Shown: positions 1 to 37,121 of the stretch, piece after piece
Layout: the number at the start of each line of letters is the position of its first letter
How positions within the stretch are numbered: position 1 is the stretch's first letter
Origin: Acidobacteriota bacterium
Lineage (GTDB): Bacteria; Actinomycetota; Acidimicrobiia; Spongiisociales; UBA11373
DNA: 37,121 nucleotides
Assembly (NCBI GenBank): GCA_022571885.1
Contig: JACZWZ010000008.1
Coordinates: 429-37,549, forward strand
Direction of reading: 5' to 3'
Translations under genes and position numbers: made by a program
The notes under the pieces: model-generated
The model's input: the letters and a program-made list of their open reading frames with translations, nothing else
Told to the model about the DNA's origin: nothing
Databases searched by the model: none

Positions 1-63
1 GGCTTAAAAATATAATAGTTTTCCTTCTTCACATACCCCAGTGTAGTATACTAGAATTAATAT

Positions 64-320
64 ATGAAAGTTTTTGTCTACTTTATTCTTCCTATAATAG
101 CATTGGTCGCAGTTGGCATATTTTTATTAGGGAGAAATAGTAAGGAGATTACTACAAAGACCAGTCCAAGCATTGGGTCCCTCAGCCCACAAACAGCGCC
201 CTCTTCTCCTTCTCAACAAATATCAAGTAATCCTCTTGCAGATGTAGAGCTGGCTCAGCTTGGTGGTGGGACTATTAATATTTCTGATTACAAAGGTGAG
301 AAAGCAGTTGTTTTCACCTT
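64..320 (+). pseudogene. 5' fragment of a membrane-anchored thioredoxin-like protein, cut by a junction
   Basis: The reading frame opens with a clear N-terminal membrane segment (residues about 4-22, VYFILPIIALVAVGIFLLG), a Ser/Thr/Pro/Gln-rich linker, and then a stretch ending ISDYKGEKAVV that resembles the first strand of TlpA/AhpC-type thioredoxin folds. The expected CxxC or peroxidatic Cys segment never appears: at about 300-320 the DNA turns from AT-rich to GC-rich and the frame continues as meaningless sequence to 450. Base composition and codon use are unlike everything after base 945. The style (AT-rich, anchored, low-complexity linker) recalls Patescibacteria, but that is a guess. 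I read it as a truncated gene from another organism. Confidence 0.45.
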
Positions 321-585
321 CCCGGGAGACCTTCAGCCCGAGATGTTTCACATACCAGTCGCGCGAGCGCGCGACATCGGTGGTGCGAAGCGCGATGTGA
401 TTGAGTTCGGTCGCCTCAAAAGTACTCGCCGCCTTACCCTCTGCGCCTAGTGCGGGTTGCGTTTCGAAGATCCGACCCGCACCCCCCAAAAAAGCGGCGA
501 GTGCTCCCAAGCCCGACACGAGCTGTCGTCGCGTCACTTTTCCTGTTTCGTACTCATGCACCAGTTGACTGATTGCCTGTTCCAT
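292..585 (-). pseudogene. N-terminal half of a Tat-exported VOC/glyoxalase-family protein, truncated
   Basis: The N-terminus carries TRRQLVSGLGALAAFLGGAG, a twin-arginine-like signal, followed by a cleavage-like ALGA and then TELNHIALRTTDVARSRDWYVKHLGLKVSREGENNCFLTF. That is the first beta-alpha-beta unit of the vicinal oxygen chelate fold (glyoxalase/dioxygenase superfamily), with the first metal-site His in NHIAL. After NNCFLTF the frame runs into AT-rich DNA and the second half of the domain is missing. The ATG at 585 is preferred to the one at 591 because an AAGGAG ribosome site (593-598) lies 7 bases upstream of it. The enzyme activity cannot be named. Confidence 0.6.
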
Positions 586-615
586 TCTCATCTCCTTCTT
601 AAGGTCGACTTCTGT

Positions 616-950
616 CTAGAAATCCTTAAACGTCCGCATCCACTGGGGCCAATCCTCCCCACTCACGCCCCCCGCCAGCGTCCACCGATTGGTGACGTTC
701 CACTTGCGATGGAACTTGAGTGTCCACAGTTCCTTGAGGCCGACCTTACGAACGGACCAGTCCAGGAACATCATGTTCATGTTTCCCTCGTGCCGATTCA
801 TACAGAAACGACGCATCTCACTACCAGTGCTTGATCCCCACAGGCCAGCATGACCGTCGGAATTCGGCGGCTGATCGTCGTGGTTGGGCGTGGCACCTTG
901 GATGGCGCAATCGCCAAATCCAGGGACCTGATTTGCATTCTTCACATTGG
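616..950 (-). pseudogene. C-terminal part of a planctomycete-type pseudopilin (H-X9-DG family)
   Basis: The fragment reads NANQVPGFGDC, then EMRRFCMNRHEGNMNMMFLDWSVRKVGLKELWTLKFHR and ends WPQWMRTFKDF. From family knowledge this is the conserved tail of type II secretion/prepilin-like proteins that are abundant in Planctomycetes and relatives, with His followed nine residues later by an Asp-Trp in place of the usual Asp-Gly. The pilin N-terminus (cleavage motif and hydrophobic helix) is missing; the upstream sequence after about 950 belongs to an actinobacterial gene on the other strand. It is therefore a 5'-truncated foreign fragment. Its stop (TAG, 616-618) is 31 bases ahead of the VOC start on the same strand, so both could come from one source genome. 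Confidence 0.6.
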
Positions 951-1057
951 CCGACCTCCTGCCGATCCTCGACGAGATCAAGTCGTTGACTCCTGATGAA
1001 TCACCCGACTCCGACGATGGGGAGGGCGACCTAGAGGCGTCGGGGGCCGGCGTATGA
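950..1057 (+). CDS. 3' end of a probable PilO-like gene (partial)
   Basis: A frame open from 932 reads ADLLPILDEIKSLTPDESPDSDDGEGDLEASGAGV and stops at a TGA (1055-1057) that overlaps the next ATG (1054) as ATGA. The acidic, disordered tail and the translational coupling suggest a real gene whose 5' part was lost at the junction near 945. In actinobacterial genomes the gene before a PilP-like gene and aroC is often pilO of the type IV pilus operon. That identity rests on position only, since no domain is visible. Confidence 0.4.
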   Translation, partial: ADLLPILDEIKSLTPDESPDSDDGEGDLEASGAGV

Positions 1058-1659
1058 TCAGCGCCAAACGCACGCTGGCCTCGGTGTTGGTGGCGATGCT
1101 GCTGGTGGCAACCGCGATTGCCGCCATGTGGTTGATGGCCTCCGCCGGTGTGTTTGGAGGAGCCGAGCAGCCTTTGGCCGGTGCTCCCGAGTCGAGTACC
1201 GAATCCAATCTGTCTGCTGCCGCCGGCGCGGGATCGGTGGAGATCAAGTCAGGCTTCCAGGTCTCCCAACCCCGAGATCCCTTCGAGCCGCTGATCGTGA
1301 GTGGCGGTGGCCCCACGACGACGCTCGATGACGAGTCCACCACGACCACCACCGGCGATGGTTCGACCACGACCACCACCGGCGATGGTTCGACCACGAC
1401 CACCACCGGCGATGGTTCGACCACGACCACCACCGCCGGCGACAGTCCCGATGGGATCAGAGTCGTCCTGCTCGAGGTGCGCGATGAGAGTGGCTCGCTG
1501 GTGGCGGTCGTCGAGGTGGATGGTGAGACCTACACCGTCGGAGTCGGCGACACCTTTGCCGTCAGTTTCAAGGTCGTGAGCCTCACAGAGTCGGGTGGCG
1601 TGTTCACCTTTGGCGACAGTGCGTTCACGCTCGCCGTAGGCCAGAGCATTCTGAAGTAG
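1054..1659 (+). CDS. PilP-like membrane-anchored protein with TTTTTGDGS repeats
   Basis: This 201-residue protein has one N-terminal membrane segment (residues about 10-33), then a linker, then 3-4 copies of the nine-residue unit TTTTTGDGS (about residues 95-127, encoded by a 27-bp DNA repeat). It ends in a compact beta-rich domain of about 65 residues (IRVVLLEVRDESG ... GDSAFTLAVGQSILK). The sequence QPRDPFEPL before the repeats is typical of PilP-like and GspC-like periplasmic proteins (a motif of the form RDPF.P). By that motif and its place before aroC it is likely a type IV pilus alignment protein that bridges inner-membrane components. The repeat is a flexible, probably extracytoplasmic spacer whose length may vary. 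Start chosen by ATGA coupling to the upstream gene. Confidence 0.6.
   Translation: MISAKRTLASVLVAMLLVATAIAAMWLMASAGVFGGAEQPLAGAPESSTESNLSAAAGAGSVEIKSGFQVSQPRDPFEPLIVSGGGPTTTLDDESTTTTTGDGSTTTTTGDGSTTTTTGDGSTTTTTAGDSPDGIRVVLLEVRDESGSLVAVVEVDGETYTVGVGDTFAVSFKVVSLTESGGVFTFGDSAFTLAVGQSILK
1335..1435 (+). repeat. 27-bp tandem repeat inside the PilP-like gene
   Basis: About 3.7 copies of a unit starting ACCACGACCACCACCGGCG and ending ATGGTTCG encode TTTTTGDGS. The copies are nearly identical at the DNA level, which implies recent expansion or ongoing homogenisation. The unit is 27 bp, a multiple of three, so copy-number changes keep the frame and only alter spacer length. Confidence 0.9.
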
Positions 1660-1680
1660 GAGTCGGCGGCTGGTGCCGCC

Positions 1681-1748
1681 TTAGGTATTAGGTATTAGGA
1701 AGAAGACTCAGTGCATGCCTACCGCCTTCTTCCCTAATTCCTAACACC
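1681..1748. repeat. 7-bp-periodic inverted repeat (hairpin) upstream of aroC
   Basis: The left arm (1681-1705) is a run of heptamers TTAGGTA, TTAGGTA, TTAGGAA followed by GAAG. The right arm (1726-1748) is its near reverse complement, CTTCTTCCCTAATTCC plus TAACACC. The arms enclose a loop of about 20 bases and could form a hairpin in DNA or RNA. Similar heptad hairpins occur at 13539-13595 and 27858-27935, so this is a repeat family rather than a single terminator. It fills most of the gap between the PilP-like gene and aroC. Confidence 0.85.
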
Positions 1749-1767
1749 TCCCATTACCATCCCCGCC

Positions 1768-2919
1768 ATGCTGCGTTTTCTAACCGCAGGGGAATCTCAC
1801 GGTCCCGGCCTGGTCACGATCGTCGAGGGGCTTCCCTCAGGTCTGGAGGTGTCTCGGGAGCGGATCTCGACCGAATTGGCGCGTCGCCGTATGGGAGCTG
1901 GCCGCGGCCGGCGTATGGCGCTCGAGCAGGACGAGATAGAGATCTTGGGTGGGATTCGCTTTGGTCGAACTCTGGGCGGGCCGGTGGCGGTGGTGATCAG
2001 AAACACCGAGTGGCCCAAGTGGGTGGAGGAGATGTCTCCGGATCCTGGAGAGAGCCAAAGGCCTCTGACCACGCCTCGGCCCGGCCACGCCGACCTGGCC
2101 GGCATGCAGAAGTATGACACCCACGATGCACGGGACATCCTGGAGCGGTCCTCTGCCAGAGAGACGGCAGCTAGGACGGTCGCCGGGGTCCTGGCAAAGA
2201 TCTACCTGGAGGAGATCGGGATATCCGTTCTCAGCCATGTTCTCGCCATCGGCCGAGTGTCCGTTTCCGGTGCTGATCATCCCGGTCCGGGGGTGCTCGA
2301 TCGGATCGACGCTTCTCCGGTTCGCACCCTCGACAAAGAGGCCGAGGCCGGTATGTTGGCGGAGATCGCCCGCGCTCATGAAGAGCGAGACACGGTCGGC
2401 GGGACCATCGAGGTGGTGGTGCATGGCGTCCCGGCGGGGGTCGGAAGCCACACCCACTGGGATCGCAAGCTCGATGGTCTCCGCGCCGGAGCGGTGATGT
2501 CGATTCCGGCGATCAAGGGTGTGGAGATTGGAGACGCGGCGGCGCTGGCGGAAGCGCGTGGCTCGTCGGCGCACGACGAGATCGGCCACGACGGCGCCGG
2601 GTTCATTCGGAGGACGAATCGCGCCGGCGGATTGGAAGGTGGGATCACCAACGGCGAACCGGTCATTGTTCGGGCGATGATGAAGCCCCTCTCGACGCTG
2701 ATGCGACCGCTGCAGAGCGTGAACGTCATAACCAAGGAGCCTGCAGACGCCTTCCGCGAGCGATCCGATGTCTGTGCCGTTCCGGCTGCCGGCGTCGTCG
2801 CCGAGCAGATGGTCGCCTTCGTGATCGCCGCCGAAGTATCCCGCATGCTCGGTGGGGACACCATCAGCGACGTACGGGATTCGATGAAGCGCTATCGCAG
2901 CCGCCTCGAGCAATTCTGA
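1768..2919 (+). CDS. aroC: chorismate synthase
   Basis: Converts 5-enolpyruvylshikimate-3-phosphate to chorismate, the last step of the shikimate pathway, using reduced FMN. The 383-residue length is usual. The signature GESHGPGL is at residues 9-16, followed by the Arg-rich RRRMGAGRGRRM segment. SSARETAARTVAG and the C-terminal GGLEGGITNGEPVIVRAMMKPLSTL are conserved active-site regions of the family. The gene starts a packed run: its TGA overlaps the aroK ATG by one base (TGATG). There is no clear Shine-Dalgarno; the start sits 20 bases after the heptad hairpin, so a short-leader or leaderless transcript is possible. Confidence 0.97.
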   Translation: MLRFLTAGESHGPGLVTIVEGLPSGLEVSRERISTELARRRMGAGRGRRMALEQDEIEILGGIRFGRTLGGPVAVVIRNTEWPKWVEEMSPDPGESQRPLTTPRPGHADLAGMQKYDTHDARDILERSSARETAARTVAGVLAKIYLEEIGISVLSHVLAIGRVSVSGADHPGPGVLDRIDASPVRTLDKEAEAGMLAEIARAHEERDTVGGTIEVVVHGVPAGVGSHTHWDRKLDGLRAGAVMSIPAIKGVEIGDAAALAEARGSSAHDEIGHDGAGFIRRTNRAGGLEGGITNGEPVIVRAMMKPLSTLMRPLQSVNVITKEPADAFRERSDVCAVPAAGVVAEQMVAFVIAAEVSRMLGGDTISDVRDSMKRYRSRLEQF

Positions 2920-3428
2920 TGGAGCGGCCGATATGGCTGATCGGGATGATGGGATCTGGTAAATCCACAGTGGCGCCTCTCGTGGCCGCGGCGCTCGACT
3001 GCGATTGGGCCGACGCAGACTCGGTCATCGAGAAGGAGACGGGGCGCAGTATCGGCGAACTCTTTGGCGAGTCCGAGGCTCGGTTTCGCGCGGTCGAAGT
3101 GGATGTCATTCGAGTTCTGGCCGAAGGGCACGCGGTGGTCGCAACCGGCGGTGGTGCGATCATGACTGAAGCTGCCGGGATCATGCGCGACAGCGGAGTG
3201 GTTGTCTGGCTGAGGGCAACGATCGGAACCCTGACCGACCGGATAGGCACCGGATCGGAACGTCCCCTTTTGGCAAACGGCCCGGCGGCCATCGAGCGGA
3301 TCGACGGTCTACGCCGTCAACGGTACGCCGATATGGCTGATGCGGTGGTCGACACCGACGGCCGCTCTCCCGAGGAGGTAGCCGATCTGGTGGTGGAGGC
3401 ATGGACGAACGCATCGCCGCCGAGGTGA
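2919..3428 (+). CDS. aroK: shikimate kinase
   Basis: Phosphorylates shikimate at the 3-hydroxyl using ATP. The P-loop GMMGSGKST lies at residues 9-17, ADADSVIE contains the Mg/shikimate-binding Asp residues, the shikimate-contacting Arg is in EARFRAVE, and the GGGA loop follows at about residue 80. The lid Arg is in ERPLL. At 169 residues it is of normal family length. It starts within the aroC stop (TGATG) and overlaps aroB by 28 bases, so the three aro genes are surely cotranscribed. Confidence 0.96.
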   Translation: MERPIWLIGMMGSGKSTVAPLVAAALDCDWADADSVIEKETGRSIGELFGESEARFRAVEVDVIRVLAEGHAVVATGGGAIMTEAAGIMRDSGVVVWLRATIGTLTDRIGTGSERPLLANGPAAIERIDGLRRQRYADMADAVVDTDGRSPEEVADLVVEAWTNASPPR

Positions 3429-4429
3429 CTTCCGTTACGATCGGCCGAGGCGTTCTCGAAGAAATCGCCGATGGGCCCGAAACGCTGATCGTGGTGCTTG
3501 CCCAGCCTGGCGCGGCGCAGGTGACGGCTCGGGTGGTGTCCGATCTCGAGGCGCGGACGATTCCGGTGGTGACGCGCATGCTTCCCGACGCCGAGGAGGC
3601 GAAGTCGTTCAAGGTCGTCGAGGAGACGACGGCATGGATGGGGGAAATCGGCGTGAAGCGGGACGGGATCGTGGTCGCCATCGGTGGAGGGGCCCTCACC
3701 GACATCGCCGGGTTCATCGCATCTGTGTACATGCGCGGCATCGAGGCCCGATACGTGCCTACGACTCTGCTCGGAGCAGTCGATGCTGCCATCGGTGGCA
3801 AGACGGCCCTCAACGTCGGCGGCAAGAACCTTGTCGGCACGTTTGCCCATCCCGATCGGGTGGTCATCGATGTGGACCTGCTCCAACAGTTGCCGGACGA
3901 ATTGCTGGCGGAGGGAATGGCGGAGGCTCTCAAGGCCGGTCTGATTGGCGATCCCGGGCTGGTGGATGTGATCGAGCGCTCCGGTCTCCACGCCGATCTC
4001 GAGGAAGTGGTCAAACGCGCAGTTGCGGTGAAGTTGGCCATCGTCGAGGCCGATTTCAGAGAGGCCGGGTCGCGAGCTCATCTCAACTTCGGGCACACCA
4101 TCGGGCACGCAGTCGAAGCCGTTGCCGGGTGGAGTCACGGACGGTCGGTAGCGGTCGGCATGGTGGCTGCGTCGGCCATCTCCCGGATGGTCTGCGGGTT
4201 CGACGGGGAGGAACGGATCGAGGCCATTATCGCGGCGTTGGGCCTGCCGGTGGCGTGTCCGGGGTTGAATCGGGCAGATCTCCATCGGCTGATGCGGATG
4301 GACAAGAAGAGCGACCCCGAGGGCCTGCGAATGGTGCTGTTGGAGGGGTTGGGCCGTCCTCTGGTGTCTCATATAGACCCGGCTACCCTCGACGCCGGCC
4401 TAGACGCGATCGGCATCGGAGACGAATGA
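3401..4429 (+). CDS. aroB: 3-dehydroquinate synthase
   Basis: Cyclises DAHP to 3-dehydroquinate, the second shikimate-pathway step, with NAD and a divalent metal. The Gly-rich NAD segment VVAIGGGALTDIAGFIAS is followed by PTTLLGAVDAAIGGKTALN, both typical. The metal ligands are the Glu in LAEGMAEALKAG and the His residues in LNFGHTIGHAVE and SHGRSVAVGM. The protein is 342 residues, slightly short for the family. The chosen ATG lies inside the end of aroK; the following VTSVTIGRGVLEEI matches the family N-terminus, so a later start would cut the fold. Its TGA overlaps the next ATG (ATGA). Confidence 0.96.
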   Translation: MDERIAAEVTSVTIGRGVLEEIADGPETLIVVLAQPGAAQVTARVVSDLEARTIPVVTRMLPDAEEAKSFKVVEETTAWMGEIGVKRDGIVVAIGGGALTDIAGFIASVYMRGIEARYVPTTLLGAVDAAIGGKTALNVGGKNLVGTFAHPDRVVIDVDLLQQLPDELLAEGMAEALKAGLIGDPGLVDVIERSGLHADLEEVVKRAVAVKLAIVEADFREAGSRAHLNFGHTIGHAVEAVAGWSHGRSVAVGMVAASAISRMVCGFDGEERIEAIIAALGLPVACPGLNRADLHRLMRMDKKSDPEGLRMVLLEGLGRPLVSHIDPATLDAGLDAIGIGDE

Positions 4430-5490
4430 ATCACGCCCAACGTCTGCAAGCCCTGGGCGCCACCATTGAGGCTCCGTTGCTGGTCTCCAAGGCACCGAAT
4501 CTGAGGTATCTCACCGGCTTCACGGGCTCGAGCGGCTGGATGCTCGTCAAGCCCGGCGGGCCGGCTACGTTTGTGACCGACGGCCGATATGGCGAATTGG
4601 CCGCCGAACTGGTGAGCGCGCTGCCGGGTGCCGACTTGGTCGTGTACACCAGCGGCATGTGGGACGTGTTTCGATCTCTGGTCGACGACCTCGACGGGGT
4701 TGACCTCGAAGCGGATGATGTCACTTGGCAGTTCTCCGACGACTTCGAAAGAGAGACCGGGGTCGCAGTGACTCCGGGCACAGGAGCCGTTGAAGCGCTG
4801 CGCCGCACCAAGGATGTCGACGAGGTAGCCGCGCTCCAATCCGCCGCCGATGCCGGCGACAGTGCCTTCTCGGCTCTCATGCAGATCGCCGAGCCCACGC
4901 TCTCGGAGGAGGAACTGGGGTGGCGTCTCATCGACGAGATGCGCAAGGCGGGAGGTCGGGCCGCCGGGTGGGAACCCATTGTCGCCGCCGGCGCCGGAGC
5001 ATCTATCCCGCATTATCGATCGGGTCGCAACCCGGTCGGTGATGGGCTGCTGCTGCTCGATTACGGCTGCACCGTCGAGGGCTACCACAGCGACATGTCC
5101 CGCACCGTCTGGCTTTCGGGAGAGCCCAACGCCGAAATGGCGAGGGTCTATAGGGCGGTGGCCGAGTCGCAGGAGGCCGGCCTGGCGACGGTCGCGCCGG
5201 GGGTGGCGTGTGGTGCGGTGGACGAAGCGGCTAGAGAAGTCCTTCGAGGGTACGGATACGAGGAGCAGTTCCTTCACAGCACCGGGCACGGAGTGGGTTT
5301 GGAGATCCATGAGCCGCCCTGGGTACGAGCCGGCAACGATGATGCCCTGATGCCGGGGGACGTGATAACGGTGGAACCCGGCGTCTACCTGCCGGGGCTG
5401 GGAGGAGTACGAATCGAGGACATGGTGTTGGTCACCGAGTCGGGATCGACGATCCTCACCCGGTCTTCGAAGGAGCCGAGAGCATCATGA
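4426..5490 (+). CDS. pepQ: Xaa-Pro dipeptidase/aminopeptidase, M24 family
   Basis: Cytosolic metallopeptidase that cleaves the bond before or after proline in short peptides. The 354-residue protein has a creatinase-like N-terminal domain (about 1-125, with [14 protein letters not shown]) and a C-terminal pita-bread catalytic domain. All five metal ligands are visible: Asp in [21 protein letters not shown] (two), His in [13 protein letters not shown], Glu in [10 protein letters not shown] and Glu in [11 protein letters not shown]. The frame is open much further upstream, but the start at 4426 fits ATGA coupling to aroB and the family N-terminus. An M24 peptidase between aroB and efp is a common arrangement in many bacteria. 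Confidence 0.93.
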
Positions 5491-6050
5491 TTTCCACCAA
5501 CGACGTCAGGCCCGGGATGGCGCTCGACCTCGACGACGGGATCTTTCAGATCGTCGAATACCAGCATGTGAAACCGGGCAAAGGCAAGGCGTTTGTTCGG
5601 ATGAAGCTGAAGAATGTGGAGTCGGGAGCCGTTGTCGATCGGACCTTCAGGGCCGACGAGAACGTCCGGCAGGCGATCATCGATCGCAGGCATCACCAGT
5701 TCCTCTATCGCGACGACTTGGGATTCCACTTCATGGACGGTGAGACTTTCACCCAGATAACGCTCGCATCCGAAGAGATCGGCGATGCCGTCTCCTTCCT
5801 GAAGGAGGGGGATTCGATCGATCTGGCGATGTATGAGGGACGGCCCATCGGCATCAACCTCCCGGTATCGGTCGAGTTGGAGGTCACCGAGGCCGAGCCG
5901 GGGGTCAAAGGAGATCGGGTTTCCGGTGCCACCAAGCCGGTCACGCTCGAGACCGGGCTGGTCGTTCAGGTCCCCCTATTCGTGGAACAGGGCGATCGCA
6001 TCAAGGTGGATACCCGGACCGGCGGATACATGACGCGGGTCTCCGGGTAG
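5487..6050 (+). CDS. efp: elongation factor P
   Basis: Binds between the ribosomal P and E sites and rescues ribosomes stalled on polyproline. The 187-residue length matches the three-barrel fold: KOW-like domain I, central OB, and a C-terminal OB with the family signature near LETGLVVQVPLFVEQGDRIKVDTRTG. The tip loop reads KPGKGKAF, so the residue aligned with the modified Lys34 of Escherichia coli is present (Lys32). No epmA/epmB-type modification gene is in the window, and in many actinobacteria this Lys works unmodified. The start overlaps the peptidase stop (ATGA). Confidence 0.97.
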   Translation: MISTNDVRPGMALDLDDGIFQIVEYQHVKPGKGKAFVRMKLKNVESGAVVDRTFRADENVRQAIIDRRHHQFLYRDDLGFHFMDGETFTQITLASEEIGDAVSFLKEGDSIDLAMYEGRPIGINLPVSVELEVTEAEPGVKGDRVSGATKPVTLETGLVVQVPLFVEQGDRIKVDTRTGGYMTRVSG

Positions 6051-6061
6051 GTGAGACACCG

Positions 6062-6439
6062 GTGAGACGTCCCGAAGCACGTGAGGAAGCTCTCAAGCGT
6101 CTCTATGAGGCCGATCAGCGCGGTTGTGAGCCATATACCGGCGATCTGAGCCGGCGGGCTGCCGACGTGGTTGAAGGGGTCTGGGCCGAGCGTGAGGAGC
6201 TCGATGCCGCGATTGCCGGGGTTTCGCGCAGGTGGAGGGTCGAGCGGATGCCTCCGGTCGATCGCAACGTGATTCGGATCGCCTTGTGGGAGCTGCGTCA
6301 TCACGCCCGGACTCCGGTGCCGGTGGTGATCAGCGAGGCGGTCCGGATGGCGAAGGCTTACTCCACCGAACGGAGTGGGGGCTTTGTCAACGGCGTCGTC
6401 GCCAAGCTTGCCGAGCAGCAGGTCGCGGCCGGAGAATGA
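6062..6439 (+). CDS. nusB: transcription antitermination factor NusB
   Basis: NusB binds boxA RNA with NusE (S10) and promotes antitermination and maturation of rRNA. The 125-residue all-helical protein has the conserved ARREALKRLYE-like N-terminus (here EAREEALKRLYEADQRG), MPPVDRNVIRIALWEL and PVVISEAVRMAKAYSTERSGGFVNGVVAKL, the last two being family hallmarks. Start is GTG at 6062, 11 bases after efp. Its TGA overlaps the next ATG. The rRNA operon at the right end of this window has boxA-like sites, its presumed targets. Confidence 0.96.
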   Translation: MRRPEAREEALKRLYEADQRGCEPYTGDLSRRAADVVEGVWAEREELDAAIAGVSRRWRVERMPPVDRNVIRIALWELRHHARTPVPVVISEAVRMAKAYSTERSGGFVNGVVAKLAEQQVAAGE

Positions 6440-7065
6440 ACCGGATCGTCGTGTCGCTCGACGTTCCGACGGCGACGGAGGCCCGCCGGGTGGCGCGGTC
6501 GGTTGGTGAAGCTGGGGCCGGAGTCCGTATCGGCCCGCGCCTGCTGAATCGGGTGGGGCCGGCGGTCATCGCCACGGTCCAATCCGAAGCGGAGGTGCTG
6601 GCCGACGCACGCATCGGAGGCTCCCCGACCGAGGTGGTAGCCGCGGTACGGGCGCTGGCGTCTCTCGGAGCGAACTGGGTGACCGTGGACGGTGCGATCG
6701 GACCCGACGCCACCGCCGCCGCCGCCGAGGGGGTGGCGACATATGGCGCCGCGCTCTTGGCGACAACGGTGCCGCCCGAAGCACCCGACCCCCCGGGCGG
6801 GCGCGGCAAGGCAGTCAGCGCGCTCGCCCAGGGATTGGCCGGTACCGGAATCGCCGCCGTCCTCGGTGTGGCCGGTGACGTGGGAGTGGTGGTGCAGGTG
6901 GCGCCTGGTCTCCCAGTGGTCGTGTACCAAGCAGCATCCGTGCCGGAGGTGTCGGACGCGTTGACGAAAGGGGCGCTGGCGGTCGTCGTCGACGCCGGCA
7001 TCGCCCGAGCCGCGGATCCGGCGGCCGCAGTGGCCCCATACTTAGAGGTCGCACCTACCGCTTGA
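6436..7065 (+). CDS. PyrF-like protein (orotidine-phosphate decarboxylase fold) lacking catalytic residues
   Basis: The protein has 209 residues and starts MNRIVVSLDVPTATEA, the first beta strand of OMP decarboxylase with its LDxP motif (Asp9). The barrel continues recognisably (GANWVTVDGAIG, then VDAGIARAADPAAAVAPYL at the end, resembling the family's phosphate-binding tail). The family's DxKxxD catalytic motif should be at residues 57-62 but reads DARIGG: the catalytic Lys is Arg and the second Asp is Gly. The phosphate-binding Arg of the GRxI segment is also missing. The gene occupies the usual actinobacterial pyrF position (before mihF-gmk) and is coupled to nusB by ATGA. It is probably a non-enzymatic descendant of PyrF. 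Whether a functional pyrF exists elsewhere cannot be seen. Confidence 0.7.
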   Translation: MNRIVVSLDVPTATEARRVARSVGEAGAGVRIGPRLLNRVGPAVIATVQSEAEVLADARIGGSPTEVVAAVRALASLGANWVTVDGAIGPDATAAAAEGVATYGAALLATTVPPEAPDPPGGRGKAVSALAQGLAGTGIAAVLGVAGDVGVVVQVAPGLPVVVYQAASVPEVSDALTKGALAVVVDAGIARAADPAAAVAPYLEVAPTA

Positions 7066-7094
7066 TACGATCGGCGCACCAGGAGGTCACACCC

Positions 7095-7406
7095 ATGGGC
7101 AATCCCCCCAAACTCACCGCCGAACAGCGAAACGCCGCTCTGGCAAAGGCGGCCGAAGCACGCCGGGCTCGAGCCGACGTTCGTGAAGCCCTCAGTTCGG
7201 GCGCGCTGTCATTTTCCGATGCCCTCGCTAAAGCAGATGATGACCTGGTGGGTGGCATCAAGGTCAAGGCGATCCTTACAGCTCTCCCCGGTCTGGGCAA
7301 GGTGAAGTCTTTCCGTCTGATGAAGCAGTTGGGCATCTCCGAGAACCGCCGGTTACGCGGACTCGGACGAAAGCAGAAGGAGGCCCTCCTCGCCGCGCTC
7401 TCCTGA
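7095..7406 (+). CDS. mihF: actinobacterial integration host factor MihF
   Basis: Small basic nucleoid-associated DNA-binding protein that is specific to Actinobacteria and unrelated in sequence to the HU/IHF fold. The 103 residues contain a charged N-terminal helix (LTAEQRNAALAKAAEARRARADVREAL) and the conserved helix-two-turn-helix region IKVKAILTALPGLGKVKSFRLMKQLGISENRRLRGLG. The start at 7095 is set by AGGAGGT 8 bases upstream; the frame is open back to 7062. The order pyrF(-like)-mihF-gmk-rpoZ is a standard actinobacterial one and supports the host assignment. Confidence 0.95.
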   Translation: MGNPPKLTAEQRNAALAKAAEARRARADVREALSSGALSFSDALAKADDDLVGGIKVKAILTALPGLGKVKSFRLMKQLGISENRRLRGLGRKQKEALLAALS

Positions 7407-7434
7407 CCAACCCCGGCGCGGGCGTCTCATCGTC

Positions 7435-7968
7435 GTGTCGGGGCCATCCGGGGTAGGGAAGTCCAGCGTCGTCGACGGACTGGCGCAGCGGATCCCGTTT
7501 TTCTTTTCCGTCTCGATGACGACGCGGGCACCGCGGCCGGACGAGGTGGAAGGGGTGGACTATCGATTTGTCGACCATGACGAATTCGAGAGGGCCATCG
7601 CTGCCGGCGAGCTGGTCGAGTGGGCGAAATACGGAGGACACCTGTACGGAACCCCGGCGGAACAACTCGAGCGGGAGCGAGCCGCCGGGAAGGATGTGCT
7701 GCTGGACATCGAGATCGTGGGATCTCGCATCGTTCGGGAACGGTTCCCGGATGCTCTGATGATCTTCATCACCCCCCCCGACATGCAGGAGCTGGCGCGC
7801 CGATTGCGTTCGCGCGGCGATACGTCGGAGGCAGACGTGACGGCCCGGCTGGCGGTGGCCAACGACCAGATCGCGGAGAGCCGCGAGTTCTTTGATCACT
7901 TCGTCGTGAACGACGGCCTTGATGCTGTCATAGACCAGGTGGCCGATATACTCGCAACCGTTCCCTAA
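7435..7968 (+). CDS. gmk: guanylate kinase (start codon uncertain)
   Basis: Phosphorylates GMP to GDP with ATP. Seen: P-loop GPSGVGKSS, the GMP-binding stretch SVSMTTRAPRPDEVEGVDYRFV, the lid region around YGTPAEQ, LLDIEIVGSRIV, and FDHFVVNDGLD near the end. The GTG at 7435 is the only standard start codon in the open frame (open from 7324), but it begins at VSGPSG and leaves out most of the first beta strand. Homology-like sequence continues upstream as RRGRLIVV, with no ATG, GTG or TTG before it. An ATC lies at 7429. Either a rare start is used, the protein starts very short, or a base error hides the start. Confidence 0.88.
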   Translation: MSGPSGVGKSSVVDGLAQRIPFFFSVSMTTRAPRPDEVEGVDYRFVDHDEFERAIAAGELVEWAKYGGHLYGTPAEQLERERAAGKDVLLDIEIVGSRIVRERFPDALMIFITPPDMQELARRLRSRGDTSEADVTARLAVANDQIAESREFFDHFVVNDGLDAVIDQVADILATVP

Positions 7969-7984
7969 CCAGTGACGAATAACG

Positions 7985-8212
7985 ATGATTGAACCTCCTA
8001 TCGAGACCGTGCTCGAACGCACCGAGTATCGGTTCACCCTGGTCGTGCTCGCGGCTCGCCGTGCTCGCCAGATCAACGCCTACTTCAACCAGCTCGGCGA
8101 GGGCATCGGTGGGTACATCCCGCCGCAGGTCCATTCCCTGTCGCGTAAGCCGCTCTCGATCGCGTTCGAGGAGATTGCGGCAGACAAGGTCGTCGTCGAC
8201 ATCGACGAGTAA
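7985..8212 (+). CDS. rpoZ: RNA polymerase omega subunit
   Basis: Small subunit that helps assemble and stabilise RNA polymerase beta-prime. The 75 residues match the family: MIEPPIETVLERTEYRFTLVVLAARRARQINAYF is the conserved helix pair, with ARRARQIN the usual signature, followed by the actinobacterial-style tail KPLSIAFEEIAADKVVV. It lies 16 bases after gmk and 6 before coaBC, consistent with the gmk-rpoZ-coaBC operon. Confidence 0.95.
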   Translation: MIEPPIETVLERTEYRFTLVVLAARRARQINAYFNQLGEGIGGYIPPQVHSLSRKPLSIAFEEIAADKVVVDIDE

Positions 8213-8218
8213 AGAACC

Positions 8219-9403
8219 GTGCTGACCGGTCGCCGGATCCTGCTCGGGGTCAGCGGCGGCGTCGCCGCCTTCAAAGTCGCGTATCTGGCGCGTCGCCTCA
8301 TCGAGAGAGGAGCTCAGGTCCGGGCAATCATGACCTCGTCGGCCGGCGAGTTCCTCGGGGCGCAGACGCTGGCGGCGATCACGGGAACCGCGCCGTACGA
8401 GGACTTTTTCGGTGGAGAGTCGGTGAGCCCGCATACCGAACTTGCGCGCTGGGCAGATCTCATCGTGATCGCTCCTGCGACGGCGGCGACGATGGCCCGG
8501 CTGGCCAATGGTCTCAGCGACGATCTGCTTTCGGCGACGGTGCTGGCCTTCACCGGGCCGGTGGTGGTCGCTCCCGCCATGCACACCGAGATGTGGGAAA
8601 GCCCGGCCACTCAGCGCAATGTGAGCCTTCTCAACGCCGATGGGGTACACCTCGTCGGACCGGAGAGTGGCCCTCTGGCCGGGGGAGACGAGGGTCCCGG
8701 CCGGATGAGTGAACCCGAACCGATCGTCGACAGGATCGAAGCTCTGCTCGGTGGAGGCTCAATGGCGGGTACCAGGGTGCTGGTTAGTGCCGGAGGAACC
8801 CGCGAGCCGATCGATCCCGTTCGATACTTGGGCAATCGCTCGAGCGGCAAGATGGGAACCGCGGTCGCGGTTGAGGCCGCGGCTCGTGGAGCGGCGGTGA
8901 CACTGGTGACTACCGCCGACCTCCCGGTGTCCGATTCGATCGATGTGGTGCAGGTCGAAACGGCTGATGAGATGGCGGAGGCGGTGTGGAAGCTCGCCGG
9001 GGGAGTGGACGTTGCGGTACTGGTGGCTGCGGTCGCCGACTTCAAGCCTCAGGATCGCGCAGACACAACACTGCGCCGGGCGTCGGGGCCGCCGGATCTG
9101 AAGATGGTGCCGACGCCGGACATCCTCGCCGGTGTGGCCTCTCAGGAGAATCCACCGTTCCTGGTCGGATTCGCAGCCGAGACCGGTTCGGTCGAGCAGG
9201 CGGCGGAGAAGGCCTCCTCCAAAGGAGTCGACCTCCTCGTCGCCAACGACGTGACCTTGCCCGACTCCGGTTTCGGAGTCGACACCAACCAGGTCACGAT
9301 CATTCGGCCCAACGGCGCCAGTGACGGGTGGCCGGTGATGAGGAAGCGTCAGGTAGCCGCCAGGCTGTGGGATCTGATCGCGGAAGAGAGAGCTTCCACC
9401 TGA
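8219..9403 (+). CDS. coaBC: bifunctional phosphopantothenoylcysteine decarboxylase/synthetase
   Basis: Carries out two consecutive steps of coenzyme A synthesis: CTP-dependent joining of 4'-phosphopantothenate with cysteine (CoaB, about residues 182-394) and FMN-dependent decarboxylation of the product (CoaC, about 1-180). CoaC shows LLGVSGGVAAFK, the catalytic His in SPHTELARWAD and PAMHTEMW (family PxMNxxMW, with His in place of Asn as in other actinobacteria). The Cys of the substrate-clamp loop is missing (GPLAGGDEGPGRM), also a familiar actinobacterial variant. CoaB shows VSAGGTREPIDPVRYLGNRSSGKMG and the catalytic Lys in VADFKPQD. Start is GTG at 8219. Confidence 0.95.
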   Translation: MLTGRRILLGVSGGVAAFKVAYLARRLIERGAQVRAIMTSSAGEFLGAQTLAAITGTAPYEDFFGGESVSPHTELARWADLIVIAPATAATMARLANGLSDDLLSATVLAFTGPVVVAPAMHTEMWESPATQRNVSLLNADGVHLVGPESGPLAGGDEGPGRMSEPEPIVDRIEALLGGGSMAGTRVLVSAGGTREPIDPVRYLGNRSSGKMGTAVAVEAAARGAAVTLVTTADLPVSDSIDVVQVETADEMAEAVWKLAGGVDVAVLVAAVADFKPQDRADTTLRRASGPPDLKMVPTPDILAGVASQENPPFLVGFAAETGSVEQAAEKASSKGVDLLVANDVTLPDSGFGVDTNQVTIIRPNGASDGWPVMRKRQVAARLWDLIAEERAST

Positions 9404-9420
9404 CCCGGATCGTTCGAGTC

Positions 9421-11172
9421 GTGCCGGATGTTCCATCCTTCTCTGTGGACGACGGCTTTGCATATGCCGTTCCGGAAGGCATCGAAGTGGGTGTGGGCGC
9501 AATCGTTCGTGTCCCCCTCGGAGGACGCCGGGTTCGGGGCTGGGTAGTCGCCGAGAGTGAAGGAGACGCTGCCCGTCTCAAGTCTGTCTTGACCCGATCT
9601 GGAGACCTCCCCGTCTTCGACACCAGGTTCTTGCAGGTGATGCGATGGGCGGCGATCAGATACGTGGCTCCTCTGGCCGCCGTCCTGAACAAGGCAACCC
9701 CGCCCAATCTGCCCAGGGCTCGAACCTGGGAAGAGCGCCCGCCGCTGGTGGGGATGTCGGAGCCGCCGACACCGCGGATGGCCGACGCACTGGCAGCCCG
9801 GAAACGGCCTTCGACCGAGACCTGGATCGGCGGCGAATCTTGGGCGGCACCGATAGCTGCCTCGATTGCCCCGGCGCTGAGCGACGGCAGGAGCGGCCTG
9901 GTGATTGCTCCAACCGTGGCCGAGAGCGAGGTGCTGTCGCGGGAACTGGCGAGCATCCTGGGCGACCGGGTGGTGGCCAGTACTTCGGCCGAATCGGATG
10001 CGGATAAGACAAGAGCTTGGGTGGAGGCGGCGACTCGACCCGGGTCGCTCGTTGTCGGAACACGCGGTTCCGCCTTCTGGCCGGTCCGACACCTGGCGGT
10101 GGCCTTTGTGGTTGGGGAAGGTCGCCGTGGCATGAAGGATAAGTCGACTCCGACCACCCATGCCCGACAGATCCTGCTCAAACGGTCTCAGGTCGAGCGG
10201 TTCGGTCTGGTGCTGTTGGGATTGGTGCCCACCGCCGAGGCCCTGGCACTGGGCACCTCCCATCGAATCCCCGCCACCGGACGGCCTTGGGGACAGGTAG
10301 AGGTGGTCGATCGGCGCACCGAGAACGGTGTCGGGTCGCTTATCGGCCCAACGGCCCGGGCGGCGCTACGGGCCTCGGTGGCTGCAGGGACGCGTGTCTT
10401 GTTGTTTACTCACCGGCGGAGCACGGCGCAGAGGTGTGGTCGTTGCAAGGCGCTCCGCAGGTGTTCTCGCTGTGGTTCGGGCGCCTTCGACGAAGGGATC
10501 TGCATTCGATGTGACGCTCGATCGGAGGATTGTCCGGAGTGCGGCTTCGGACGATTCGAGATGCTGGGCTACGGCGTTTCGCGGGTGGCAGATGAGGCTG
10601 CTCGTGTTGTGGGCCGAGAGAACGTCGGGGACGGGGCAAGTGGCCGGCTGGTTGTGGTCGGCACCGAACGGGATCTGCCCGGTCTGTCGGTCGGTCTCAC
10701 GATCGTGGTCGACGCTGACGGGCCGATGGTTGCACCGAACTATCGGGCGGCCGAAGATGCACTGCGGTTGCTGGCGCGGGCGATTGCTGCCGCAGGGCGG
10801 GGTCGCGGACGACGGGGCCTGATCCAAACGGCTGATCCATCGCATCCTGTGATCGAGGCGATCCGACGTGCCGATCCGATCACCTTGGTGCGGGTCGATT
10901 CGGCCGAGCGTGCCGCCGCCGGGTTTCCGCCGGGGGGAGAACTCATGGTCCTCGAGGTCGAAGATCCGCCGGTCGACGCCGCCGTCGAGCTCCATGAAGC
11001 GGTTGGCGAGCGGGCCGACCTGCTCGGCCCGGCCGACAGCGGTGGACGAACGAGGTGGTTGCTGCAGGGCAAGGATCTGACTGCAGCACGGATCGCAGTG
11101 AGATCGGTGGTGTCGAGGTGGCGCGAGGGCGGGGCCCGGGTCAGAATCGATGCCGATCCGGTGGATCTGTGA
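9421..11172 (+). CDS. priA: PriA-like primosomal protein without a helicase ATP site
   Basis: PriA restarts stalled replication forks. The N-terminal 3'-DNA-binding domain (VPDVPSFSVDDGFAYAVP ... VRVPLGGRRVRGWVV) and the two zinc clusters (eight Cys in RCGRCKALRRCSRCG, GICIRCDARSEDCPECG) are clear, as is the C-terminal domain. The helicase core is eroded: the Walker A GxTGSGKT is gone, and the DEEH box is replaced around FVVGEGRRGMKD. This agrees with actinobacterial PriA proteins, which are believed not to hydrolyse ATP. The start is uncertain: GTG at 9421 is the first standard codon after the coaBC stop, while family-like sequence (RIVRV) begins slightly earlier. Confidence 0.88.
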   Translation: MPDVPSFSVDDGFAYAVPEGIEVGVGAIVRVPLGGRRVRGWVVAESEGDAARLKSVLTRSGDLPVFDTRFLQVMRWAAIRYVAPLAAVLNKATPPNLPRARTWEERPPLVGMSEPPTPRMADALAARKRPSTETWIGGESWAAPIAASIAPALSDGRSGLVIAPTVAESEVLSRELASILGDRVVASTSAESDADKTRAWVEAATRPGSLVVGTRGSAFWPVRHLAVAFVVGEGRRGMKDKSTPTTHARQILLKRSQVERFGLVLLGLVPTAEALALGTSHRIPATGRPWGQVEVVDRRTENGVGSLIGPTARAALRASVAAGTRVLLFTHRRSTAQRCGRCKALRRCSRCGSGAFDEGICIRCDARSEDCPECGFGRFEMLGYGVSRVADEAARVVGRENVGDGASGRLVVVGTERDLPGLSVGLTIVVDADGPMVAPNYRAAEDALRLLARAIAAAGRGRGRRGLIQTADPSHPVIEAIRRADPITLVRVDSAERAAAGFPPGGELMVLEVEDPPVDAAVELHEAVGERADLLGPADSGGRTRWLLQGKDLTAARIAVRSVVSRWREGGARVRIDADPVDL

Positions 11173-11247
11173 GGCGGGTAGCGGCCAAGAAAGGTCCGCC
11201 AGCCATTGGCCGGAGTTGGGCCGTCCAGCCCTATCCTCCGCAGCACG

Positions 11248-11748
11248 ATGGCCGTCTTCCCGATTCGCATTTATCCCGACCCCGTCCTCCGGATTGAGGC
11301 CCGTAGGGTCGAGCCTGTTGACGATGACGTTCGTCGCCTGGTCGATGACATGTTCGAGACGATGTACCAGGCACCGGGAATCGGTCTGGCCGCGCCGCAG
11401 ATAGGAATCTCTCTCCGGGTGGTTGTCGGCGACGTCGGCGAAGGTCCATTTCATCTCATCAACCCGGTGTTGGAAGCAACCAGCGGCTCCTGGACGTACG
11501 AGGAGGGTTGTCTGAGCGTCCCCGAGAGGTACTGGCCGATCAAGCGATCTGCCTATGCCCGGGCCAGTGGCATCGACGTCGATGGGCACCCGGTGATGTA
11601 TGAGGGAGACGAATTGATGGGGCGGGTGCTCCAACACGAGATAGACCACCTCGGGGGTACTCTCCTGCTGAAGCGGCTGCCTCGTCGGGTTCGAAAGGAA
11701 GCGTTGCGCGAGTTGCGTCAAGATGGTCTGGCGCGGGGTGCTAGGTGA
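11248..11748 (+). CDS. def: peptide deformylase
   Basis: Removes the formyl group from the N-terminal Met of new proteins. All three family motifs are present in the 166 residues: GIGLAAPQ, EEGCLSVP (metal Cys) and QHEIDHLGG (HExxH metal site). The start at 11248 gives MAVFPIRIYPDPVLR, the usual N-terminus; the frame stays open upstream but that part is not conserved. Its TGA overlaps the fmt GTG (GTGA), so the deformylase and the formyltransferase that create and remove the formyl group are coupled. Confidence 0.96.
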   Translation: MAVFPIRIYPDPVLRIEARRVEPVDDDVRRLVDDMFETMYQAPGIGLAAPQIGISLRVVVGDVGEGPFHLINPVLEATSGSWTYEEGCLSVPERYWPIKRSAYARASGIDVDGHPVMYEGDELMGRVLQHEIDHLGGTLLLKRLPRRVRKEALRELRQDGLARGAR

Positions 11749-12698
11749 CTTCCCCGTCAGCCGAGGGGGCGGCTCAGCGGCGTTGGAGTGCCACCTTCAT
11801 GGGGACACCGACGGCGGCGGTACCGATCCTGTCGGCGCTGCGAGAAGTTGCCGACGTGAGTCTTGTGATCACACGGCCCGACAGGCCGCGGGGTCGCTCC
11901 AAAGGGCTGCAGGCTCCACCGGTCAAGGATGCCGCGGGGGGGTGGGGGCTTATGGTCGCCCAGCCGACCACCGGTGCCGAGTTGTTCGATGTGGTGCAAG
12001 CCGTATCACCGGACGTCGTGGTCGTCGCCGCCTACGGCCGGCTGATCAAGCCCGAACTGCTGGAGGTTCCGAGCCGGGGCTTCGTAAATGTCCACTATTC
12101 GCTGTTGCCGAGGTGGCGCGGGGCCAGTCCGGTGGTGCGCGCCATTTTGGCGGGTGACCAGGAGACGGGCGTTTCAATTATCAGGATGGATTCCGGGCTC
12201 GATACCGGTCCGGTGATCGCGACCGAGGTGGTCCCTATCGGGCCCGTCGACGACACCGGGAGCTTGACCGACAAGATTGCCGCCGTCGGAGGCAGTCTGC
12301 TGATATCCGCTTTGCCGCGGTATCTGGCAGGTGAAATGTCGGCGATGCCGCAGGACGAGGCTCGGGCTACCGCGGCGGCGAAGGTCTTGACCGAGGAGGC
12401 TCATATCGATCCGACCCGTCATTCGGCCGAGGCGGTGGATCGCGCGATTCGCGCCTTCAACCCGAAGCCGGGAGCGTGGTGCCTGATAGATGGCGAACGT
12501 TTCAAGATCTGGGTGGCGGCCAGAACTCCGGAGGTCGCCACCACGCCTGGCGAGGCTCGGGTGATGGACGGTCGCGTGATCCTCGGGAGTCGCACCGGGG
12601 CCGTTGAACTGATCGAGGTGCAACCGGCGGGCAAGCCGGTGATGACGGCTCTGGCCTGGATGAACGGCAGACGGGCACAGCCGGCCGACCTCAGGTGA
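11745..12698 (+). CDS. fmt: methionyl-tRNA formyltransferase
   Basis: Formylates initiator Met-tRNA with 10-formyltetrahydrofolate. The N-terminal Rossmann domain shows FMGTPTAAVPIL and the catalytic Asn/His region NVHYSLLPRWRGASPV, with the catalytic Asp in MDSGLDTGPV. The C-terminal OB-like domain contains the AFNPKPGAWC segment. The 317-residue length is normal. Start is GTG at 11745, overlapping def. The 3' end overlaps the tail of the oppositely oriented PPK2 gene by 8 bases. Confidence 0.96.
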   Translation: MTSPSAEGAAQRRWSATFMGTPTAAVPILSALREVADVSLVITRPDRPRGRSKGLQAPPVKDAAGGWGLMVAQPTTGAELFDVVQAVSPDVVVVAAYGRLIKPELLEVPSRGFVNVHYSLLPRWRGASPVVRAILAGDQETGVSIIRMDSGLDTGPVIATEVVPIGPVDDTGSLTDKIAAVGGSLLISALPRYLAGEMSAMPQDEARATAAAKVLTEEAHIDPTRHSAEAVDRAIRAFNPKPGAWCLIDGERFKIWVAARTPEVATTPGEARVMDGRVILGSRTGAVELIEVQPAGKPVMTALAWMNGRRAQPADLR

Positions 12699-13494
12699 TC
12701 TCGATACCTTCGAGTCCCTCCTGAGGAGGAGGGAAGCTCATGTCGAGACTCTCGAGCGCGGCGATCATGACTTCCGAGATCACAAGGTTGCGATACCACT
12801 TGCGGTCGGCGGGTACCACGTACCACGGGGCCCAATCGGTGCTGGTGCGCGACAGCATGTTCTCGAATGCAGCTTGGTAGTCGGTCCAGCGCTCTCGTTC
12901 GGCAAGGTCTCCTGAAGCAAACTTCCACTGTTTATGCGGAGTCGCCAGACGGGCTCGCAGCCGTGCGGCCTGCTCATCCTTCGAGATGTGCAGAAAGAAC
13001 TTGATGATCGTGGTGCCCTCATCGGTCAGCATGCGCTCGAAGTCGTTGATGTGGTCGTAACGGCGCGACCAAGTGGCTCTGTCCACCAGAGAGTGGACCC
13101 GCACCACAAGCACGTCTTCATAGTGGCTCCGATTGAAGATCGTGATCTGGCCCGTCTGGGGAGTGTGGGCGTGGATCCGCCACAGGTAGTCGTGGCCGAG
13201 TTCTCGCGATGTCGGCTTTTTGAACGAAGCGACCTTGACCCCCTGGGGGTTGACACCTTCGAACACGTGGCGAATCGTGCCGTCCTTGCCGCCGGCGTCC
13301 GTCGCCTGCAGAACGATAAGCACCTTGTGTCGGCCCTCGGCAAAGAGAAGCTCCTGAAGCGCCTCCATGCGGTCGTTTAGGGCCTTGAGCCTCGTCTTGG
13401 CGGCGCTCTTGCCGTTCGAGAAGGCGGAGGTGTCCGCCGGATCGAGCGACCCGAGGTCGACGGCGGTGCCGGGTATGACTCGATATCGGTCCAT
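12691..13494 (-). CDS. polyphosphate kinase 2 family phosphotransferase
   Basis: Transfers phosphate between polyphosphate and nucleoside mono- or diphosphates. The 267-residue single-domain protein has the Walker A TDAGGKDGT (residues 65-73), Walker B NRSHYEDVLVVRVH (121-134), and the helical lid with RARLATPHKQWKFASGDLAERERW. PAD-RKWYRN near the end is also typical. One-domain length and the long N-terminal segment (RYRVIPG ... KTRLKALNDRMEALQ) resemble the AMP/ADP-phosphorylating classes, but class cannot be decided by eye. It converges on fmt with an 8-base overlap, and its divergent neighbour is rpe. Confidence 0.92.
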   Translation of the reverse strand: MDRYRVIPGTAVDLGSLDPADTSAFSNGKSAAKTRLKALNDRMEALQELLFAEGRHKVLIVLQATDAGGKDGTIRHVFEGVNPQGVKVASFKKPTSRELGHDYLWRIHAHTPQTGQITIFNRSHYEDVLVVRVHSLVDRATWSRRYDHINDFERMLTDEGTTIIKFFLHISKDEQAARLRARLATPHKQWKFASGDLAERERWTDYQAAFENMLSRTSTDWAPWYVVPADRKWYRNLVISEVMIAALESLDMSFPPPQEGLEGIEIT

Positions 13495-13538
13495 GGATGG
13501 GGAGGGTAACGCTCACGTGCCGGGTGCTCGAGTCCTGA

Positions 13539-13595
13539 TACCCGATACCCGAAACCCGATCAGAGACTCGGGCGTCGGGCGTTTCGGGAAACGGG
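13539..13595. repeat. 7-bp-periodic inverted repeat between PPK2 and rpe
   Basis: The left arm contains heptamers CCCGATA, CCCGAAA, CCCGATC; the right arm contains TCGGGCG twice, then TTTCGGG and AAACGGG. The arms are roughly complementary and separated by only a few bases. The 7-bp period is the same as in the repeats at 1681 and 27858, although the base content differs. It lies between divergent genes, so it cannot be a shared terminator and may affect their promoters. Confidence 0.75.
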
Positions 13596-13640
13596 AAAGG
13601 ATTCCCACTGCCCCGCGCCGTCGCGTCCTACTCTGACGCC

Positions 13641-14303
13641 ATGCCCGTCAAGATCGCACCGTCGCTTCTGGCCGCAGACTTCGCCCACCTGGCGGATGAG
13701 GTTTCTCGGATCGAGCCGGTGGTCGATCTGCTTCACGTCGATGTGATGGACGGCCACTTCGTGCCCAATCTCACGTTTGGGATGCCGATCATCCGATCGC
13801 TCCGGGCGACCACCGACCTCTACTTCGACTGCCATCTGATGGTGTCGAATCCGATCAGTCTGTTCGATCCGCTGGCGCAGGCAGGAGCCAACCTGGTCAC
13901 CGTCCACATCGAGGTACACCCCGACCCGACCAGAGCGGCTGCCGCAGCCAGAAAGGCGGGCCTCGACTTCGGCCTGGTGCTGTCTCCGGCCACGCCATTC
14001 GACGCAGTGGTCCCGTATGTCGAGCTCTGCGACCTGATTCTGGTCATGTCGGTGAACCCGGGCTTTGGAGGTCAGGTCTTCATTCCGGAGGTGCTCGGCA
14101 AGGTGGAGGCTGCCAGAAAGTTCGTTGACTCGGAAGGTCTACATGCCGATATCGAGATCGACGGGGGAATCGACCCCGACAATGCACCACTGGCGCGGGC
14201 TGCGGGCGCGGATGTCATAGTTGCCGGTACGGCGATCTTTGGTGATCCGGACCCGGTCGCAGCAGTGGGGCGACTGCGAGCTGCTGCCGACGGAGCCGAA
14301 TGA
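13641..14303 (+). CDS. rpe: ribulose-phosphate 3-epimerase
   Basis: Interconverts ribulose-5-phosphate and xylulose-5-phosphate in the pentose phosphate pathway. The 220-residue TIM barrel has the metal ligands His32 and Asp34 in LHVDVMDGHFVPNLTFG, His65 in CHLMV and Asp174 in IEIDGGID. MSVNPGFGGQVFIP is the mobile loop over the active site. The phosphate-binding end VIVAGTAIFG is intact. Its TGA overlaps the ATG of the next gene (ATGA). Confidence 0.97.
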   Translation: MPVKIAPSLLAADFAHLADEVSRIEPVVDLLHVDVMDGHFVPNLTFGMPIIRSLRATTDLYFDCHLMVSNPISLFDPLAQAGANLVTVHIEVHPDPTRAAAAARKAGLDFGLVLSPATPFDAVVPYVELCDLILVMSVNPGFGGQVFIPEVLGKVEAARKFVDSEGLHADIEIDGGIDPDNAPLARAAGADVIVAGTAIFGDPDPVAAVGRLRAAADGAE

Positions 14304-15229
14304 GCGAACGAATCCTTCTGATTGACGACGATCCGGACATCGTCCGCTTCGTCACCACCAACCTCGAACTCGAGGGTTACACCACCAAGAGCGCCTCCAC
14401 GGCCGAGGAAGGCTTTGCCATGGGCGTCGAACACCCACCCGATCTGTTCCTGGTCGATCTCTCGTTGGATGATGGCGCCGGGTACGAGGTGTTGGCGCGG
14501 TTTCGGACGAATCCGTCGACGACCAACGTGCCTCTCGTCTTGCTCACGGCAGAGTCGAAGGTGAGCGACATCGTCCGGGGCCTGGATGCGGGGGCCGATG
14601 ATTACATCACGAAGCCCTTTGCCCTCGAGGAACTAGTGGCTCGGATTCGTGCCGTTTTGCGTCGTTCGAACGCGATGCGAGACCTTTCGCCTTTGACCGG
14701 ACTACCCGGCAACTTCCGGATCTCAGAAGAACTGGAGCGGCGAATCAATGCGGGCGGTCCGGTGGCGGTGATTCACGGAGACCTCGACAACTTCAAGGCC
14801 TACAACGACCACTACGGTTTCATGCGAGGTGACAACGTCATCAAGTTCACCGCCAACACCCTGCTCGAGGTGGCGACGGCCGTAGGTGATCCGGACGCGT
14901 TCATCGGGCACGTCGGAGGCGACGACTTCATCATGGTGCTCGATCCCGAGCTGGTCGAGAAGTTCTGTGAGGACGTCGTTGATCGATTCGACGACGGCAT
15001 TCTCGACTTCTACGACACCCACGACGCCTTGAGGGGACATGTGGAGCTTCTTGATCGCAGCGGCGAGCGTCACATCTTTCCGATTGTTTCGTTCTCGCTG
15101 GGGGTGGCCACCAACGATCGGCGCAGATTCACCACAGAGTGGGAGGCCAGCGCGATTGCTTCCGAGATGAAGGAGCACGCCAAGACCGAGGCAGGCTCCT
15201 CGTATAAGATCGACCGCAGAACCGCATAA
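14300..15229 (+). CDS. response regulator with a variant GGDEF domain (GGDDF)
   Basis: The 309-residue protein has an N-terminal receiver domain (1-120) with acidic pocket DDD (9-11), phospho-acceptor Asp53 in FLVDLSL, Thr in LLTAES and Lys105 in DYITKPF. The C-terminal domain (about 130-305) follows the diguanylate cyclase layout: SPLTGLPGNF, GDLDNFKAYNDHYGFMRGD with metal Asp161, and the signature at 206-210 as GGDDF rather than GGDEF/GGEEF. The Glu-to-Asp change at a metal-binding position may lower or abolish cyclic-di-GMP synthesis. No RxxD inhibitory site is seen just before the signature. It is coupled to rpe, an odd partner, and no sensor kinase is nearby. Confidence 0.9.
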   Translation: MSERILLIDDDPDIVRFVTTNLELEGYTTKSASTAEEGFAMGVEHPPDLFLVDLSLDDGAGYEVLARFRTNPSTTNVPLVLLTAESKVSDIVRGLDAGADDYITKPFALEELVARIRAVLRRSNAMRDLSPLTGLPGNFRISEELERRINAGGPVAVIHGDLDNFKAYNDHYGFMRGDNVIKFTANTLLEVATAVGDPDAFIGHVGGDDFIMVLDPELVEKFCEDVVDRFDDGILDFYDTHDALRGHVELLDRSGERHIFPIVSFSLGVATNDRRRFTTEWEASAIASEMKEHAKTEAGSSYKIDRRTA

Positions 15230-15537
15230 CGGCTAGCGGCCGCGTGGGGGGTACCTGGTCTTCGTCTCCGTCGGGCCAACGCGTGTTGTGTGTCGTAGTG
15301 GCCTTTCACCGGGTGGTTGCGCCGGGTTGTGTAGCTACTCGATCATGCGTCTTGTGGGTCAGTTCGCCGAGTCGGTGTGCGTCAGATAGGCAGCGGGATT
15401 GCCGCGCGACTTGGTGAGTCTCCCCACCAATCGGGCTGCGGCCGATTGACTCCCCCCAGAGGGGAGAGTGATCCAACCAACCGTCGGGCACTACCCGCGA
15501 CAGGCCACCTCCCGGGTGGAGTGGTTCTCTCTTGCTA
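15230..15537. other. intergenic region with four consecutive hairpins
   Basis: No gene is supported in this stretch between the response regulator and the IS element. From 15411 to 15519 four short perfect hairpins follow one another: TTGGTG/CACCAA (15411-15430), AATCGG/CCGATT (15429-15447), CTCCCC/GGGGAG (15450-15466) and CCACC/GGTGG (15505-15519). One or more may terminate the upstream operon. No FMN riboswitch consensus was recognised, although ribD is the next chromosomal gene. Confidence 0.6.
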
Positions 15538-15545
15538 ATTGCTAA
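15538..15545. repeat. left copy of 8-bp target-site duplication
   Basis: ATTGCTAA directly abuts the left inverted end of the element and is repeated exactly at 17663-17670 after the right end. Eight-base duplications are the established size for the IS1595 family. Confidence 0.93.
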
Positions 15546-15570
15546 GGTGATTATATACTTGACAAACCCA
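15546..15570 (+). repeat. left terminal inverted repeat
   Basis: Begins GGTGATTATATAC and continues TTGACAAACCCA. It matches the reverse complement of 17638-17662 at 20 of 25 positions. It also contains the transposase -35 box. Confidence 0.92.
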
Positions 15571-15587
15571 TGATCTGAGGGTATGCT
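15559..15587 (+). promoter_or_regulatory. transposase promoter embedded in the left inverted repeat
   Basis: A perfect -35 TTGACA (15559-15564), a 17-bp spacer and a -10 TATGCT (15582-15587). The expected start of transcription is about 15594, exactly the transposase ATG, so the mRNA is probably leaderless. No Shine-Dalgarno is present, in keeping with this. Confidence 0.7.
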
Positions 15588-15593
15588 TCGGGT

Positions 15594-16529
15594 ATGGACT
15601 TGAACCTTGCGACACTTGCCCGACACTTCTCTGATGAGTCAGAGGCATGGAAACTCATCGAGACGATCCGCTGGCCTAACGGCCCTATCTGCCCGCACTG
15701 TGGGCACACCGAGAAGCACTACTTTCTGAAGCCGAAGTCAGGTCACCGCACTACCAAGGCAGGCAATCACTCCTATCGCCGCGTCTGGAAGTGCGCGTCG
15801 TGCCGTAAACAGTTCTCGGTCCTCGTCGGTTCGATCTTCGAGGGAACAAAGATTCCGATCTCAAAGTGGCTGCTCGCGATTCACATGATGTGTAGCGGAA
15901 AGAATGGGGTCGCCGCTCACGAGCTTCATCGTCAGCTCGGGATTACCTACAAATCTGCGTGGTTCCTCGCCCACCGCATCCGCTACGCAATGGCACGGTC
16001 GCCACTCGCAGACCGTCTCACCGGCACGATTGAGGCCGACGAGGCATATCTGGGCGGCAGGGGCAAGCGCCGCGGCCGTCCCGGTGCAGACTCACCCAAG
16101 ACCCCGGTGTTCTCCCTGGTGCAACGCGACGGGGAGGTTCGCTCAACTGTCGTCGCCAACGTCACCGGAGCCACACTCGGCCAGATCCTCAAGGAGAACG
16201 TCGATCCCTCAGCCACGCTTCACACCGACGAGTACGCCGTTTACAAGCAGCCCGGTCGAGGCTTCGCTGCTCACCAGACCGTGACACACAAGAAGGGCGA
16301 GTACGTCCGTGGTGACGTGACAACGAACCGGGTTGAGGGTTACTTCAGCCAATTGAAGAGAAGCATCGACGGCACACATCATCGGGTGAGCCGAGAGCAT
16401 CTTCACCGCTACTTGTCAGAGTTCGATTTCAGATACAACACCCGCAAGGTGACGGATGGGGAGCGCACTACCCGCATGATCCAGCAGAGTGCGGGCAAGC
16501 GACTTACCTACGAACGACCTAACGGATGA
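15594..16529 (+). CDS. IS1595-family (ISXO2-like) DDNK transposase
   Basis: The 311-residue protein has an N-terminal zinc ribbon (Cys33, Cys36, Cys67, Cys70 in CPHC and CASC) followed by a helical linker (SKWLLAIHMMCSGKNGVAAHELHRQLGITYKSAWFLAHRIR) that is standard in ISXO2-like transposases. The RNase H-like core contains Asp149 (IEADEAYLGG), Asp212 (LHTDEYAVY), Asn245 (TNRVEGYFSQLKR) and Lys255, the DDNK set that distinguishes this family from DDE transposases. It is full length with no internal stop, so likely active. It recognises the 25-bp ends and makes 8-bp target duplications, as found here. Confidence 0.96.
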   Translation: MDLNLATLARHFSDESEAWKLIETIRWPNGPICPHCGHTEKHYFLKPKSGHRTTKAGNHSYRRVWKCASCRKQFSVLVGSIFEGTKIPISKWLLAIHMMCSGKNGVAAHELHRQLGITYKSAWFLAHRIRYAMARSPLADRLTGTIEADEAYLGGRGKRRGRPGADSPKTPVFSLVQRDGEVRSTVVANVTGATLGQILKENVDPSATLHTDEYAVYKQPGRGFAAHQTVTHKKGEYVRGDVTTNRVEGYFSQLKRSIDGTHHRVSREHLHRYLSEFDFRYNTRKVTDGERTTRMIQQSAGKRLTYERPNG

Positions 16530-16576
16530 TCGCGACCGCAAGCAACGTGCTCGTTCTCGCAAGGGGTAACCGTGAT

Positions 16577-16609
16577 ACCATTGCGGTACTACAGCACTAC
16601 CGTCATGGT
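16577..16609. promoter_or_regulatory. 12-bp imperfect dyad, candidate protein-binding site
   Basis: ACCATTGCGGTA (16577-16588) and TACCGTCATGGT (16598-16609) form a dyad matching at 10 of 12 positions around a 9-base centre. The adjoining 11-mer CGTGATACCAT (16571-16581) occurs again in reverse orientation at 17271-17281, just upstream of the minus-strand passenger gene. This could be an operator, a transposase subsite or a hairpin; no protein is identified. Confidence 0.4.
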
Positions 16610-16700
16610 GCCGATGACAACACATAGTTTCGGGTTAGGGCCAGTCTCGGCTCGTCCAGCGGCCTAAGTTGGGGGGACCAAGACCGACCCGTCACCCGAG

Positions 16701-16769
16701 TGGAGATGGAGGGAGTTGAACCCTCGGGCTTCTGGGTGAACAGTCCTCAGCCCGCACCAAGCCATCCCC
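16701..16769 (-). ncRNA. tRNA-like structure of unknown kind inside the IS element
   Basis: Read on the minus strand, a 7-bp acceptor-like stem GGGGATG/CATCTCC (one G-T wobble) and a canonical 17-nt T arm (5-bp stem GAGGG/CCCTC, loop TTCAACT, 16709-16725) are followed by a discriminator-like A; CCA is not encoded. A TTGG stretch could serve as the D-loop GG. The middle is not a normal tRNA: only 37 nt precede the T arm, no proper D stem is seen, and the next helix is GGGCT/AGCCC with an 18-nt loop. The whole is 69 nt. This resembles the tRNA-like domain of tmRNA or a shrunken tRNA more than a decoding tRNA. Expression and function are unknown. Confidence 0.45.
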
Positions 16770-16774
16770 GGTCA

Positions 16775-16820
16775 GGAGAAGCCCGCCCGTATCTGTCGCA
16801 AGGTTCAGGCGGGTTTCTCC
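16775..16820. terminator. 13-bp hairpin downstream of the minus-strand passenger gene
   Basis: GGAGAAGCCCGCC (16775-16787) pairs with GGCGGGTTTCTCC (16808-16820) at 13 positions with one G-T wobble, around a 20-base loop. It begins 4 bases after the passenger gene stop on the minus strand. No T-run follows, as is usual for actinobacterial terminators. It also separates that gene from the tRNA-like element. Confidence 0.6.
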
Positions 16821-16824
16821 GCGT

Positions 16825-17262
16825 CTAATCCTTCTCCACCTTGCTCCTCCCCTTGTAGGTGATTACCCAACTCCCGCCACCGTGGTTCGTAACATTCCCC
16901 TGTTTGCGAAGATGATTGAGCGTCGCACTTATTACCGGTGCCTCGTCGTCTCGCCCGCGCTTTCGGAGCATGGCCGCCAGTGCCGCCGGTGAAGACGGCG
17001 TTGATAGCGTGGCCATAAGTGTTAGGAGGGCGATCGTGCGTCGCAACACGCGCCACTCAATTATGTCGGGCTGTGGCGTGGCACCAGTCGGAGCCGTTCC
17101 GTTATGCCGATGCATCGCCAGTTGGAGTCCGCGGATCTCGGTCGCCAAGCCCTCCATCCGCTCCTTGATCTCAATCAGGAACTTGTCGCTCTCGTCTTTC
17201 GCCGCTGCTAACCGTTGCTCAGCGTCCCGTAGCGCATCCTTCAGTGTGACTTCGTTGGTCAT
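16825..17262 (-). CDS. unknown passenger protein: coiled coil plus possible winged helix
   Basis: I do not recognise this 145-residue protein. Residues about 5-50 (LKDALRDAEQRLAAAKDESDKFLIEIKERMEGLATEIRGLQ) are charged and heptad-like, so a coiled coil is likely. Residues about 70-140 (IIEWRVLRRTIALLTLMATLSTP, then SPAALAAMLRKRGRDDEAPVISATLNHLRKQGNVTNHGGGSWVIT) look like a small DNA-binding winged helix with a beta hairpin at the end. The frame extends to 17301, but MTNEVTLKDA at 17262 is a more natural start. A possible promoter upstream is TTGCCG, 16 bp, TGATAC. A role as regulator or accessory of the IS is only a guess. Confidence 0.6.
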   Translation of the reverse strand: MTNEVTLKDALRDAEQRLAAAKDESDKFLIEIKERMEGLATEIRGLQLAMHRHNGTAPTGATPQPDIIEWRVLRRTIALLTLMATLSTPSSPAALAAMLRKRGRDDEAPVISATLNHLRKQGNVTNHGGGSWVITYKGRSKVEKD

Positions 17263-17364
17263 GGTTCGGCATGGTATCACGCCCTGAATGCTTCGCGGCA
17301 AAGTTTGGCTTTGCTTACACCGATGTGGTTCCTGGCAAGCCCTCGGATAGTACGCTGTGGACCT

Positions 17365-17523
17365 ATGCCAGACGAGAAACCCGTGGACCTCCCGAGCAAT
17401 TTCGAAGAAGTCCTAGCCGACCTACTCGCCACGCCCCCACCGCCGAAGGATGAGGATGTAGCCGACGAGGACGACAAGGAGAAACGGCGGCCCCCGGTTC
17501 AACCGACAAACGAAACCGGCTGA
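17365..17523 (+). CDS. small acidic unknown protein (52 residues)
   Basis: The product MPDEKPVDLPSNFEEVLADL and following residues are rich in Asp, Glu, Lys and Pro, with a PPPP run and no membrane segment; it would be disordered apart from one short helix. No family is recognised. The chosen ATG at 17365 lies 8 bases after TACGCT (17351-17356), a -10-like element in the same spacing as before the transposase, which would give a nearly leaderless mRNA. It is the last gene of the element. Coding status is uncertain because of its small size. Confidence 0.4.
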   Translation: MPDEKPVDLPSNFEEVLADLLATPPPPKDEDVADEDDKEKRRPPVQPTNETG

Positions 17524-17637
17524 GCCGGTGTGGGTGGAATCCATGGTGCTACCCATGATCTCCCCACCCCACGGTACTAACCGTGGTCGCGTCCTTTCGG
17601 CACCCGAGCCGCCGTCTCTATCCTATGCTCAAGCAAC

Positions 17638-17662
17638 TGGGTGCGTCAGGTATACAGTCACC
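17638..17662 (-). repeat. right terminal inverted repeat
   Basis: Read inward on the minus strand it begins GGTGACTGTATAC and continues CTGACGCACCCA, matching the left end at 20 of 25 positions. It is followed directly by the second ATTGCTAA. Confidence 0.92.
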
Positions 17663-17670
17663 ATTGCTAA
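17663..17670. repeat. right copy of 8-bp target-site duplication
   Basis: ATTGCTAA, identical to 15538-15545. Removing the element and one copy restores a target in which the heptamer TTGCTAA occurs twice in tandem. Confidence 0.93.
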
Positions 17671-17728
17671 TTGCCAGCTGGGTAGGCGCTCGAGCCCTCG
17701 TACACTCTCGCTCCCCCACGGAGCGAAG

Positions 17729-18781
17729 ATGCAGCCGGACTACCGCAGCCTGATGGATCGAGCAGCAGATTTAGCGCGTCCCGAGCACCCACACCCCAAT
17801 CCAAGGGTGGGCGCACTGATCGTGGCTGGGGACGGCACGATCGTCGGCCGAGGGGCGCACCTGGCGGCGGGGACGCCGCATGCTGAGATCCACGCCCTGC
17901 GACAAGCAGGCGAGGCCGCCGCGGGCGCCTCGCTCTTCGTGACTCTGGAGCCGTGCAGCCACCGGGGCACCACGCCTCCCTGCACGGAGGCCCTGATCGC
18001 GGCAGGGGTGGCAAAAGTCGTGATTGGGATTGAAGATCCCGATGCGAGAGTCTCCGGCTCGGGGATTGCATCCCTGCGCCGATCCGGGATCGAAGTCGAA
18101 ATGGATCCGACCCCCGCTCTGGCCGAGGCAGTAGATCCAGGCTATTTCCACCACCGTCGAACCGGGCGGCCGCTGGTCACCCTCAAGTTGGCGATGACGT
18201 TGGATGGTCAGACTGCTGCGGCCGACGGAACCTCTCAATGGATTACCTCAGAGGAGGCACGTCGCGACGCACACCTGTTGCGGAGTAGATCAGATGCGGT
18301 GATGGTGGGTGCCGGAACGGTTATCGCCGACGATCCTCGGCTCACGGTTCGTATCGAAGGCTTGGGCGACCGACAACCTCGTCCGATCGTCATCGCCGGC
18401 AGGCGCCCATTGCCGGTGGCGGCCAAGGTGTTCGAACGCAATCCGATTGTGTACGCCCCGGTTCAGTTGGATTTGCCTGGGGAGGTGGTTGTCGTGGCCG
18501 ACGGGCCTCGAGTGGACCTCGGAGGGGTGGTGGCCGATTTGGGAAGTCGAAACGTCGTCGACCTGTTGGTGGAGGGAGGAGCGGCCCTGGCGGGTGGCTT
18601 GGAGAAGGCCGACCTGGTCGATCGCTACATCCTGTACCTTGCCGGAGCTATTGCGGGAGGTGTAGGCCGCCCCGCCTTCGATGGCGTGTTCGGCACCATC
18701 GGAGATCAGCATCGGTTGGAGATGCTCGATGTACGTCGAGTCGGGCCCGACCTGCGGGTGGAAGCACGGAGGCAGAGGTGA
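17729..18781 (+). CDS. ribD: bifunctional riboflavin deaminase/reductase
   Basis: Catalyses deamination and then side-chain reduction of the first pyrimidine intermediates of riboflavin synthesis. The N-terminal cytidine-deaminase-like domain (about 1-145) holds the zinc site HAEIHAL and [12 protein letters not shown]. The C-terminal reductase domain (about 150-350) shows [24 protein letters not shown] and [18 protein letters not shown]. The 350-residue length is normal. The start at 17729, with GGAG upstream, gives the usual N-terminus; the frame is open to 17528 but that extension would be encoded by the IS element and is not part of the gene. The insertion lies 66 bp upstream and may have displaced the original promoter. 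Confidence 0.95.
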
Positions 18782-19404
18782 GTTGGACAGAGGTAGTGAC
18801 CCGCAGGGCAGAAGCCCGAATCCCGACCGAGTTCGGGGACTTCACTGCGGTCGGGTTTGAAGCGTCTCGCGATGGGACCGAACATCTGGCGCTGGTCCGC
18901 GGGAGTGTGGCCGCTGTCGACCGGGTGCTGGTTCGGGTTCACTCGGAGTGTCTCACCGGTGATGTCTTTGGATCGCTTCGATGCGACTGCGGTCCTCAGC
19001 TGAACGCGGCCATGCGACTGGTGGCCGATGAGGGGATAGGTGTGGTTCTCTACTCGCGGGGGCACGAGGGGCGTGGCATCGGCCTGATGCGCAAGCTCCA
19101 GGCTTATGCCCTCCAGGACCAGGGTCGCGACACCGTGGAGGCGAACGAGGAGCTGGGGTTTGCGGCCGACTCGCGCGACTACTTGGTAGCGGCAGCGATT
19201 CTCCAAGCGCTCGGTGTCCAATCGGTTCGACTGCTCAGCAACAATCCTGCCAAGCGAGCGGGCTTGGAGAGCCTCGGAGTGCGGGTGGTGGAGCTGGTGC
19301 CGTTGTCGATCGCTCCCACCGATCACAACCGCGACTACCTGGCCACCAAGATGACCAAACTCGGCCACCTGCTCGACATCTCCGACGTCGGACTCGACAC
19401 CTAG
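18778..19404 (+). CDS. ribA: GTP cyclohydrolase II
   Basis: Opens GTP to 2,5-diamino-6-ribosylamino-4-pyrimidinone 5'-phosphate, the first committed step of riboflavin synthesis. Zinc ligands are the three Cys in [21 protein letters not shown], and [30 protein letters not shown] contains the GTP-binding and catalytic region. [17 protein letters not shown] and [12 protein letters not shown] complete the fold. At 208 residues it is the stand-alone enzyme, not the RibBA fusion common in bacteria. Start is GTG at 18778, overlapping the ribD stop (GTGA). Riboflavin synthase and lumazine synthase are not in the window. Confidence 0.95.
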
Positions 19405-19560
19405 TTCGTAGACGGGGTCCGGGGGCTGGGGTGTTGTTCCCACGGCGTGCATCAGATGTCGGCAACTGTGCCGCCGACCAAACAAGCTCGGCGCGGCGGC
19501 TTCGAGCAGCACCCTCATGAGCCACATCACGAAGAGCTTGGGCATGTAAGGTCGGCGCTA

Positions 19561-20262
19561 GTGACGGCTCCAACCGTTCCCCGGTTACGAGGTGCTCTCA
19601 AGGGCAGGGCTCCGACGACGGCACTGGAACGTGATCTGTGGGACGCCGGCCGCGACGTCGTCGTTGGATTGGACGAGGTCGGTCGCGGGGCTTGGGCGGG
19701 GCCGTTGACGGTGGGTGCCGCGGTCATTCCTAGGGGTCGACGGGTCTACAAGGTGCGCGACTCGAAGATGCTCACCGAGTATGAGCGTGAGGCGCTGTTC
19801 GATCGGATCTCGCAGTGGTGCCGCGCTTGGGCGGTCGGGCATGCGACGCCTGCGGAGTGCGACGCGTTGGGAATGGCCGATGCCCAAAGGCTGGCTGCAC
19901 GGAGGGCTCTCGATGGTCTGGCGTTGAAACCAGAAGTTGCTTTGGTAGACGGCCCGTGGGACTTCGTCGGTAGCATCGAGACTCGGACCCTGGTGCGGGG
20001 CGATTCGCTCTGTCTTTCGATTTCGGCGGCTTCGATTCTTGCCAAGGTGACCAGGGATCGGATGATGCGGGCCGAGGCGGTCCACTATCCGCATTGGTGC
20101 TTCGACTCCAACAAGGGCTACCCGGAGCCCCGTCACACGGCGGCGCTGCAGTGGGTCGGCCCGAGCCCGATCCATCGCCATTCCTGGGTGTTCATGGACG
20201 GCATCGCCTGGAATGGCGTGCAGCGATTGGAGCGCCCCTCGCCGCAGGGACGGCTCTTCTAG
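19561..20262 (+). CDS. rnhB: ribonuclease HII
   Basis: Cleaves the RNA strand of RNA-DNA hybrids and removes single ribonucleotides from DNA. The catalytic Asp38-Glu39 are in VVVGLDEVGRGAWAGPL, followed by VRDSKMLTEYERE, VALVDGPW and ISAASILAKVTRDRMM; the final NKGYPEPRHTAAL segment is typical. I choose the GTG at 19561 (233 residues); the frame is open to 19447 but the 38 extra residues are not family-like. The 156 bases before it contain nothing I can name. Confidence 0.93.
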   Translation: MTAPTVPRLRGALKGRAPTTALERDLWDAGRDVVVGLDEVGRGAWAGPLTVGAAVIPRGRRVYKVRDSKMLTEYEREALFDRISQWCRAWAVGHATPAECDALGMADAQRLAARRALDGLALKPEVALVDGPWDFVGSIETRTLVRGDSLCLSISAASILAKVTRDRMMRAEAVHYPHWCFDSNKGYPEPRHTAALQWVGPSPIHRHSWVFMDGIAWNGVQRLERPSPQGRLF

Positions 20263-20430
20263 GTTGTCGGGCCGGACTGGGCCGTGATTTCGGGATGGTC
20301 CCGAGTAAATGGAGGATTGTGCGGTGAACCGTTGCGGCCGAGAGCGTCCGCCCGGTCGCTTTGGCGTTATTCCATGCGTCGACCGCGGTGGGTTGGAGCC
20401 GGGAACTGCCGAGTGTTCAGCAGTCCGACA
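20263..20430. other. intergenic stretch without recognised features
   Basis: Sequence between rnhB and the infC promoter. No gene or RNA is supported; several short dyads are present but none stands out. Confidence 0.5.
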
Positions 20431-20459
20431 TTGACTCTGTGGCACCACCGACTTATCCT
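20431..20459 (+). promoter_or_regulatory. probable promoter of infC-rpmI-rplT
   Basis: A -35 box TTGACT (20431-20436), 17-bp spacer and -10 TATCCT (20454-20459). Transcription would start near 20466 and leave a leader of about 168 bases before infC. Confidence 0.6.
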
Positions 20460-20633
20460 CCGACCGGTACAACCGAGAGTTAAGCGGAGGCGCTGCTTCC
20501 CACCCGGCCATCTGCGATGCGCCGAGGTCACCAGAACGGACCCGTTCAATCGGGTTCATTTGTGGAGACGGCAGCTGTGCTGCCGTCTCTTTTCGCGTCA
20601 CATGATGTAGCCATCGACACAGGAGGTCGATCG
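20456..20633 (+). promoter_or_regulatory. structured infC leader, candidate attenuator
   Basis: The leader holds a CCTCCG/CGGAGG helix near its start, an ACCCG/CGGGT hairpin (20540-20555), and then a strong intrinsic terminator (20565-20593). The infC operon is controlled by leader attenuation or L20/IF3 feedback in several bacteria. Here the arrangement of terminator just before the coding region suggests a similar logic, but no alternative antiterminator was found by eye. Confidence 0.55.
20565..20593 (+). terminator. intrinsic terminator in the infC leader
   Basis: A perfect 11-bp stem GAGACGGCAGC/GCTGCCGTCTC with a 3-base loop, followed by TTTT. It sits 40 bases before the infC start codon, downstream of the likely promoter, so it would end transcription prematurely unless overcome. 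Confidence 0.8.
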
Positions 20634-21197
20634 ATCGCAAAGGAACCAAGGGTCAACGACAAGATCCGGTCCCGGGAAGTCAGGCTGGTGGCTCCCGATG
20701 GGGGACAGATCGGAGTCAAGCCGATTGAAGAGGCCAGATGGCTGGCCAACGAGCTGGGAATGGACCTGGTGGAGGTGGCGCCCGAGGCGCGGCCACCCGT
20801 GTGCCGGCTTATGGATTACGGCAAGTACAAGTATGAGCAGTCGGTTCGCCAGCGCGAATCTCGAAAGAAGCAAACCCGCACGGTCATCAAAGAGGTGAAG
20901 TTTCGTCCCAAGATCGATCACCACGACTACGCGGTCAAGATGCGTCGGGCGATCCAATTCCTCGACGATGGCGACAAGGTCAAGGTCACGTTGATGTTCC
21001 GGGGTCGGGAGATCACCCATCCGGAATTGGGGGAGAAGATCCTCCGTCGGCTGGTCGAGGACGCCAAAGATCACGGCGAGATCGAGTCCGGGCCAAAGCT
21101 CGAGGGACGAAACATGACGATGCAATTGACGCCGCTGCGCAACCGCCCCAAACGGGACAAGGAAGGTACGGGCGCAGGAACGGACGCCGAGGAGTAG
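20634..21197 (+). CDS. infC: translation initiation factor IF-3 (AUC start)
   Basis: Binds the 30S subunit, prevents premature 50S joining and checks the initiator codon. The 187 residues cover both domains: N-terminal RVNDKIRSREVRLVAPDGGQIGVKPIEEARWLANE and C-terminal KEVKFRPKIDHHDYAVKMRRAIQFLDDGDKVKVTLMFRGRE. The start is an ATC at 20634, placed 7 bases after a strong AGGAGG; the first residues IAKEPRVNDKIR align with the family N-terminus. A rare start codon is the classical device for IF-3 self-regulation, since IF-3 rejects non-standard starts. The frame is open to an ATG at 20517, but that would run through the terminator hairpin and is unlikely. Confidence 0.95.
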   Translation: MAKEPRVNDKIRSREVRLVAPDGGQIGVKPIEEARWLANELGMDLVEVAPEARPPVCRLMDYGKYKYEQSVRQRESRKKQTRTVIKEVKFRPKIDHHDYAVKMRRAIQFLDDGDKVKVTLMFRGREITHPELGEKILRRLVEDAKDHGEIESGPKLEGRNMTMQLTPLRNRPKRDKEGTGAGTDAEE

Positions 21198-21203
21198 ATC
21201 TAG

Positions 21204-21401
21204 ATGCCGAAGCAAAAGACACGTCGATCCGCCGCCAAGCGGTTCAAGAAGACCGGTACGGGCAAATTGCGGCGCCGTCAGGCTTCGCGCGCCCACCTTG
21301 TGGTCGGCAAGAAGTCGAGTCGGAGGATGCGCCGGTTGAAGGGTGACCGAGATGTGTCGCCGGCCGATCGCAAGCGCGTAAACCGAATGCTGGGGCAGTA
21401 G
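21204..21401 (+). CDS. rpmI: ribosomal protein L35
   Basis: Basic 65-residue large-subunit protein. [33 protein letters not shown] is the family signature region. It lies between infC and rplT in the conserved order, with short gaps of 6 and 8 bases. Confidence 0.97.
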
Positions 21402-21409
21402 GAGGCGGC

Positions 21410-22219
21410 ATGGCACGGATCAAGCGTTCCGTACACGCCAAGAAGAAGCGCCGCAAGGTCCTGGAGCGGGCTTCCGGCTACAAGGGTGCCAGAGGCCGCA
21501 GGTACCGAGCTGCCAACGAGCAGGTCATGCACGCGATGCAGGACGCCTACCGCGACCGGCGTGCTCGGAAGGGTGACTTTCGGCGCCTCTGGATCGCACG
21601 GATCAACGCCGCCTCCCGTCAGCACGGCATGTCGTACAGCAGGTTCATCGCCGGGCTGAAGGCGGCCGACATCGAGGTGGATCGCAAGATGCTGGCCGAG
21701 ATGGCAGTGTCCGATCCGGGCGCATTCGGGGAGCTGGTCAAGTTCGCCACCGCCGCATTGCCGGTTGCCGTGGTGCCGGAGGCTGCGGCCGAGCCGACGA
21801 CGCAGTCGTCCAAGGAGGCACAGCCGAAGACGAAGCCCGAGCCGAAGCCTGCTTCGGACTCGAAGGAGACGGCCTCGGCACAGGACGAGGTCGAGACCAT
21901 TGCCGCCACACCGGATGACGAGGCTGCTGCGACAGTGGCGGTGGAACCAGATCAAGAGGCGGCAGCCGTCCAGGTCAGAGAGAGGTTTGCGGCGTTGGCC
22001 GATGTCGAACCCGACGATCTGAAGGAGATGAAGGGCGTCGGGCCGGTGCTCGAGAGCATGCTTCACGAGTTGAACATCAAGACGTTCGAACAGATCGCTG
22101 CTTTCGACGAGCAAGACGTCGCGATGGTGGCGGCTGCACTTACGAAATTCAAAGATCGTGTCGCTCGCGACAACTGGGTCGAGCAGGCCAAGGCTCTCCA
22201 CGCCGAGCACCGCGGCTGA
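21410..22219 (+). CDS. rplT: ribosomal protein L20 with a C-terminal helix-hairpin-helix extension
   Basis: Residues 1-118 are an ordinary L20 ([38 protein letters not shown] onward), needed for early 50S assembly. L20 normally ends near residue 118-120; this protein has 269. Residues about 119-200 are an Ala/Glu/Pro/Lys-rich linker. Residues about 203-266 form a helix-hairpin-helix-like domain: [29 protein letters not shown], then [17 protein letters not shown]. From family knowledge, similar tails occur on L21 and NuoE in some alphaproteobacteria. There is one continuous frame with one stop, so it is a true fusion. Its role may be binding to rRNA or another protein, but this is not known. 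Confidence 0.93.
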
Positions 22220-22242
22220 ACTGCCGCGGTTCGACCTTCCCC

Positions 22243-22986
22243 GTGTCGGCTGAAGAGGTCGTCGCCTCGGTAAAGAACACGGCCGTCGTCGCCGCGGCGA
22301 AGCTGCATCGAGCTCGGTACCGTCGAGCCACGGGCCGGACTCTCATCGAGGGACCGGCGACTCTGGCCGAGGCGGTCCAGGCCGGTCACCGGGTGCATGA
22401 GGTGTTCGGATTGGACGAGATGGCCCGAGCGATGGCGCGGGAGGCAGGCTCTGTGTTCCATCAGGTGACCGGCCGAGTGCTGCAGCGAGTGGCCGGCACC
22501 GAGACCCCGCGCGGCCCGGTGGCGGTGATCGCCATCCCAGACCCGGTGATTCCGGTCGATCGGCCGGTTCTGGTCGCATGGGGTGTGTCCGATCCGGGCA
22601 ATTGCGGGACTCTGCTGCGTACCGCGGCTGCCTTCGGCTATGGATATGTCGCCGGGCCGGAGTCGGCAGATTCCTGGTCGCCCAAGGTGCTGCGGAGTGC
22701 GGCCGGGGGTCACTTCCGGACCACCGTCGGACAGGTCGTGGCCGTGGCGGATCTGGGAAGGCGAGAGATCATCGGGACCGTGCCGAGCGGCGGGCAGGCG
22801 GCTGGGCCCATCTCAGCCCACGCCGCGATCGTGGTCGGGAGCGAGGCTCACGGGCTTCCCCCGGAGGTGTTGGAACGATGCGACCTTCTGGTCAGTATCT
22901 CGATGCCGGGCGGTTCGGAGAGTCTCAATGCCGCGGTCGCCGGGGCGATTGTGGCCTATCTAGGGACCGCGGGGGCTGAGGACTAA
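22243..22986 (+). CDS. SpoU/TrmH-family RNA 2'-O-methyltransferase
   Basis: Transfers methyl from S-adenosylmethionine to a ribose of rRNA or tRNA. The 247-residue protein has an N-terminal substrate-binding part (about 1-100, LIEGPATLAEAVQAGHRVHEVF) and the knotted SpoU domain with its three motifs: DPGNCGTLLRTAAAFG, IVVGSEAHGLPPEV and ISMPGGSESLNAAVAGAIVAYLG. Start is GTG at 22243. A gene of this type between rplT and pheS is a very common arrangement. Its exact target nucleotide cannot be told from sequence. Confidence 0.92.
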   Translation: MSAEEVVASVKNTAVVAAAKLHRARYRRATGRTLIEGPATLAEAVQAGHRVHEVFGLDEMARAMAREAGSVFHQVTGRVLQRVAGTETPRGPVAVIAIPDPVIPVDRPVLVAWGVSDPGNCGTLLRTAAAFGYGYVAGPESADSWSPKVLRSAAGGHFRTTVGQVVAVADLGRREIIGTVPSGGQAAGPISAHAAIVVGSEAHGLPPEVLERCDLLVSISMPGGSESLNAAVAGAIVAYLGTAGAED

Positions 22987-22998
22987 CCTCCGCCATTC

Positions 22999-24042
22999 AT
23001 GGCCTCTCTCGAAGACCTGACCGAACTGGAGACGCGCGCCGTGGCCGACGTGGCCGCGGCCGCCAGCGTCGAAGCGGTCGATGCCATTTCAACGGCCGCG
23101 CTTGGCCAATCTTCACCGATCGCCGAGGCTCGGCGCGCTCTGCGCGACGCCGATCCCGACGAGCGACGTGCATTGGGAAGGGCCATCAGTCAGATCGCAA
23201 CCGCAATCGAAGCTGCCGTCGAAGAGCGCCGGACGGTGCTGGCGGCCGCCGAACGTGCATTGCGTCTCGAAGCGGACCGGACGGACATGACGCTTCCGGG
23301 TCGGCTCCCGTACCGCGGTGCCGCCCATTTGGTGATGCAGGTGTGGGAAGAGGTCGTCGACATCTTCACGGCCATCGGATACACGGTGGCGTCCGGGCCG
23401 GAGGTCGAGACCGCCTACTACAACTTCGATGCCCTGAACACCCCTCCGACTCACCCGGCCCGACTCGAATCCGACACGCTTTATGTCGAATACGGCGACG
23501 ATCCCGAAGCAGTGTTGTTGCGCACTCAGACCTCGCCGGTGCAGGCGCGATGGATGGAATCGCATGACCCGCCCGTCTACATAGTCTCCCCGGGGCGGGT
23601 ATATCGGCGCGATGCCGTCGACGCCACGCACACCCCGGTCTTCCATCAGATGGAAGGCCTGGCGATCGATGACAACATCACGTTCGCCGATCTCAAGGGG
23701 ACGCTGGCGTACTTCATCGAGAAATTCTTCGGGCCGGGGGGTCGTCAGCGGTTTCTCCCCAACTTCTTCCCGTTCACCGAGCCGTCGGCTGAAATGCAAT
23801 TCTCCTGCCATGTGTGCGACGGGTCCGGGTGTCGTACCTGCGGCGGTACCGGCTGGATCGAGTTGCTCGGTTGCGGCATGGTCGATCCCTTTGTGCTCGA
23901 GACCGCCGGGTATGACCCCACGCAGGTTTCGGGGTTTGCGTTCGGAGTCGGTATCGATCGCCTGGCGATGATCCGTTACGAAGTCCCCGAACTGCGGTAC
24001 TTCTTCGATGCCGACATGCGGGTTCTGGAGCAGTACCGATGA
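22999..24042 (+). CDS. pheS: phenylalanyl-tRNA synthetase alpha subunit
   Basis: Catalytic subunit of the alpha2beta2 enzyme that charges tRNA-Phe. The N-terminal coiled coil (about 1-95) is followed by the class II catalytic domain: HPARLESDTLYV, VYRRDAVDATHTPVFHQMEGLAID (motif 2) and GFAFGVGIDRLAMIRYEVPELRYFF (motif 3). A Cys cluster CHVCDGSGCRTCGGTGW is normal for this family. The 347-residue length is usual. Its TGA overlaps pheT (ATGA). Confidence 0.97.
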   Translation: MASLEDLTELETRAVADVAAAASVEAVDAISTAALGQSSPIAEARRALRDADPDERRALGRAISQIATAIEAAVEERRTVLAAAERALRLEADRTDMTLPGRLPYRGAAHLVMQVWEEVVDIFTAIGYTVASGPEVETAYYNFDALNTPPTHPARLESDTLYVEYGDDPEAVLLRTQTSPVQARWMESHDPPVYIVSPGRVYRRDAVDATHTPVFHQMEGLAIDDNITFADLKGTLAYFIEKFFGPGGRQRFLPNFFPFTEPSAEMQFSCHVCDGSGCRTCGGTGWIELLGCGMVDPFVLETAGYDPTQVSGFAFGVGIDRLAMIRYEVPELRYFFDADMRVLEQYR

Positions 24043-26417
24043 AGGCTTCGCTGCGTTGGATTCGGGAATTCATCGACCTTCCCGGCGATGATCCGGTGCA
24101 GGTCGGAGAGGTTCTGTCGAACCTCGGAATCGATGTCGAAAGCATCGAGGTGATCGAGGCGGGCGCTACCGACGTGGTGGTGGCCAAGGTGCTAGACGTC
24201 AAGTCACACCCCAACGCCGACAAGGTGCGAATTGCGACACTGGATGCCGGCGACGGGCCGGTCGAGGTGGTGTGTGGTGCCTGGAACTTCGAGGCCGGGG
24301 CCACGGTGGCCTACGCCACCGTGGGTGCCGTGCTTCCCGGGGGATTGGTCGTAGGGGAGAAGGAGATCCGTGGGGTCTCATCTCCCGGAATGATCTGTTC
24401 TGAGGTGGAGTTGGGCCTCGGAGAAGAATCCGGCGGCATCCTCGTGTTGGAGGACGGGTACGCCGCCGCAGGAGCAGATTTTGCGTCGACCTTGCCATAC
24501 CCCGATACCATCTTCGATGTCTCGATCACACCCAATCGGCCTGACGCCATGTCGATCCACGGGATAGCCCGCGATCTCGGAGCCTTCTACGATCTGCCGG
24601 TGGTGGTGCCCGAAGTCGATTTCGAGCAAGAAGGCACCACCAAGGCTGTGGTACGCATAGAGGCGCCCGACCGCTGTCCTCGCTTTACGGCCCGCGAGAT
24701 CACCGGGGTGACCGTGGGCCCATCCCCCCTGTGGATGCGATTGCGGCTGCGCGACGCCGGAGTGCGGCCGATCACCAACATTGTCGATGTTTCCAACTAT
24801 GTGATGCTCGAATTGGGCCAACCGTTGCACGCGTTCGACCTCGATCGCATCGTCGACGAGACGATCGTCATTCGACTGGCGACCGAGGGCGAGCTTTTGA
24901 CGACGCTCGATGGTGTCGAGCGTGTGTTGACCGCTGACGACCTGGTCATTGCCGGCATCGATCAGCCTCTTGGGCTGGCCGGGATCATGGGCGGCGGCGA
25001 CTCGGAGGTGTCCCAAGCCACCCGGCGAGTATTGATCGAGGTGGCCCAATTCGAGCCGACCCGGGTCCTTCTTACCGGCAAGCGTCACGCCATCCGCACT
25101 GAGGCGGTTGCCCGGTTCGAGCGGGGGGTCGATCCCGGGCTTCCACCGGTCGCGTCGGCTCGCGCCGCAATGCTCATCGCCGAACTCAGCGGGGGGAGGA
25201 TTGTGGGGGGATTCGTGGACGAGCATCCGCATCCCGCAGTGCCGGTGGTCATCGATCTACCGGATCACGAAGCCGAGCGGCTCCTCGGCACCGAATTTTC
25301 GGTGGAACAGCAGATCGGATACCTGACCAGGCTCAGATTCGACGTCGATGGAGCAGACCCGATGAGGGTCACGGTGCCGACATACCGTCCCGATGTCACT
25401 CGCCCTGCCGACCTGGTCGAGGAGATCGCTCGACTCCACGGGTACAACGAGTTCCCCAGTCGGCTACCGATCGGAACCGGTGGAGGCCTCACCCCGGAGC
25501 AGCGGGGGACCCGCGCCGTTCGTTCGATCATGGCCGGAGCGGGTTATCACGAGATTTTGTCATTCGATTTTCTCGGCATGGCGGACCTCGAGTCGCTTGG
25601 TCTCGACGTTGGCGACCCCCGGCTCGATCCGATCAGAGTCAGGAATCCGCTCAACGAGGAGCAGGCATACCTGAGAACGACACTGGTCCCGGGTCTGCTG
25701 GCCGGTCTCCGGCGGACCGCGCAGCGGAATCGCCCTGATGCGACGTTGTTCGAGATGGGTTCGGTGTTCCTGCGAGGGGACGGGCCGCTTCCTCGGCAGC
25801 CGAAGCGGATGGCATTCGCCGCCACCGGCGCCAGGTCGGCTTCACCTTTGGACCAGGCGGGGGAGTATGCGGTGGAGGACGCTCGGGGAGTAATCGAGGT
25901 TCTTTGCGGCGCACTGGGCATCGACGCCACGATCTCGCAGCAGGCAATCGCCGGTCTGCATCCGGGTCGCAGTGGTCGGGTGGTGGTGGCCGGAGAACCG
26001 ATCGGGTTCGTCGGTGAGTTGGACCCTGATGTAGCAGGGTCCTTTGATCTCACCCGCCGGGTGGTCGTCGGCGAACTCGACATGACCGGACTGCTACCCG
26101 GCCCATTTGCTCCGTTCGTCGCTCCCAGCCCCTATCCGCCGGTGGTGTTCGATTTGGCCTTTGATCTTCCCGACGAGGCGCCGGCCGGCGACCTGGTGGG
26201 TGTGATTCGAGGTGTGGTCGGCGCAGATTTGGAGCGGATCATCGTCTTCGACGTCTTCCGGGGCTCGCCGCTGGCAGAAGGGCGTAAGAGTCTCGCGGTG
26301 CGGCTGACGATGCGCCGCGCCGACCGTACGCTGACCGACGACGAAGTCACACCGATCCGTGCCGCCATCACCGAGCGTGTGAGCGAGGAACTCGGAGGGA
26401 GCCTGAGAGGAGGCTGA
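24039..26417 (+). CDS. pheT: phenylalanyl-tRNA synthetase beta subunit
   Basis: Non-catalytic and editing subunit, 792 residues as usual. Domains in order: N-terminal segment, tRNA-binding OB fold (about 40-150, HPNADKVRIATLDAG), B3/B4 editing domain (RPDAMSIHGIARDLGAFYD, TNIVDVSNYVMLELGQPLHAFD), B5, a catalytic-like core (ARLHGYNEFPSRLP, PLNEEQAYLRTTLVPGLL), and the C-terminal ferredoxin-fold anticodon-binding domain (PYPPVVFDLAFDLPDEAPA ... SEELGGSLRGG). Coupled to pheS by ATGA and to argF by TGATG. Confidence 0.97.
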   Translation: MKASLRWIREFIDLPGDDPVQVGEVLSNLGIDVESIEVIEAGATDVVVAKVLDVKSHPNADKVRIATLDAGDGPVEVVCGAWNFEAGATVAYATVGAVLPGGLVVGEKEIRGVSSPGMICSEVELGLGEESGGILVLEDGYAAAGADFASTLPYPDTIFDVSITPNRPDAMSIHGIARDLGAFYDLPVVVPEVDFEQEGTTKAVVRIEAPDRCPRFTAREITGVTVGPSPLWMRLRLRDAGVRPITNIVDVSNYVMLELGQPLHAFDLDRIVDETIVIRLATEGELLTTLDGVERVLTADDLVIAGIDQPLGLAGIMGGGDSEVSQATRRVLIEVAQFEPTRVLLTGKRHAIRTEAVARFERGVDPGLPPVASARAAMLIAELSGGRIVGGFVDEHPHPAVPVVIDLPDHEAERLLGTEFSVEQQIGYLTRLRFDVDGADPMRVTVPTYRPDVTRPADLVEEIARLHGYNEFPSRLPIGTGGGLTPEQRGTRAVRSIMAGAGYHEILSFDFLGMADLESLGLDVGDPRLDPIRVRNPLNEEQAYLRTTLVPGLLAGLRRTAQRNRPDATLFEMGSVFLRGDGPLPRQPKRMAFAATGARSASPLDQAGEYAVEDARGVIEVLCGALGIDATISQQAIAGLHPGRSGRVVVAGEPIGFVGELDPDVAGSFDLTRRVVVGELDMTGLLPGPFAPFVAPSPYPPVVFDLAFDLPDEAPAGDLVGVIRGVVGADLERIIVFDVFRGSPLAEGRKSLAVRLTMRRADRTLTDDEVTPIRAAITERVSEELGGSLRGG

Positions 26418-27322
26418 TGATGGATTTGGTAAATGTGCTCGACATCGGCAGCGATGGCATTGCCCATGTGGTCGAGCTCGCCGCCAAGATCAAGGCAGAT
26501 CCGTCCTCGGTGGCCGGTACCCGAAGCGGCCTGCGGGTCGGGCTCTTCTTTGAGAAGCCCTCGATCAGGACCCGGGTGTCGTGTGAAGTCGGTACCGCCG
26601 AGCTGGGAGCCCAACCGATCGTTCTCAAGAACGACGAGGTCGGTCTGGGCACCAGGGAGGCGCCGCAGGATGTGGCTCGGGTTCTGGAGCGCTATCTCGA
26701 CGTTCTGGCATTCCGGGTCTTCGATCATCGCAACCTGGTGCTGATGGCCGAACATGCCGAGGCGCCGGTGATCAATCTGTTGTCCGACCGCGAGCACCCG
26801 TGCCAGGCCATCGCCGATCTGGTCACCGTCGCCGAGCATCGCCCGCTCAAGGGGGCATCGATCGCCTACTTGGGCGATGGAAACAACGTTGCCCACTCGC
26901 TCATGCTGGCCGCCAGCGCCGTCGGGACGAGTGTGACGGTTGCGACTCCCGCCGGCTACGAGCCCGATGAAACGATCGTGGACCTCGCCAGATCGGGAGC
27001 CATCGGTGGGGCTGAGATCACGCTCTCCAACGATCCGTTTGCGGCCGTGGTGGGGGCGGACGCGGTGTACACCGACGTATGGACGTCGATGGGGAGCGAG
27101 AACGAGGCAGAAGAACGTCGCATCCAGTTCGAGCCGTTCCGGGTGACCGAAGAACTCTTCGAGTCGGCGGGCTCCGAAGCAATCTTCATGCACTGTCTTC
27201 CGGCGCATCGTGGCGAGGAAGTCACCGACGCCGTCATCGACCATCAGCGCAGCAGGGTGTTCGACCAGGCCGAGAACCGTCTGCACGCATTCAAGGCGAT
27301 CCTGCTCCACCTCACGGCTTGA
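26417..27322 (+). CDS. argF: ornithine carbamoyltransferase
   Basis: Forms citrulline from ornithine and carbamoyl phosphate in arginine synthesis. The carbamoyl-phosphate site appears as FEKPSIRTRVSCEVG (residues 45-59; SIRTR instead of the usual STRTR), HPCQAIADL is conserved, DVWTSMG is the ornithine-binding motif that separates OTC from aspartate transcarbamoylase, and FMHCLPAHRGEEV holds the catalytic Cys. At 301 residues it is of normal length. No other arg gene is nearby, so its place after pheT is probably operon convenience. The start may be the first or second of two consecutive ATGs. Confidence 0.95.
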   Translation: MMDLVNVLDIGSDGIAHVVELAAKIKADPSSVAGTRSGLRVGLFFEKPSIRTRVSCEVGTAELGAQPIVLKNDEVGLGTREAPQDVARVLERYLDVLAFRVFDHRNLVLMAEHAEAPVINLLSDREHPCQAIADLVTVAEHRPLKGASIAYLGDGNNVAHSLMLAASAVGTSVTVATPAGYEPDETIVDLARSGAIGGAEITLSNDPFAAVVGADAVYTDVWTSMGSENEAEERRIQFEPFRVTEELFESAGSEAIFMHCLPAHRGEEVTDAVIDHQRSRVFDQAENRLHAFKAILLHLTA

Positions 27323-27861
27323 GTCTCGAGGAGCTGCTCTCCGGACCGGTGGTCGACGCCGCCCGGGGATTGCTGGGTCGGCGGCTCACGAGCACCATCG
27401 GTGGAAACCCAACCAGCATTGTGATACTCGAGGTCGAGGCGTATTCCGGAGAGGAAGATCCGGCCAGCCACGCCTTCGGCGGCGAGACGCCTCGAAATGA
27501 GGCGATGTTCGGACCACCCGGCGGTCTCTACGTCTACCGCTCGTATGGGATCCACTGGTGCATGAACGTCGTCTGCGGGCCGGTGGGGACGGCCCGGGCG
27601 GTGCTGCTGCGCGGTGGAATGGCGACGGAGGGGATCGAGGTCATGGAGCGACGCCGGGGGAGGAGCATCAACCTCACCGACGGTCCCGGCAAACTCTGCC
27701 AGGCCATGGGTGTGGACGGAAGCCTCGACCGGTCGAATGTCTTCCACGGCCCGGTGACGATCTCAGGCGAGCCGGTGCCGGGATCCATCAGTGCCAGCCG
27801 ACGGATCGGGATCACAAAGGCGGTGGTGAGGGAGTGGAGGTTCGTTTTAGAGAGATATTAG
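27319..27861 (+). CDS. mpg: 3-methyladenine DNA glycosylase (AAG/MPG family)
   Basis: Excises alkylated and deaminated purines from DNA as the first step of base excision repair. The 180-residue protein has the catalytic Glu40 in ILEVEAYSGEEDPASHAF, then TPRNEAMFGPPGGLYVYRSYGIHWCMNVVCG, the DNA-intercalating Tyr region, and LTDGPGKLCQAMGV near the end. The start is a TTG at 27319 that overlaps the argF TGA (TTGA), in line with the tight coupling of this operon. The TAG stop lies within the first unit of the adjoining heptad repeat. Confidence 0.92.
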   Translation: MSLEELLSGPVVDAARGLLGRRLTSTIGGNPTSIVILEVEAYSGEEDPASHAFGGETPRNEAMFGPPGGLYVYRSYGIHWCMNVVCGPVGTARAVLLRGGMATEGIEVMERRRGRSINLTDGPGKLCQAMGVDGSLDRSNVFHGPVTISGEPVPGSISASRRIGITKAVVREWRFVLERY

Positions 27862-27935
27862 GAGTTAGGCGTTAGGTATTAGAAAGAGAAGAGGCGCGTC
27901 TGCCTAATTTCTAACTCCTAATTCCTAACTCCTTA
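27858..27935. repeat. 7-bp-periodic inverted repeat between convergent genes
   Basis: The left arm (27858-27882) is made of heptamers TTAGGAG, TTAGGCG, TTAGGTA; the right arm (27903-27935) is the near complement with CTAATTTCTAACTCC and TAATTCCTAACTCCTTA. The hairpin fills the gap between mpg and the PBP gene and probably ends transcription from both sides. Remarkably, its left edge supplies the TAG of mpg (27859-27861) and its right edge the TAA of the PBP gene (27933-27935, minus). Confidence 0.88.
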
Positions 27936-30317
27936 CGGTTGCACCCAGATGGTGACTCGCCCGGTTGTCGGGTCACCACCGGCGGGAAACTGGCCCCAAA
28001 CCAGATCTGATGCGGTGTTCTCGTCGGGCGTCGGATCAGCCAGGAAGATGGTGTCCACGGTGTTGCCGGCACCTTCGAGCCTCAGGGCCGCATCGATACG
28101 ATGGCGGCCGGTGACCATGGGGACGATCGTCCCCGGCTCTGGACCAGCCACTGCGATCTCAACGATTTGGCCCGAAGCCAGCGGAGTACCTGCCGCCGGC
28201 GTCTGGGAGACTGCGGTGCCCGGCGTCACGTACTCTGACTCAGGTGTCCATGAGATCTGGATCTTGTAGGCGCTGGCTTCCAAGAGCATCACGGCGTCCA
28301 GGATGCCGAAGCCCTCGACGCCCGGAACCGTCCCGTCGTCGTTGACGGCCAGTCCCTGAGGATTGTGGATCGGGCAGATGATGCTGGGGACGACAGCCGG
28401 TCGAAGTTGAACGGTGGCCACATGCGCTCGCGGGCAGAGGGGGCCCGCCAAGAACCCGGTGGAAGTATCCAGCTGGACCGTGACCAGTTCCACGTCGCTG
28501 GACGTATCGATCTGAGAGTATGCGACCCCCTCCAGCGCCGAGATTGCAAAGCGGGACCAGATACGGGCCGGCCAGGTTCCACCCGTGATGGTGTACTCGG
28601 TGTTCGGCGACACCATCGGGATGTTCCCTCGGGGGAATCCCACCCAGACCGCGGCCACCAATTCGGGGGTGTAGCCGATGAACCATGCGTCGTGGTTGCC
28701 TTCGGTGGTTCCGGTCTTGCCGGCAACCGGACGACCGATCTTGGCCTGTTGGCCGGTACCGCGGCGCACTGCGTCGGTGAGGGCCGAGGTGACGTTGTGC
28801 GCCACTACCTCTGAGAAGACGCGGCTGTAGGTCGGCAGGTGTTCGAATATCACATGACCATCGGCATCTTCGATGCGGGTCACGAAGGTCGGCTCCACGT
28901 GGACCCCGTTGTTGGCGAAGGTGGTGTACCCGACGGCCATGTCGAGAACTGTCACCTCCTGGCTGCCGAGCACCACCGTCGGAACCGCAGCGAGTTCGGT
29001 GTTGATCCCGGCCGCATCGGCAGCCGCCACCACCAGATCGGGACCGATTAGATCGACCAGATATGCATAGGGGACGTTTACCGAAAAGACGATGGCTTCG
29101 CGCAATGTCAGTGCCGGGTAGTAGGCGTTCTCGTGGTTGGCGACCTCCCAGGCTCCGTGCGATCCATCGACGACGGCCCTCCGCCCACCCGGCCAGGTCG
29201 ACTCGATGTCCACCCCGGCCTCCAGAGCGGCGGCGAGGGCGAAGGGCTTGAACGCCGATCCCGGCTGACGGGTCCCCTGAGTGGCGAGATTGAACTGTGC
29301 GATCGGATCGGTGGCGTCGTAGAAGTCTCGACCCCCCACGATCGCTAGGACTTTTCCGTTGCGTGGATCGATTGCCACCAGCGCAGCCGCCGGTCCTTCG
29401 TCCGGGAGCATCGATGAGACTGCAGCCTCGGCTGCGAGTTGCGTCGCCGGATCCAACGTGGTGTAGATCTTCAGTCCACCACCGGTGAGGGTCGCGTACC
29501 GCTCTTCGGGAGTCTTCCCCAGCGTTGGGTTGTTGAGCAGTTGGCGTCGAACCTCGTCTGTGAAGTATGGGAAACGCATCTCATCGGCAGCACCGCGAGG
29601 AATCAGAGTCAGGGCTTGGAGGGATGCCGCATCTGCCTCGGCGCGATCGACCCAATCGAGCGCCACCATCTCCTCTAGTACCGCATCGCGCCGCGCCATC
29701 GCGGCGACCGGATGGTCGTATGGGTTGAGCGACGTCGGAGAGTTGATGAGACCGGCCAGCAACGACGACTCGGCGAGGGTCAGGTCGGATACCTGCTTGC
29801 CGAAGAAGCGTCGGGCGGCGGCACCGACGCCGTAGGCAGCCTCTCCGAAGAAGATGGTGTTGAGGTATCGCTCGAGGATCTCTGTCTTGGTCAGCGTTTC
29901 TTCGATCGAAAGCGCCAACCCGATCTCCGAGGCCTTTCTCTCGAAGGTGAGATCGCCGCCTATCAGGACCTTCTTGACGTACTGCTGGGTGATGGTTGAT
30001 CCACCCTGCACGATGCTGCCCGCCTCCAGATTGGCGTTTACGGCACGAGCCACCGCCCGAACGTCGACACCGTTGTGGATCCAGAAACGCCGGTCTTCGA
30101 TGGCGACGACTGCGTTTACCAGATGCGTCGGTAGCTGGTCGTAGCCGACCAGAGATCGATCCACTCCCGCGTGCCACTCGGTCAGTACCGAGCCGTCGGC
30201 CGCGTAAACCGTCGTAGTGAGGCTGCCCGCTCCAATCCCCGGATCCTCTATGGGCTCAACGGTGCAGGCGGTGGCTACCAGCGCGATAGCCAGGGCGCCT
30301 GCCGTCAGGCGAGGCAT
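27933..30317 (-). CDS. class A penicillin-binding protein (transglycosylase/transpeptidase) with PASTA-like tail
   Basis: Polymerises and cross-links peptidoglycan outside the membrane. In the 794 residues the GT51 domain comes first (EDRRFWIHNGVDVRAVARA, GGSTITQQYVKKVL, RKASEIGLALSIEETLTKTEILERYLNTIFFGEAAYGVGAAA). The transpeptidase follows: catalytic SxxK in QPGSAFKPFALAAAL, SVN in VFSVNVPYAY and KTG in GKTGTTEGNHDAWFIGYTPE. One or two PASTA-like repeats lie near the C-terminus (YVTPGTAVSQTPAAGTPLASGQIVEI). I place the start at 30317 (MPRLTAGALAIALVATAC); the frame runs on to 30443 through a repeat-rich leader. The start segment looks like a short signal with Cys at a lipobox-like site, unusual for this family, which normally keeps an N-terminal membrane anchor. 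Confidence 0.9.
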   Translation of the reverse strand: MPRLTAGALAIALVATACTVEPIEDPGIGAGSLTTTVYAADGSVLTEWHAGVDRSLVGYDQLPTHLVNAVVAIEDRRFWIHNGVDVRAVARAVNANLEAGSIVQGGSTITQQYVKKVLIGGDLTFERKASEIGLALSIEETLTKTEILERYLNTIFFGEAAYGVGAAARRFFGKQVSDLTLAESSLLAGLINSPTSLNPYDHPVAAMARRDAVLEEMVALDWVDRAEADAASLQALTLIPRGAADEMRFPYFTDEVRRQLLNNPTLGKTPEERYATLTGGGLKIYTTLDPATQLAAEAAVSSMLPDEGPAAALVAIDPRNGKVLAIVGGRDFYDATDPIAQFNLATQGTRQPGSAFKPFALAAALEAGVDIESTWPGGRRAVVDGSHGAWEVANHENAYYPALTLREAIVFSVNVPYAYLVDLIGPDLVVAAADAAGINTELAAVPTVVLGSQEVTVLDMAVGYTTFANNGVHVEPTFVTRIEDADGHVIFEHLPTYSRVFSEVVAHNVTSALTDAVRRGTGQQAKIGRPVAGKTGTTEGNHDAWFIGYTPELVAAVWVGFPRGNIPMVSPNTEYTITGGTWPARIWSRFAISALEGVAYSQIDTSSDVELVTVQLDTSTGFLAGPLCPRAHVATVQLRPAVVPSIICPIHNPQGLAVNDDGTVPGVEGFGILDAVMLLEASAYKIQISWTPESEYVTPGTAVSQTPAAGTPLASGQIVEIAVAGPEPGTIVPMVTGRHRIDAALRLEGAGNTVDTIFLADPTPDENTASDLVWGQFPAGGDPTTGRVTIWVQP

Positions 30318-30386
30318 GAGTGTGTGTTGTTTCTCCTTGCGCCGAACGGTAATCGACCACCCGGCTAGCAGCGCGGCAATTCCATA

Positions 30387-30499
30387 CCCGGGCCGACTTC
30401 GGTCCTTCGGGCCGAACAGGCGCCGGTCGGCCCTCCTCCCCATGGTGGGGCCCCAACCCCACCGGGGCCGTGGGAGTTATCTGGCCCGGGCCGACTTCG
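30387..30499. repeat. 15-bp direct repeat flanking a GC-rich dyad upstream of the PBP gene
   Basis: CCCGGGCCGACTTCG occurs at 30387-30401 and 30485-30499. Between the copies is a GC-rich near-palindrome around CCATGGTGGGGCCCCA. This lies between tyrS and the PBP gene and could be a regulatory site or transcription stop; no regulator is known from the sequence. Confidence 0.55.
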
Positions 30500-30582
30500 A
30501 CCCTTCGCGCAAGAAGAATGCTGCGTGCAGCAGTAACGGTTGAGTCGGACTGCAAGCCGAAAGCTGCAAGCTGCGGTTCTTT

Positions 30583-31863
30583 TCAGGCGAACTTGACTAT
30601 GAAGTACCGCTTCTTGCCGATCCTGAGTACCAGGATCGTCTCCGAGGCCAGGTCGTCGACACCGATGCGTCGAGCGGGATCGTCGACCCGAGCGTTGTTC
30701 AGCATGACTCCGCCCTGATCCACCAACCGACGGGCTTCTCCGTTCGATTTGGCGGCACCTACCTCGACCATTATTTCGAGCAACCCCATCTCGGCCTCGA
30801 GATCGGCTCTGGGGAGCGCTACTGCCGGCGCGCTTTCGAACGCATCCATCAGGGTTTCGTCGTCGAGCTCGAAGAACGGCTCATCGCCGAACAGGATCGC
30901 GCTGGGGCGTTCGGCGGCTGCCAGACCGTCGTCGCCGTGCATGATCCGGGTTGCTTCTCGGGCCAGGGCGCGTTGTGCGGCGCGTCCACTTGGCTCGCGC
31001 CGGCTCGCTGCGGCGAGCTGTTCTATCTCTTCGAGGGGGAGGAATGTGAAGATCTTCAGAAATCGCTCTGCGTCGTTGTCGGGAATGTTGAAGAACCATT
31101 GGTAGTAGACGTAGGGACTGGTCTCGTCGGCGGCCAGCCACACAGCCTCGCCGGTCGACTTCGAGAACTTCTTTCCGTCGGAACGTTCGAGGAGCGGCCA
31201 TGAGATTCCGAACACCTCTGCTCCATGGAGGCGGCGGGTGAGATCGATGCCGGCCGTCACGTTGCCCCACTGGTCGGAACCTCCACCTTGCAGGCGACAT
31301 CCATAGGTGTCGTACAGGTGAGCGAAGTCGTACGCCTGAAGCAGTTGGTAGGAGAATTCCGTATACGAGATCCCTTGCTCGCGTTCCTCGAGTCGGCGGC
31401 GGACGGCCTCGCGGCTGATCATCTGGTTCACCGAGAAGTGTTTGCCGACATCGCGCAGCACCTCGATGAAGCCCAGCTGGCCGAGCCAGTCGTGATTGTC
31501 GACCACCATGCCCCTCTCCGGATCCGTTACATCGATAACTCGGCCTAGCTGATCTTTGAGGCGTTGGAGATTCGCCGCGATGGCGGATTCGTCGAGCAGT
31601 TCGCGCTCATCGTCGCGCCCCGACGGATCACCGATGCGCCCGGTGCCGCCACCTGCGACCGCGATTGGGCGGTGCCCGGCGCGCTGCAGCCAGGCCATGG
31701 CCATCAAACCGACCAGATTGCCGATGTGGAGCGACGATGCGGTGGGGTCGAATCCGACATAGAAGGTGACTGGTTCTGATTCGAGTAGCTCTCGCAACGC
31801 CGGCTCATCTGTGATGTCTTGGATGAAGCCGCGCTCTCTGAGTAGGTCGATCGGATGCGTCAC
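30583..31863 (-). CDS. tyrS: tyrosyl-tRNA synthetase
   Basis: Charges tRNA-Tyr. The 426-residue protein is a class I synthetase with HIGN at residues 46-49 (SSLHIGNLVG), the tyrosine pocket YTEFSYQLLQAYDFAHLY and GGSDQWGNVTAGIDL, and the KMSKS-type loop GKKFSKST. The C-terminal S4 RNA-binding domain (about 360-426) shows SNGEARRLVDQGGVMLNNARV. The start MTHPIDLLRERGFIQDITDE is typical. It is transcribed away from the rRNA operon. Confidence 0.96.
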   Translation of the reverse strand: MTHPIDLLRERGFIQDITDEPALRELLESEPVTFYVGFDPTASSLHIGNLVGLMAMAWLQRAGHRPIAVAGGGTGRIGDPSGRDDERELLDESAIAANLQRLKDQLGRVIDVTDPERGMVVDNHDWLGQLGFIEVLRDVGKHFSVNQMISREAVRRRLEEREQGISYTEFSYQLLQAYDFAHLYDTYGCRLQGGGSDQWGNVTAGIDLTRRLHGAEVFGISWPLLERSDGKKFSKSTGEAVWLAADETSPYVYYQWFFNIPDNDAERFLKIFTFLPLEEIEQLAAASRREPSGRAAQRALAREATRIMHGDDGLAAAERPSAILFGDEPFFELDDETLMDAFESAPAVALPRADLEAEMGLLEIMVEVGAAKSNGEARRLVDQGGVMLNNARVDDPARRIGVDDLASETILVLRIGKKRYFIVKFA

Positions 31864-32052
31864 GGCGCGCAGCGTAGCGACCGGCGGTTCGATCTCTGGC
31901 GCGATGGGTTGCGGCGACGGCCGCTACCGCACATTCGATGGCAGACGGCGGATGCCGGGTCACCGGAGATCGGGCGAGTGCCCTGGTTCGAGACCGGCGG
32001 ATCCGGGCTCTGCGACGGCAGATCGGACCCTACGGCAGGGCATTCTGTCGTC
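31864..32052. other. intergenic region between tyrS and the rRNA promoter
   Basis: No gene is supported. It should hold the tyrS promoter on the minus strand and upstream elements of the rRNA promoter; I could not identify a convincing tyrS promoter or a T-box-like leader. Confidence 0.4.
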
Positions 32053-32081
32053 TTGACGGAGGAAACGGACGGGTGTACAGT
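32053..32081 (+). promoter_or_regulatory. probable rRNA operon promoter
   Basis: A -35 TTGACG (32053-32058), 17-bp spacer and -10 TACAGT (32076-32081). Transcription would start near 32088, giving a leader of about 260 bases before 16S. Confidence 0.65.
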
Positions 32082-32134
32082 TGCCTTTCGCTTCTTCGCG
32101 TGCGTTTTCGCGCGATCGGGGAGCGGAGTGTCTC

Positions 32135-32149
32135 GGCTCCTTGACAACT
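32135..32149 (+). promoter_or_regulatory. boxA-like antitermination site in the rRNA leader
   Basis: GGCTCCTTGACAACT resembles the boxA/NusB-binding element found in bacterial rRNA leaders and matches the spacer copy at 34093-34107 at 13 of 15 positions. It overlaps the start of the 16S processing stem. NusB is encoded at 6062 in this window. Confidence 0.65.
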
Positions 32150-32161
32150 GAACAGTGTGCC
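32147..32161 (+). other. 5' strand of the 16S precursor processing stem
   Basis: ACTGAACAGTGTGCC is complementary over 15 positions (one G-U) to GGCGCACTGTTCAGT at 34039-34053 behind 16S. Such leader-spacer helices enclose pre-16S and are RNase III substrates. Confidence 0.75.
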
Positions 32162-32348
32162 ACACAAGTCAGTTTTGCCACCAGGGCAAGACGGGTTTTC
32201 TCGTCGCGTCCTGGTTGGCCTGTACTCGAGTAAACAATTACATCAGACAACGCGCTGATGTCGGAAGCAGGTGAGCGGTTTTGGCCAATCACCTGTAACC
32301 AAACTCGACAACCTATTGATCGATTTCGGCCTTAGGGTCGTGATCTTT

Positions 32349-33880
<1,532 letters not shown>

Positions 33881-34038
33881 CTAAGGAGTTAACACGAGGC
33901 ATTCTGCGGAAGATGTTCTTCGGAACCCTTCCACGGAAACAGTGTCTCGAACTTCTAGTCAATGACTGACTTGGCGTCGGATCTCGACGTGGTGCAACCA
34001 TCCTCACGGATGGCTGCGCCTCCGACGGATGCGACGCC

Positions 34039-34053
34039 GGCGCACTGTTCAGT
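34039..34053 (+). other. 3' strand of the 16S precursor processing stem
   Basis: GGCGCACTGTTCAGT pairs with the leader segment 32147-32161 (15 positions, one G-U wobble). Confidence 0.75.
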
Positions 34054-34092
34054 AGTGAGGGAGTCGGGGCTTGGGAGCTCCGAAGTCACTCA

Positions 34093-34107
34093 GGCACCTT
34101 GAGAACT
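34093..34107 (+). promoter_or_regulatory. boxA-like site in the 16S-23S spacer
   Basis: GGCACCTTGAGAACT, 13 of 15 identical to the leader copy at 32135-32149. A second boxA ahead of 23S is a common arrangement. Confidence 0.6.
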
Positions 34108-34141
34108 GCATAGCGAGCACAAGCGTCTTGGATTCAATACG

Positions 34142-37121
<2,980 letters not shown>

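Follow-up and report, generated by a model that had tools for sequence, protein, structure and literature searches.

The window, a stretch of 37,121 nucleotides, holds at positions 15546-17662 a complete transposon of the IS1595 family in which a tRNA-like RNA and two small genes, here termed ORF A and ORF B, are carried as cargo. Overall, sequence comparison suggests that this element is probably best explained as an IS1595 transposon bearing ORF B together with a module, formed by ORF A and a mimic of alanine tRNA, that would act on translation. The anatomy of the element and the conservation of this module are the parts of that reading that we hold with high confidence.

The window element and its insertion site

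The features of the element and its flanks are as follows, with the basis of each assignment in parentheses.

15290-15545, plus strand: host dispersed repeat of about 255 bp, outside the element (own-genome search)
15538-15545: left copy of the target-site duplication, ATTGCTAA (sequence, scripted search)
15546-17662, plus strand: complete IS1595-family element, 2117 bp (ends, duplication, similar ends of relatives)
15546-15569, plus strand: left terminal inverted repeat, GGTGATTATATACTTGACAAACCC (pairs with the right end at 19/24 positions)
15559-15587, plus strand: promoter-like site TTGACA-17-TATGCT (10/12 consensus positions)
15594-16529, plus strand: IS1595-family transposase, 311 aa, zinc ribbon and DDE domain (Pfam, NCBI model)
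16630-16699, minus strand: segment beside the tRNA-like RNA, of putative function (fold of 16630-16769)
16701-16769, minus strand: tRNA-like RNA, 69 nt including A73 (fold, pattern match, covariation)
16775-16820, minus strand: hairpin GGAGAAACCCGCC/GGCGGGCTTCTCC between the tRNA-like RNA and ORF A (folds)
16825-17262, minus strand: ORF A, 145 aa, N-terminal coiled coil and C-terminal winged helix (homologues, structure model)
17365-17523, plus strand: ORF B, 52 aa, acidic, with the motif FEEVLADLLATPPPP (iterated HMM)
17639-17662, minus strand: right terminal inverted repeat, GGTGACTGTATACCTGACGCACCC as reverse complement (sequence, scripted search)
17663-17670: right copy of the target-site duplication, ATTGCTAA (sequence, scripted search)

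The coordinates and length that an earlier note on this DNA had assigned to the element were recovered exactly, and independently of that note, by a script that required 24-bp ends of similar sequence flanked by an exact duplication of 8 bp and that ranked 15546-17662 first. The 8-bp duplication is exact, as claimed, with ATTGCTAA on both flanks, whereas the 25-bp ends described there proved to be matching but imperfect repeats of 24 bp, identical at 19 of 24 positions. Both ends start with GG (GGTGA...), as do those of most relatives, and the motif GG....TTGAC..ACC is an end sequence common to many of them. The relatives' ends align, in agreement with the expectation that several copies would place the ends at the same position.

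The insertion lies in the A+T-rich, repetitive tail of a dispersed host repeat, which is present in about 40 sizeable copies in the same genome; of its 75 matches there, the first 40 lie mostly at 80-95% identity. Near copies of this repeat, a stretch of 25-75 bp often recurs in inverted, partial form. Because the target sequence is itself repetitive (TTGCTAATTGCTAA...), the duplication alone is weak evidence; the call gains weight from the ends, from relatives that share similar ends and 8-bp duplications, and from further copies of the host repeat, one of which (L015) continues uninterrupted through ...TTGCTAATCGCTAATTGCTAATTGC and provides an approximate empty site. A search of the genome of origin found the element as a single copy.

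The transposase combines an N-terminal zinc ribbon (PF12760, 6.1e-15) with a DDE_Tnp_IS1595 domain (PF12762, 7.9e-41), and it scores 213.9 bits against the NCBI IS1595 model NF033547, for which the cut-off is 75. Together with the ends and the 8-bp duplication, these matches bear out the earlier assignment to a complete IS1595-family element. Two sources list as family traits the DDE_Tnp_IS1595 domain, an N-terminal zinc ribbon in all groups except IS1016, GG ends and 8-bp duplications (PMC8101967, PMC12561309), and the window element resembles the family in its transposase domains, its GG ends and its duplications. It differs from typical members, which usually contain a single transposase gene according to one source (PMC8101967), in that cargo makes up more than half of it; the transposase covers 936 of 2117 bp (44%), which agrees with the previous estimate of less than half. 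The element is probably autonomous. Its own DDE transposase would move it by acting on the 24-bp ends, and the promoter-like site, which starts within the left repeat immediately upstream of the transposase start and has a comparable layout in relatives, would serve that gene. A group II intron match within the element (19.3 bits against a cut-off of 49) was rejected as due to chance.

Relatives, their cargo and the conserved module

Relatives were sought through the transposase in 395 genomes of the class, 396 of the phylum and one Proteobacteria MAG. Convincing ends and duplications were found at 39 of the 63 transposase loci with room to seek ends, and these 39 complete relatives measure 1815-3911 bp, each exceeding a bare insertion sequence. 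Their cargo differs from element to element: L107 (G446:C661) carries a DUF433/DUF5615 pair that resembles toxin-antitoxin systems, along with a methylase-Mrr domain fusion, L060 includes an aspartyl protease, L109 carries an SDH-type protease, and L064 a possible HNH protein. A detectable tRNA-like RNA is absent from 32 of the 39, and most relatives have equally good ends without the RNA and ORF A, with other cargo instead. The earlier proposal that the cargo all travels together therefore holds for the window element, where the tRNA-like RNA and both small genes do lie inside the ends, and fails for the family, in which copies lacking that cargo are the majority. IS1595 members with passenger genes are known; the transposon belongs to a known family, and variable passengers are not new there. 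Viral contigs yielded only one distant transposase relative, without a tRNA-like RNA.

Both small genes are real, as the earlier note had supposed, since each has homologues. An iterated profile seeded with four sequences detected the ORF B family, whose motif approximates (F/P)EEALRxLLxVPP; at least 20 of the 39 elements contain a member at E below 1e-4, and the true number is probably higher. Pfam returned no match for ORF B, which may be the one cargo gene that belongs to the element's own machinery. ORF A, in turn, was found by profile search in 10 of 375 genomes, namely its own, which also contains a paralogue, and nine others of the class; viral contigs and plasmids contained no homologues. 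The structural model of ORF A (pLDDT 82.5, mostly above 90 in the winged helix) begins with an N-terminal helix of 50 residues, and Foldseek matched it to many winged-helix DNA binders with weak E-values. A search for a defence role found no support. PADLOC returned nothing for the window ORF A, and only its L060 homologue reached a profile of AbiEi-type winged-helix antitoxins, at E 0.004.

The association of ORF A with the RNA recurs. In the window element, L060, L076 and L013, ORF A is followed by hairpins and then by an RNA of alanine type, and the order of transposase (forward), RNA and ORF A (both reverse) and ORF B (forward) is common to the window element and L060, which comes from another family of the class and whose transposase is 52% identical. 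The pair is found in two other elements as well, so the RNA and ORF A make up a conserved mobile module, and their association is not accidental. The two are nevertheless separable, since no ORF A was recognised in L064 and L107, which have an alanine-type RNA; in L168 an ORF A homologue is present and the RNA is absent. The L013 copy (G000:C146, 1239-1923), from the genome of the window element itself, is an orphan consisting of ORF A, hairpins and alanine-type RNA with no transposase, around which an IS1595-like boundary was sought and not found. Like the window element, this orphan adjoins the dispersed host repeat. Distant homologues of ORF A from several families (L170, L171, L174 and L010) stand head to head with an ordinary tRNA-Arg(CCT) gene, a neighbourhood that suggests a chromosomal ancestor beside a tRNA gene. 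Distant homologues at L172/L009 are likewise near tRNA-Lys.

Structure and identity of the tRNA-like RNAs

The window RNA is composed of a 7-bp acceptor stem with a G3:U70 pair, a 5-bp T stem with a TTCAACT loop, and a single central hairpin. It has neither a canonical D arm nor a canonical anticodon arm with its 7-nt loop, and it was not called by ARAGORN; likewise, the window element gave no match to RF00005. The folding energy of the RNA alone is unremarkable (z about -1), and no promoter-like site was found for it. Its structure is supported by the strict acceptor and T-arm pattern, for which 0.001 matches are expected per shuffled element, and by the covariation described below, so that the tRNA-like structure proposed earlier can be regarded as real.

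Seven of the 39 elements (the window element, L026, L060, L064, L076, L107 and L124) contain a tRNA-like RNA within their ends, where the strict-match chance expectation was 0.05 for 27 elements; the L076 RNA was scored by a search whose criteria were relaxed once the ORF A of that element had drawn attention to the site. The RNAs of the window element, L060, L064, L076 and L107, together with that of the orphan L013, are of alanine type (G3:U70 and A73 in 6/6). The L107 RNA forms a nearly complete cloverleaf whose anticodon is UGG; in the other five, a canonical D arm and anticodon arm are lacking. Over the acceptor and T stem, 98.6% of cells in the six RNAs are paired (100% in the five used for the covariance model), 7 of the 12 pairs are changed on both sides, and the covariation score was reached by 0/500 shuffles; the central hairpin is poorly conserved. 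An alanine-signature scan of the 39 elements found five, against 0.01 expected, and over all loci collected by then it otherwise returned only canonical tRNA-Ala. When applied to 158 genomes, the covariance model scored its five seeds at 57-68 bits and everything else at 48.5 or less, the next matches being tRNA-Ala, tRNA-Lys and an unusual tRNA of Ala identity whose anticodon is CCU. When viral and genome collections were scanned with an exact pattern, there was no match; this pattern, derived from only two copies, was too strict. As a control, 97 kb of IS256 elements of the class contained one canonical tRNA and zero tRNA mimics.

These data also bear on the possibility that the RNAs are dead fragments of host tRNA-Ala captured by chance from other integrations. 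Two of the six RNAs have the acceptor of their host's tRNA-Ala: the window RNA (GGGGATG/CATCTCC) and the L064 RNA are each identical in this stem to the tRNA-Ala(UGC) of their own genome. A tRNA-Ala 3' remnant of the kind required is moreover present at L004. Compensatory changes in both stems, an invariant G3:U70, the same neighbouring gene at four loci and the same order in two elements all argue against chance capture, which we regard as very improbable. At L004 (1503-1580), a tRNA-Ala(GGC) gene is represented by its 3' part, joined to a 5' part of foreign origin, and the sequence looks like an integration remnant.

A further reading, only slightly less improbable, takes the RNA for a truncated tmRNA that lacks the message part and, as a bare tRNA-like domain, competes in ribosome rescue. 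The best Rfam match of the window RNA is tmRNA (RF00023), and the RNA shares with the tRNA-like domain of tmRNA its alanine identity and the absence of a D stem; its topology is also similar in that a single arm replaces the anticodon arm. The match is non-specific, since ordinary tRNA-Ala genes score 35-40 bits on the same model, equal to or better than the 34.6 bits of the window RNA, and the host already has a full tmRNA. Membership was rejected; the score is below the cut-off of 47 bits, and the 69-nt RNA has no message domain and no pseudoknots.

The remaining two RNAs are class II tRNAs, with anticodon CCA (Trp) and A73 rather than the usual G73 in L026, and with anticodon GAA (Phe) and G73 in L124/L063; their build points to serine identity. 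Canonical tRNAs near the transposases of relatives (L121, L122 and L145) were never within defined element ends, a contrast that is suggestive only, because two of these three loci have no defined ends. Outside this transposon set, L212 (G558:C29, 901-971) contains a tRNA-like gene with G3:U70, A73 and anticodon CCU adjoining an excisionase-like gene; here a tRNA of Ala identity bearing a foreign anticodon occurs in a mobile context of a second kind. In L064, the alanine-type RNA (3669-3738, minus strand; 2764-2832 of the reverse complement) holds an ATG in the frame of the transposase, and folding and translation may consequently be mutually exclusive there.

Predicted function and relation to known systems

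Alanine and serine are the tRNA identities that are read independently of the anticodon, and AlaRS charges minihelices made of the acceptor and T arm. The G3-U70 pair is the chief AlaRS determinant in all domains (PMC6451123). This pair and A73, as noted above, are present in every alanine-type RNA. Since AlaRS relies on G3-U70 and charges minihelices, alanylation is the expected fate of the RNA: host tRNA enzymes would trim its 5' and 3' ends, after which, judging from established AlaRS recognition, the host AlaRS would quite probably charge it with alanine. Without an anticodon arm and the other parts needed for decoding, the charged RNA would not be expected to read codons. Such a non-decoding Ala-RNA would occupy AlaRS, EF-Tu or the ribosome and would thereby give the element a handle on host translation, serving its maintenance or the regulation of its own genes, while ORF A would control transcription of the RNA. 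We favour this action of the RNA on translation, under regulation by ORF A, but only tentatively.

The position of the RNA, 3' of ORF A and behind hairpins in the window element, L013, L060 and L076, could instead reflect a processing signal, whereby excision of the structure by RNase P and the 3' tRNA nucleases would define where the ORF A transcript ends and the RNA would have no other task. The in-frame ATG within the L064 structure fits a variant in which the start of the transposase message is cut or occluded. A processing signal would not need G3:U70, yet the pair is present with A73 in all six RNAs, which points to AlaRS, and the L107 RNA is not downstream of ORF A; we therefore consider this explanation unlikely.

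A comparably low probability attaches to the proposal that the elements carry mistranslating tRNAs, similar to allo-tRNAs and combining Ser or Ala identity with foreign anticodons, as an addiction or attack factor, the window RNA being a reduced relative. This would accommodate the class II tRNAs of L026 and L124/L063, the Ala-identity RNA of L107 with its UGG anticodon and the L212 gene beside its excisionase-like neighbour, and it fits the established anticodon-independent reading of alanine and serine identities; the RNAs of the window element, L013, L060, L064 and L076, however, have no canonical anticodon arm and should not mistranslate. Allo-tRNAs do resemble the RNAs described here, in that Ser or Ala (G3:U70) identity is uncoupled from the anticodon. 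A review describes a 12-bp acceptor branch of 8/4 or 9/3 with odd anticodons, and one allo-tRNA that overlaps a transposon-related frame, and it records a link to transposable elements as a hypothesis only (PMC7609411). The window RNA and its relatives differ from allo-tRNAs in their 7+5 branch, and the window RNA also in lacking canonical D and anticodon arms. AlaRS minihelix substrates and the tRNA-like structures of plant viruses share with the window RNA an acceptor and T-arm unit, which in the window lies 3' of a coding region; we regard this as a functional analogy and claim no relationship.

A literature search for insertion sequences with tRNA-like cargo found nothing relevant, the original papers on the family (Siguier 2009) and on allo-tRNAs (Mukai 2017) lying outside it, and within this scope a recurring alanine-tRNA mimic with a partner protein was not found described as IS1595 cargo. 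The earlier suggestion of an undescribed mobile system thus needs to be divided: the mobility is that of an ordinary IS1595 element, while the cargo appears to be undescribed, and its RNA may prove to be a new RNA family. Returning to the non-decoding Ala-RNA, it is quite possible, though still somewhat doubtful, that this IS1595 set is a vehicle for a new family of non-decoding, alanine-charged tRNA mimics with a DNA-binding protein as partner, with sister elements that carry anticodon-mismatched Ser or Ala tRNAs. If that is true, mobile elements repeatedly recruit the two tRNA identities that are read without the anticodon. The purpose of odd bacterial tRNAs of Ala or Ser identity has so far been unexplained, with the link to transposable elements a hint only; the presence of such RNAs in complete transposons whose ends are defined, with a conserved protein as partner of one kind, provides a concrete, clonable system in which to address that question.
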